From a virus, in the IMG/VR virus record IMGVR_UViG_3300025141_000252, positions 1 through 40,101 of that record: DNA of 40,101 bases. One strand, given 5' to 3'. Position 1 is the first letter of the stretch. Every line of letters starts with the position of its first letter. The notes under the pieces were generated by a model, which was not told the origin of the DNA, did no database searches, and worked only from the letters and a program-made list of their open reading frames with translations. Below are positions 1 to 40,101 of the stretch, in pieces. The position numbers and the translations under genes were made by a program.

Positions 1-375
1 TTTTCGGCCTATGACGAAGCGCTGGCAGTGCTGCAATCACGGCTCACCGACCAAGATCGCATACTGGATACGGTAGAAGAATCATTAAGAGCGGAGACTG
101 AAGGGGTTGAGAACCAGCTTGAACGCATACTGGGCAACATTAATGACCAAATCGACACCATCGAGGCAGATGTGCGCCAAACCGAAAGTATTGCTAGAAT
201 CGCGGAAGATGCTGTGGCTAATACCACTAGAGAGTTACGTGACGATGTGTATGCTCTCGAAGAGAGAGTGAACGATACCCTTAGAGAAGTGGATACGGAT
301 TTGCGGGAAATACGGGAAGACCTAGAAAGCCGGATTGAGCAGATTTTGGATAACCCTTTGAACGATAGCGAGTAG
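1..375 (+). CDS. Coiled-coil protein, 5'-truncated by the window edge
   Basis: The reading frame is open from base 1, so the true start lies outside the window; an internal GTG at 28 is unlikely to be the start. The visible 124 residues are highly charged and heptad-like almost throughout (Leu/Ile/Val spaced among Glu, Asp and Arg), predicting a long alpha-helical coiled coil without Cys or membrane segments. It ends two bases before a small membrane protein that itself has a helical tail, and lies a few genes from lysis-type genes. Such proteins can be fibre stalks, trimerisation stems or spanin-like rods; the sequence does not decide. No family is recognised. Confidence 0.7.
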   Translation, partial: FSAYDEALAVLQSRLTDQDRILDTVEESLRAETEGVENQLERILGNINDQIDTIEADVRQTESIARIAEDAVANTTRELRDDVYALEERVNDTLREVDTDLREIREDLESRIEQILDNPLNDSE

Positions 376-377
376 TT

Positions 378-599
378 ATGGATTACCAAACAATGTTCAA
401 TTTGGCGGTCGTAGTTGTGGCTTTTTTTGGGGGCTGGATGGTCAACCGTATATTTGTCTTGTTAGATCGGCTCGAAGAGGACATCAAGCTTGTCCCTGAG
501 AAATACATTGCCAAGGATGATTACCGCGAAGATATTAGGGAAATCAAAGACTTACTTGGTGCGATATTTAAGCGATTAGAAAACAAGGCGGACAAATGA
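378..599 (+). CDS. Small single-pass membrane protein with helical tail
   Basis: This 73-residue protein has one clear N-terminal hydrophobic segment (about residues 7-28, containing VVVVAFFGGWMV) followed by a charged amphipathic helix ending in ...ENKADK. The topology of one membrane anchor plus a soluble coiled coil is typical of phage inner-membrane spanins, holin-like or XhlA-like lysis proteins, and the next gene is a lipase. It overlaps that lipase gene by 4 bases (ATGA), so the two are probably co-translated. A role in lysis or envelope disruption is inferred from topology and neighbours only. Confidence 0.75.
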   Translation: MDYQTMFNLAVVVVAFFGGWMVNRIFVLLDRLEEDIKLVPEKYIAKDDYREDIREIKDLLGAIFKRLENKADK

Positions 600-1282
600 A
601 AGCTAAGTCACAGTTACTCAGAACCGCCTGTAAATGGGCAGACAAAGCGTATAACAAGGAAAATGCCGGGGCTATTAAAATAGAAAACAAATGGACCTCA
701 ACCACGGCCTATATAATTAACCAACCGGATCTCAACATCATTGCTTTTCGAGGAACGCAACAGCTACGGGATTGGCTATTTAATTTAAGCGCGATACCCG
801 TACCTTATGCAGGACGTTTGTGTCATTCCGGATTTGTCGCGGCTCATGCCTCTGTCTGGGGGAAGATTAAAAAGCACATTGATTTTGATAAACATACCCT
901 AATTTGCGGCCACTCACTCGGGGGCGCACTTTGCGAAATCTCCGCTGCCAAGCTACACAAGAAGCACAAGAAATTATCTGTAATCACTTTTGGCAAACCC
1001 AACACTTTTTTTAAAGGTTTTAAGCGGCCTATGAAGCTGGAAAACCAAGTGTCTGTTGTCTCGGGAAGCGATCTGGTAGCGCGAATACCACGCCTGTGTT
1101 ATGGCGCAAGTATGAGTCAAAGTATGCTGTACTTTGCTAACAACGGGGATGACTTTGTTGATCCACCCGTGGAATTTAAAAAACGTGATTTTATGAAAGC
1201 CAAGAAAGAAGCTATTTCCGATCATTTTATGCCGGGGTACAAGGAAAGGCTGGATGTGTATCTCAAGAGGAAAAAGAAATAA
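596..1282 (+). CDS. Class 3 lipase (alpha/beta-hydrolase)
   Basis: A 228-residue protein of the fungal-type lipase class 3 family, which hydrolyses ester bonds in triacylglycerols or phospholipids. Visible features: the oxyanion-loop motif FRGT (51-54), the nucleophile elbow GHSLGG (105-110, Ser107), a likely acid Asp159 in GSDLV and a likely base His210 in SDHF, in the order expected for the triad. No signal peptide is seen, so it acts in the cytoplasm unless released by the holin or carried in the virion. The start overlaps the membrane-protein gene by ATGA. The C-terminus is a Lys/Arg run (KRKKK). It may attack host membrane lipids at lysis or entry; this role is inferred. Confidence 0.85.
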   Translation: MKAKSQLLRTACKWADKAYNKENAGAIKIENKWTSTTAYIINQPDLNIIAFRGTQQLRDWLFNLSAIPVPYAGRLCHSGFVAAHASVWGKIKKHIDFDKHTLICGHSLGGALCEISAAKLHKKHKKLSVITFGKPNTFFKGFKRPMKLENQVSVVSGSDLVARIPRLCYGASMSQSMLYFANNGDDFVDPPVEFKKRDFMKAKKEAISDHFMPGYKERLDVYLKRKKK

Positions 1283-1437
1283 CTATTTTAACGGATAAAA
1301 CTACGGCCACAGAGCGATTTGCTCAGTGCGTGTTTTGCCCCAACTTAACCAAAATGGGTATTTGCAAAGGTTGTGGTTGTATTATGAAAGCAAAAGTCTG
1401 GTTAAAGGACGCCCAATGTCCTGACAAAAAATGGTGA
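1279..1437 (+). CDS. Small zinc-ribbon protein with no canonical start codon
   Basis: The frame encodes a compact protein with two close Cys pairs (CVFC and CKGCGC) and a C-terminal ...QCPDKKW, matching the small zinc-binding proteins common in large tailed phages (DUF6171-like: TTxERF, CxxCP, CxxCGC, CPxxKW). There is no in-frame ATG, GTG or TTG in the right place. The first plausible initiators are ATA at 1279 or ATT at 1285, 8-14 bases after AGAGG at 1266. The frame equals the -1 frame of the lipase, whose end has tandem Lys codons AAA AAG just before its stop, so a frameshift extension of the lipase is an alternative. The protein family call is firmer than the start. Confidence 0.6.
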   Translation: MTILTDKTTATERFAQCVFCPNLTKMGICKGCGCIMKAKVWLKDAQCPDKKW

Positions 1438-1441
1438 ATAA

Positions 1442-3511
1442 ATGCCTTTAACGAAACTACAGTTTAGACCGGGAATAAACCGGGAAACCACTTCTTACAC
1501 TAACGAAGGCGGTTGGTTTGATTCTGACAAAGTGCGATTTCGTTTCGGGTTGCCAGAAAAAATAGGAGGCTGGGCAAAAGCTGCAACTAATAGTTTTTTA
1601 GGGATCTGTCGGGCTTTACATAACTGGGTAACCCTAGCGGGAACGCAACTTACAGGAGTGGGTACAACTGTTAAGTATTACATAAAAGAAGGGAATGCCT
1701 TTTATGACATTACCCCTTTACGCAGCACAACGGCTGCGGGAGATGTTACGTTTGCGGCGGTTAACGGCCAGTCTACTCTTACTGTAAGCGACACGGCCCA
1801 CGGAGCGGTAAAAAATGACTTTGTGACGTTTTCCGGGGCGGTTTCTTTAGGAGGCAATATTACTGCGGCGGTACTCAACCAAGAGTATCAGATTACTGAA
1901 GTTGTTAATGACAACAGTTACAAGATTGAAGCCAGAGCCGCAGGTACTTCGATCCAAAGCATTACGGTAGATGGTCAACTTGCGCCTACTCTGGTGACAG
2001 CTAACAGCTCTGACACCGGCAACGGTGGCGCTTCCACTATCGGCTATTACCAAATTAATTCTGGTCTGACTCTCTCGGTTCCCGGCACTGGATGGGGCGC
2101 AGGTACGTGGGGTCGTAGCACATGGGGATCAGGCATTACAGCGACGGCTATTACTAATGAACTACGTCTCTATACTCAGGACAATTTTGGCGAAGATCTT
2201 ATCTTTAATGTGCGTGACGGAAATATCTATTACTGGGACACCAGTGCAGATACGCTGGGGACGGATCGCGCTCTACCTCTTACGGCCATAGCGGGTGGTA
2301 CCTTGTGGGTAAGCGGCACCTCCTATTCCGTAGGGGATAAAGTTTATTCTCCGGCCAACTACCGAAGCTACGAGTGCGTGGTTACTGTCTCAGGGACCAC
2401 GGACCCCAGTGCGGATGCGGCTAACTGGATTCAAATAAGCGACACGACTACTCCCACCAAAGCCAAACAGGTGTTGGTAAGTGATCGAGATCGTCATGTA
2501 GTCGTTTTTGGCACAGATCCTGAAACAGACATTGGCACGATGGACCCCTTACTGATTCGATTTAGCGATCAGGAGTCCATTACTACGTGGACGGCCACCG
2601 CTAACAATACGGCGGGTGATTTGCGAGTAGGCGCGGGATCGCAGATTGTTTGTGCAGTAGAAACGCGCCAACAAGTCCTTGTTTTTACAGACGTTTCCTT
2701 ACACGCCATGCAGTTTTTAGGGCCTCCGTTTACTTTTGGTATCGATCAGATTTCTGAAAATACCACGATTGCCGGACCCTTAGCCGCCAAGGCCGTGGAC
2801 GATACGGTGTTCTGGATGGGGGTAGAAGAGTTTTATATTTACACCGGACAGGTTCAAAAGTTGGCGTGTGCGGTACGTTCTTACGTTTTTAACGATTTTA
2901 ATATTGAACAAATGGAGCTGGTTACTGCTTGCTTGAACAGCTCTTTTTCAGAGATTTGGTGGTTTTATCCTTCCTCTGATGCCACAGAAGTGGACAAGTA
3001 CGTCGTTTACAACTATCAGGAACAGGTGTGGTACTACGGCAGTATGGTCCGCACTTATTGGCTGGATCGCGGAGTCAGCGACTATCCTTTAGCGGCGGGA
3101 ACCGATGGCTACCTTTATAATCAAGAATCTGGACTTAATGACGGCAGCACCAACCCTCCGTCAGCTTTTTCCAGTTACATTGAAAGTAGCCAGTTAAGCA
3201 TTGGCGACGGAGAAGACTTTGTGTTTTTAAGCAAGTTGATACCAGACGTAACATTTGATGCGTCTACTACTTCCTCCCCGGCGGTCACCATGACCTTACA
3301 AACCCGCAATTATCCGGGCGGTCAGTACCTTCAAAGCGATGCGTCTACTGTAACGCAGAGCGCCACAACGCCCGTGGAACAATTTACCACTGAAACCTAT
3401 GTTCGTTTGCGTGGCAGGGCTTTTGCTTTAAAAGTAGATTCCACTATGGCAGACATACAATGGCGCTTAGGCAGTCCTCGCGTTGAAGTGCGTTCTGACG
3501 GGAGGCGTTAG
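1442..3511 (+). CDS. Large virion structural protein, probable tail/connector component
   Basis: This 689-residue protein starts with MPLTKLQFRPGINRET and a motif WFDSDKVRFRFG...EKIGGW, a signature I associate with structural proteins of marine podovirus-like phages. The rest is rich in beta-strand-forming Thr, Val, Ser, Tyr and aromatic residues, with no membrane segment, as expected of a tail-tube, head-closure or receptor-binding protein. It is the first gene of a long operon of virion proteins; its stop overlaps the next GTG start. Its role could resemble the P22 gp10-type DNA-stabilisation/tail-hub proteins, but that link is inferred. An enzymatic role is unlikely because no catalytic motif is visible. 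Confidence 0.75.
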   Translation: MPLTKLQFRPGINRETTSYTNEGGWFDSDKVRFRFGLPEKIGGWAKAATNSFLGICRALHNWVTLAGTQLTGVGTTVKYYIKEGNAFYDITPLRSTTAAGDVTFAAVNGQSTLTVSDTAHGAVKNDFVTFSGAVSLGGNITAAVLNQEYQITEVVNDNSYKIEARAAGTSIQSITVDGQLAPTLVTANSSDTGNGGASTIGYYQINSGLTLSVPGTGWGAGTWGRSTWGSGITATAITNELRLYTQDNFGEDLIFNVRDGNIYYWDTSADTLGTDRALPLTAIAGGTLWVSGTSYSVGDKVYSPANYRSYECVVTVSGTTDPSADAANWIQISDTTTPTKAKQVLVSDRDRHVVVFGTDPETDIGTMDPLLIRFSDQESITTWTATANNTAGDLRVGAGSQIVCAVETRQQVLVFTDVSLHAMQFLGPPFTFGIDQISENTTIAGPLAAKAVDDTVFWMGVEEFYIYTGQVQKLACAVRSYVFNDFNIEQMELVTACLNSSFSEIWWFYPSSDATEVDKYVVYNYQEQVWYYGSMVRTYWLDRGVSDYPLAAGTDGYLYNQESGLNDGSTNPPSAFSSYIESSQLSIGDGEDFVFLSKLIPDVTFDASTTSSPAVTMTLQTRNYPGGQYLQSDASTVTQSATTPVEQFTTETYVRLRGRAFALKVDSTMADIQWRLGSPRVEVRSDGRR

Positions 3512-4782
3512 TGGCTAACGGTATTCCTTTATCTCCGTCTGATCCTCTTTATATTCACAGCGATTCTGGATACAGCCCAGAAGTGCTTTCGGATATGCAA
3601 TCGGCAGAAGTAACTTTTGATCCAAGTCAGTATCCCCCTTCGCAGGGTATTGGAGACTTAGGTGCTTTTCAAAAAATAGGGGCTTATCTTCGCGGAGTGT
3701 CGGAATGGCCTGAGACCATAGGTAATTACTTTATACGGGCCGATGAGCGCCTCCAGCCTTCTTTCATAAGTGGTGAAGAATTGGGCGGCGATATTGCCGG
3801 ACTAGGTACAGCCATTGTTGAAGGAGCGCGAGAAGATCCGTTAGGAACTATTGCAGACATGACCCCTATTGTGGGCGAAACTCGCGCTGTAATGAGTGCC
3901 AATAACTTAATCAAGCAAGCACTTGCGGCAGAAGATGCAGGAGATTTTGATAAAGCCAGTACCTTGCGGCAACTAGCTTCCATGGAAATGACCAGTGTTT
4001 TACCTTTTGTTCCTCGCGCTGCCGTAAAACGGCGTGGTATTTGGGATGATGACCGTCGGCATGACCCTCACGAACCCGAAGCTGACAGACGGCAACGAGA
4101 ACGAACTCTGGCTCGACAACGACGCAAACAAGAAGAAGAGCGACGGCAACAGGAAAGTGACGCTCGAAGAGAACCTCCACCTACTCCACAAGAACCTTCG
4201 CCCACGGTCCAAGATTCGCTTTTTAGTGAACTGGATATGACCCCTGCTGCTAGATTAGGCCGCGCAGCAGAACAAGGGTGGAATACCAAGCGTATTCTTT
4301 ACCATTATACTCCTGCTGACCTAGAGGACTTTACAGAATTTAAACTTCCTGATCCTCCTAAAAATTCTGCTTATGGTCCCGGCGTTTATACTTCACCAAG
4401 TCCTGATAGGTTTGGTGGCCTCGGGCCATGGGGTGAGCTTAACCGCAACCGAATACCCTTATTTTCACGAGGAAAGTTGGCAACACCCACTGAGGTGGGC
4501 GCAGCCGAAAGACTAGTAAAGGAGCGGATAACCGAAGGCACACGTGCCCCTATGCTTGATCCGGGTCAATCGGGTAATTGGAGGCATGAATATTGGTCTG
4601 ATATTCATCAAGTTTTAAAAGACCAAGGTTTTAGTGGAATGCACATAGGCGGAGAAATAATTTTAATGTTTGACCCTAAAAATTTGCGACACATAGAGGC
4701 GGAGTTCGACCCTGCTAAAGCAGATTCGGCTAATTTACGGGCGGGCATTGGTTCATTAGAGGCAATGGAGGGTGTGGCGTAA
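3511..4782 (+). CDS. Virion-operon protein with C-terminal ADP-ribosyltransferase-like (ART-PolyVal type) domain
   Basis: A 423-residue protein. Residues 1-175 are of unknown fold; 176-235 are a charged Arg/Gln/Glu then Pro-rich linker; 250-412 match the ART fold found in phage polyvalent proteins. The apparent H-Y-E catalytic set is His265 in LYHYTP, Tyr293 in GPGVYTS and Glu382 in GGEIILMFDP, followed by the typical tail NLRHIEAEFDP...DSANLRAGIG. Such domains transfer ADP-ribose from NAD+ to host proteins or nucleic acid. The GTG start has a strong GGGAGG site 5 bases upstream and overlaps the preceding stop. Position inside the structural operon suggests it is packaged and injected; target and activity are unknown. 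Confidence 0.75.
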   Translation: MANGIPLSPSDPLYIHSDSGYSPEVLSDMQSAEVTFDPSQYPPSQGIGDLGAFQKIGAYLRGVSEWPETIGNYFIRADERLQPSFISGEELGGDIAGLGTAIVEGAREDPLGTIADMTPIVGETRAVMSANNLIKQALAAEDAGDFDKASTLRQLASMEMTSVLPFVPRAAVKRRGIWDDDRRHDPHEPEADRRQRERTLARQRRKQEEERRQQESDARREPPPTPQEPSPTVQDSLFSELDMTPAARLGRAAEQGWNTKRILYHYTPADLEDFTEFKLPDPPKNSAYGPGVYTSPSPDRFGGLGPWGELNRNRIPLFSRGKLATPTEVGAAERLVKERITEGTRAPMLDPGQSGNWRHEYWSDIHQVLKDQGFSGMHIGGEIILMFDPKNLRHIEAEFDPAKADSANLRAGIGSLEAMEGVA

Positions 4783-5081
4783 TGAGTTCGCGTAAGGTCG
4801 TAAGGCCCTTATTTCCTCAAGCTCCAAGAGAATACAACCAGAATTACGCGGCCGAAGTAGTTCGTGCCTTTTCCGTGTTTCTTGAACAAGCACAGAATCC
4901 CGGCGAATTACGGGCCACGGACATTACTCTTACGAATTTACAGGACAATAATCAGGGACTAGAAACAGGGGCCGTCTTTCAAGTAAACGGCGTCTTACAC
5001 ATTACACTTGCTAATCAACCTTATCCTGCTGGTTTAACTGCTACCAGCGCCGTAGGATCGGTAACGGTTTCCTTACCATGA
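4782..5081 (+). CDS. Small beta-rich virion-operon protein, unknown
   Basis: A 99-residue protein of unknown family. After a basic N-terminus (SSRKVVRPLFPQAP) there is a short helix with Tyr/Phe and then alternating hydrophobic residues that suggest a small beta-sandwich (TGAVFQVNGVLHITLANQPY, then TSAVGSVTVSLP). No Cys, membrane segment or catalytic motif. Its ATG overlaps the stop of the ART-like gene, and it lies in the uninterrupted structural operon, so a minor virion component is the natural guess. Confidence 0.7.
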   Translation: MSSRKVVRPLFPQAPREYNQNYAAEVVRAFSVFLEQAQNPGELRATDITLTNLQDNNQGLETGAVFQVNGVLHITLANQPYPAGLTATSAVGSVTVSLP

Positions 5082-5143
5082 ACAATGACAATTTTGCTTC
5101 TTTAGGCAATAATACCCAGATAATCATTGGAGTGTGCTTGTGA
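5078..5143 (+). CDS. Tiny 21-codon ORF bridging two virion genes (doubtful)
   Basis: An ATG at 5078 overlaps the previous stop (ATGA) and the ORF's TGA overlaps the GTG start of the next gene (GTGA), so it exactly fills the 58-base gap. It encodes MNNDNFASLGNNTQIIIGVC plus Leu. No good ribosome binding site precedes it. It may simply carry ribosomes across the gap by coupling rather than make a functional peptide. Confidence 0.25.
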   Translation: MNNDNFASLGNNTQIIIGVCL

Positions 5144-6951
5144 ACGATTTTGTGCGTCCAGAATCTATGGAAGTTCCCGATGGGGGTCTTGCTTCTTTTC
5201 TTACGGCAACCGTCGGAGAATGGGCCGATGACGACGTTCCTCACAACGGTATTGCTGGACTTCACAATGTAGCGGACAAACTGGCGGAGTACGGACGTTA
5301 CGAAGACACGTACATGGTCCATGCCGCCGAAGGCGAAACGGTCATTCCCATGGCTGTTTTTGACGAGAATCCTCGCCTGAAAGAGAGTTTATTCAACCAA
5401 ATGCGGGCTATGGGAATCGATCCCGAGCGGTACGTGGTTGGCAGCGAGCTTAATTCCATTAACCCTGTCACGGGTCAGCCTGAGTTTTTTCTCAAGAAAT
5501 TATTCAAAGGGCTAAAGAAAGCCGTTAAAAAAGTAATCAGGGTCGTTAAAAAAGTAGCGCCTATCGCACTCTCTATTGGGCTAAACTTTGTTCCCGGCGT
5601 AGGACCTATTCTTGCAGCTTCTTTAGGAAGCGGCATTGGCACTTTAATACAAGGTGGCGATCTTAAAGACGCTCTTAAAATGGGGGCTATTGGTGGCCTG
5701 ACCGCTGGACTGTTTAAAGGCATTCAAGGCGGCTTTAGAGGAATGAAAGCAGGACAGGGGTTTGGCACAGGATTTGGAGCAGGAGTGCGTTCCGGTCTAC
5801 CGGGTGCGGCACCGTATAACCCCGTAGCTGCGCAACTTAACCAAAATGCAGCACAGGCGGCACAAGCTAAGTTACCGGTTACTCAACCCCCGGCCGGATC
5901 TCTTAGTGTTTCACCTACTGGTGCAGGTGTGCCCCAAGGAACCGTTTCGGCAACGCATATTCCACCGGGCGGTCAGGTTAATACGGCTGGGTTACCGGTC
6001 GGTCCTGTGCAGGGTGCGCCACAAGTGACTGGGCCGCCCACTGCTTCTTCTAATCTTTCAACAGATATGTGGGCAAATACGAAGCCGGGATTTTTACCCC
6101 AAAATGTTAATCCGCAAGGGGATGTAGTTGGAGCGCAAACCACCGGGGACTCGCTTGCGCAATTGTCTCGCCAAGCCCAAACTACCGGCGCGGACGTGAA
6201 GGCTCCCACTGTAACCAGCGGCATTGAAACAACAGCCACAGGAACCACCACCGCTGATGCGTTGGGACAAATTCAAAAACCACCGGGCTTTTTCAGTTCC
6301 GTAAAAGATATGTTTACCCCCGGAGGGGATGATTTTTTCACCGCAGGAAGAAAAGCTTTTTTCCCTTCCAGCTATACACCTGAAGAAATTTTAAGAGCGG
6401 AACTTGGCTTAACTACCGAAGCTACAGTTGGCGAAGTTATGCAAAAAGCTGCACAAACAGAGGGGTTACAAGGGCTAGGCTATCGCGATTTATTGGCTGC
6501 GTTTGGAAATGCAGAAGGCTATAACCCCGGCTTGGGACGCACATGGGGGCCATTGGCAGGTGCGGGCATTTTGGGCCTTGCCGCTACTGGCGGTTTTAAA
6601 CCGCCTGAAATGGAAGAAGCTCCTGATCCGTTTGATTTGGGAGGTCAAGGTGCGTGGGATCTATTGGCCGCTAATCCCCAGAAATACAGAGTTTTTGCCG
6701 GTGGGGCACCTTATAACCTCACTGCCTCGCCGTATGGCGCAGCGCAGGGAGGTTATACTTCCGATTTTCCTCGTAGAGACGGCGCTATCTCTGGCCCCGG
6801 CACAGGCACTTCCGATGACATCCCCGCCATGCTTTCGGATGGCGAATTCGTAATGACCGAACGAGCAGTACGAGGCGCAGGAAACGGTGACCGAGGCCAA
6901 GGCGTAAGGAAAATGTACGAAATAATGAGGACATACGAGGGAGTTGCCTGA
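5140..6951 (+). CDS. Virion protein with membrane-active glycine-rich core, probable DNA-ejection protein
   Basis: About 603 residues. GTG at 5140 is preferred over GTG at 5134 because GGAG (5129-5132) sits 7 bases upstream. Residues 55-120 form a conserved-looking domain (ETVIPMAVF, MGIDPERYVVG, INPVTGQPEFF); 120-140 are very basic; 138-200 are a Gly/Ala-rich hydrophobic stretch (GLNFVPGVGPILAASLG) that could insert in a membrane; 210-410 are a low-complexity Pro/Gly/Thr/Gln linker. The C-terminus carries DDIPAMLSDGEFVMTERA, a motif recurrent in marine phage structural proteins. Context among giant virion proteins suggests a role in ejecting DNA across the envelope; not proven. Confidence 0.7.
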   Translation: MNDFVRPESMEVPDGGLASFLTATVGEWADDDVPHNGIAGLHNVADKLAEYGRYEDTYMVHAAEGETVIPMAVFDENPRLKESLFNQMRAMGIDPERYVVGSELNSINPVTGQPEFFLKKLFKGLKKAVKKVIRVVKKVAPIALSIGLNFVPGVGPILAASLGSGIGTLIQGGDLKDALKMGAIGGLTAGLFKGIQGGFRGMKAGQGFGTGFGAGVRSGLPGAAPYNPVAAQLNQNAAQAAQAKLPVTQPPAGSLSVSPTGAGVPQGTVSATHIPPGGQVNTAGLPVGPVQGAPQVTGPPTASSNLSTDMWANTKPGFLPQNVNPQGDVVGAQTTGDSLAQLSRQAQTTGADVKAPTVTSGIETTATGTTTADALGQIQKPPGFFSSVKDMFTPGGDDFFTAGRKAFFPSSYTPEEILRAELGLTTEATVGEVMQKAAQTEGLQGLGYRDLLAAFGNAEGYNPGLGRTWGPLAGAGILGLAATGGFKPPEMEEAPDPFDLGGQGAWDLLAANPQKYRVFAGGAPYNLTASPYGAAQGGYTSDFPRRDGAISGPGTGTSDDIPAMLSDGEFVMTERAVRGAGNGDRGQGVRKMYEIMRTYEGVA

Positions 6952-8105
6952 TGGCTAATGAAACTACCACGCAAATTGTCAAGGAAGATCCTCAAGTCGA
7001 AGCCTATCGGCTGGGACTTCTTCAAGACGTTAAAGATCTCGTTACTGGTCGCATTACAGACCAATCAGCACTGCCCCCCGCTTACCAAGTTGCCGGACTT
7101 AGTGGACTAGAACAACAAGCCGCCACACTGGGCCAAGCCGGAATCGGCGCGTATGTACCCTATCTGCAAGGCGCTGTTGACCAAGTTACCGCAGGACAGG
7201 GGTTAATCGAAGACGCCGCCCTTCCTACTTTAGGTCAAGGCCAAGAATACCTGCTTGAATCCGGCCGACTCGCGCAGCAATTAAGAGAGCTGCCTTACAA
7301 ATGGCAAGAAGCTGCGGGCGAAGGAATGCTGGCAAGTGCAGGTACGTTTGATCCGACTATGCAAACCGATGCGTTTATGAACCCTTATGAAAATCAGGTG
7401 GTTCAGCAAACGATGCAGGACATTGCCGATCAGGGTGCGCGACAACAGGCGCAAGCCCGAGCGGGCGCAGTAAGCAGCGGAGCTTTTGGCGGGGCACGAT
7501 CCGGCATTATGGAAGCAGAGCTGGCAAAGAACATTTTAAGAGAACAAGGCCGTGCAGCCGGAAATATCCGTGCGCAGGGTTACGAATCAGCACGAGGAGC
7601 CGCACAAAAAGCATTTGAGGACACACAGCAACGCCGTTTAGCCTCTGCACAGGGCCTCGGTGGGCTGGGAATCCAATACGGACAACTTAGTCAGGCTGAT
7701 ATTGCCCAGATGCAAAACATTGGACAGGGCCTCGGCGCTCTTTCTAATCAGTACGCGGGCCTCGGCGCACAAGCCGCTAACTTAGGGTTGCAACAGGCTG
7801 GGTTAGGAGAGATGGCACAGCGATCCAATCTTGGTGACGTGCAGATGTTGACCGCATTAGGCGGAATGCAGCGCGGTCAGCAACAAGCTGAACTGGATGC
7901 TTTACGTCGCACTCGCATGGAGCAGCTTGCAGCACCTTATCAGCAGCTTGGTTTTCTTTCTGACATTTATCGCGGAACGCCAACAAGTCAGGCAACCATT
8001 ACTCAACAAAACACGCAAGATCCTTCCACGGCGCAACAAGTGCTTGGTTTAGGAATTGCAGGGCTTGGCGCTGTAGGTGGCGCCAGAGCAATGAATATGT
8101 TCTAG
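6951..8105 (+). CDS. Alpha-helical, Gln/Ala/Gly-rich virion protein, probable ejection component
   Basis: This 384-residue protein is rich in Ala, Gln and Gly and has long amphipathic helices with repeated phrases such as QGLGxL and YAGLGAQAANLGLQQAGLG. A central stretch (about 150-190: QQTMQDIADQGARQQAQARA, then SGAFGGARSG) is typical of internal virion proteins of marine podovirus-like phages. No catalytic motif; a hydrophobic Gly-rich C-terminal end (LGLGIAGLGAVGGARA) could interact with membrane. Its ATG overlaps the previous TGA (TGATG). An internal-core or ejectosome role is inferred from composition and neighbours. Confidence 0.65.
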   Translation: MANETTTQIVKEDPQVEAYRLGLLQDVKDLVTGRITDQSALPPAYQVAGLSGLEQQAATLGQAGIGAYVPYLQGAVDQVTAGQGLIEDAALPTLGQGQEYLLESGRLAQQLRELPYKWQEAAGEGMLASAGTFDPTMQTDAFMNPYENQVVQQTMQDIADQGARQQAQARAGAVSSGAFGGARSGIMEAELAKNILREQGRAAGNIRAQGYESARGAAQKAFEDTQQRRLASAQGLGGLGIQYGQLSQADIAQMQNIGQGLGALSNQYAGLGAQAANLGLQQAGLGEMAQRSNLGDVQMLTALGGMQRGQQQAELDALRRTRMEQLAAPYQQLGFLSDIYRGTPTSQATITQQNTQDPSTAQQVLGLGIAGLGAVGGARAMNMF

Positions 8106-8113
8106 GGCTGAAT

Positions 8114-11100
8114 ATGACTGTACTTCAACGACCCATGTTTATGAACCGAGGCGGTTTGATGCGCCACGATGAGCGCACTATTCGTAATGTTGACGACGAA
8201 ATTTACCGTATTGCGCCCAAGACGCATACCCGTGGTCGAGAACGTATAGCCGCACGGGAAGAATACGCCCGCGATCTTAGAGAAAAAGATTACCTAAGAC
8301 GCCAACTGAACCGCTTGGCTAACGGCGGTCCCCCTATTCCAATGCTCCCGGCTCCCGCACCTGCGGCTCCTATGGCGGCTCCTATGGCAGCTCCTATGGC
8401 AGCTCCTATGGGTCCTCCTCCTGAAGCTCAAGTGCAAATGACCGAAAACGCCGCTGCGCAACAAGGCGAAATGCTAGGCGCGGAATACGTTGATGAAATG
8501 ATGACGGGCATTGATACCGCTGACACTACAGATGAATTAATTGATGCTATACGCGGGAATGACCGCACCTTGCAAGAGCGGTATGACGAGCTGGCTAACT
8601 TCGTAGGCGAAAGAGATGCGTCGGCTACGCCTGAATCTGTGTTAACGCTGGTGCAGCCTACCATTATGATGACGGAGCAAGGCGCGATGGACTCCGGCGT
8701 CGGGGAATTGATGCAGGGAATTGCTGGCGAAGTTGAAATGGAAACCGAGATGGGCGCACCAACGCCCATGGGTCAGGGCGTGGGCGAGTTAATGATGGAT
8801 GCTTCGGTGCAAGAAGTAGTTCCTGAAATGAATCGGGGCGGTCCTGTTCAACATTTTCAGGGGGGCGGAGCTTCGCTTTATAATCCACAGAGGGTAGGTC
8901 AAAACGTTCTTGCCCAGTACATGGATTTAGGCGCTCCCGCTACGGAAGACCAGTTTTCCGAAATGGTTGAATCTAGAATGCCGATTTATCAGCGCCTATT
9001 AGGAGATACTTCGGACACTAAACGCGACCTTCAAACCAAGCTTTATTTTGATATGGCTACGGCGGGTTTAAATCTGGCTTCGGGTGTTGATCCCCGTACA
9101 GGTCAATCCATGACCGGAAGACCTCTAGCTTCTCAAATAGCGTCTGCTGCTCAACCTCTGGCGGCAAGTGCTGCAAGCGGAGCGAAAGAAATGCGAAACA
9201 TAGAGCGGGCTGCTGCCGCAGGAGCTTTACAGTCTGCGGAGTCCGCCGAAGCTGCCCGTATTGCGGCCGAACGCGGCGCACGGGCGCAACTCCTTGGCGG
9301 GGCTATAGATTTAACCCAAGACCGGGAAGGTACGTTGTTAAGGGGCGCCCTTGAAAAAGATTTACAACAGAGTTCTCAAGAACACGCTACTAATCTGGCT
9401 CAAATGGAAGACACCTTACGGCGAGATCTTAATAGCGACAATAACCGTGCTGCGATGGAGCGGCTCAGAGCCAAAGGCGTAATAGATTCTAGACATATAG
9501 ACGAACGCGGCGAATGGACCATAGATCTTCAGGACGATGCTCAAGTCCAACAATTGTTAATGGATGACCGTTTAACACAGCGAGAGAGCGACTTTTTACA
9601 AAGAAACATTGACGCTAATTTAGAATTAAGAAGGATCGTAGAAGAGGGGCTTAATGCACGTCAGGCGTCCGTATTAGAAAACGAACTTATACGACAAGGT
9701 AACCGCCTTACTCACCAAATGATCTTATTTCAAGATGGTCAGAGAGAAGCGGCGCGACAGTTTGATACGAACATGGCGCGTTTGATGGACAACGATAAGT
9801 TTGCAGAATGGCTGGCTGAAAAAGGCGTGGATTTAAGTCTTGACCAGTTACGAGAAATGGAGCGGCAACGTGAAGCAACAGTGGGCGGTTACGGTACAAG
9901 TGCGTTCAGTTGGATGCCAATTATCGGGGGTATGCTAGAAGATAGCGCGTTGCAAATGGATCTTGAGGAACGACAGTTTTTAGAAAACTTACAAACGCAA
10001 CAACTTAATTTACAACAAGCGCAGTTCCTTGATTTACGCGAGATGCGAAATGCCCAGCAAAGATTAGCGGAAATTGTAGAAAACAACAGAGCTATGCACG
10101 AAGCCGGTAGACTCGACCTTGACAGATTTACGGAAATTATTAATGGCGCTAAAACTTTGCAGACGGATTACAGCAAACTTTTTGGTAGCAGTCAGGAAGC
10201 AATTATGCGCGGCTTATTAACTGATCCTGCGCTTCTACAAGGTTATGGTGAGGGTACACTTTCCGAAGCGCAAACTAATATGGTTGATAGTATTCTTGAG
10301 CAGATTACTCGTCCAGTTACTACTTTTGATCCTTACACTGGCCGTACTACTACAGAAAGCCCTGCTTTAACTCGAAGTGTCTGGCAAGCTATTGAAAACA
10401 GATCAAGAAACTTAGGTCCGGCGGGCGTTCCTTTTTTAGATCCTTCCGCTGACACCGGTTATGCCAAAGGGGGCGCTGTGGCTAAGTTTCAGCTAGGTGG
10501 ACCCACTGGTTATTCCGCTTTAGATGAACGATTAGGTGTAAGCGCAGAACAACGCAGTCAAGAACCTTCGGCTACACCGGGTTTAATCGTAGACGAGATG
10601 GTAGATGTAGACCAAGCCACTGGTATCCTCTCGGGTCCAATGAGGGCCGTAAACACCGGAACCGAAATTTATAAAGATGTAACCGGGCGGGGGCCGGGTT
10701 TAGCTTTTCCCAATGTTACCCGAGGTGGCGAACAATTAACGGCAATTGCAAACATGACTCAACGGTTTATTAGAGATTCCGTGGCCGGACGGCCTTTAGC
10801 TATGGAAGTAGAAGCACTGGCAAAAGAAATTGCTCAACCGGGAATGTTTGTTGGGGATGAAAGGAGCTTGATAAAACTGCAAACGATGCGTAACCAACTT
10901 TTAGAAATTCAAAATCTTGCCACTAGTATGCTTGAACGCCCGGAAGGTTTTGACCAAAGAACCATTATCGGGGCGCGTGAGGATTTAGTACAGCTTGCAC
11001 CTTTAATTGAAAACTATGATGCACTTATCGACGCTTACGAAATAGGCACCGGAAAGCGAGACAAGCCTGATCCGGCCATGTTTGAAAGAGGTCTGGGTAA

Positions 11101-11290
11101 CGCGCAGGGCAGCGCGGCCGGTTATGCAGGGGCACCTCTTGAAATGATGCGTGAGAATCCGGTGTTGGCTGCTGCTCTTCCCCGACCCCCCACTGGCAAA
11201 AACCTTAATGTGTTGGGGTACGATACAGGGGTAGATACTTCCATGATCATGGCTAATCAAGGCGGACCCATAACCCGAAGGCGTTCTTAA
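8114..11290 (+). CDS. Giant virion protein with repeated 'NRGG/KGG' motifs and coiled coils
   Basis: 1058 residues of unknown family. The N-terminus has MNRGGLMR (10-17), a basic/acidic helical stretch, then a four-copy APMA repeat; about 239-252 read MNRGGPVQHFQGGG; the centre (300-690) is long charged helix, probably coiled coil; about residue 783 a second KGGAVAKFQLGG element occurs, and the very C-terminus is NQGGPITRRRS. These short GG modules look like repeated docking or linker elements. The downstream gene starts on its stop (TAATG). Likely an internal or tail-associated structural protein; no enzymatic motif is seen. Size and context fit T7-type core proteins only loosely. Confidence 0.65.
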   Translation: MTVLQRPMFMNRGGLMRHDERTIRNVDDEIYRIAPKTHTRGRERIAAREEYARDLREKDYLRRQLNRLANGGPPIPMLPAPAPAAPMAAPMAAPMAAPMGPPPEAQVQMTENAAAQQGEMLGAEYVDEMMTGIDTADTTDELIDAIRGNDRTLQERYDELANFVGERDASATPESVLTLVQPTIMMTEQGAMDSGVGELMQGIAGEVEMETEMGAPTPMGQGVGELMMDASVQEVVPEMNRGGPVQHFQGGGASLYNPQRVGQNVLAQYMDLGAPATEDQFSEMVESRMPIYQRLLGDTSDTKRDLQTKLYFDMATAGLNLASGVDPRTGQSMTGRPLASQIASAAQPLAASAASGAKEMRNIERAAAAGALQSAESAEAARIAAERGARAQLLGGAIDLTQDREGTLLRGALEKDLQQSSQEHATNLAQMEDTLRRDLNSDNNRAAMERLRAKGVIDSRHIDERGEWTIDLQDDAQVQQLLMDDRLTQRESDFLQRNIDANLELRRIVEEGLNARQASVLENELIRQGNRLTHQMILFQDGQREAARQFDTNMARLMDNDKFAEWLAEKGVDLSLDQLREMERQREATVGGYGTSAFSWMPIIGGMLEDSALQMDLEERQFLENLQTQQLNLQQAQFLDLREMRNAQQRLAEIVENNRAMHEAGRLDLDRFTEIINGAKTLQTDYSKLFGSSQEAIMRGLLTDPALLQGYGEGTLSEAQTNMVDSILEQITRPVTTFDPYTGRTTTESPALTRSVWQAIENRSRNLGPAGVPFLDPSADTGYAKGGAVAKFQLGGPTGYSALDERLGVSAEQRSQEPSATPGLIVDEMVDVDQATGILSGPMRAVNTGTEIYKDVTGRGPGLAFPNVTRGGEQLTAIANMTQRFIRDSVAGRPLAMEVEALAKEIAQPGMFVGDERSLIKLQTMRNQLLEIQNLATSMLERPEGFDQRTIIGAREDLVQLAPLIENYDALIDAYEIGTGKRDKPDPAMFERGLGNAQGSAAGYAGAPLEMMRENPVLAAALPRPPTGKNLNVLGYDTGVDTSMIMANQGGPITRRRS
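8363..8410 (+). repeat. 4 x 12-bp in-frame tandem repeat (Ala-Ala-Pro-Met)
   Basis: Four consecutive 12-base units GCGGCTCCTATG / GCAGCTCCTATG encode (A)APM repeats in a Pro/Ala/Met-rich linker. Units differ only at one wobble base (GCG in the first two, GCA in the last two), indicating recent slippage-type expansion. Confidence 0.9.
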
Positions 11291-14200
11291 TGGCTTCTCC
11301 TTTCGATAACAATCCGCAGCTTCAATATGACCTCCGCGAAGCACAAATTGCCGGACTTTCTGAAGCTGACATAGCTCAATATGCCGCTGGTCGGCGTAAC
11401 TATGATTACGAAGGCGCACGTCGCGCTGGCCTTAGTGATGCCGACATTATTCGCCACAACATAGCTAATGTAAGCGAAGCAGGTGGATGGGGGGCATTTA
11501 CCCAAGAAGCTGTTCCGGCGGCACTTACCGCTCCGGCCGTAGGCTATGGCATGGCAAAAGGTTTTCAGGCGGGTTTAGCCCTTCCCATACCGTATTTACC
11601 AGCTAGATTTGGCGCCGCTATTTTAGGGGCGTTAGCGGGAGGAGCTATTCCTGCGACCATAGGTGCCAGTGTTACTGAAGAAGTAAAAGAACGCGCAGGG
11701 CTGGGAGGTCAGTATGTGCCGTCCGCTCAAAAGGGTGCATTAGCTGGCGAAACTTTTGGTTTTGTTTCAGGTTTTGGCTTACCCACAGTAGCGCGAGGCG
11801 CGGCCGCTAAGTTGGCAGGAACTAAGCTAGGTAGTGCGTTAGGTGTAAAACCGTTAGGCCCTCAAGTAGCTTTAGCGGGCGACGACATATTTCTTCAAAC
11901 TGGCGCAAAACCCGTGGATTTAGGCTCTTCGCTATTTTTACAAAGCGCGGTTAGCAATCCCGGGATGTCTCAAGGTTTTGGAAGATGGTTAAAAAAAGCC
12001 GAAGGCAAATTAACCACAAGCCGCGCACGAAGATTAGCTGGTCCCGGGAGTGCCTTAGCTTTTGATGTAGGGATTGCCGGAGGCGCCGCCCTTGGACGGG
12101 GCGCCGCTGAAGCCGCTGATCCGGGCAATGTTTTACTTGGCGTAGCTGGTGAAATCCTCGGCGGTATGTTTAATACAGCAAGCCTTCTTAACATGGCAGG
12201 GGGCAGTTTAAAGAATTTAGGGTCCCGGGCATGGGGCGTTGTACAACCCGGGGCAGCGGCCGACGAAGGTCGCGTAGTTAAAGCTCTTCAACGCATGGTA
12301 GATGATATTGATGACGCTATCGTAGCGGGTGCGCCCACAGACCCCAAAACCGGCCTTCCAGACAAGAAGGCTGTAGAACACATACGCATTAATACCCAGA
12401 ACATTATTGACGAGTTAGAGGCAGCAGATCCCGCTATTTTTGGCGCCTTAGATCCCAAAACTGGGGGCTGGGTCGGTGGTGCCGGAAGACCCCCCAAGCT
12501 CAACGCCGCAGAAAAAACTAATTCTCAGTTAATGCGTCTTTTAGGCGCTACCTTGATGGGTCTGAGAGGCGGTTCTGAGACAGAGGCTTTAAAAAGAGGC
12601 GTTGTTGCTCAATCGCAAGAATTTATGGAAGACATGGGTGCGATACTGGATAACTTATCGCTTATAGAGAACCCTGCTCTAATGAGTGAAGTAAGTCTTG
12701 CAAAAGAAAATACCTTTAAAAAATTGTTAGAAGGTGTTCTCAATGCGCATACGCTAAAGGCCATCGACATTGCTAATAAAATTGGCAGCAGGGGGGAAGC
12801 GCGAAGAAAAACTCTTCAAGTAACCGGTGCCACTCCTGAAGACACTCGTTTTATTGCAGGAGGGGAATTCTTTTCGAGTCCTACAGACGCTGCTCAAACC
12901 ATTATTAATACCGTTACGCGGGCCAGTGATGAATCGCGCAAAATAGAAAACGCCTTATGGAAACAGGTCGATAAAAAGATAGAAGTGCCAATCAACAACA
13001 TTATAAAGTTTTGGGATGAAAAAACTAATCCTGAAGTGGGGGGAACGGAAGCCGCCGAAAAATTATATATTCCTTTTGTAAAACAATGGATTAATGAACG
13101 CAAAGCGCCTCTCGAAGAAGCTTTGGCGCCGTTGCGTAAAAGACGGGACGTTTTGCAAAAAGACATTACAAAAGCCAGCAAAAACCTTGAAAGCGCAAAA
13201 AAACGGTTGGCAAAGAAACCCGACGACGTCTATACCCAACGTCAAGTAGAGCGGTATGAAGATATATTAAAAGAAGGAGGCTATCCGAAATATGGTGGAG
13301 AAACTGGACGGCAAAGGTTGAACCGGATTCAAGCCGAGATTGACGAACTGGAACGTGGAGCAAAGGCCACGATGGGCCAACTTCAGGAGTTTCGATCCCA
13401 AATGTTACTTAATTCTCGCGTTAAGGACCCTACTACTGCGGGGGCAGCTCAACCGGGTTTTTATAGCAAGATGGCGGAAAAAGCTCTTGATGACATGGCT
13501 CCCGAAGATAACCCCAATTTAAATTTAACTGGCGCACAACGGATTAAATACAATAATGCCCGGGCTTTTTCTAGAGCGTTTAATGACGTTTTTACAAGAG
13601 CTTACGGGGGCGAATTGTTGCGAACACAGGCGACAGGTGCAGATCGCCTAACCCCCGAACAGTTAGCCAATCAACTAATTACTAGCGCAGGAAATGAAAC
13701 CGCTGCACGTTTTACCCAATTGAATAATGCCATGGATTTTATAATCCAACGGCAACCCGATCCCACGCTTAAAGCAGAAATGCGGGCACTTAAAAAATAC
13801 GATTTGAGAGGCGCTACAGATATTATCTTGCGCGATATTCTAAGTAAAAAAGTAATTGATCCTGTAACCGATCAAATAAGACCCGCACCTTTAGCAAGAG
13901 CTTTACGGGACTACGAAGAAGTTTTTCAGGTGCCGGGAATGAATCGCGTAAAACTAGATTTACAGGATGCCAAAAAAGCACAGCTTTATTTAAACCGGGT
14001 AAAACGAGATGTCAGGAAAGCCGGTTACACCCCAGAAGCGGAGGGTATCCCGGGTGACGTAAGGATCGAAGTAACAGGGCCGAGGCGTAAAGGAAGCTTT
14101 GAAGTACCTTTAATTGCACAACGGGGCAAAGACATAGACGCTTTTCGGGTGTTTCTTGACAACCAAGAAAACCCCACTCAGGAAATTCTTACTCTCAAGA

Positions 14201-15177
14201 AAACTACGAACCCTGAAAGAGCCTTTCGGGGTTTAATCCAATTAGTGCGTAGTGGAAACCGCGAAGTTAAAGGAAATGCTGTTGAAGGCTTACGACAAGT
14301 TATTATGGACGCGGCTGTTGAAAATTCTCGTCGAACTGCGGCAGGGCCTTTACGCGGGACCATTGATTTTTTTAAATTTAACGAGTTTTTAAATACCCCC
14401 TTGGGAGTAGGTAAAAAATCAATTTCTTTGCGGGAATTACTAAAAAACGAAAAAGTTATTACAGACCAAGAATTTAATGATCTGGCTACTCTTACCGATT
14501 ATGGACAACGCACTGAACGCTTCCTTCAAGGCGGCGACGACCCCGATCAAATAATTGATGATATTCTGCACAGCGGTTCACTGTTGGTCGCAGCAGCGGG
14601 CAGAGCAGCGGGTGCCACGTTTTTTAGTAAAGCTTTAGACAGGCTCTATGGCGCCATCGGGATAGGAGGAGTACGCAACGCGGCTTTAGTTGAAGCGCAA
14701 CTCGGCGCAACTCTTGCTGGAAAATATTTGGACCAACTACCGGGCCAAGCGATGGAAGCAATTTTGTTTGAAAGCTTTAAAGACCCTAAAAAAATGGCGG
14801 CTTTAATGAAAAAAATACGCAACCCAGCCGATGTGAGACGTTTTCACGGAATGCAGCGCCCTATTTTAGAAAGCATTATAGGCTTAGAGGGTTATCGAGA
14901 AATATCTGAACGGATCGCTGACGATAGATTCTTTGAAGAAGAAACTGAAACCGTAGAACCGATGCCGGTAGCACAAGCGCCTACACCACGACCCAGTGCG
15001 CCTCTGGTAGACCCTACCCCGGCACCACTACCTGTCGCCCCTACTCCACCGCCCCCGGCCCCCAGACAGGAACCGGTTGCTTCGCCTTCGACGCGATCTC
15101 AATATGCCGCTATGTTCCCTTACGATACCGCTAGTGAAATTATTCGAGGACAGGAAGGTATCGCTTCTTTGGTTTAA
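11290..15177 (+). CDS. Giant internal virion protein, probable DNA-ejection/core protein
   Basis: 1295 residues, the largest gene in the window. The N-terminus holds two copies of a short helical repeat (AQIAGLSEADIAQYAA at 18-33, ARRAGLSDADIIRHNI at 43-58). Residues about 80-125 are a hydrophobic Ala/Gly-rich stretch with several possible membrane-penetrating helices. The middle and C-terminal parts are long, charged, mostly helical (coiled coil near 600-690), and the end is Pro-rich before YPYDTASEIIRGQEG. This layout resembles T7 gp16-type and other ejected proteins, but no transglycosylase or other catalytic motif is visible. It ends the giant-gene operon; no terminator follows before two small genes. 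Confidence 0.65.
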   Translation: MASPFDNNPQLQYDLREAQIAGLSEADIAQYAAGRRNYDYEGARRAGLSDADIIRHNIANVSEAGGWGAFTQEAVPAALTAPAVGYGMAKGFQAGLALPIPYLPARFGAAILGALAGGAIPATIGASVTEEVKERAGLGGQYVPSAQKGALAGETFGFVSGFGLPTVARGAAAKLAGTKLGSALGVKPLGPQVALAGDDIFLQTGAKPVDLGSSLFLQSAVSNPGMSQGFGRWLKKAEGKLTTSRARRLAGPGSALAFDVGIAGGAALGRGAAEAADPGNVLLGVAGEILGGMFNTASLLNMAGGSLKNLGSRAWGVVQPGAAADEGRVVKALQRMVDDIDDAIVAGAPTDPKTGLPDKKAVEHIRINTQNIIDELEAADPAIFGALDPKTGGWVGGAGRPPKLNAAEKTNSQLMRLLGATLMGLRGGSETEALKRGVVAQSQEFMEDMGAILDNLSLIENPALMSEVSLAKENTFKKLLEGVLNAHTLKAIDIANKIGSRGEARRKTLQVTGATPEDTRFIAGGEFFSSPTDAAQTIINTVTRASDESRKIENALWKQVDKKIEVPINNIIKFWDEKTNPEVGGTEAAEKLYIPFVKQWINERKAPLEEALAPLRKRRDVLQKDITKASKNLESAKKRLAKKPDDVYTQRQVERYEDILKEGGYPKYGGETGRQRLNRIQAEIDELERGAKATMGQLQEFRSQMLLNSRVKDPTTAGAAQPGFYSKMAEKALDDMAPEDNPNLNLTGAQRIKYNNARAFSRAFNDVFTRAYGGELLRTQATGADRLTPEQLANQLITSAGNETAARFTQLNNAMDFIIQRQPDPTLKAEMRALKKYDLRGATDIILRDILSKKVIDPVTDQIRPAPLARALRDYEEVFQVPGMNRVKLDLQDAKKAQLYLNRVKRDVRKAGYTPEAEGIPGDVRIEVTGPRRKGSFEVPLIAQRGKDIDAFRVFLDNQENPTQEILTLKKTTNPERAFRGLIQLVRSGNREVKGNAVEGLRQVIMDAAVENSRRTAAGPLRGTIDFFKFNEFLNTPLGVGKKSISLRELLKNEKVITDQEFNDLATLTDYGQRTERFLQGGDDPDQIIDDILHSGSLLVAAAGRAAGATFFSKALDRLYGAIGIGGVRNAALVEAQLGATLAGKYLDQLPGQAMEAILFESFKDPKKMAALMKKIRNPADVRRFHGMQRPILESIIGLEGYREISERIADDRFFEEETETVEPMPVAQAPTPRPSAPLVDPTPAPLPVAPTPPPPAPRQEPVASPSTRSQYAAMFPYDTASEIIRGQEGIASLV

Positions 15178-15203
15178 CTAACTTAACTTGAGTGAGGTTT
15201 GTC

Positions 15204-15389
15204 GTGGCAGACAAAAAATGGATTCAAAAAGCAATCAAAAAGCCCGGTGCGCTGCGTAAAGCGGCTGGAGTCAAAAAAGGCCAGAAAATTCCGGCCAAGA
15301 AATTAAACAAGCTTGCCAAGCAAAAAGGCGTGACCGGCCAACGTGCCCGTCTGGCTAAAACCTTGGGCAAAATGCGTAAGAAAAAATAG
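15204..15389 (+). CDS. Very basic small protein, histone-like
   Basis: 61 residues with 19 Lys and 4 Arg and almost no acidic residues (MADKKWIQKAIKKPGALRKA...GKMRKKK). GTG at 15204 is preferred over GTG at 15192 because GAGG sits 6 bases upstream. Small proteins beginning with ..WIQKAIKKPGALRKxxGVKKGxKIP are frequent in large tailed phages. Strong charge suggests nucleic-acid binding, for example DNA condensation in the capsid; function unproven. Confidence 0.75.
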   Translation: MADKKWIQKAIKKPGALRKAAGVKKGQKIPAKKLNKLAKQKGVTGQRARLAKTLGKMRKKK

Positions 15390-15405
15390 ACCCCTCAAGA
15401 ATGAC

Positions 15406-15567
15406 GTGAACGAAATAAAAATTAAAATTAGCGGCAACGAAGCCATGATCTTTTTAGATCGTCTTGCTCAGATCGAAGCCGACTTAGAAGAATGCGTAGC
15501 GTACATTCGAGAATTAAAAGAGAGTCAGACCAGCCAGCCTCGAAAATCTTCCCCTAAAACGGTTTGA
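15406..15567 (+). CDS. Small hypothetical helical protein
   Basis: A 53-residue frame from GTG at 15406 (MNEIKIKISGNEAMIFLDRL...ECVAYIRELKE) with a beta-strand then a charged helix. Its last 43 bases overlap the end of the minus-strand SNF2 helicase gene, so the two operons converge without a terminator between them. The ribosome site is weak. No family recognised; real coding is likely but not certain. Confidence 0.5.
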   Translation: MNEIKIKISGNEAMIFLDRLAQIEADLEECVAYIRELKESQTSQPRKSSPKTV

Positions 15568-16982
15568 GCAAGGTTTATCTTGTTGCGTAGTGCTTCTAAG
15601 ATGCGCTCGTCAATCGTGTCTGGACTCACCAAATCAATATATGTGACCGATTTCTCCTGCCCGATACGATGCGCCCGATCCTCAGACTGTAGCCGGGACT
15701 CTAAATCGTAGCTGTTGTTGTAATAAATCACCGTGTTAGCCGCTGTCAGGGTAATACCATAACCACCTGTTTTAGGGTGACCAACAAAAAACCGTAACGG
15801 TGAATCTTCTTTTTGAAACTCCACGACAATATTCTGACGGTCATCCTGTGGGGTCGGACCATGATAAGTTGCCACGCTGTCTTCCCCGTACACCCCAGCT
15901 ATGGCTTCACGGATCATTTCAATATCGTGCGTGTAGGTAGCCCAGATTAACGCCTTTCCCGACACCTCTTCGATAACTTCCATAAGCTGCGTCAAGCGAT
16001 TGTTCTTTAAAGTCTGAATAGGCGCATCTTCATCTGGTTTAATAAAGCCGCAAGTGATTTGTTGTAAACGCATAATTTGCGTCAAAATACTGGCAGTAGT
16101 TACCATCTCCCCGTTATCTAAACGTACCAAGGCCAGCTCTTTCATCTGATGATAGGCTTTGCGTTGTTCGTCAGTTAAGGGAACATTACGCCGGGTATAA
16201 ATTTTATCGGGTAGATCAAGACACTCTTCTTTGAGAACTCGGCACGTAAATCTTTCCAGTTTGTTGCCTAGCTCATCTAGGCGTCTGTACCCCATCAAGT
16301 GCGGATAATGACCGCCGCCCGGTCTGGGCCTTCGCTGCATAACCGCGTACCGCGCTTGGAAGGCAAAAAAATTGTCATACCCCAAGGCTTTGTTGGCTAA
16401 AAAATCGCACTGACTAAACAGATCCAAGGGACTCTTGGTAATGGGACTGCCTGTTAACACCCGTCGATACTTGGCCTGACGCCCACACTTCACCACCGCT
16501 TTAGTTCTTGCGCTTTTTCGATTCTTAATAGTAGTGGATTCATCTACCACCATCATTGAGTTGGGATTCAATTCCAGAAACCGCAAGGCCGTACTCTGAC
16601 CTTTTTGCGTGGACAAAGCTTCGACGTTCATCACAAGGAATGCCAACAACTTAGTCTTGCGATTTTGGGGAAGGGCAATCGCCGTAATTTCCGTTTTAAA
16701 TTTCTCTGTCCAATTGGGTTGCCAGCGAACAATGGTTCGTTCGATACGATCCGGCAAATGTCTGGGGATCTCTTGCTGTACCCAGTTGTCAAATACCCCT
16801 TTAGGAGCAACTATCAGGACGGTATCTAATTCGCCTTGTTCGTACAATGCGCCAATGCTATCAATCGCTACCTTGGATTTACCTGTGCCCATCTCCATGG
16901 CTAAGAAGTAATAAGGCTTGGCCCACGAGTCTTCCCATGCAGTTTGTTGGTGAGTATAGGGTTGAGTTTTAAATTCATACAT
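15525..16982 (-). CDS. SNF2-family (SF2) DEAD-like helicase/translocase
   Basis: A 485-residue SF2 ATPase of the SNF2 type, which uses ATP to translocate on or remodel duplex DNA. Motif I is MGTGKS (31-36), motif II is DEST (147-150), motif III LTGSP (176-180), motif VI QSEDRAHRIGQ (432-442); the DRAHRIGQ signature is diagnostic of SNF2 proteins. It lacks any extra DNA-binding or nuclease domain, as in the short phage versions. It is the only long minus-strand gene and is divergent from the replication operon, with overlapping promoters in the 91-base gap. A role in phage DNA replication, recombination or transcription switching is inferred. Confidence 0.92.
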   Translation of the reverse strand: MYEFKTQPYTHQQTAWEDSWAKPYYFLAMEMGTGKSKVAIDSIGALYEQGELDTVLIVAPKGVFDNWVQQEIPRHLPDRIERTIVRWQPNWTEKFKTEITAIALPQNRKTKLLAFLVMNVEALSTQKGQSTALRFLELNPNSMMVVDESTTIKNRKSARTKAVVKCGRQAKYRRVLTGSPITKSPLDLFSQCDFLANKALGYDNFFAFQARYAVMQRRPRPGGGHYPHLMGYRRLDELGNKLERFTCRVLKEECLDLPDKIYTRRNVPLTDEQRKAYHQMKELALVRLDNGEMVTTASILTQIMRLQQITCGFIKPDEDAPIQTLKNNRLTQLMEVIEEVSGKALIWATYTHDIEMIREAIAGVYGEDSVATYHGPTPQDDRQNIVVEFQKEDSPLRFFVGHPKTGGYGITLTAANTVIYYNNSYDLESRLQSEDRAHRIGQEKSVTYIDLVSPDTIDERILEALRNKINLAQTVLGEDFRGWLV

Positions 16983-16995
16983 TATTGATAGCCTC

Positions 16996-17035
16996 TTGAC
17001 ATCAGAGAATATATAAGAGAATATGCGGAAGTCAA
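16996..17035. promoter_or_regulatory. Overlapping divergent promoters between SNF2 helicase and replication operon
   Basis: On the minus strand, TTGACT (17030-17035) and TATATT (17008-17013) are separated by 16 bases, a good sigma-70 promoter for the helicase gene. On the plus strand, TTGACA (16996-17001) is a perfect -35, with GAATAT (17019-17024) 17 bases downstream as a weak -10. The region also has a direct repeat AGAGAATAT (17004-17012 and 17016-17024) that could bind a regulator of both directions. Confidence 0.6.
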
Positions 17036-17073
17036 GGGCATAAACGCCCTTTAATCACGATGGAGATCAATGA

Positions 17074-17649
17074 ATGAATGATTTATTGGCAGAAATGGAA
17101 GCAGATAAGGAAGTTGCTTCACAACTGGATAATCTTAGCACGGATGGCTTGGCTACGGTAACGAGTTTGGCGCAAGAGATTGCCGTTTACGAAGAAAAAG
17201 TTACCGATTTAGAAGACAAGCTTAAAGCCGCAAAGGCAAAGCTTATGCAACTTACCGATTACGACCTCCCTGACATAATGCACGAGATCGGCCTCACCGA
17301 TTTTACGCTTGCCGACGGAAGTAAACTTGAAATTAAGCAGACCTATGGCGCCCGGATTCCCGTGGAATACCGAGAGCAAGCTTTTGCTTGGTTAAAGGAA
17401 CACGGGCATGACGACATTATCAAGAATCTTGTTTCGGTTCCTTTCGGACGCGGTGAAGACGGGTCCGCCAATGACTTTATGGAGTTGGCACAGCAACACG
17501 GGTTTTTGCCCGACCAGAAAAAAGAAGTACATCCACAGACGCTAAAAGCGTTCGTCAAAGAACAGCTTACTAAGGGTGAAAGTGTACCCATAGATTTATT
17601 CGGCGTATTCACAGGCCATCGGGCTACGATCAAAAGGGGTAAAAAATGA
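17074..17649 (+). CDS. Coiled-coil replication-operon protein, unknown
   Basis: 191 residues, first gene of the replication operon. Residues 30-62 form a predicted coiled coil (QEIAVYEEKVTDLEDKLKAA) followed by LPDIMHEIGLTDFTLADGSK, an arrangement seen in phage early proteins of unknown role that pair with SSB-like genes. The remainder is mixed alpha/beta with a basic end (HRATIKRGKK). Its stop overlaps the next ATG (ATGA), so it is probably coupled to the SSB-like protein. It could be a recombination mediator or nuclease inhibitor of the Gam type; no motif proves this. Confidence 0.75.
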   Translation: MNDLLAEMEADKEVASQLDNLSTDGLATVTSLAQEIAVYEEKVTDLEDKLKAAKAKLMQLTDYDLPDIMHEIGLTDFTLADGSKLEIKQTYGARIPVEYREQAFAWLKEHGHDDIIKNLVSVPFGRGEDGSANDFMELAQQHGFLPDQKKEVHPQTLKAFVKEQLTKGESVPIDLFGVFTGHRATIKRGKK

Positions 17650-18455
17650 GTACCAAGAAAGCAGTAGCAGACACAGAAAAATCGACAGCCGTAGCCAACG
17701 TCACTCTGTTTGAGGAGGACGCGGGCGAAGGTGTTGCCATGGGTAAAGAAGACATCCAACTGCCTCGACTTAAAATTTTACAAGGCAATAAGGTTGGGGA
17801 AGGTCAGAAAATGATGCCCGGGATAACTGAAGGCGACATTTATAACGACGCGACACTAGACTTTTTTTCAGGAGAAGAGGGCATCAAAGTAATTCCGTGC
17901 GTATACCAGCGCCGCTTTTTGCGGTGGCCCGCTGTACGGGGCAGTTTACCGCCTTTAGAGGAATATTTACCCAATGAACCTCGGCCTACTACGGTAAGGG
18001 ATGCGAACAACAACGACATCATTACCCATGAAATAGACGGATCGGTGTGCAACAACGGCGATTACATCGAGGAAACGCACAATCATTTTGTGTTAATTCT
18101 TTTAGAAAATGGCATGACCCAAATGGCGTGTCACAGTATGAAGAGAACGGGCTTGAAGCCATCCAGAACTTGGAACTCGATTGTCGGAAGCCGCGTGGCA
18201 GAAGGCAAAGACGGTCCGTTTACTCCTGCGCGGTATAGCCATGTTTATAAATTAAACACGTTTGAACGTGAATCCAATGGCAACAGGTGGGCGCAGTTAA
18301 ACATCACCTTAGATTCTTCTTTGATCGATGATAACAGGATTGATCTTTACAAACAGGCTAAACAGTTTGCCGCTTCAATTATGGCCGGTGAAGTTTCGGT
18401 TAAGTATGAGGAAGAAGAAGAGTCAACGACTACTGAGGGCGATGTACCGTTTTAA
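17646..18455 (+). CDS. Putative single-stranded DNA-binding protein with acidic ...VPF tail
   Basis: 269 residues without a recognisable family, but with SSB-like architecture: a mixed beta-rich body (about 30-235, many Trp/Tyr/Phe and basic residues) and a disordered acidic tail, residues 250-269, ending EEEEESTTTEGDVPF. Bacterial SSBs end in an acidic tail with terminal (D)xPF, and T7 gp2.5 ends in acidic residues plus Phe, because this tip recruits partner enzymes. It sits directly before a primase and helicase in the same operon. SSB function is therefore a strong inference from tail and context, not from fold. Confidence 0.6.
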   Translation: MSTKKAVADTEKSTAVANVTLFEEDAGEGVAMGKEDIQLPRLKILQGNKVGEGQKMMPGITEGDIYNDATLDFFSGEEGIKVIPCVYQRRFLRWPAVRGSLPPLEEYLPNEPRPTTVRDANNNDIITHEIDGSVCNNGDYIEETHNHFVLILLENGMTQMACHSMKRTGLKPSRTWNSIVGSRVAEGKDGPFTPARYSHVYKLNTFERESNGNRWAQLNITLDSSLIDDNRIDLYKQAKQFAASIMAGEVSVKYEEEEESTTTEGDVPF

Positions 18456-18458
18456 GTT

Positions 18459-19997
18459 ATGGAAGACGCGAAGATTTTTTCAACAATCTTTGACGGTCTG
18501 AAAGCAGCTTACGGTACATATCGAATCGACAGGAAGTCGAGCAATGGCAAAAGTGTGGGCAAGGCCCAAGTTGTAAAGGGTGAGCGCACACTGGAACATT
18601 GGGAAGGGCATCTGTCTGGTAAAGGCGATGCCCTTGGGATCATCCCCATCAACGAAGACAATAGTTGTGTGTGGGGGTGCATCGACATTGACACGTACCC
18701 GTTGGACCACAAAGAACTAATAACTAAAATAAGGAAGCTCGATCTGCCGCTTGTTGTTTGTCGGAGCAAGAGTGGCGGAGCGCACTGTTTCTTATTCACT
18801 ACGGATTGGATCAGTGCGGAGCAGATGCAGGAGACTCTCCAGCACATTGCAGCCTCGCTAGGATATGGGGGCTGCGAAATTTTTCCTAAACAGGTGCGGC
18901 TGTTTCTCGATAGAGGCGACGTGGGCAATTTTCTCAATATGCCCTATTTTGATGCCGAGGAGGGTTTACGGTACGGCATTAAAGACGACGGCCAATCAGC
19001 CACGCTTCACGAATTCTTTGAAATGCATAAGACCTATGCTCAAACTCCAGAGCAGGTAGGCAGCTTAACCATTGAACCCGACACCGCTATTCCAATTAAG
19101 GATGGCCCGCCGTGCCTTCAAATACTGGCGCGAGAAAAGATATCAGAAGGAGGCCGTAACAACGGTCTTTTCAACCTTGGCGTTTACCTCAGAAAAGCTT
19201 TTCCCGATTCATGGGAGAGCGAGTTTTTAACCTACAACGCGCAATTTCTTGATCCACCGTTAGCACTGGATGAAGTGAATATCGTCGCCAAGCAATTGCA
19301 AAAAAAAGACTACGCCTACAAATGCAAGGACACCCCGATCTGCAACCACTGCAACCCAGAAGTCTGCAAGACACGCAAGTTTGGGATTGAAGCCGCTGTT
19401 ACAGGCGTGGTTATAGCTAACCTTAGAAAATACAACTCGACTCCGCCAATCTGGTTTGTGGATGTCGGCTCACGGCCCTTGGAGCTGGAGACTGATGCGT
19501 TGATGAATCAGAAAGCTTTTCAGCGGGCGTGTGTAGAGCAACTGGATTTTATGCCTCGCACTGTCAAGATGGATCAATGGGAAGGACGCATTAACGGCTT
19601 GCTCCAAGAAATGTCTGAACATGACGGCTCCATTATAGAGGTGTCGCAGGATGCCAGTATCGAAGGCCAGTTCTACGATTACGTCGAAGACTTCTGCACA
19701 TCCATGCAACAGGCCCAAGCGAGGGAGGAAATCCTTTTGCGCCGACCTTGGACCGATGAAGAGGAAGGGCGCACTTTTTTTAGACTTAAAGACTTGGAAG
19801 CGTTTCTCAAGAAGAATAAATTTTTTGAGTACAAGTCACATAAAATAGCCCAGCGGCTACGGGACATTAACGGATCAGCTACGACCATGAAGATCAAAGG
19901 CAAAGCTGTACGGGTGTGGGCAATTCCAGCCTACGACGTCATTGGTGTCTCGATTAACGTGCCCGACATGGGTCAGAACGAAAAGGTTCCGTTTTAG
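18459..19997 (+). CDS. Archaeo-eukaryotic-type primase (TOTE-like AEP) with PriCT-like and Zn-binding C-terminal region
   Basis: 512 residues. Residues 45-165 match the AEP primase fold of TOTE-type proteins: HLSGKGDALGIIPI (51-64), the metal-binding DID (76-78) and SKSGGAH (103-109, His109), then EIFPKQ and FLNMPYF. Residues 226-310 resemble a primase C-terminal domain (SEGGRNNGLFNLG, NAQFLDPPLALDEV) ending in a four-Cys cluster (C289, C295, C298, C303). It would synthesise primers, possibly also with polymerase activity, at the fork. The last residues NEKVPF echo the VPF end of the SSB-like protein. Spacing to neighbours (3 bases before, 1-base overlap after) shows one operon with the SF1 helicase. 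Confidence 0.82.
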   Translation: MEDAKIFSTIFDGLKAAYGTYRIDRKSSNGKSVGKAQVVKGERTLEHWEGHLSGKGDALGIIPINEDNSCVWGCIDIDTYPLDHKELITKIRKLDLPLVVCRSKSGGAHCFLFTTDWISAEQMQETLQHIAASLGYGGCEIFPKQVRLFLDRGDVGNFLNMPYFDAEEGLRYGIKDDGQSATLHEFFEMHKTYAQTPEQVGSLTIEPDTAIPIKDGPPCLQILAREKISEGGRNNGLFNLGVYLRKAFPDSWESEFLTYNAQFLDPPLALDEVNIVAKQLQKKDYAYKCKDTPICNHCNPEVCKTRKFGIEAAVTGVVIANLRKYNSTPPIWFVDVGSRPLELETDALMNQKAFQRACVEQLDFMPRTVKMDQWEGRINGLLQEMSEHDGSIIEVSQDASIEGQFYDYVEDFCTSMQQAQAREEILLRRPWTDEEEGRTFFRLKDLEAFLKKNKFFEYKSHKIAQRLRDINGSATTMKIKGKAVRVWAIPAYDVIGVSINVPDMGQNEKVPF

Positions 19998-21496
19998 TGT
20001 TTAGGGTTTTTGGACCTCCCGGGACGGGCAAAACTACCCGGCTCCTCAACATGGTGGATGAAGCTTTGGCGCAGGGCATTCCCCCTAACCGCATTGCCTT
20101 CTTGGCCTTTTCGCGCAAGGCCGCAAACGAGGCCAAGGAACGAGCGGTAGAACGCTTCAAGCTTAGCGTAGATGATCTCCCCTTTTTTAGGACGCTGCAC
20201 AGCTTTGCTTATCGCACATTGGCGATCCAGAAGCACAGTCTGCTTCAGAAAGAACATTTTGAGGAGCTGGGCGCAAAGATTGGAATCAGTCTCAATGTCA
20301 CGCAGGACATGGAGATCGAGGACGGTCCGCCAGTTAATCTGGAACATCCTGTCCTGTCGTTAATCAATTTGTCGCGTCTCAAAAAAACCGCGCTTCACAC
20401 CGAATACAACATCAGTGATTTAGACATTCCGTGGCATGAAGTTGACTACATTGCGCGAGCCTATGACGAATTTAAAGCCGTTCACGGACTACTGGATTAC
20501 ACCGATATGCTGGCGCTTTTTGTGAAGGAAGGGGTGGAGGTCTGTCCCGAGTTTGATTTTTGTTTTCTGGATGAGGCACAGGACCTCTCGCCCCTGCAAT
20601 GGGATATTGCCCATATGCTGGACACTAAATCCAACCGGATGTACGTGGCGGGCGATGACGACCAAGCTATCTACCGTTTCAGCGGTGCGGATGTGGAATA
20701 CTTTCAAAACCTTGATACCAGCTCTGAAGTTCTGGAGCAGTCGTATCGCATCCCACGCACCGTGCATTCTCTGGCGGAACGCATTGCCAGCCGAATTCAC
20801 AGGCGTTTTCCTAAAGTTTACAAGCCGCGCAATCACGAAGGCCGCATTACCCGCTTGGCTGACATTCAGGAACTGGACATGAGTGAGGGCAGTTGGCTAA
20901 TTATGGCCCAAGCGAACTTTATGCTTTCGCCGCTGGCAGTAGAACTAAAAAGCCACGGCTACCTGTTTGAGCGCAACGGCTCCCGATCCATCAGCGAAAA
21001 GATTTCTACGGCGATCAACGGGTGGGAACAGCTTCGCAAGGGGCGAGAAGTTTCTTTGCCTACCGTACAGGCTCTTTATTCTTATTTATCGGGTAATGGC
21101 GGCAGAGTTGCGCGAGGCAAGAAAAAAATCATAGCCGATGCGGACGCAACCTTTAGCTTGACCGAACTTCAAACTGATTACGGTTTGTTGGCAACCGATG
21201 ACATGATTTGGCACGAGGCGCTGGATAAACTTCCAGCCATGGACCGGGCCTACATTACCGCTTTGCTACGCAGGGGCGAGAAGTTCAATGCCAAACCGCG
21301 CATTCGACTCTCCACGATCCACCAAACCAAGGGCGGCGAAGCCGATTCGGTTGTGGTGTATCTCGACCTCACCGCCGCCGCACTGAACGGACCCTCCGAT
21401 GACCTGCACCGCGTGTTCTATGTTGCCGTCACACGGACCAAGGAACACCTGTATCTGGTTGAACCCGAAGATTATACGAGAGCTTATGACCTATGA
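19997..21496 (+). CDS. UvrD/Rep-like superfamily 1 DNA helicase
   Basis: 499 residues with the full SF1A motif set: I GPPGTGKTT (6-14), Ia FLAFSRKAA, II FLDEAQD (190-196), III AGDDDQAIYRFSG (218-230), V STIHQTKGGEAD and VI FYVAVTRTKEHLYLV near the C-terminus. Shorter than E. coli UvrD/Rep (about 670-720), lacking large 1B/2B insertions. It unwinds duplex DNA 3'-5' in known relatives and probably serves as the replicative or repair helicase here, since no DnaB-type helicase is present. Start is GTG overlapping the primase stop by one base (TAGTG); its own stop overlaps a zinc-ribbon ORF (ATGA). Confidence 0.93.
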   Translation: MFRVFGPPGTGKTTRLLNMVDEALAQGIPPNRIAFLAFSRKAANEAKERAVERFKLSVDDLPFFRTLHSFAYRTLAIQKHSLLQKEHFEELGAKIGISLNVTQDMEIEDGPPVNLEHPVLSLINLSRLKKTALHTEYNISDLDIPWHEVDYIARAYDEFKAVHGLLDYTDMLALFVKEGVEVCPEFDFCFLDEAQDLSPLQWDIAHMLDTKSNRMYVAGDDDQAIYRFSGADVEYFQNLDTSSEVLEQSYRIPRTVHSLAERIASRIHRRFPKVYKPRNHEGRITRLADIQELDMSEGSWLIMAQANFMLSPLAVELKSHGYLFERNGSRSISEKISTAINGWEQLRKGREVSLPTVQALYSYLSGNGGRVARGKKKIIADADATFSLTELQTDYGLLATDDMIWHEALDKLPAMDRAYITALLRRGEKFNAKPRIRLSTIHQTKGGEADSVVVYLDLTAAALNGPSDDLHRVFYVAVTRTKEHLYLVEPEDYTRAYDL

Positions 21497-21651
21497 TTAC
21501 CCTGCGTATGGAAATGTCAGAACGTGAATGTCCGCGTTGCAAGGCCAAGGCCGAAGAAGTGATTAACACCGAAAAGCGCAAGCGCGTGGGCTGGTATTGC
21601 GTCAAGTGCCACCACTTTGAGAAAGCGATTTTGAGAGAGATGAAGATATGA
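21493..21651 (+). CDS. 52-residue zinc-ribbon protein
   Basis: A short gene joined by ATGA overlaps to the helicase before it and the unknown gene after it. It has two Cys pairs, CPRC (13-16) and CVKC (36-39), with basic residues between (EKRKRVGWY), i.e. a classic four-Cys zinc ribbon likely to contact nucleic acid or a replication partner. Position between helicase and polymerase supports a replication or transcription accessory role. Confidence 0.75.
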   Translation: MITLRMEMSERECPRCKAKAEEVINTEKRKRVGWYCVKCHHFEKAILREMKI

Positions 21652-22058
21652 CAATTAGTGTATTAGAAGGTCCAGAAGATAATTTTCCATCCCAAATGCG
21701 AGAAGCGCTTAGCCATTCGGTGGACTGCGAGCGCTTAGTGACTCTTTACATGAGTTTTAACGACACGTCCAACGAGCAAGGGGGTATTCCAGATTTCGAT
21801 ATAAAAGTTGAGCAACTCCCTCGTGGGCAAGTGAGGATTACGGTGGAAGAAGTTCAAGCACCGCATTGGCAGGAGAAGCGAGAACTGGAACAGCAAGGCT
21901 CTCGCTATGAAACTACTTATAAAACCGTTCTTGATGTGACGCTGCAACACCCGTGCCCCGCCGAAAGGGTAACTGAGTACATGCAAAAAACAGAACATGA
22001 CGAGTTTGAAGCCAAGGCGAAACGATGGCAAGAAGAAAGGGAAAAACATGAAAACTAA
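21648..22058 (+). CDS. Hypothetical replication-operon protein
   Basis: 136 residues, unrecognised. The middle alternates beta-like hydrophobic stretches (FDIKVEQLPRGQVRITVEEV; TYKTVLDVTL) and the last 30 residues are a strongly charged helix (EFEAKAKRWQEEREKHEN). It overlaps the zinc-ribbon gene by 4 bases and the polymerase start by 11 bases, so it belongs to the same operon. No catalytic motif, Cys or membrane segment. Confidence 0.7.
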   Translation: MTISVLEGPEDNFPSQMREALSHSVDCERLVTLYMSFNDTSNEQGGIPDFDIKVEQLPRGQVRITVEEVQAPHWQEKRELEQQGSRYETTYKTVLDVTLQHPCPAERVTEYMQKTEHDEFEAKAKRWQEEREKHEN

Positions 22059-23958
22059 ACTACAAATGGCTATGTTTCCTCCCAAGTCTGACTGGCTTCC
22101 GCCAGAGCATCCTTTCCCTGAGATCTTCGATGCACCGGAAATCGCTATCGACGTTGAAACACGCGACCCGGATCTCAAGAGCCGGGGTCCGGGGTGGCCC
22201 ACCAAGAACGGCGAAGTGGTGGGCTACGCTATCGCTGTTCCCGGCTGGAAAGGCTACTTCCCTGTGGCGCACGTTGGTGGCGGCAACATGGACGCTAGGC
22301 AGATTAACAAGTACCTCAAGAAGGTATTGGAATCTCCCGGCGATAAGATTATGCACAACGCCCAATATGATCTGGGATGGCTCAGAGCGATGGGCTTTGA
22401 AGTGAAAGGCCGCATCGTAGATACGATGATGACCGCTGCTTTGATCGACGAGAACCGCTTTAGTTACTCGCTTAACGCACTGTGCTACGACCATTTGGGC
22501 AAGACCAAGTCTGAGAAGACTTTGGTTGAAGCCGCACGGGAGTTTGGCGTGGACCCCAAAGGCGAAATGTACAAGCTCCCTGCCATGTACGTTGGACCAT
22601 ATGCCGAGGTAGACGCAGAGATTACCCTTGAGTTATGGAACCATTTTAAAACGATTTTGAACACCGAGGATCTCTGGGACATTTGGAATCTCGAAACGGC
22701 ACTGCTCCCGCATCTGGTCACCATGACACAGCAGGGCATCCGCGTGGACGTGGATCAGGCTGAACGCACCAAGCAGGAACTGCTCAAACGCGAGAAGGCC
22801 GCTTACGCACAAATCAATAAACTGGCAGGAATGAATGTCGAGATCTGGGCGGCGGCTTCGATAGCTAAAGCTTTCGACAAGGCTGGGCTAAGTTACCCTT
22901 CCACAGAAAAAGGTTCGCCCAGTTTTACTAAATTGTTCTTGGCCGAGCATTCCCACGACCTCCCGCGCCTGATCGTACAGGCACGGAACCTGAACAAGGT
23001 CCAAGGGACGTTCATCGATAGCATCTTGCGATACGTTGGCAAAGACGGACGTGTGCATAGTCACATCAATGCAGTTCGCTCGGGTGAGGGGGGAACTGTT
23101 TCTGGCAGAATCTCTATGAACAACCCTAACCTCCAACAGATCCCGGCCCGCGACCCCGAACTCGGCCCTATGATTCGGCGTTTGTTTCTCCCTGAAGCCG
23201 GAGAGCAGTGGGCAGCCATAGACTATTCGCAGCAAGAGCCACGCATCCTCACTTCATACGCCAAGCGGTTTGGCGATTACAGAAAGATGGATATGGGCGG
23301 CGTTGAAGAATTTATTAACGAGTACCAACAAAACCCCGATGCAGATTATCACAGCATGGTGGCGGAGCTATCGGGATTGCCCCGCTCGACGGCCAAAGTA
23401 ATTTCCTTGGCCCTCATGTACGGAATGGGGGTCCAGAAGTTAAGTCAGCAACTGGATATCCCGTTGGAAGAAGCCAAGGATCTGACCCAGCAGTACCATA
23501 AGAAAGTACCGTTTGTGAAACAACTGACCCAAGGCGTACAGCGCTATCTTGACGATCCACGGTCCGGGGGCTGCATACGGTCCCTCAAGGGCCGCAAGTG
23601 CCGTTTCGACCAGTGGGAACCCGATAGCTTTGAGATGACCAAGGCGATGCCCTACGACGAAGCTGTGAACGCCTACGGGCCAACCACGAAGCTCAAGAGA
23701 GCGTATACGTGGAAGGCGCTTAATCGTTTGATCCAAGCAAGTGCGGCGGATCAGACCAAGCAAGCTATGGTGAACATCTGTGAGACGGGCAAGATCCCGC
23801 TGCTACAGGTACACGATGAACTGGCCTTTTCCGTGGCAGATCCGGAAGAAGCCCGGGCGTTGGCAAAGATGATGGAAGAGGCTGTACCTTTAGAAGTTCC
23901 TAACAAATGCGACATTGACCTCGGGCGGAGCTGGGGCGAAGCTAAGGAATTGAAATAA
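22048..23958 (+). CDS. polA: Family A DNA polymerase with 3'-5' exonuclease (Leu at 762-equivalent)
   Basis: 636 residues from ATG 22048, chosen over an upstream in-frame ATG at 21997 because GAAAGG lies 7 bases before it. Exonuclease motifs: DVET (35-38), HNAQYDLGW (103-111), YAEVD (185-189). Polymerase motifs: A IDYSQQEPRI (391-400, Asp392), B RSTAKVISLALMYG (446-459: Arg446, Lys450, Leu454, Tyr458), C VHDEL (588-592). There is no 5'-3' exonuclease domain. Leu454 aligns with E. coli Pol I Phe762, a substitution common in marine viral PolA proteins. This is the replicative polymerase of the phage. Motif A reads QQE where Pol I has QIE. Confidence 0.96.
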   Translation: MKTKLQMAMFPPKSDWLPPEHPFPEIFDAPEIAIDVETRDPDLKSRGPGWPTKNGEVVGYAIAVPGWKGYFPVAHVGGGNMDARQINKYLKKVLESPGDKIMHNAQYDLGWLRAMGFEVKGRIVDTMMTAALIDENRFSYSLNALCYDHLGKTKSEKTLVEAAREFGVDPKGEMYKLPAMYVGPYAEVDAEITLELWNHFKTILNTEDLWDIWNLETALLPHLVTMTQQGIRVDVDQAERTKQELLKREKAAYAQINKLAGMNVEIWAAASIAKAFDKAGLSYPSTEKGSPSFTKLFLAEHSHDLPRLIVQARNLNKVQGTFIDSILRYVGKDGRVHSHINAVRSGEGGTVSGRISMNNPNLQQIPARDPELGPMIRRLFLPEAGEQWAAIDYSQQEPRILTSYAKRFGDYRKMDMGGVEEFINEYQQNPDADYHSMVAELSGLPRSTAKVISLALMYGMGVQKLSQQLDIPLEEAKDLTQQYHKKVPFVKQLTQGVQRYLDDPRSGGCIRSLKGRKCRFDQWEPDSFEMTKAMPYDEAVNAYGPTTKLKRAYTWKALNRLIQASAADQTKQAMVNICETGKIPLLQVHDELAFSVADPEEARALAKMMEEAVPLEVPNKCDIDLGRSWGEAKELK

Positions 23959-23978
23959 TTGATATTGTCCTATACAAT
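23950..23978 (+). promoter_or_regulatory. Promoter with operator-like inverted repeat upstream of the RHH gene
   Basis: TTGAAA (23950-23955) and TACAAT (23973-23978) are 17 bases apart, a near-consensus sigma-70 promoter; the -35 overlaps the 3' end of polA. A perfect inverted repeat ATTGT-CCTAT-ACAAT (23964-23978) covers the -10, a natural binding site for the ribbon-helix-helix protein encoded just downstream (autoregulation inferred). Confidence 0.6.
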
Positions 23979-24002
23979 CCCAGATAAAACGGAGGCTTAA
24001 AA

Positions 24003-24236
24003 GTGGATACTAAGAAATGGAAGTCGGTCCTTGTACCGACCGATATCTACGAAGAGATTGTGACGATTTCGCACGTCGAAGGACGCACGATCAGCGGGCA
24101 ACTGCGCATCATTTTCGAGTTCTGGAAACGCGAGAGTCTGACGCCCAAAGACGTTAAATTTCTACAAAGCGAAATGCGTGAAAGGAAACTCAAAGAAGAA
24201 GCGGCCGAGGCGCAGCAATCCCCGTGGCCTCAGTGA
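24003..24236 (+). CDS. Small ribbon-helix-helix (CopG/Arc-like) regulator, putative
   Basis: 77 residues from GTG 24003, preceded by GGAGG at 23991-23995 (7-base spacing). The N-terminus has the pattern of an RHH DNA-binding fold: a short strand (KSVLVPTD), helix (YEEIVTISHVEG), turn and helix (RTISGQLRIIFEFWKRE), then a charged helical tail. RHH dimers insert the strand pair into the major groove. Its promoter carries an inverted repeat over the -10, consistent with autorepression. The end converges with, and overlaps by 7 bases, a minus-strand gene. Fold assignment is by pattern only. Confidence 0.6.
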   Translation: MDTKKWKSVLVPTDIYEEIVTISHVEGRTISGQLRIIFEFWKRESLTPKDVKFLQSEMRERKLKEEAAEAQQSPWPQ

Positions 24237-24475
24237 TAGTCTTTGATTTCCTCCGGATAGCTGACGTCTGGCGCCCACGTTAAAGCCATCAGGCACTCGT
24301 AACACACGACCGCCTCTATCACCATCTTTTCGGCTTTGGCTATGTCAGCCAGTGTCGCGTCCATGAAGAACGGGTGTTCGCACCTTGTGCAGTGGTGCAG
24401 TTTGGGCGACGTCGCTGCGTCTCCCTCGAAACAACCAATCTCGGACGGTATCCACGGGAATTTCATATCGCTCAC
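24230..24475 (-). CDS. Small four-Cys zinc-ribbon protein
   Basis: 81 residues from GTG 24475 (an ATG three codons later, at 24466, is an alternative). Two Cys pairs, CTRC (29-32) and CYEC (58-61), flank a helix (ADIAKAEKMVIEAV), giving a zinc-ribbon/treble-clef look; the C-terminus is acidic. It overlaps the upstream minus-strand HTH gene by 131 bases in a different frame and the plus-strand RHH gene by 7 bases at its end. No close family is recognised. Both overlapping frames look genuine, so it is probably translated from the same transcript as the HTH gene. Confidence 0.55.
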   Translation of the reverse strand: MSDMKFPWIPSEIGCFEGDAATSPKLHHCTRCEHPFFMDATLADIAKAEKMVIEAVVCYECLMALTWAPDVSYPEEIKDYH

Positions 24476-24569
24476 TTAACCACTTCACTTTACGTTTTTC
24501 GACGTTCCGCTGGTAACGAATCTCGGCCACCAGCTCGTCGGACCATTTTTTGGGTCTACCTTGTGCCAT
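24345..24569 (-). CDS. Small HTH protein with GRPKKW N-terminus, putative regulator
   Basis: 74 residues from the ATG at 24569; the frame runs further upstream to 24689 but that part reads through the likely promoter, so the internal start is preferred (AAAGG about 12 bases upstream). It starts MAQGRPKKWSDELVAEIRYQ and contains a helix-turn-helix-like segment KWLSERYEIPVDTVRDWLFR (29-48), as in homeodomain-like transposase, terminase-small or regulator N-termini. Divergent orientation to the 24806 operon suggests a switch regulator. Its second half overlaps the zinc-ribbon gene in another frame. Confidence 0.55.
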   Translation of the reverse strand: MAQGRPKKWSDELVAEIRYQRNVEKRKVKWLSERYEIPVDTVRDWLFRGRRSDVAQTAPLHKVRTPVLHGRDTG

Positions 24570-24604
24570 CTTGCATTGTTTCCTTTCGGTTTGACAAGCT
24601 GCCG

Positions 24605-24633
24605 ATTTTATCATAGTTTCATGTGAAAAACAA
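24605..24633 (-). promoter_or_regulatory. Putative minus-strand promoter for the HTH/zinc-ribbon pair
   Basis: On the minus strand TTGTTT (24628-24633) and TAAAAT (24605-24610) are 17 bases apart. Initiation near 24598 would give a leader of about 30 bases before the ATG at 24569. The -35 is weak (3 of 6). Confidence 0.4.
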
Positions 24634-24675
24634 GTATACCGTAAGTCGTTGATTTTAAAGGGAAAAACTAAGGTG

Positions 24676-24710
24676 TTGCTTTTACACATGATTTATGAGA
24701 CAATGATAAT
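24676..24710 (+). promoter_or_regulatory. Promoter P1 (copy of a repeated phage promoter element)
   Basis: TTGCTT (24676-24681), 17 bases, GACAAT (24699-24704) with an extended TGn before the -10. A second reading, TTTACA (24681-24686) with GATAAT (24705-24710) and an 18-base spacer, also fits. The core TTGCTTTTACACAT..TTTATG.GACA recurs at 25416, upstream of another small operon, which supports a real shared promoter. Confidence 0.65.
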
Positions 24711-24760
24711 TGGCTAGAAATTTAGCCATGATCTTTAACAATTTAATGTAGTTTAATTTT

Positions 24761-24774
24761 CCCGCGAAAGCGGG
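24761..24774 (+). promoter_or_regulatory. GAAA-tetraloop hairpin abutting a ribosome binding site
   Basis: CCCGC-GAAA-GCGGG forms a perfect 5-bp stem with a GNRA loop in the leader of the 24806 operon, immediately followed by AGGAGT, the ribosome site for a 7-codon leader ORF at 24786. There is no U-tract, so it is not a terminator; mRNA stabilisation or translational control is more likely. Confidence 0.5.
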
Positions 24775-24785
24775 AGGAGTCAATT

Positions 24786-24809
24786 ATGGAAAAAAGGAAA
24801 GTACAATGA
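24786..24809 (+). CDS. Seven-codon leader ORF (MEKRKVQ), possible coupling peptide
   Basis: ATG at 24786 has a strong GGAGGAGT site upstream, better than that of the next gene. The ORF ends in TGA overlapping the ATG at 24806 (ATGA). It may couple translation of the downstream gene to the hairpin-flanked ribosome site. Could be incidental. Confidence 0.35.
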   Translation: MEKRKVQ

Positions 24810-25183
24810 AAACGACTTTACAAAAGCTTATAGAAAAGACGTTGATGTTGGAACGAAACAGCCAGTTTACCGTCTGCACTTTAGACGAGGGCTTGGTAAT
24901 TGGTTTGGGAAGTGTCGAAAGCGATAACTTTTCATTTACCCCCATAGCCAAACTGTTGTCGCACGAAGACATCGTGGAGTTGCAAGAAAGTCAGGAGATC
25001 CAGATAGGGTGGACAGAAGTTACCAACGTCCTATTGGAGATGGCAAGGAAAGAGCTTGTCGGCAAACTGCCCGAAGACTTTGAAGCAGATGTTCAGCACC
25101 CAGCCCTCACGGATGAAGCGATTGACCACTATCAGAAGGAAATCGCCAAGGCTGAAGAAGCATTCCAAAAGGAATCAGCATGA
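24806..25183 (+). CDS. Hypothetical early protein
   Basis: 125 residues, unrecognised. The first 70 residues alternate helix and beta-like segments (QFTVCTLDEGLVIGLGSV), and the C-terminal third is an acidic helix (DEAIDHYQKEIAKAEEAFQK). First proper gene behind promoter P1; its stop overlaps the next ATG by ATGA. Likely an early host-takeover or regulatory protein by position; no function can be assigned. Confidence 0.7.
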   Translation: MKTTLQKLIEKTLMLERNSQFTVCTLDEGLVIGLGSVESDNFSFTPIAKLLSHEDIVELQESQEIQIGWTEVTNVLLEMARKELVGKLPEDFEADVQHPALTDEAIDHYQKEIAKAEEAFQKESA

Positions 25184-25389
25184 AACTTAAAGAGATGGAT
25201 AGGGAAATTGCTGAAAAGCTCGGGATACTGGATGAATGGAAAAAGGAAAACAGGAAACCGCGTCAGGGACGTTTTAGCATGGAGCAAGTTCGATCCAACG
25301 CCGTGCGCGTTCTGAACGTGATTGCTCCCCTGACACAGGCCGAACGCAAACGTGTTCTTGCCCACGCCTTACGCCTTAACGAAGTGTAA
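25180..25389 (+). CDS. Small basic helical protein, hypothetical
   Basis: 69 residues, charged and helical, with a C-terminal segment FSMEQVRSNAVRVLNVIAPLTQAERKRVLAHALRLNEV typical of small phage or host proteins with a two-helix 'erk RVL' end. Overlaps the preceding gene by 4 bases and is followed after 8 bases by a strong hairpin, so it closes the P1 operon. No function assigned. Confidence 0.65.
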   Translation: MKLKEMDREIAEKLGILDEWKKENRKPRQGRFSMEQVRSNAVRVLNVIAPLTQAERKRVLAHALRLNEV

Positions 25390-25397
25390 GCCCACGG

Positions 25398-25424
25398 CCC
25401 CGGGGCAACCCGGGGTTGCTTTTA
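25398..25424 (+). terminator. GCAA-tetraloop hairpin terminator overlapping promoter P2
   Basis: CCCCGGG-GCAA-CCCGGGG (25398-25415) is a perfect 7-bp stem with a GNRA loop, followed by TTGCTTTT. The U-rich tail is short and is shared with the -35 of promoter P2, so one site ends the P1 operon and begins the next. Confidence 0.65.
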
Positions 25425-25444
25425 CACATAGTTTATGCGACAGT
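25416..25444 (+). promoter_or_regulatory. Promoter P2 (second copy of repeated element)
   Basis: TTGCTT (25416-25421), 17-base spacer ending in TGC, then GACAGT (25439-25444). The stretch TTGCTTTTACACAT..TTTATG.GACA is conserved with P1 although flanks differ, so the element itself is under selection. It lies 29 bases before the gene at 25473. Confidence 0.55.
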
Positions 25445-25472
25445 CACTTGAGACAACTAAGGAGGACCGACG

Positions 25473-25742
25473 ATGCCGTGGAACAATAGACAATTTATTC
25501 GTGAAGAACGACCTTTCACGAGGGAAGAAGTGAAAAAGCTGAAAAAAGAAGAATTGCTACATCTCTTCATCGATTCAGCTATCAACGGGTGGGATACCGT
25601 GGAGCAGCAACAGCGATATCACGCCAAGGAACGCGCCGCGAACCCCAATCCAGATTCAGAGGTAAGCCGCGCCAATTGTTGGGAGATTTGTTGGGAATGT
25701 GAAGCCATTTTTAAAAAACTTCAACCGGAGGACAAACGATGA
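25473..25742 (+). CDS. Hypothetical small protein
   Basis: 89 residues from an ATG with a near-ideal AAGGAGG site. The N-terminal half is very charged (FTREEVKKLKKEELLHLFIDSAINGWD) and resembles short phage early proteins; the C-terminal part has two Cys in a WEICWECE motif that is too short for a standard zinc site. ATGA overlap with the next gene. Function unknown. Confidence 0.7.
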   Translation: MPWNNRQFIREERPFTREEVKKLKKEELLHLFIDSAINGWDTVEQQQRYHAKERAANPNPDSEVSRANCWEICWECEAIFKKLQPEDKR

Positions 25743-25921
25743 AAGTTAGAATTACCTTCGATTTAGACAAAGAGGTAAGACAAGCGCTTGAAAGCTGGTA
25801 TGGGCAAGAAGGACTTGCCAGCCATGACGATTGTAGAGCACATATCCGAGCTGTAGTAGAAAGCGACTTGGCGGACATACGTGACGAATATGATCTCAAA
25901 GTAAGGGAGGACAGAGGATGA
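25739..25921 (+). CDS. Small RHH-like or hypothetical protein
   Basis: 60 residues: strand MKVRITFDLDKEVRQALE followed by two helices (QEGLASHDDCRAHIRAVVESDLADI). The opening is compatible with a ribbon-helix-helix or other small DNA-binding fold, but similarity is weak. ATGA overlaps on both sides put it in the middle of the P2 operon. Confidence 0.6.
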   Translation: MKVRITFDLDKEVRQALESWYGQEGLASHDDCRAHIRAVVESDLADIRDEYDLKVREDRG

Positions 25922-26136
25922 ACACCGCTGATATTGAAACCCTTAAAACTATGGCGTCGGCCGATCCGGACGCCGCACAACAACTTTTTACCAAGGTCAC
26001 CGCCAACGAGGATCGCATGGCAATCTGCCAGCTTCTGCGAATCTATACGCAGGATCACGACGCCGAAACCTTGGTGAACTCTCTGGGAGATCTGATTGAC
26101 AAGGCAAGAAGGGAAGGATACGCTCTGCCTGAGTGA
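25918..26136 (+). CDS. Hypothetical small helical protein
   Basis: 72 residues, acidic and all-helical in appearance (NTADIETLKTMASADPDAAQQLF; LINSLGD-like segment; DKARREGYALPE). Last gene of the P2 operon, followed 50 bases later by a strong intrinsic terminator. No family recognised. Confidence 0.65.
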   Translation: MNTADIETLKTMASADPDAAQQLFTKVTANEDRMAICQLLRIYTQDHDAETLVNSLGDLIDKARREGYALPE

Positions 26137-26185
26137 ACTTTTAATTCCTTTTTTGTTCGCTATTTTTGACTCCTTGTAAGACAAA

Positions 26186-26216
26186 AACCCCGGCTTTTCC
26201 CACCGGGGTTTTTTTT
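26186..26216 (+). terminator. Intrinsic terminator ending the early operon
   Basis: AACCCCGG (26186-26193) pairs with CCGGGGTT (26203-26210) around a 9-base loop and is followed by an 8-T run (26209-26216). It closes the P2 operon 50 bases after its last stop. Confidence 0.88.
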
Positions 26217-26217
26217 C

Positions 26218-26466
26218 GCCTTATATATATGTCGTGGCCAAATAAATAAAAAAAAATAAAAAAAAATAGAAAAAACGCTGTAATTGGTGTGTTTGGTGTA
26301 ACTATAGGCTCTTGGCCCACGGACCACGGGGCTTTCAGCGGTTACGCCATTCGATTTTAGAGGTTTCACGAAAAACACAAACTGTAAATTCAAGAATTCC
26401 GTTAAGGGGTCAATGGAAAATTTTTTTATTTTTTTTATTTATTTTGTACGTATATATAGAAAGGCT
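26218..26466. repeat. AT-rich imperfect inverted repeat flanking about 150 bp, candidate origin or packaging site
   Basis: The left arm (26218-26265) begins GCCTTATATATAT, then AAATAAATAAAAAAAAATAA; the reverse complement of the right arm (26419-26465) begins GCCTTTCTATATATACG, then AAATAAATAAAAAAAATAA. The arms align over nearly 48 bases with a few mismatches and one A-run length change. The enclosed segment is non-coding and contains short repeats (TTTGGTGT-like; CCACGG twice near 26325-26340). The 357-base gap 26137-26493 holds no credible gene. Its place between early operon and TerS fits an unwinding element, origin or pac-type site. Confidence 0.7.
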
Positions 26467-26493
26467 TTTTTTGGTTGTGGCATACTTCAGCCC

Positions 26494-27123
26494 ATGAATC
26501 ATCGCTACATCGTTCCCGCATCCACCCGTCCCACAAAAAGAGGACGCCCCCGTAAAACACTCGCTGAACGCGAAAACAAACCGCTCACCAAGAGGCAGGA
26601 GCTTTTTGTAAAGGAGTGGGTTTCTAAGGACGGCCAAATTACTAAGCGTGATGCGGCCATCGCAGCGGGATATTCCGTGTCGGCTGCGCACCAACGGGCG
26701 TATGAACTCACCGATCCTCAGCGCAGCCCCCATGTCTGTAAAGCAATTCGGGACTTCAAAGCGGAGTTGAATAAGAAGTATGCCGTGGACTACGGTAGGC
26801 ACGTTAAAGATTTGCAGAGAATCCGGGATGAAGCTTTGGACAACGGGGCGTATTCAGCCGCCGTTGCTGCGGAAAAAGCGCGAGGCCAAGCGGAAGGTTC
26901 GATTTACATCAACAAATCTGAAATCAGGCACGGCTCTATTGATCAGATGGACCGCGCACAGGTTATGAAAGCTCTCGAAGAATTAAAGGCCAGCTATGAG
27001 CCAGTTGCTACCGTGGAACGAGTCGATACTGAAGAGGAGATTGAAACGGAAGACGGAGTCGAGCTTCTGGAAACAGATCAAACGAGCGATGCAGAAGCAT
27101 CGCCCTCACTGGCGTCCGGTTAG
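26494..27123 (+). CDS. terS: Terminase small subunit
   Basis: 209 residues from ATG 26494; an in-frame upstream ATG at 26413 would translate the AT-rich inverted repeat arm and is rejected. The N-terminal third has TKRGRPRKTLAERENK then LTKRQELFVKEW...TKRDAAIAAGYSVSAAHQRAYEL, the Terminase_2-type DNA-binding helix-turn-helix (KRDAAIAAGYS..A). The C-terminus is acidic (EEEIETEDGVELLETDQ), as expected for contacts with the large subunit. It recognises packaging sites in viral DNA. It is unusually far from TerL, 4.6 kb upstream, with accessory genes between. Its last 128 bases overlap a nuclease gene. Confidence 0.85.
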   Translation: MNHRYIVPASTRPTKRGRPRKTLAERENKPLTKRQELFVKEWVSKDGQITKRDAAIAAGYSVSAAHQRAYELTDPQRSPHVCKAIRDFKAELNKKYAVDYGRHVKDLQRIRDEALDNGAYSAAVAAEKARGQAEGSIYINKSEIRHGSIDQMDRAQVMKALEELKASYEPVATVERVDTEEEIETEDGVELLETDQTSDAEASPSLASG

Positions 27124-27436
27124 ACTCGAAAGTTCTGTGTCGTTAGGTGTACCCGACGTTTTGATAGCCGTGGACGGTGCTTTCGGAATGTGGGAGCTCA
27201 AGGTTACCCACGCTAACGCCGTCCGGATCTCCCCTCACCAGATTTCATTCGCGGAAAGCCATCGCCAATACCCGGTTTGGTTTCTGGTGTGTGTCGTCGA
27301 TCCCGGGGGAGAACGCGTCTTGGCCTACCATGCTCGGGACGTTGAGGAACTGGCCCGGTTAGGCGTCAAACACCCCCCGCAATTAGAAATTACCCCTCCC
27401 AACTGGGAAGCCCTTTTCAGCTTGATTAGCCCCTAA
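26996..27436 (+). CDS. PD-(D/E)XK nuclease, VRR-NUC/resolvase-like
   Basis: 146 residues from ATG 26996, which has AAAGG 6 bases upstream; the alternative ATG 27089 would drop a segment (ESSFWKQIKRAMQK) that resembles the N-terminal helix of these nucleases. Candidate active site: Glu45 (RLESS), Asp54 (LGVPDV), Glu67 and Lys69 (WELKV), then RISPHQ (78-82 region), the order seen in VRR-NUC and Holliday-resolvase-like enzymes. It would cut branched DNA by a metal-dependent mechanism. Position next to TerS suggests it clears branches before packaging. The first 128 bases overlap terS in another frame. Confidence 0.8.
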   Translation: MSQLLPWNESILKRRLKRKTESSFWKQIKRAMQKHRPHWRPVRLESSVSLGVPDVLIAVDGAFGMWELKVTHANAVRISPHQISFAESHRQYPVWFLVCVVDPGGERVLAYHARDVEELARLGVKHPPQLEITPPNWEALFSLISP

Positions 27437-27450
27437 AACTCCCATATGAT
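27422..27450 (+). promoter_or_regulatory. Sigma-70-like promoter for the 27484 operon
   Basis: TTGATT (27422-27427) and TATGAT (27445-27450) are separated by 17 bases, with a good match to consensus at both boxes (4/6 and 5/6). It overlaps the end of the nuclease gene and lies 34 bases before the ATG at 27484, which is preceded by AAGGA. Confidence 0.6.
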
Positions 27451-27483
27451 TAACGTTCCGACTAATCGAAAAAAGGAACCTTT

Positions 27484-27645
27484 ATGGAAATAAAAAAAGA
27501 ACGAACTCCCTTGGAGCGAATTGATTACAATCTCGGGTTTTTTGAGCTGCTTTGGAATTCTGGCAGACATGACCTTGCCGTGGTTCATTTTGACAAAGCG
27601 CGGGCTTTGGTGCAGGAGCAGGTCAAAAAGGAGGCCGGATTATGA
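27484..27645 (+). CDS. Small hypothetical protein
   Basis: 53 residues (MEIKKERTPLERIDYNLGFF...ARALVQEQVKKEAGL), helical and charged, with AAAAAAGGAAC upstream as ribosome site and an ATGA overlap into the next gene. It follows directly behind the 27422 promoter, so it is the first gene of a short operon running to 28643. No family recognised. Confidence 0.65.
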   Translation: MEIKKERTPLERIDYNLGFFELLWNSGRHDLAVVHFDKARALVQEQVKKEAGL

Positions 27646-28169
27646 AATTTTCTAACCCAAATCCATTTGTGGTCAGTAAGTTTTGCAATGAAATTTTAAT
27701 AAAAAGTACGAGTTTGGATGATATCCCCGCGTGGGCAATCTTGGAACTCGCTGAAACCAAATTGCTAAACGGAGATTCCTATCAAGTCGCTGAAATGATT
27801 TCCGCCGTCAGAGAGAGACTAAGGACTCTGGATGACCACGATCTAGATCAGCCTAAAGGACTTGAGATTTGGACTTTAGAAGAGCGGGACCGGATCGAGC
27901 TATTTTATGAAAGCGAGCAAGAGAGAGAATTGAGGTTATACGCCGAGCATTTCAAGAAACCCCTGAGCAGCTTGACAATCTCCAAGAAGCTCGTTCGTTC
28001 TCCGTGTCCTTGTGATTGTCCAGTAGAGGCAGACTCTATGGAAGATGCGGTTGTACAGTGGGCCGATGACTGTCGAGAAACCGAAGAAGGAGTGGGACTA
28101 AGTGACGTGCAGGTACACATCGTGCGCGAAGCTTACCGAAGAGGTAAAAAGGAGAATGAACGATGCTGA
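27642..28169 (+). CDS. Hypothetical protein with Cys-rich segment
   Basis: 175 residues, unrecognised. Mostly acidic helical; a short cluster CPCDCP near residue 122 could bind metal or be structural. The C-terminus (DVQVHIVREAYRRGKKENERC) is basic. AGGAGG-like site (AAGGAGGCCGGATT) precedes the ATG. Overlaps the next gene by 7 bases. Position between the nuclease and the moron-like cassette gives no functional clue. Confidence 0.65.
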   Translation: MKFSNPNPFVVSKFCNEILIKSTSLDDIPAWAILELAETKLLNGDSYQVAEMISAVRERLRTLDDHDLDQPKGLEIWTLEERDRIELFYESEQERELRLYAEHFKKPLSSLTISKKLVRSPCPCDCPVEADSMEDAVVQWADDCRETEEGVGLSDVQVHIVREAYRRGKKENERC

Positions 28170-28399
28170 GTTGGCTTGCAAATAGGTATGAAAAAAGCTT
28201 CAAAAATGCAGGCAGTTTCCCCGCACCCCTTCCTGAGTATTACTACAGGAAAATGGGTCGGAGAACGGAGGTCCGGCGAATCCGGGACGGTATTCTTTAC
28301 ATGGTGCTCTGGGATCTTCCGGATAGTGAACATGAGACGGTTGCCAAAGCGGCCCATTTAAACGTAACGACTGTGAGGGCAATCAAAAATGACAAATGA
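28163..28399 (+). CDS. Small protein with HTH-like C-terminus
   Basis: 78 residues. The first half is basic with aromatic residues (YEKSFKNAGSFPAPLPEYYYRKMG); the last 25 residues (HETVAKAAHLNVTTVRAIKNDK) have the spacing of a helix-turn-helix recognition segment. It overlaps neighbours by 7 and 11 bases and so is part of the same operon. Possible small DNA-binding protein; low certainty. Confidence 0.6.
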   Translation: MLSWLANRYEKSFKNAGSFPAPLPEYYYRKMGRRTEVRRIRDGILYMVLWDLPDSEHETVAKAAHLNVTTVRAIKNDK

Positions 28400-28643
28400 T
28401 CACTTTGTAATGCTGGGTAAATTGGCGGCGCACCATGCGCACCGGGTGCCGGACAGTGCGCAAGAATTGGTGCTGGATTTGATGGCGGTTCATCAACAGG
28501 TGCCGCTTGATCTGGAGCGCATTTTCGAGGATCTCGATGATCCAAGCGTGGTACATGACGTGGTTGGTATCTGGAATCATTTAGACCGGAAAACCAAGAA
28601 ACTGCGGGATAGCTGGTGGCCCCGTTATGCTTTAAAACAATAG
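28389..28643 (+). CDS. Hypothetical small helical protein
   Basis: 84 residues, His/Leu-rich helices (LGKLAAHHAHRVPDSAQELVL) and a basic Trp-containing end (LRDSWWPRYALKQ). No family recognised. Last gene before a strong terminator at 28693. Confidence 0.6.
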   Translation: MTNDHFVMLGKLAAHHAHRVPDSAQELVLDLMAVHQQVPLDLERIFEDLDDPSVVHDVVGIWNHLDRKTKKLRDSWWPRYALKQ

Positions 28644-28692
28644 GGTAATTTCTAAAATTACTGTACCTATAAGATTATTATGTGGTTTAATG

Positions 28693-28725
28693 GGGTGTTA
28701 CTTTCGAGTAACACCCTTTTTTTTT
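28693..28725 (+). terminator. UUCG-loop terminator in the leader of the DUF932-like gene
   Basis: GGGTGTTACT (28693-28702) and AGTAACACCC (28707-28716) form a perfect 10-bp stem with a TTCG loop, followed by nine T (28717-28725). The next ATG is only 16 bases after the T-run, too close for a separate promoter between them, so read-through or attenuation probably controls that gene. Confidence 0.92.
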
Positions 28726-28741
28726 AACTTGGAGTTCAAAA

Positions 28742-29923
28742 ATGAATATAGAGCAATTTAACCGAGTAGACAGCTTTAACGGCTCGCTCGCTGGTCTATT
28801 GGCCCGCCTGAGTGAGGCCCAGCCCCGCAAGGCGGATATCATTCAGTCAACTGGAAATATGCAATTGCGTACTTCCACGGCCGGATACCTTCCGCATCAC
28901 AATCATGCTTATAAGGGTGAGCGGGAAAATGTTAGCGAGATCATCATAGAAGCGGATCGCGGCGTTCCAACCTTAACCACCGCGCTTAACCCGGTAGCCG
29001 TAAACCAGTTGGCCGCGAAAACTGGGATCGCAACTCGCGATTTTCGACGTTTTCAGGACCATTACCCGGCCGAACTGGATAGCCTTGTTAACGCCATTTT
29101 TCAAAATGAGCCGAATAACCGCATGATCCGGACTTATAGCAGTGACCATGACAACTATTTTCTAGGTCGCGCTTTTGTGAGCGATGCGTTTAAAACGTAT
29201 GACAATTACGATTTGTTAGAGGCCGCACTTCCGCCCCTTCTTGACAATGACGCGGCCGACTGGCGCACTGTGAACGCCACGGTTACCGACCAAAAAATGT
29301 ACATCAGATTGAAATCGGAGAACTTCACGGGTGAAGGTGCCGCCGTGGGTGATGCGATGGCCGCTGGCATTGTGATATCCAACTCCGAGGTCGGTATGGG
29401 TTCGATTTCGGTTGCGGAATTGGTGTGGACCTTGATCTGTTTGAATGGGATGCAAACTCAAAACGTGCAACGTAGTGCACACATCCAGTCTGCCCGGGGC
29501 GAGGAATCTTTTGGATTACTGGCGGCGGATACCAAGCAAAAAGACAATGAACTCACCAGTTTGAAAATGCGCGATTATGTCGCGGCCTATTCTAGCCGCG
29601 AGAATTTCGATAACACGCTGGAGCAATTCCGGGCCGCCGCGAATGATGTAGTTGAGGTCAGTTCCCAAGCGGCTGTGGAAAATCTGGGCACTGTGTTACA
29701 ACTTACCAAATCCCAGACCAGTAGCGTATTGGATGGCCTATTGCAGACAGTTGGTCAAGCCGGATATGCGGGCAATCCCATATCCCGGGCCACGCTTGTT
29801 AATGCGGTAACCGCAGTCGGTAATACGGTCGAAGCGGATCAGGTCGACGATTGGCAGAAATTGGGAGGTCGCGTACTCAATTTAGGGCGCCGCGACTGGG
29901 ATCGCGTAGCAGCAGCCGCTTAA
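28742..29923 (+). CDS. DUF932-type phage/plasmid protein
   Basis: 393 residues. The central part matches the DUF932 pattern (MIRTYSSD...FLGRAFVSDAFKTYDNYDLLEAALPPL), followed by a long mixed segment (VTDQKMYIRLKSENF, GIVISNSEVGMGSISV) and a helical C-terminus. DUF932 proteins are common on phages and plasmids; their activity is not settled. GGAG lies 7 bases before the ATG. The gene is bracketed by terminators (28693 and 29952), a single-gene unit as expected for a moron. Its phase and composition differ little from neighbours. Confidence 0.75.
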   Translation: MNIEQFNRVDSFNGSLAGLLARLSEAQPRKADIIQSTGNMQLRTSTAGYLPHHNHAYKGERENVSEIIIEADRGVPTLTTALNPVAVNQLAAKTGIATRDFRRFQDHYPAELDSLVNAIFQNEPNNRMIRTYSSDHDNYFLGRAFVSDAFKTYDNYDLLEAALPPLLDNDAADWRTVNATVTDQKMYIRLKSENFTGEGAAVGDAMAAGIVISNSEVGMGSISVAELVWTLICLNGMQTQNVQRSAHIQSARGEESFGLLAADTKQKDNELTSLKMRDYVAAYSSRENFDNTLEQFRAAANDVVEVSSQAAVENLGTVLQLTKSQTSSVLDGLLQTVGQAGYAGNPISRATLVNAVTAVGNTVEADQVDDWQKLGGRVLNLGRRDWDRVAAAA

Positions 29924-29951
29924 TCCTTTAACTTTCAAGTAAAACGCACCT

Positions 29952-29976
29952 AAGGGGCCTAGTTGGCCCCTTTTTT
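29952..29976 (+). terminator. Intrinsic terminator after the DUF932-like gene
   Basis: AAGGGGCC (29952-29959) pairs with GGCCCCTT (29965-29972) around TAGTT, followed by six T (29971-29976). It separates the DUF932-like and GP88-like transcription units. Confidence 0.88.
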
Positions 29977-30007
29977 GCATCCCTATCTTTTCCACATTAA
30001 ATGCCGA

Positions 30008-30013
30008 TATACT
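30008..30013 (+). promoter_or_regulatory. Likely -10 box for the GP88-like gene
   Basis: TATACT lies 33 bases before the ATG at 30046 and just after a terminator, where a promoter is required. No convincing -35 is seen at 16-18 bases; TCTTTT at 29986 is the nearest. An AAAGGAG ribosome site follows at about 30030. Confidence 0.4.
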
Positions 30014-30045
30014 CCTATAGTTAATCAATAAAGGAGTCTGTAACT

Positions 30046-30654
30046 ATGAAATTGAAAAAGTCGATAATGTCCGGGAAATTGGCCGGAATCGACGCCTTTA
30101 ATACCAACACGCTGACCAACCCCTATTGCCAGAAAATGCACGTTACCCCGGGCACGGTCTGCAAGGAATGTTATTCGTGGCGTATGCTCCAAACCTACCG
30201 GGCCAATTGCGCGGAATCATGGCAATTAAACAGTGATCTATTATCCAGCGCCTTGATCCCAGTCGATCAACTGCCAGTAATTAACGCGCATTCATTCCGA
30301 TTGCACGGTCACGGCGAACTCATTAATAAAACGCACTATCTTAATTACTTGCGAATAGCCCGGCGCAATCCCGCATCGACGTTCGCACTATGGACCAAGC
30401 GAAAGGAAATCATCCGCGCGGCCGCGCGGTCGATCGATCCCGCATCGACCCGGCCCGCTAATTTGATCCTGATCTATTCCAATCCTATTAAAGACAGGAT
30501 CATGAAATCCCCGCCGAAATACTTTGATAAAGTTTTTAATAACATCACCCAACCCAGCCCGGCCGATAATTGCACCGGGCGTAAATGTATCGACTGCCGA
30601 CAATGCTACTCGTTAACTAGTGGCGTTGATTCGATTGTTGAACTAATGAAATAA
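30046..30654 (+). CDS. GP88-family phage protein (iron-sulfur-like Cys motifs)
   Basis: 202 residues matching the gene product 88 family of phages and plasmids: NPYCQKMHVTPGTVCKECYS (25-44), INAHSFRLHGHGELINKTHY (79-98 region), FALWTKR (113-119) and IYSNP...FDKVFN. The C-terminus adds CTGRKCIDCRQCYS, giving seven or more Cys in two clusters that could hold metal. The biochemical role of GP88 proteins is unknown. AAAGGAG precedes the ATG. It is followed by a zinc-ribbon gene in the same unit. Confidence 0.8.
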   Translation: MKLKKSIMSGKLAGIDAFNTNTLTNPYCQKMHVTPGTVCKECYSWRMLQTYRANCAESWQLNSDLLSSALIPVDQLPVINAHSFRLHGHGELINKTHYLNYLRIARRNPASTFALWTKRKEIIRAAARSIDPASTRPANLILIYSNPIKDRIMKSPPKYFDKVFNNITQPSPADNCTGRKCIDCRQCYSLTSGVDSIVELMK

Positions 30655-30667
30655 GGAGCCAAAAACT

Positions 30668-31051
30668 ATGCATTTAATAAACCAAAAGCCACTCGATACC
30701 GCACCGCTACTGTGTAGCGACTGCGGCCAGTTAAAGCGTCAATTTTATGTACTGGGCATCAAGTCCCTGATTTGTGTGGATTGCGCTACCGGGATCGCCC
30801 GGGACTTTGAGCCCGCATTCGATGCGATCTTTAACGCACCCAGCGATCCGCAGCCCGTCGATCCGCAGCCGGTGAACGCCGTTAAGTATGGCGAATTTCT
30901 AACTCTAAACACCGGGGCGAAGAATCCCACGGTTTACGAGCGGGGGAACTATTGCCGCAGCCGCCGCAAGTTTGAGCTTATCCGGGCCGATGATTTCAAT
31001 CGCCGCACGTTCGTTAAACCGTCGACGCTGGTGCGTGTGATCGACCACTAG
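30668..31051 (+). CDS. Zinc-ribbon protein with DPQPV repeat, hypothetical
   Basis: 127 residues. Two Cys pairs, CSDC (16-19) and CVDC (36-39), form a zinc ribbon near the N-terminus. A short duplicated DPQPV linker (in DNA GATCCGCAGCC twice near 30845) separates it from a basic, beta-like C-terminal part (YGEFLTLNTGAKNP, CRSRRKFELIRADDFNRRTF). AAGGAG upstream, 13 bases after the GP88-like stop, and a terminator 19 bases after its stop show a two-gene unit. No family recognised. Confidence 0.65.
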   Translation: MHLINQKPLDTAPLLCSDCGQLKRQFYVLGIKSLICVDCATGIARDFEPAFDAIFNAPSDPQPVDPQPVNAVKYGEFLTLNTGAKNPTVYERGNYCRSRRKFELIRADDFNRRTFVKPSTLVRVIDH

Positions 31052-31069
31052 GCCGCATCGAGAACGATC

Positions 31070-31094
31070 AGGGGCGCCCAGTGCGCCCCTTTTT
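31070..31094 (+). terminator. Intrinsic terminator after the GP88/zinc-ribbon unit
   Basis: AGGGGCGC (31070-31077) pairs with GCGCCCCT (31083-31090) around CCAGT, followed by five T (31090-31094). Confidence 0.88.
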
Positions 31095-31256
31095 ATTGGG
31101 TTAAATATAAGAATTGCTGGGATTAATAGGTGCCAGGGGAAACATATGGGATTCCCTAAGATAAATAGGTGCCTGGTATGGGTAGCTGGAAACCCGCGCC
31201 ACGCGTGGCCTCGTTTTAAAACCTTGAAAAAAATCAGTGAAATGGGCCCATACGGG

Positions 31257-31311
31257 CCCCGGTCCGTGGTTCATAAACATTGAGATATATATATCTGGAC
31301 ACAGACCGGGG
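31257..31311. repeat. Nested inverted repeat with TA palindrome
   Basis: CCCCGGTCCGTG (31257-31268) pairs with CACAGACCGGGG (31300-31311) with one mismatch. Inside the loop lies a perfect 14-bp palindrome AGATATATATATCT (31283-31296). Confidence 0.85.
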
Positions 31312-31315
31312 TTCT

Positions 31316-31424
31316 CGATCCGCGTGCCCGATCCGCGTGCCCGATCCCGATCTGGGACTGAGATCTGGGACTGAGATCCGGGATTGAGATCCGCTCCCCG
31401 GGGATTGAGATCCGCTCCCCGGGA
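31316..31424. repeat. Short tandem repeats phased on GATC
   Basis: Units: CGATCCGCGTGCC twice (31316, 31329); GATCTGGGACTGA twice (31349, 31362) and variant GATCCGGGATTGA (31375); then a 21-base unit at 31388-31408 whose first 15 bases recur at 31409-31423. Each unit begins with GATC, the Dam methylation site. Confidence 0.88.
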
Positions 31425-31652
31425 CCATGGTCCAGCGCTCCCCGCCAATGGATCGCGGCCATGGATCGCGGTCCCCGGACCCGGGTCCCCGGGCATAGGA
31501 TTCCGGCAATTGAGGCTAGATTGAATGCCCAAAAACTTTAAACCAATCATTCCAAAACTCGGCTAGGGGATTTCCCTCTCGCCGGTCCAAGTGCAGGTTT
31601 TCCACGAACAATTACGCAAAAAAAATAATGAGTTTTATGTTTTAATAGTAGC

Positions 31653-31658
31653 TATACT
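31653..31658 (+). promoter_or_regulatory. Possible -10 box of a promoter for the terminase-portal operon
   Basis: TATACT lies 44 bases before the TerL ATG in an AT-rich stretch, after a terminator and a non-coding region, where a late promoter is expected. No good -35 at standard spacing is seen (GAGTTT at 31630 is poor), so it may need a phage activator. Confidence 0.35.
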
Positions 31659-31701
31659 TAACCTCTATACATTCTTAGACGTTCTCATATCAGGGCCGTA
31701 A

Positions 31702-33156
31702 ATGAGCAACCCAGAAAATACTGCCGATGAACAAATACTCAAGCTTGAGTTACGGTTAGCGCAGCTAGACCGCATAGACGCCTGTCACGCGAACTTTGTT
31801 CCTTTCGTTCGTTCCATGTGGCCCGAGTTCATTACAGGAAAACACCATAAAATAATTTCTGAAAAGCTTGAGCAGGTAGCCAAGGGCGAATTAAAGCGTT
31901 TGATCATCAATATGCCCCCGCGTCATACCAAGAGCGAGTTTGCTAGTTACCTATTTCCGGCATGGATGATAGGGAAGTTTCCGTCCATGAAAATAATTCA
32001 GGCTACCCACACCACGGAACTGGCTGTGGGCTTTGGCCGTAAAGTTAAAAATTTACTGGAGCGAGATGAATACTTGGAGATCTTTCCGAACGCCAAACTT
32101 GCAGTCGATTCCAAGGCTTCTGGACGGTGGGATACCGCTAGGGGAGGTATGTATTATGCTGTTGGCGTGGGGTCTAATCTTGCAGGTCGGGGTGCTGATC
32201 TGTGCATTATTGATGATCCTCACTCTGAGCAGACAGCTATGTCTACTACTGGTTTCGACGATGCGTGGGATTGGTACACGGGTGGGCCGCGTCAACGCCT
32301 CCAGCCGGGAGGGGCCATCATCGTGGTAATGACCCGGTGGTCGGACAAGGATTTAACGGGCCAGTTAACGCGGTCCATGGCCCGCGATCCTTTAGCCGAT
32401 CAGTGGGAGATAGTAGAGTTTCCCATGGAGATGCCTTCAGGAGAGCCTGTCTGGCCGCAGTATTGGACGAAGGAAGATTTAACGGCGGTAAAGGCGTCGA
32501 TTCCTGTCAGTAAGTGGAATGCGCAGTACCAGCAGAATCCAACCGGTGATGAGACGTCTATTTTGAAGCGGGAGTGGTGGAACCTTTGGGAAAAGAAACA
32601 GGTTCCTAATCTGGAGTACGTTATACAGAGTTATGACACGGCGTTTACTAAAAAGGAGACGGCGGACTACAGTGCAATAACTACGTGGGGTGTTTTCTTT
32701 CCGAACGAGTCTGGGACCCCCAATTTAATATTGTTGGATGCGCAGAAGGGTCGTTGGGATTTTCCCGAGCTAAAGCAGGTAGCGTTTGATCTGTACAAGT
32801 TCTGGGACCCCGAAACAGTAATTATAGAAGCGAAAGCTACCGGAGTGCCCTTGACCCACGAATTACGGAACATGGGAATACCTGTTGTCAACTTTACGCC
32901 TTCTAGGGGTAATGATAAAGTATCGCGGGTACACAGCGTGGCTCCTTTGTTTGAGAGCGGGATGATCTGGGCACCGGATGAAACATGGGCCGAGGAGCTT
33001 ATTGAAGAGTGTGCGGCCTTTCCTAATGGGGAGTATGACGACTTGGTGGATTCAACGACACAGGCGTTGATGCGTTACCGACAGGGCAACTTTGTGCAGT
33101 TGCCTTCTGATGATTGGGATACTCCTGAACCTACGCAGATACAATATTATGGCTAA
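31702..33156 (+). CDS. terL: Terminase large subunit (ATPase-nuclease)
   Basis: 484 residues. N-terminal packaging ATPase: deviant Walker A PPRHTKS (72-78), Walker B LCIIDDP (167-173) and a coupling motif near VVMTRWSDKDL (208-218). C-terminal RNase H-fold nuclease: Asp312 in QSYDTAF, Glu376 in VIIEAKATG, and Asp446/447 in EYDDLVD. It cuts concatemers and drives DNA into the prohead through the portal, encoded two genes downstream. Length is typical. Separated from TerS by 4.6 kb. Overlaps the next gene by 8 bases. Confidence 0.95.
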   Translation: MSNPENTADEQILKLELRLAQLDRIDACHANFVPFVRSMWPEFITGKHHKIISEKLEQVAKGELKRLIINMPPRHTKSEFASYLFPAWMIGKFPSMKIIQATHTTELAVGFGRKVKNLLERDEYLEIFPNAKLAVDSKASGRWDTARGGMYYAVGVGSNLAGRGADLCIIDDPHSEQTAMSTTGFDDAWDWYTGGPRQRLQPGGAIIVVMTRWSDKDLTGQLTRSMARDPLADQWEIVEFPMEMPSGEPVWPQYWTKEDLTAVKASIPVSKWNAQYQQNPTGDETSILKREWWNLWEKKQVPNLEYVIQSYDTAFTKKETADYSAITTWGVFFPNESGTPNLILLDAQKGRWDFPELKQVAFDLYKFWDPETVIIEAKATGVPLTHELRNMGIPVVNFTPSRGNDKVSRVHSVAPLFESGMIWAPDETWAEELIEECAAFPNGEYDDLVDSTTQALMRYRQGNFVQLPSDDWDTPEPTQIQYYG

Positions 33157-36010
33157 GTTAAATAAATTTTTTGAGTACCGCGTACATTTCAATAACGAAA
33201 ACGGCGGGGGAGGCGGTAACAATTCGGTGACCGGTCCCATGAACCTCACTGCGCAGCAGATTAGTGATTTAATATCCTCGTGGTCTGCACACTGGAACAA
33301 AGACCAATATAGTCAAGCCGAGAAGGATGCGCTAAAAGCGCAAGCTATAGCCCAGTTAGTAAAGTTCACACAAGAAACCGATGCAGTAAATGCAGATTTA
33401 GATACGTTTGCAGAAGCGTTGGGGATGACGCCCGCAGAGGTCACTCAAAACTATTACAATTACGATTGGGGCGGAAAAACACCTTTAGATTTAAGCTACG
33501 GTACGACAATTACCAAGGTGCTGGAGGAATATGACCCTAGTGCCTTAGCGGTATTGCGTTATGGACCCGGTGCAAAAAGTGTCTGGGGCGATGCGGATGC
33601 GGGATGGACCCCTACTGCGCCTACCCTGTCGGATGTGCAGGTTGCCACGGATTATGCGGCGCCTAATCAAACCCAGCTTCAGACGCGGTTGGATGCTTTT
33701 TTACCGCAGACGCGGCAAGTGGGCCAAGTGACCCAGAACACTCCGGCGTTCACCGCAGCGGATAAGTTACCTGCTACGCTTTTTGATGCGATTAACTTTC
33801 CCGAACGTGCCATAACTCGTGGGACCCCCGTTGTGACTCGCGGGCTGGACCAGTTTGGCAACCCCACCACGGCCATTACCATGGGTCAGAGTACCGCTGC
33901 TCCTACGGGCGAAAACATTGGGGAATTAAATACGACGGCCATGTTTCCGTCTACGGGCATGGGGATTGCTGCTGACGGCACAGGGACCACGAAAGTAGGT
34001 ACGTTGGACACCACGGGCAACATTGTAGCCACGGGTGCCGATACGATTGACCTGATTGAATCGGGCGATACGGTGACCAGCACCGTTGACGCCAATGCCA
34101 CAACTCTTGGTGATGATGACGGCGATGATACTGTTACCACCACCACTACGGTAGTAGAGGATACGACGCCTACTATCACTTGTTACAACGATGCCGGACA
34201 GTCGCAGGTTTTTGAGGGAACGACGTGCCCCACTGACTTTCCTTACACCACGAGACCGGCGGTGGGCACCAGCACTATTACTTGTTATAACGCGGCGGGC
34301 GCTTCTCAGCAGATTACCGGTTTAAACCCTACCTGTCCGGCTACGTTTCCGTACAACGAACCGTGTCCCACGGGTTATACGCGAAACGACGTGGGCCAGT
34401 GTATTGAAGATGTAACTGACCCCGGTTGTACTGGCGGTAAAGTAAAAAATGCCGACGGCAACTGTGTATGTCCTGAAGGAAAAACGGAAGATGCAGACGG
34501 TAATTGTGTAGCTACTGTGACAGGGGGGTGTCCAGCGGGTTATGAAGATGATGGCGCAGGGGGTTGCAGGGAGATTGTGACTACGGTTACCTGCACGGGC
34601 GGCAAGGTAAAAGACGCGGCTGGCAACTGCGTATGTCCTGAAGGAAAAACAGAGGGCGCCGATGGCACCTGCGTAGATATTACTGTAACTCAGGATTGTC
34701 CAGCCGGACAAATGCGCGATGAAGCCACGGGCGAGTGCCGCGATATGACCAATATCGAAACGGTTGCCCAGATTGTTAAAGAAACCAACGATGCCCTGAT
34801 TGCCCAGTACGGCCCTAACCCCACGCAAGCACAAAAAGACGAATTTATACAACAAGGCAAGGATGCCTTGGTAGCGGCTGCCATGGCGGGCGACGGTCTG
34901 TCGGTCACGGATATGGCACTTGGTGCGCAGATCAGTGGTGCAACGACACTGCTGGATCTGGACGCAACTGCCGGAGCCGGGGCCGCGGGCATTGATTCTT
35001 CTGCACAGGATGTTTTTGACGTTGTTACTAGCGAATACAGTGACGACGGTAATTTTGGCAGCGTGGGTGGGGTTACCGTTTTCTCGGATGATCTTAGCGG
35101 AAATGCCAACGCACAGCTTCAGTCTAATCTTTCTGAAGGTATAGATATTTCGGCTACGGGCGTTAATGCAGGGTTGCTTGGTACGGGTGATACAACAGGA
35201 GGAGAAACGGTTACTGATACCGTTACTGATACATCCGGTGTCGGAGGAGCTACGGTGACCGACGCAGGTACGCTTAGTGCATCAGACACGTTGGCTAATC
35301 GAGCCGCACAAACGGCAAGTGGTTTTTTAACTCCCGGCATAGCTACTCAGGAAACCATCACCGATCTGCTGGGCAAAATCAATGCCAACGAGCTGTCGGT
35401 GGGTGAGGTAGCTCTTGCTTATAATTTGACTCCCGGCGAGGTTCAGGCCGAGGTTGATCGCCTTAATACAGCGGCGGCTGCGGCTGCGACAACAGCAACC
35501 GGCGGTACAGCAACCGGCGGTACAGCAACCGGCGGTACAGCAACCGGCGGTACTCAGTACAGCAACCTTGATTTAGTTGGTGCTACGAAGCCCTTGATCC
35601 CCGGACCGGGTGACACCTTCATTCCCTATAACACTTCTCCCTACGTTAGTGTTGACAACACTTTTATCCCCGGCGGAGCTTTTGGAGCGCAACCGGGTGA
35701 AGTGGATTACCAGTGGGGAGCAGCGGCACAGGGTCTGGCAGAAGGGGATTCTTCTTTTATGCTTGGCGGTCCTGAAACGGCTACTTTTGGCAGCACCGGA
35801 GATGGTTCCAATATACCTTTGGGAATTGGGGGCTTCACAGGTAGATACAGGGGCTTTAACCAAGGAGGTTCGACAGATCCGTTGGAGCAGCGAAACGAGG
35901 CCGTCGGATCACGGCTCATGCGCCATGGTGGTATAGGCAGTATGCAAGGAAGTACCATGTCGCCAGAAATGGCGGGAACGCTGGATCGCATTATGGCGAG
36001 GAGAAGATAG
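33149..36010 (+). CDS. Large Cys-rich repeat protein, probable virion component
   Basis: 953 residues from ATG 33149; an upstream in-frame GTG/ATG would overlap TerL further without a ribosome site. Parts: 1-240 mixed with GGGGGN linker near 20; 240-345 Thr/Asp/Gly-rich; 345-560 a Cys-rich run of EGF-like short repeats (NGNCVCPEGKTEDADGNCV-type unit twice, plus CPAGYEDDGAGGC and CPAGQMRDEATGEC); 560-780 helical and Thr/Gly-rich; four TATGG repeats near 782-801; C-terminus GFNQGGS...LMRHGGIG. No signal peptide. It lies between TerL and portal, an unusual place. Possibly a decoration, fibre or ejected protein. Confidence 0.7.
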   Translation: MAKLNKFFEYRVHFNNENGGGGGNNSVTGPMNLTAQQISDLISSWSAHWNKDQYSQAEKDALKAQAIAQLVKFTQETDAVNADLDTFAEALGMTPAEVTQNYYNYDWGGKTPLDLSYGTTITKVLEEYDPSALAVLRYGPGAKSVWGDADAGWTPTAPTLSDVQVATDYAAPNQTQLQTRLDAFLPQTRQVGQVTQNTPAFTAADKLPATLFDAINFPERAITRGTPVVTRGLDQFGNPTTAITMGQSTAAPTGENIGELNTTAMFPSTGMGIAADGTGTTKVGTLDTTGNIVATGADTIDLIESGDTVTSTVDANATTLGDDDGDDTVTTTTTVVEDTTPTITCYNDAGQSQVFEGTTCPTDFPYTTRPAVGTSTITCYNAAGASQQITGLNPTCPATFPYNEPCPTGYTRNDVGQCIEDVTDPGCTGGKVKNADGNCVCPEGKTEDADGNCVATVTGGCPAGYEDDGAGGCREIVTTVTCTGGKVKDAAGNCVCPEGKTEGADGTCVDITVTQDCPAGQMRDEATGECRDMTNIETVAQIVKETNDALIAQYGPNPTQAQKDEFIQQGKDALVAAAMAGDGLSVTDMALGAQISGATTLLDLDATAGAGAAGIDSSAQDVFDVVTSEYSDDGNFGSVGGVTVFSDDLSGNANAQLQSNLSEGIDISATGVNAGLLGTGDTTGGETVTDTVTDTSGVGGATVTDAGTLSASDTLANRAAQTASGFLTPGIATQETITDLLGKINANELSVGEVALAYNLTPGEVQAEVDRLNTAAAAAATTATGGTATGGTATGGTATGGTQYSNLDLVGATKPLIPGPGDTFIPYNTSPYVSVDNTFIPGGAFGAQPGEVDYQWGAAAQGLAEGDSSFMLGGPETATFGSTGDGSNIPLGIGGFTGRYRGFNQGGSTDPLEQRNEAVGSRLMRHGGIGSMQGSTMSPEMAGTLDRIMARRR
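35492..35551 (+). repeat. 4 x 15-bp in-frame tandem repeat (Thr-Ala-Thr-Gly-Gly)
   Basis: Four identical copies of ACAGCAACCGGCGGT in a low-complexity linker of the Cys-rich protein. Perfect identity at the DNA level indicates very recent expansion, so copy number probably varies between relatives. Confidence 0.95.
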
Positions 36011-38446
36011 ATGGCGAACGGCGAAAGCATAACCCCCATGGTTGAACGAACCGTAGACGTTGAAATAGAAGATGATTTAGAGATTGGTGCGCCTAATACA
36101 ACTGGTTTAAACGTGGACGAGTTGATGGCCGAGGTAGAGATCACAGACTCGGACGATGGTGGGGTCCTTGTTGATTTTGCGCCTCAAGAAGAGACGTTTA
36201 TAGACGAAGGGGATTTTTACCGAAATCTGGCCGAAGACATGGATGACGTGGTTTTAGGAACGATGTCCAGTGATTTGCAGGGGCAGTACGAAGGAAACAA
36301 GGAAACCCGCAAAGAATGGATGGACACTTATTCGGAAGGGCTGAAGCTACTGGGCTTTAAATACGAAGAGCGCACTGAACCTTTTCGCGGGGCCACGGGA
36401 GTCACTCACCCTATTTTGGCGGAAGCTGCCACGCAATTTCAGGCTCAAGCCTACAACGAACTTTTACCCCCCGGTGGTCCTGTTCGCACCGTGGTCATGG
36501 GTGCGCCTACCAAGGAAAAAGAGCAACAGGCTACCCGAGTTAAAGAATACATGAATTATTGTTTGACCGAAGTGATGGAGGAATACACCCCCGAATTCGA
36601 TCAGATGTTGTTTTATTTGCCCTTAGCCGGTTCTACCTTTAAGAAAGTTTACTACGATGCGGCACTGGATCGCCCTGTGTCTACGTTTGTTCCTGCGGAA
36701 AACTTAGTGGTTCCGTATGAAACCAGCAACCTCGAAACCTGTCCGATTATTACTCATGTGGTTCCCATGAGTGAAAATGATCTTAGAAAACAGCAGATTG
36801 CAGGTTTTTATCGTGACGTAGAACTCAATCCTCAACAAACGCCAGATAACGAAGTGAGGCAGGAGCTGAACAAGATTGAAGGCGTAGATCCGTCCTCTAC
36901 TGTGAATTACGACGTTAACCTGTTGGAGTTTCACGTAGAACTGGATCTGGAAGGATTTGAGGATATTGACGAAGGTGGAGAGCCTACCGGCATTAAACTC
37001 CCGTATGTTGTTACGATAAGTGAAGAAAAAGGCACCGTATTATCTATACGTCGCAATTACCGGGAAGGTGATCCGCAAAAGAAAAAAATAGCTTATTTTG
37101 TGCATTACAAGTTTTTGCCCGGTTTCGGTTTCTATGGCCTTGGACTGATTCACACCATCGGTGGGTTGTCCCGTACAGCTACGGCTTCTCTCCGACAGCT
37201 TATCGATGCGGGCACTTTGTCTAATTTACCGGCGGGCTTCAAGGCCCGTGGCCTACGGGTGAGGGATGACGCTGATCCGTTACAGCCCGGTGAGTTCCGA
37301 GATGTGGACGCTCCCGGCGGAGCGATCAGGGACAGCTTGATGCCATTGCCTTTTAAAGGACCGGACACGACGTTGTTTCAGTTACTGGGTTTTGTGGTGG
37401 ATGCGGCGCAGCGGTTTGCCACGATTACCGACATGAAAGTGGGTGACGGTAATCAGCAAGCAGCAGTGGGTACAACGGTAGCACTACTGGAGCAGGGTGC
37501 ACGGGTAATGAGCGCGGTACATAAGCGGCTGCATTACGCGATGCGCAATGAATTTAAGATTTTGGCACGAGTGATGCACGAATCGTTGCCGCAGGAATAT
37601 CCGTATTCAGTTGCGGGTGGTGAACAAACCATTATGGCGCAGGATTTTGATGACAGGGTTGATGTATTCCCTGTTTCAAATCCTAATATTTTTTCACAAG
37701 CGCAGCGTATTGCCTTGGCCCAAAGCCAGTTAGAGTTAGCAATACAAGCGCCAGAGCTGCATAACTCGCAAGAAGCGTTCCGAAGAATGTACGAAGCCTT
37801 GGGTGTGCGCGATATTGACAGCATTTTGAAAGCGCCAGAGCTTGAAGAACCCTTACCTAAAGACCCTGCACAGGAAAATGTGGACGCTTTGGAAAGCACA
37901 GAGCTTAAAGCTTTCGAGGGACAGGACCACACGGCGCATATTACGGCGCATTTAACCTTTATGGCGGGTGGAATGGTGCAGCAATTACCGGAGGTGGTGG
38001 TTTCTTTGCAAAAACACGTCCTTGAACACGTTAAATTGAAGGCCAGAGAGCAAGCGGCCATCCAATTTATGCAGGAAAATCAAGGACAACCGGCAACAGA
38101 GGATCAAATGTTGCAGGTTGAGACGCTAATAGCCCAGATTATTGCGCAGGAGATGACTGCGTTGCGTCAACAAAGCCAGCAAATTGCAGGTGGAGGCGAA
38201 GAAGAAGGCCCAGATCCGTTAATCGCGCTGAAACAGCAAGAAATAGACATAAAAGGGCAGAAAACACAGGCAGATATAGCCAACGATCAAGCAAAACTGG
38301 CCTTAGAAGAGCAAAAAGTGGTTCAAAGAGGCGAACAGTTTGAAGATCGGATAGAATCGCAGGAAAAACAGACCGCAGAACGTATTCGAGCGTCAGATAG
38401 GCGTGAAATGATGCGTTTACGTGAAAAATTAGGAGAAACTCCATGA
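36011..38446 (+). CDS. Portal protein
   Basis: 811 residues resembling long podovirus-type portals. Landmarks: the N-terminal FYRNLAEDMDDVVLGTMSSD, then GFKYEERTEPFRGATGVTHPILAEAATQFQAQAYNELLPPGGPV, LAGSTFKKVYYD, and a long charged coiled-coil C-terminus (KAREQAAIQFMQEN; RIESQEKQTAERIRASDRREMMRLRE). The ring forms the DNA entry channel and binds TerL. AGGAG precedes the ATG, which follows the previous stop directly; its own stop overlaps the next ATG. The C-terminal helix could form the barrel that reaches into the capsid. Confidence 0.9.
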   Translation: MANGESITPMVERTVDVEIEDDLEIGAPNTTGLNVDELMAEVEITDSDDGGVLVDFAPQEETFIDEGDFYRNLAEDMDDVVLGTMSSDLQGQYEGNKETRKEWMDTYSEGLKLLGFKYEERTEPFRGATGVTHPILAEAATQFQAQAYNELLPPGGPVRTVVMGAPTKEKEQQATRVKEYMNYCLTEVMEEYTPEFDQMLFYLPLAGSTFKKVYYDAALDRPVSTFVPAENLVVPYETSNLETCPIITHVVPMSENDLRKQQIAGFYRDVELNPQQTPDNEVRQELNKIEGVDPSSTVNYDVNLLEFHVELDLEGFEDIDEGGEPTGIKLPYVVTISEEKGTVLSIRRNYREGDPQKKKIAYFVHYKFLPGFGFYGLGLIHTIGGLSRTATASLRQLIDAGTLSNLPAGFKARGLRVRDDADPLQPGEFRDVDAPGGAIRDSLMPLPFKGPDTTLFQLLGFVVDAAQRFATITDMKVGDGNQQAAVGTTVALLEQGARVMSAVHKRLHYAMRNEFKILARVMHESLPQEYPYSVAGGEQTIMAQDFDDRVDVFPVSNPNIFSQAQRIALAQSQLELAIQAPELHNSQEAFRRMYEALGVRDIDSILKAPELEEPLPKDPAQENVDALESTELKAFEGQDHTAHITAHLTFMAGGMVQQLPEVVVSLQKHVLEHVKLKAREQAAIQFMQENQGQPATEDQMLQVETLIAQIIAQEMTALRQQSQQIAGGGEEEGPDPLIALKQQEIDIKGQKTQADIANDQAKLALEEQKVVQRGEQFEDRIESQEKQTAERIRASDRREMMRLREKLGETP

Positions 38447-38652
38447 GCAGAACCGTAAAAACAGGTGGTGCGCCGCCTCCCAAGACCCCAAAAGCTACCA
38501 AATTTGAGGTAATCAAGGACCAAGGTAAGGCTCCTTTCAGCGATTACAAGGAAATTCCTACGCCTAAGAATTTAGGCAAGGGCAAGGTGACAACAGGCAC
38601 TTGTCGGGGTATGGGCGCCATGTTGCGTGGCGGAAAGTTCACCATTAACTAA
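38443..38652 (+). CDS. Small conserved phage protein (RGMGAxxRGG)
   Basis: 69 residues, basic and Pro/Lys/Gly-rich, with a C-terminal CRGMGAMLRGGKFTIN motif found in short proteins next to portal genes of other tailed phages. AGGAGAAACTCC provides the ribosome site. ATGA overlap with the portal gene, TAATG overlap with the next. Function unknown; head assembly by context. Confidence 0.75.
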   Translation: MSRTVKTGGAPPPKTPKATKFEVIKDQGKAPFSDYKEIPTPKNLGKGKVTTGTCRGMGAMLRGGKFTIN

Positions 38653-38885
38653 TGGAAGACAATATTTTACTTGCCGATGGCTTTGATGCCGCCCTTATAG
38701 GCACTGGGGAGCGGTGTGGTCAGCCTACTCTGGCGGTTTACGACAGAGAAAAGTGTATTGAAATATTGCAAGGTCAAGGAATGTCCTACGACGAGGCCCA
38801 AGAGTATTTTGACTTTAATGTAGTGGGAGCTTGGGTTGGTGAACAAACCCCTATTTTTGTAAATGTAGGTGATTTATGCCATTAA
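38652..38885 (+). CDS. Small conserved phage protein (DGFDxAxxG ... GMSxxEA)
   Basis: 77 residues with landmarks [40 protein letters not shown] and [20 protein letters not shown]. Small proteins with this pattern are widespread in marine and other tailed phages; no activity is known. Overlaps the next gene by 10 bases. Confidence 0.78.
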
Positions 38886-39022
38886 AGAAAGGTCGCAGTA
38901 AAAAAACTGTAAGTGGCAATGTAAGAAAATTAAAAGGCGAAGGCTATCCGCAAAAACAAGCGGTAGCCATTGCACTTAACACCGCCGGTAAAGGCCGACG
39001 CAAAAGGAGACGTTCCACGTGA
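38876..39022 (+). CDS. Small basic conserved phage protein ([10 protein letters not shown])
   Basis: 48 residues, [20 protein letters not shown] then [24 protein letters not shown], a very basic protein with a short central helix. The QKQAVAIAL motif is common in tiny structural-region proteins of tailed phages. Overlaps the previous gene by 10 bases and the lipoprotein gene by 4 bases (GTGA). Nucleic-acid binding is plausible. Confidence 0.78.
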
Positions 39023-39255
39023 AACATTCCTGTCTATTGTTTGTGTTTTTGTTAAGCAGTTGTTCTGTAAGCGAAGACATGATTGCCAATAAGGAGCTTT
39101 ATTGCTCTGAAATCTATAAAGGTATCCGTGCGGTAGGGCGTGTAGCTACTGAAGTTACAACAGGTGTCGCTATTGTCGATGTGTGTGACACCATCGATGA
39201 AATTGTCGAGGAGGAAAACGCTGACGCAACCGACAAAAGTGATTCGGAATCTTGA
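39019..39255 (+). CDS. Small lipoprotein near lysis genes
   Basis: 78 residues from GTG 39019. The N-terminus [15 protein letters not shown] is a lipoprotein signal with lipobox LSSC and predicted lipidated Cys15, directing the mature 64-residue protein to the periplasmic face of a membrane. The rest is acidic, with two further Cys and no proline-rich stretch, unlike typical Rz1. Sits immediately before a holin-like gene and lysozyme, so an outer-membrane spanin or superinfection-exclusion lipoprotein is possible. AGGAGA precedes the start. Confidence 0.72.
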
Positions 39256-39284
39256 AGCGTTAATAAAGCTATGGTTGATATTTT

Positions 39285-39752
39285 ATGAAGCTTAAAGGGA
39301 TTCTTGGAGCATTAGCTCCTACGCTCGTTAAAACGGTAGCGAGTAGTAATCCTATCGCTGGAATGGCCGTAAAGTTAGCCGCTAAAAAGCTAGGAATGCC
39401 CGAAACATCCAGCATAGAACAGATAGAAGAAGTGGTTGAGAACGAACCGGAAAAAGCCGAGATTCTGCAAGATGCAGAACTAGAAATTAAAAAATTAACG
39501 GCTAATATCGAGGGGTTTCGACTTGAGACGGAAGACAGGCAAGACGCGAGAGCTAAGTTTGCCAAGGACCCTACGCCTAAGCTTATTGCAGTTTTGGCGA
39601 TGGTGGGATTCTTGGCGTATATATTTATGGTCACGCTTCAAGCGCCTGAGAGCAATGATGATGCGATTGTCAACTTGGTTCTCGGTTATCTTGGCGGTCT
39701 GGTTAGCGGCATTGCCAGTTTCTACTTCGGGTCTAGCCACAATGGAAATTAA
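39285..39752 (+). CDS. Holin-like membrane protein
   Basis: 155 residues. Residues 1-35 are an amphipathic/hydrophobic helix, 45-90 an acidic coiled coil, and 100-118 and 128-149 are two transmembrane segments (LIAVLAMVGFLAYIFMVTL; VNLVLGYLGGLVSGIASFYF). This resembles the 3TM holins of gene transfer agents and marine phages. It overlaps the lysozyme gene by 11 bases. It would make inner-membrane holes so lysozyme reaches the cell wall. Assignment rests on topology and on the neighbouring lysozyme. Confidence 0.75.
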   Translation: MKLKGILGALAPTLVKTVASSNPIAGMAVKLAAKKLGMPETSSIEQIEEVVENEPEKAEILQDAELEIKKLTANIEGFRLETEDRQDARAKFAKDPTPKLIAVLAMVGFLAYIFMVTLQAPESNDDAIVNLVLGYLGGLVSGIASFYFGSSHNGN

Positions 39753-40101
39753 AGGTATGGAAAAACTTATAGAACAGCTAAAACGCCACGAAGGTGTGAA
39801 GACTAGGGCTTACAGGGATCAGTTCGGCACTTGGCACATTGGTGCTGGACGCAATATACACCCTGACGGCCAGCATCAAGGCATTGGTTTAAGCATCGAG
39901 GAAATCGACTTCATGCTGAGCAATGACATTGTTAGGACGATTCAAGAATTAAGCACGGAATATGATTGGTTTAATGATTTGGAAGAAGGCGCAAGGCGTG
40001 ACGGCATCATCAATATGCACTTTAATCTTGGTAGGGTTCGTTTCTCCAAGTTTAAGAAGGCCATCGCTCATATGGAGAAAGGTGACCACGACGCAGCAGC
40101 T
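39742..40101 (+). CDS. T4-type lysozyme (endolysin), 3'-truncated by the window edge
   Basis: The visible 120 residues belong to the phage T4 lysozyme family, which cleaves the beta-1,4 bond between MurNAc and GlcNAc. The catalytic Glu17 (RHEG) and Asp26 (YRDQFG) have T4 spacing (E11, D20). The T4 Thr26 position is His32 (TWHIGAG). The second half shows the typical GARRDGIINMHFNLGRVRFSKF. Start is ATG 39742, though ATG 39757 is also possible; neither has a strong ribosome site. No signal peptide, so export relies on the holin. The C-terminal part lies outside the window. Confidence 0.93.
   Translation, partial: MEIKGMEKLIEQLKRHEGVKTRAYRDQFGTWHIGAGRNIHPDGQHQGIGLSIEEIDFMLSNDIVRTIQELSTEYDWFNDLEEGARRDGIINMHFNLGRVRFSKFKKAIAHMEKGDHDAAA

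What the first reader, a model, noticed from the sequence alone, without database searches (positions are those of the whole stretch)
4258..4747. ADP-ribosyltransferase-like domain encoded inside the virion operon
Residues 250-412 of the 423-residue protein show an H-Y-E set (His265, Tyr293, Glu382) and the tail pattern of ART-PolyVal domains, joined by a Pro-rich linker to an unknown N-terminus. Its place between structural genes suggests a packaged, injected host-modifying enzyme, analogous in logic to T4 Alt but of a different ART subfamily.
Basis: partly seen in the sequence, partly recalled or inferred. Interest (0 to 1): 0.75.

Follow-up and report, generated by a model that had tools for sequence, protein, structure and literature searches.

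The report
Phage virion-operon ADP-ribosyltransferase-like protein
A short-tailed phage carries, among the genes for its particle, a two-part protein whose tail end is a divergent ADP-ribosyltransferase domain and whose front end is a reusable carrier module that other phages join to a different enzyme-like domain, so it is probably a packaged effector of an already described kind.

Summary
ORF 3511-4782 (423 aa) ends in a divergent ART-PolyVal-type domain (residues 243-413). Pfam's PF18760 model does not see it directly, but a profile built without the window scores it at 121 bits, E 6e-36 (best of 2000 shuffles 7.4 bits). Its closest relatives (37-39% identity) match PF18760 themselves; a further relative passes the curated cut-off. 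His265, Tyr293 and Glu382 align with His 19/19, Tyr 17/19 and Glu 17/19, but Glu382 lies one residue further from the F-D-P motif than in relatives. The domain models at mostly 90-97 pLDDT.

The main addition is the N-terminus. Residues 4-184 are a mobile carrier module. In phages with an orthologous portal it is joined to an HExxH-bearing part with weak polyvalent-domain matches. In L004/L007 the helical part stands alone. The gene is optional: 28 of 33 comparable loci lack it.

Packaging and injection remain inference, helped by gene context and by a phage A-4L pre-ejectosome protein with a similar domain. The general idea is published (PMC5512222, PMC9503650). New member of a known kind.

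The parts
3511..4782 (+). Whole gene: 423-aa bipartite protein (carrier module + ART-like domain)
   Evidence: overlaps the stop of the upstream gene and the ATG of the downstream gene
3523..3645 (+). Leader, residues 5-45 (PLSPSDPLYIHSDSGYSPEVLSDMQ...), shared with L002 (internal, residues 328-371) and L189-L195
3658..4050 (+). Helical carrier module, residues 50-180; also in L005, L004, L007, L086 and, with the leader, in L189-L195
   Evidence: predicted helices
4078..4215 (+). Linker, residues 190-235: charged helix then Pro-rich stretch
   Evidence: Sequence; model
4237..4749 (+). ART-PolyVal-type domain, residues 243-413
   Evidence: model pLDDT about 90-97 in most of it
4303..4305 (+). 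His265 codon (motif 1, L-Y-H-Y-T)
   Evidence: His in 19 of 19 in the close set; 32 of 40 in the wider set
4387..4389 (+). Tyr293 codon (motif 2, G-P-G-V-Y)
   Evidence: Tyr in 17 of 19; 21 of 40 wider, otherwise Phe, Met or Trp
4654..4656 (+). Glu382 codon (motif 3), one residue out of register with relatives
   Evidence: Glu in 17 of 19 with a one-column gap; positional count
1442..3511 (+). Upstream neighbour: stabilization-type virion structural protein
   Evidence: phrog_3287 E 1.3e-62; matches annotated as stabilization protein in phages
4782..5081 (+). Downstream neighbour: conserved 99-aa protein that marks the far edge of the optional slot
   Evidence: Nucleotide identity to relatives resumes at 4774-4782; slot census
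5134..6951 (+). Next virion-operon gene, C-terminus like tape-measure proteins
   Evidence: PHROG tail families E 8e-7 and weaker
36011..38446 (+). Portal gene, orthologous to the portals that follow the carrier+HExxH genes of L189-L195
   Evidence: phrog_1216 E 4e-55; phmmer E 0

Best explanation
The gene encodes a polyvalent-type phage effector made of two modules. The N-terminal carrier (leader plus helical module) most likely docks the protein in the capsid or with the internal ejection proteins. The C-terminal ART-like domain travels with it into the host at DNA entry, binds NAD+ through His265 and Tyr293, and with Glu382 transfers ADP-ribose to one or more host macromolecules early in infection, favouring phage takeover. 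Shown here: the homology of both modules, conservation of the triad in close relatives, the predicted fold, the location in the virion operon, and the exchange or absence of the C-terminal partner. Inferred: packaging, ejection, catalysis. Unknown: the target.
For: ART homology: phmmer of the L106 domain to the window E 1e-17; L110-L116 at 37-39% identity, E 7e-28; leave-one-out HMM E 6e-36; L110, L091, L106 match PF18760 at E 6e-8 to 7e-6 and L105 passes its cut-off. Triad columns. Confident domain model; BFVD matches include proteins named ART-PolyVal at E below 1e-3. The family profile's best, non-significant PDB sequence match is the catalytic part of a known bacterial ART toxin with motifs 1 and 2 in register, E 0.17. 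Packaging: the gene lies between virion genes; in the closest domain relatives the ART gene lies between portal and scaffold/major head protein; the top PDB fold match is 9k3a_B, phage A-4L pre-ejectosome protein, which carries an ART-like LYHGT...GTYF region near residues 1422-1600, E 9e-4. Polyvalent logic: the same carrier is joined to a part with HExxH and LPD23/DUF6782 matches (E 1e-4 to 1e-3, below cut-offs) next to the portal in L189-L195. Published model: PMC5512222, PMC9503650.
Against: No proteomics or biochemistry. Glu382 is one residue out of register with most relatives, and the window lacks the Y-x-x-R-Y segment after motif 2 seen in many relatives, so the domain could be inactive. 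Pfam's own model misses it. The Foldseek match to 9k3a_B has TM-score 0.18 on the query, and the tool did not show which region aligned. No isolated ART structure was a significant PDB fold match; the RES toxin 9r35 was second at E 0.24. Most relatives of the phage lack the gene, so it is not essential.
Confidence: 0.6

Rival explanations
1. Packaged but catalytically dead: the ART fold is kept as a structural or NAD-binding module of an internal virion protein.
For: The family holds many rows with changed motif residues: His changed in 8 of 40, Tyr changed in 19 of 40, Glu at -4 in only 15 of the 36 counted. In the window Glu382 is shifted by one. The A-4L pre-ejectosome protein also has Thr at -4 and Asp at -5 (sequence).
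Against: All three residues are kept in the window and in nearly all of its closest relatives. HY-[EDQ] variation is described for viral ARTs (PMC9503650).
Confidence: 0.22
2. Active ART made late but not packaged: it acts in the producing cell (for example on host takeover, lysis timing or exclusion of rival phages) as an accessory gene in the late operon.
For: The gene is optional and swapped as a whole between two conserved genes. Nothing shown here proves packaging.
Against: The carrier is shared with proteins next to the portal that carry polyvalent-type matches. ART relatives sit between portal and scaffold. A published survey puts about 44% of phage ARTs in contexts that suggest head packaging (PMC9503650).
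Confidence: 0.2
3. NADase rather than transferase: the domain drains host NAD+ like RES-type toxins.
For: The second PDB fold match is an Xre-RES toxin complex chain (9r35_D, E 0.24, prob 0.41).
Against: The match is not significant, and sequence homologues are all ART-PolyVal type.
Confidence: 0.1
4. The ART resemblance is a chance motif match in an unrelated tail protein.
For: No Pfam or PHROG match of the window protein itself to an ART family.
Against: E 6e-36 against a leave-one-out profile; 2000 shuffles reach at most 7.4 bits.
Confidence: 0.01

Closest known systems
ART-PolyVal (Pfam PF18760) domains of polyvalent proteins, Tox-ART-HYD2 clade (PMC5512222)
   Same: Motif 1 Y-H-x-T, motif 2 G-x-G-(V/I)-Y, C-terminal F-D-P-x-N-(I/L)-R...A-x-F-D-P tail; encoded among virion genes
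   Different: Below detection by the Pfam model; third residue is Glu (the HYD2 description has Asp) and is shifted by one; the protein is small with its own carrier module
Portal-adjacent ART genes of P22-like phages, L110-L122 and L091 (found here)
   Same: 37-39% identity over the domain for the best; weak N-terminal similarity (E about 1e-3)
   Different: Gene lies between portal and scaffold; the window gene lies after the stabilization gene
Carrier + HExxH proteins of L189-L195 (found here; weak matches to LPD23 PF18838 and DUF6782 PF20573)
   Same: Residues 4-184 of the window protein, phmmer E about 1e-37; phages with an orthologous portal
   Different: C-terminal partner is a putative zinc-peptidase-like part instead of an ART; gene lies directly before the portal
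Anabaena phage A-4L pre-ejectosome protein (PDB 9k3a_B, annotated tail protein)
   Same: Top PDB fold match; contains an ART-like region; is part of a solved pre-ejectosome
   Different: 1717 aa, different architecture; ART-like region weak (E 9e-4) and third residue changed
T4 Alt
   Same: Proposed logic: head-packaged ART injected with DNA
   Different: R-S-E clade according to the literature (PMC5512222); a different ART subfamily

Membership tests
ART-PolyVal (PF18760) | Score over Pfam's curated cut-off (31.2 bits) | tested here: not met
   No match of the window protein at E up to 5 or up to 10 in a search of this record alone. It is therefore described as a divergent homologue, not a curated member.
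ART-PolyVal (PF18760) | Homology to proteins that do match the model | tested here: met
   L110 (E 7e-28 to window) matches PF18760 at E 6e-8; L091 2e-8; L106 7e-6; L105 over cut-off
ART-PolyVal (PF18760) | H-Y-[E/D/Q] active-site set | tested here: met
   His265, Tyr293, Glu382 in conserved columns; caveat: Glu one residue out of register
ART-PolyVal (PF18760) | ART fold | tested here: inconclusive
   Confident model with strands at motifs 1, 2 and 3; BFVD matches named ART-PolyVal below 1e-3; no significant match to a solved ART apart from 9k3a_B, whose aligned region is not known
ART-PolyVal (PF18760) | NAD+-dependent ADP-ribosyl transfer | not testable with these tools
   Needs biochemistry
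Phage polyvalent protein (PMC5512222) | Two or more functionally different domains in one chain | tested here: inconclusive
   ART plus a carrier of unknown function; only in L189-L195 is the carrier joined to matches for LPD23 and a metallopeptidase, below cut-offs
Phage polyvalent protein (PMC5512222) | Encoded near late virion genes | tested here: met
Phage polyvalent protein (PMC5512222) | Present in the virion and delivered to the host | not testable with these tools
   Needs virion proteomics and a delivery assay
T4 Alt family | R-S-E active-site clade | tested here: not met
   Motifs are H-Y-E and homologues are ART-PolyVal type; no Alt match in Pfam

The most novel reading that the evidence does not exclude
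Residues 4-184 are an undescribed capsid- or ejectosome-docking module, comparable in logic to MuF, which short-tailed phages fuse to interchangeable effectors (an ART here, a putative zinc peptidase in L189-L195, or none) and move between two sites of the virion operon.
Probability: 0.4. Interest if true: 0.6.

Novelty: new member of a known kind. Interest (0 to 1): 0.42.

Why it matters
It adds a clear podovirus case to the idea that ADP-ribosyltransferases ride into bacteria inside phage particles. It also points to a small shared carrier module without a Pfam or PHROG family, which could be tested directly as a delivery signal. The link to a solved pre-ejectosome protein gives a concrete place where such domains may sit in the particle.

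Tried and rejected
Direct Pfam, PHROG and PADLOC scans of the window protein gave nothing useful. Searches of viral contigs with the full protein or its C-terminus as single queries found no relatives. Searches of bacterial genomes with the carrier and with the ART alignment found none. Single-sequence structure prediction was poor, pLDDT 49, and was not used. The domain tree places the window with L110-L117/L091/L106 and not with L005, which would mean an ART exchanged under a common carrier, but a joint window+L005 clade is not rejected (AU p 0.065), so no claim is made. No paper on the A-4L ejectosome was found in the library. The shared C-terminal letters EGVA of genes 3511-4782 and 5134-6951 were put down to the Shine-Dalgarno-like sequence of the overlapping next gene (by eye only). 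No Macro-domain or ADP-ribosylhydrolase partner turned up among the window ORFs scanned. In one search the second-round profile had taken in the window itself; that round's E-value is not used.

Full report
The window is a whole IMG/VR virus record of 40,101 bases. It has a family-A type DNA polymerase, terminase, portal and a stabilization-type structural protein. No major capsid gene was recognised and no end repeat was found, so the record may be incomplete.

ORF 3511-4782 encodes 423 residues and overlaps the genes on both sides. Pfam and PHROGs do not recognise the protein, and PF18760 fails even when only this record is searched. Relatives make the case. The stabilization gene led to relatives of the phage, one of which (L005) has a gene in the same place with an ART-PolyVal-like end. 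That end led to a set of viral ART-PolyVal domains. One of these, L106, finds the window protein at E 1e-17 among 1464 ORFs. An alignment scan then found relatives with 37-39% identity (L110-L116; phmmer E 7e-28). L110, L091 and L106 match PF18760 (E 6e-8 to 7e-6), and L105 passes the curated cut-off. A profile built without the window scores it at 121 bits, E 6e-36, against at most 7.4 bits in 2000 shuffles.

In the close set His265 is kept in 19 of 19 rows (the window counted), Tyr293 in 17 and Glu382 in 17, the others having Thr or Gln. In the wider family Glu at the usual place is common but not universal, and His and Tyr also vary. Activity is therefore likely but not certain. The domain is modelled with mostly 90-97 pLDDT blocks: a helix 245-254, strands at 257-267, 292-295 and 313-320, and strands at 374-379 and 383-386 around Glu382.

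Fold comparison: the viral library returns many polyvalent and ART-PolyVal phage proteins, best E 8e-12. The best PDB match is 9k3a_B, cyanophage A4 pre-ejectosome (E 1.1e-3, prob 1.00). By sequence that chain is the 1717-aa protein A4L_27 of Anabaena phage A-4L. That protein has a L-Y-H-G-T...G-T-Y-F region near 1422-1600, which the family profile finds at E 9e-4 for the protein and 0.013 for the stretch. The region that Foldseek aligned was not shown and the TM-score is low, so this is support, not proof, that ART-like domains sit in podovirus ejection complexes.

The N-terminal half turned out to be the more informative part. Its helical module occurs in L005/L006 with an ART, and in L004 and L007 (and L086) without one. 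The leader peptide is also found inside an otherwise unrelated 1135-aa protein that fills the same slot in L002, a relative 86% identical in the neighbouring protein. A scan with the leader found L189-L195. There, leader and helical module together (window residues 4-184, E about 1e-37) lie inside larger proteins, directly before a portal gene orthologous to the window's. The C-terminal partner has an HExxH motif (HEVQHGVQ, HETQHAVQ), and Pfam gives weak matches to LPD23, E 1.4e-4, and to a putative metallopeptidase family, E 1.5e-3, both below cut-off. The carrier profile also touches the N-termini of several ART proteins next to portals at E about 1e-3.

The gene is optional and is exchanged as a whole. 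Nucleotide similarity to L002 runs to window 3516 and resumes at 4774. Of 33 loci where both flanking genes were found, 28 have no gene between them. In the closest ART relatives the gene lies instead between portal and scaffold/major head protein of P22-like operons.

Taken together, the best reading is a packaged, two-module effector of the polyvalent kind. This kind is published: ARTs are described as the commonest predicted protein-modifying domains of polyvalent proteins, encoded near virion genes and compared with T4 Alt (PMC5512222), and viral HY-[EDQ] ARTs are described with MuF fusions and head-gene neighbourhoods (PMC9503650). What this case adds is the small carrier module and its exchangeable partners. 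Packaging, delivery, catalysis and target remain to be shown.

Noticed in passing
window 596-1282: A class 3 lipase domain (PF01764, E 9.9e-18) is encoded just upstream of the stabilization gene, within the virion operon.
   Followed up: no
window 36011-40101 and 1-1442: No scaffold or major capsid gene was recognised between portal and stabilization gene, and no end repeat was found; the record may be missing a stretch.
   Followed up: partly
L189-L195: Proteins directly before the portal combine the carrier module with an HExxH-containing part (weak LPD23 and DUF6782 matches); a putative polyvalent peptidase.
   Followed up: partly
L187:20116-25269 (Anabaena phage A-4L gene 27, PDB 9k3a_B): Unannotated ART-like region near residues 1422-1600 of a pre-ejectosome protein recorded only as tail protein.
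   Followed up: partly
L002:7365-10772: A 1135-aa protein of no known family fills the same slot in a close relative and shares only the leader peptide, internally.
   Followed up: partly
L088:13866-15290 (Phage DSL-LC04): A different 474-aa protein, unrelated to the window gene, lies between the stabilization gene and the next small gene.
   Followed up: no
L127, L129, L136, L145, L154, L157: A sister group has AYRGL in place of the Y-H-x-T motif but keeps the RMQRAQ entry and the NIRSINAEFDP-like tail; a changed or inactive version of the domain.
   Followed up: no
L007:3306-8619: ORFs with RCC1-like repeats (WGYNHRGQLGLGD) and one that looks like a sulfotransferase lie in the tail region; by eye only.
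   Followed up: no
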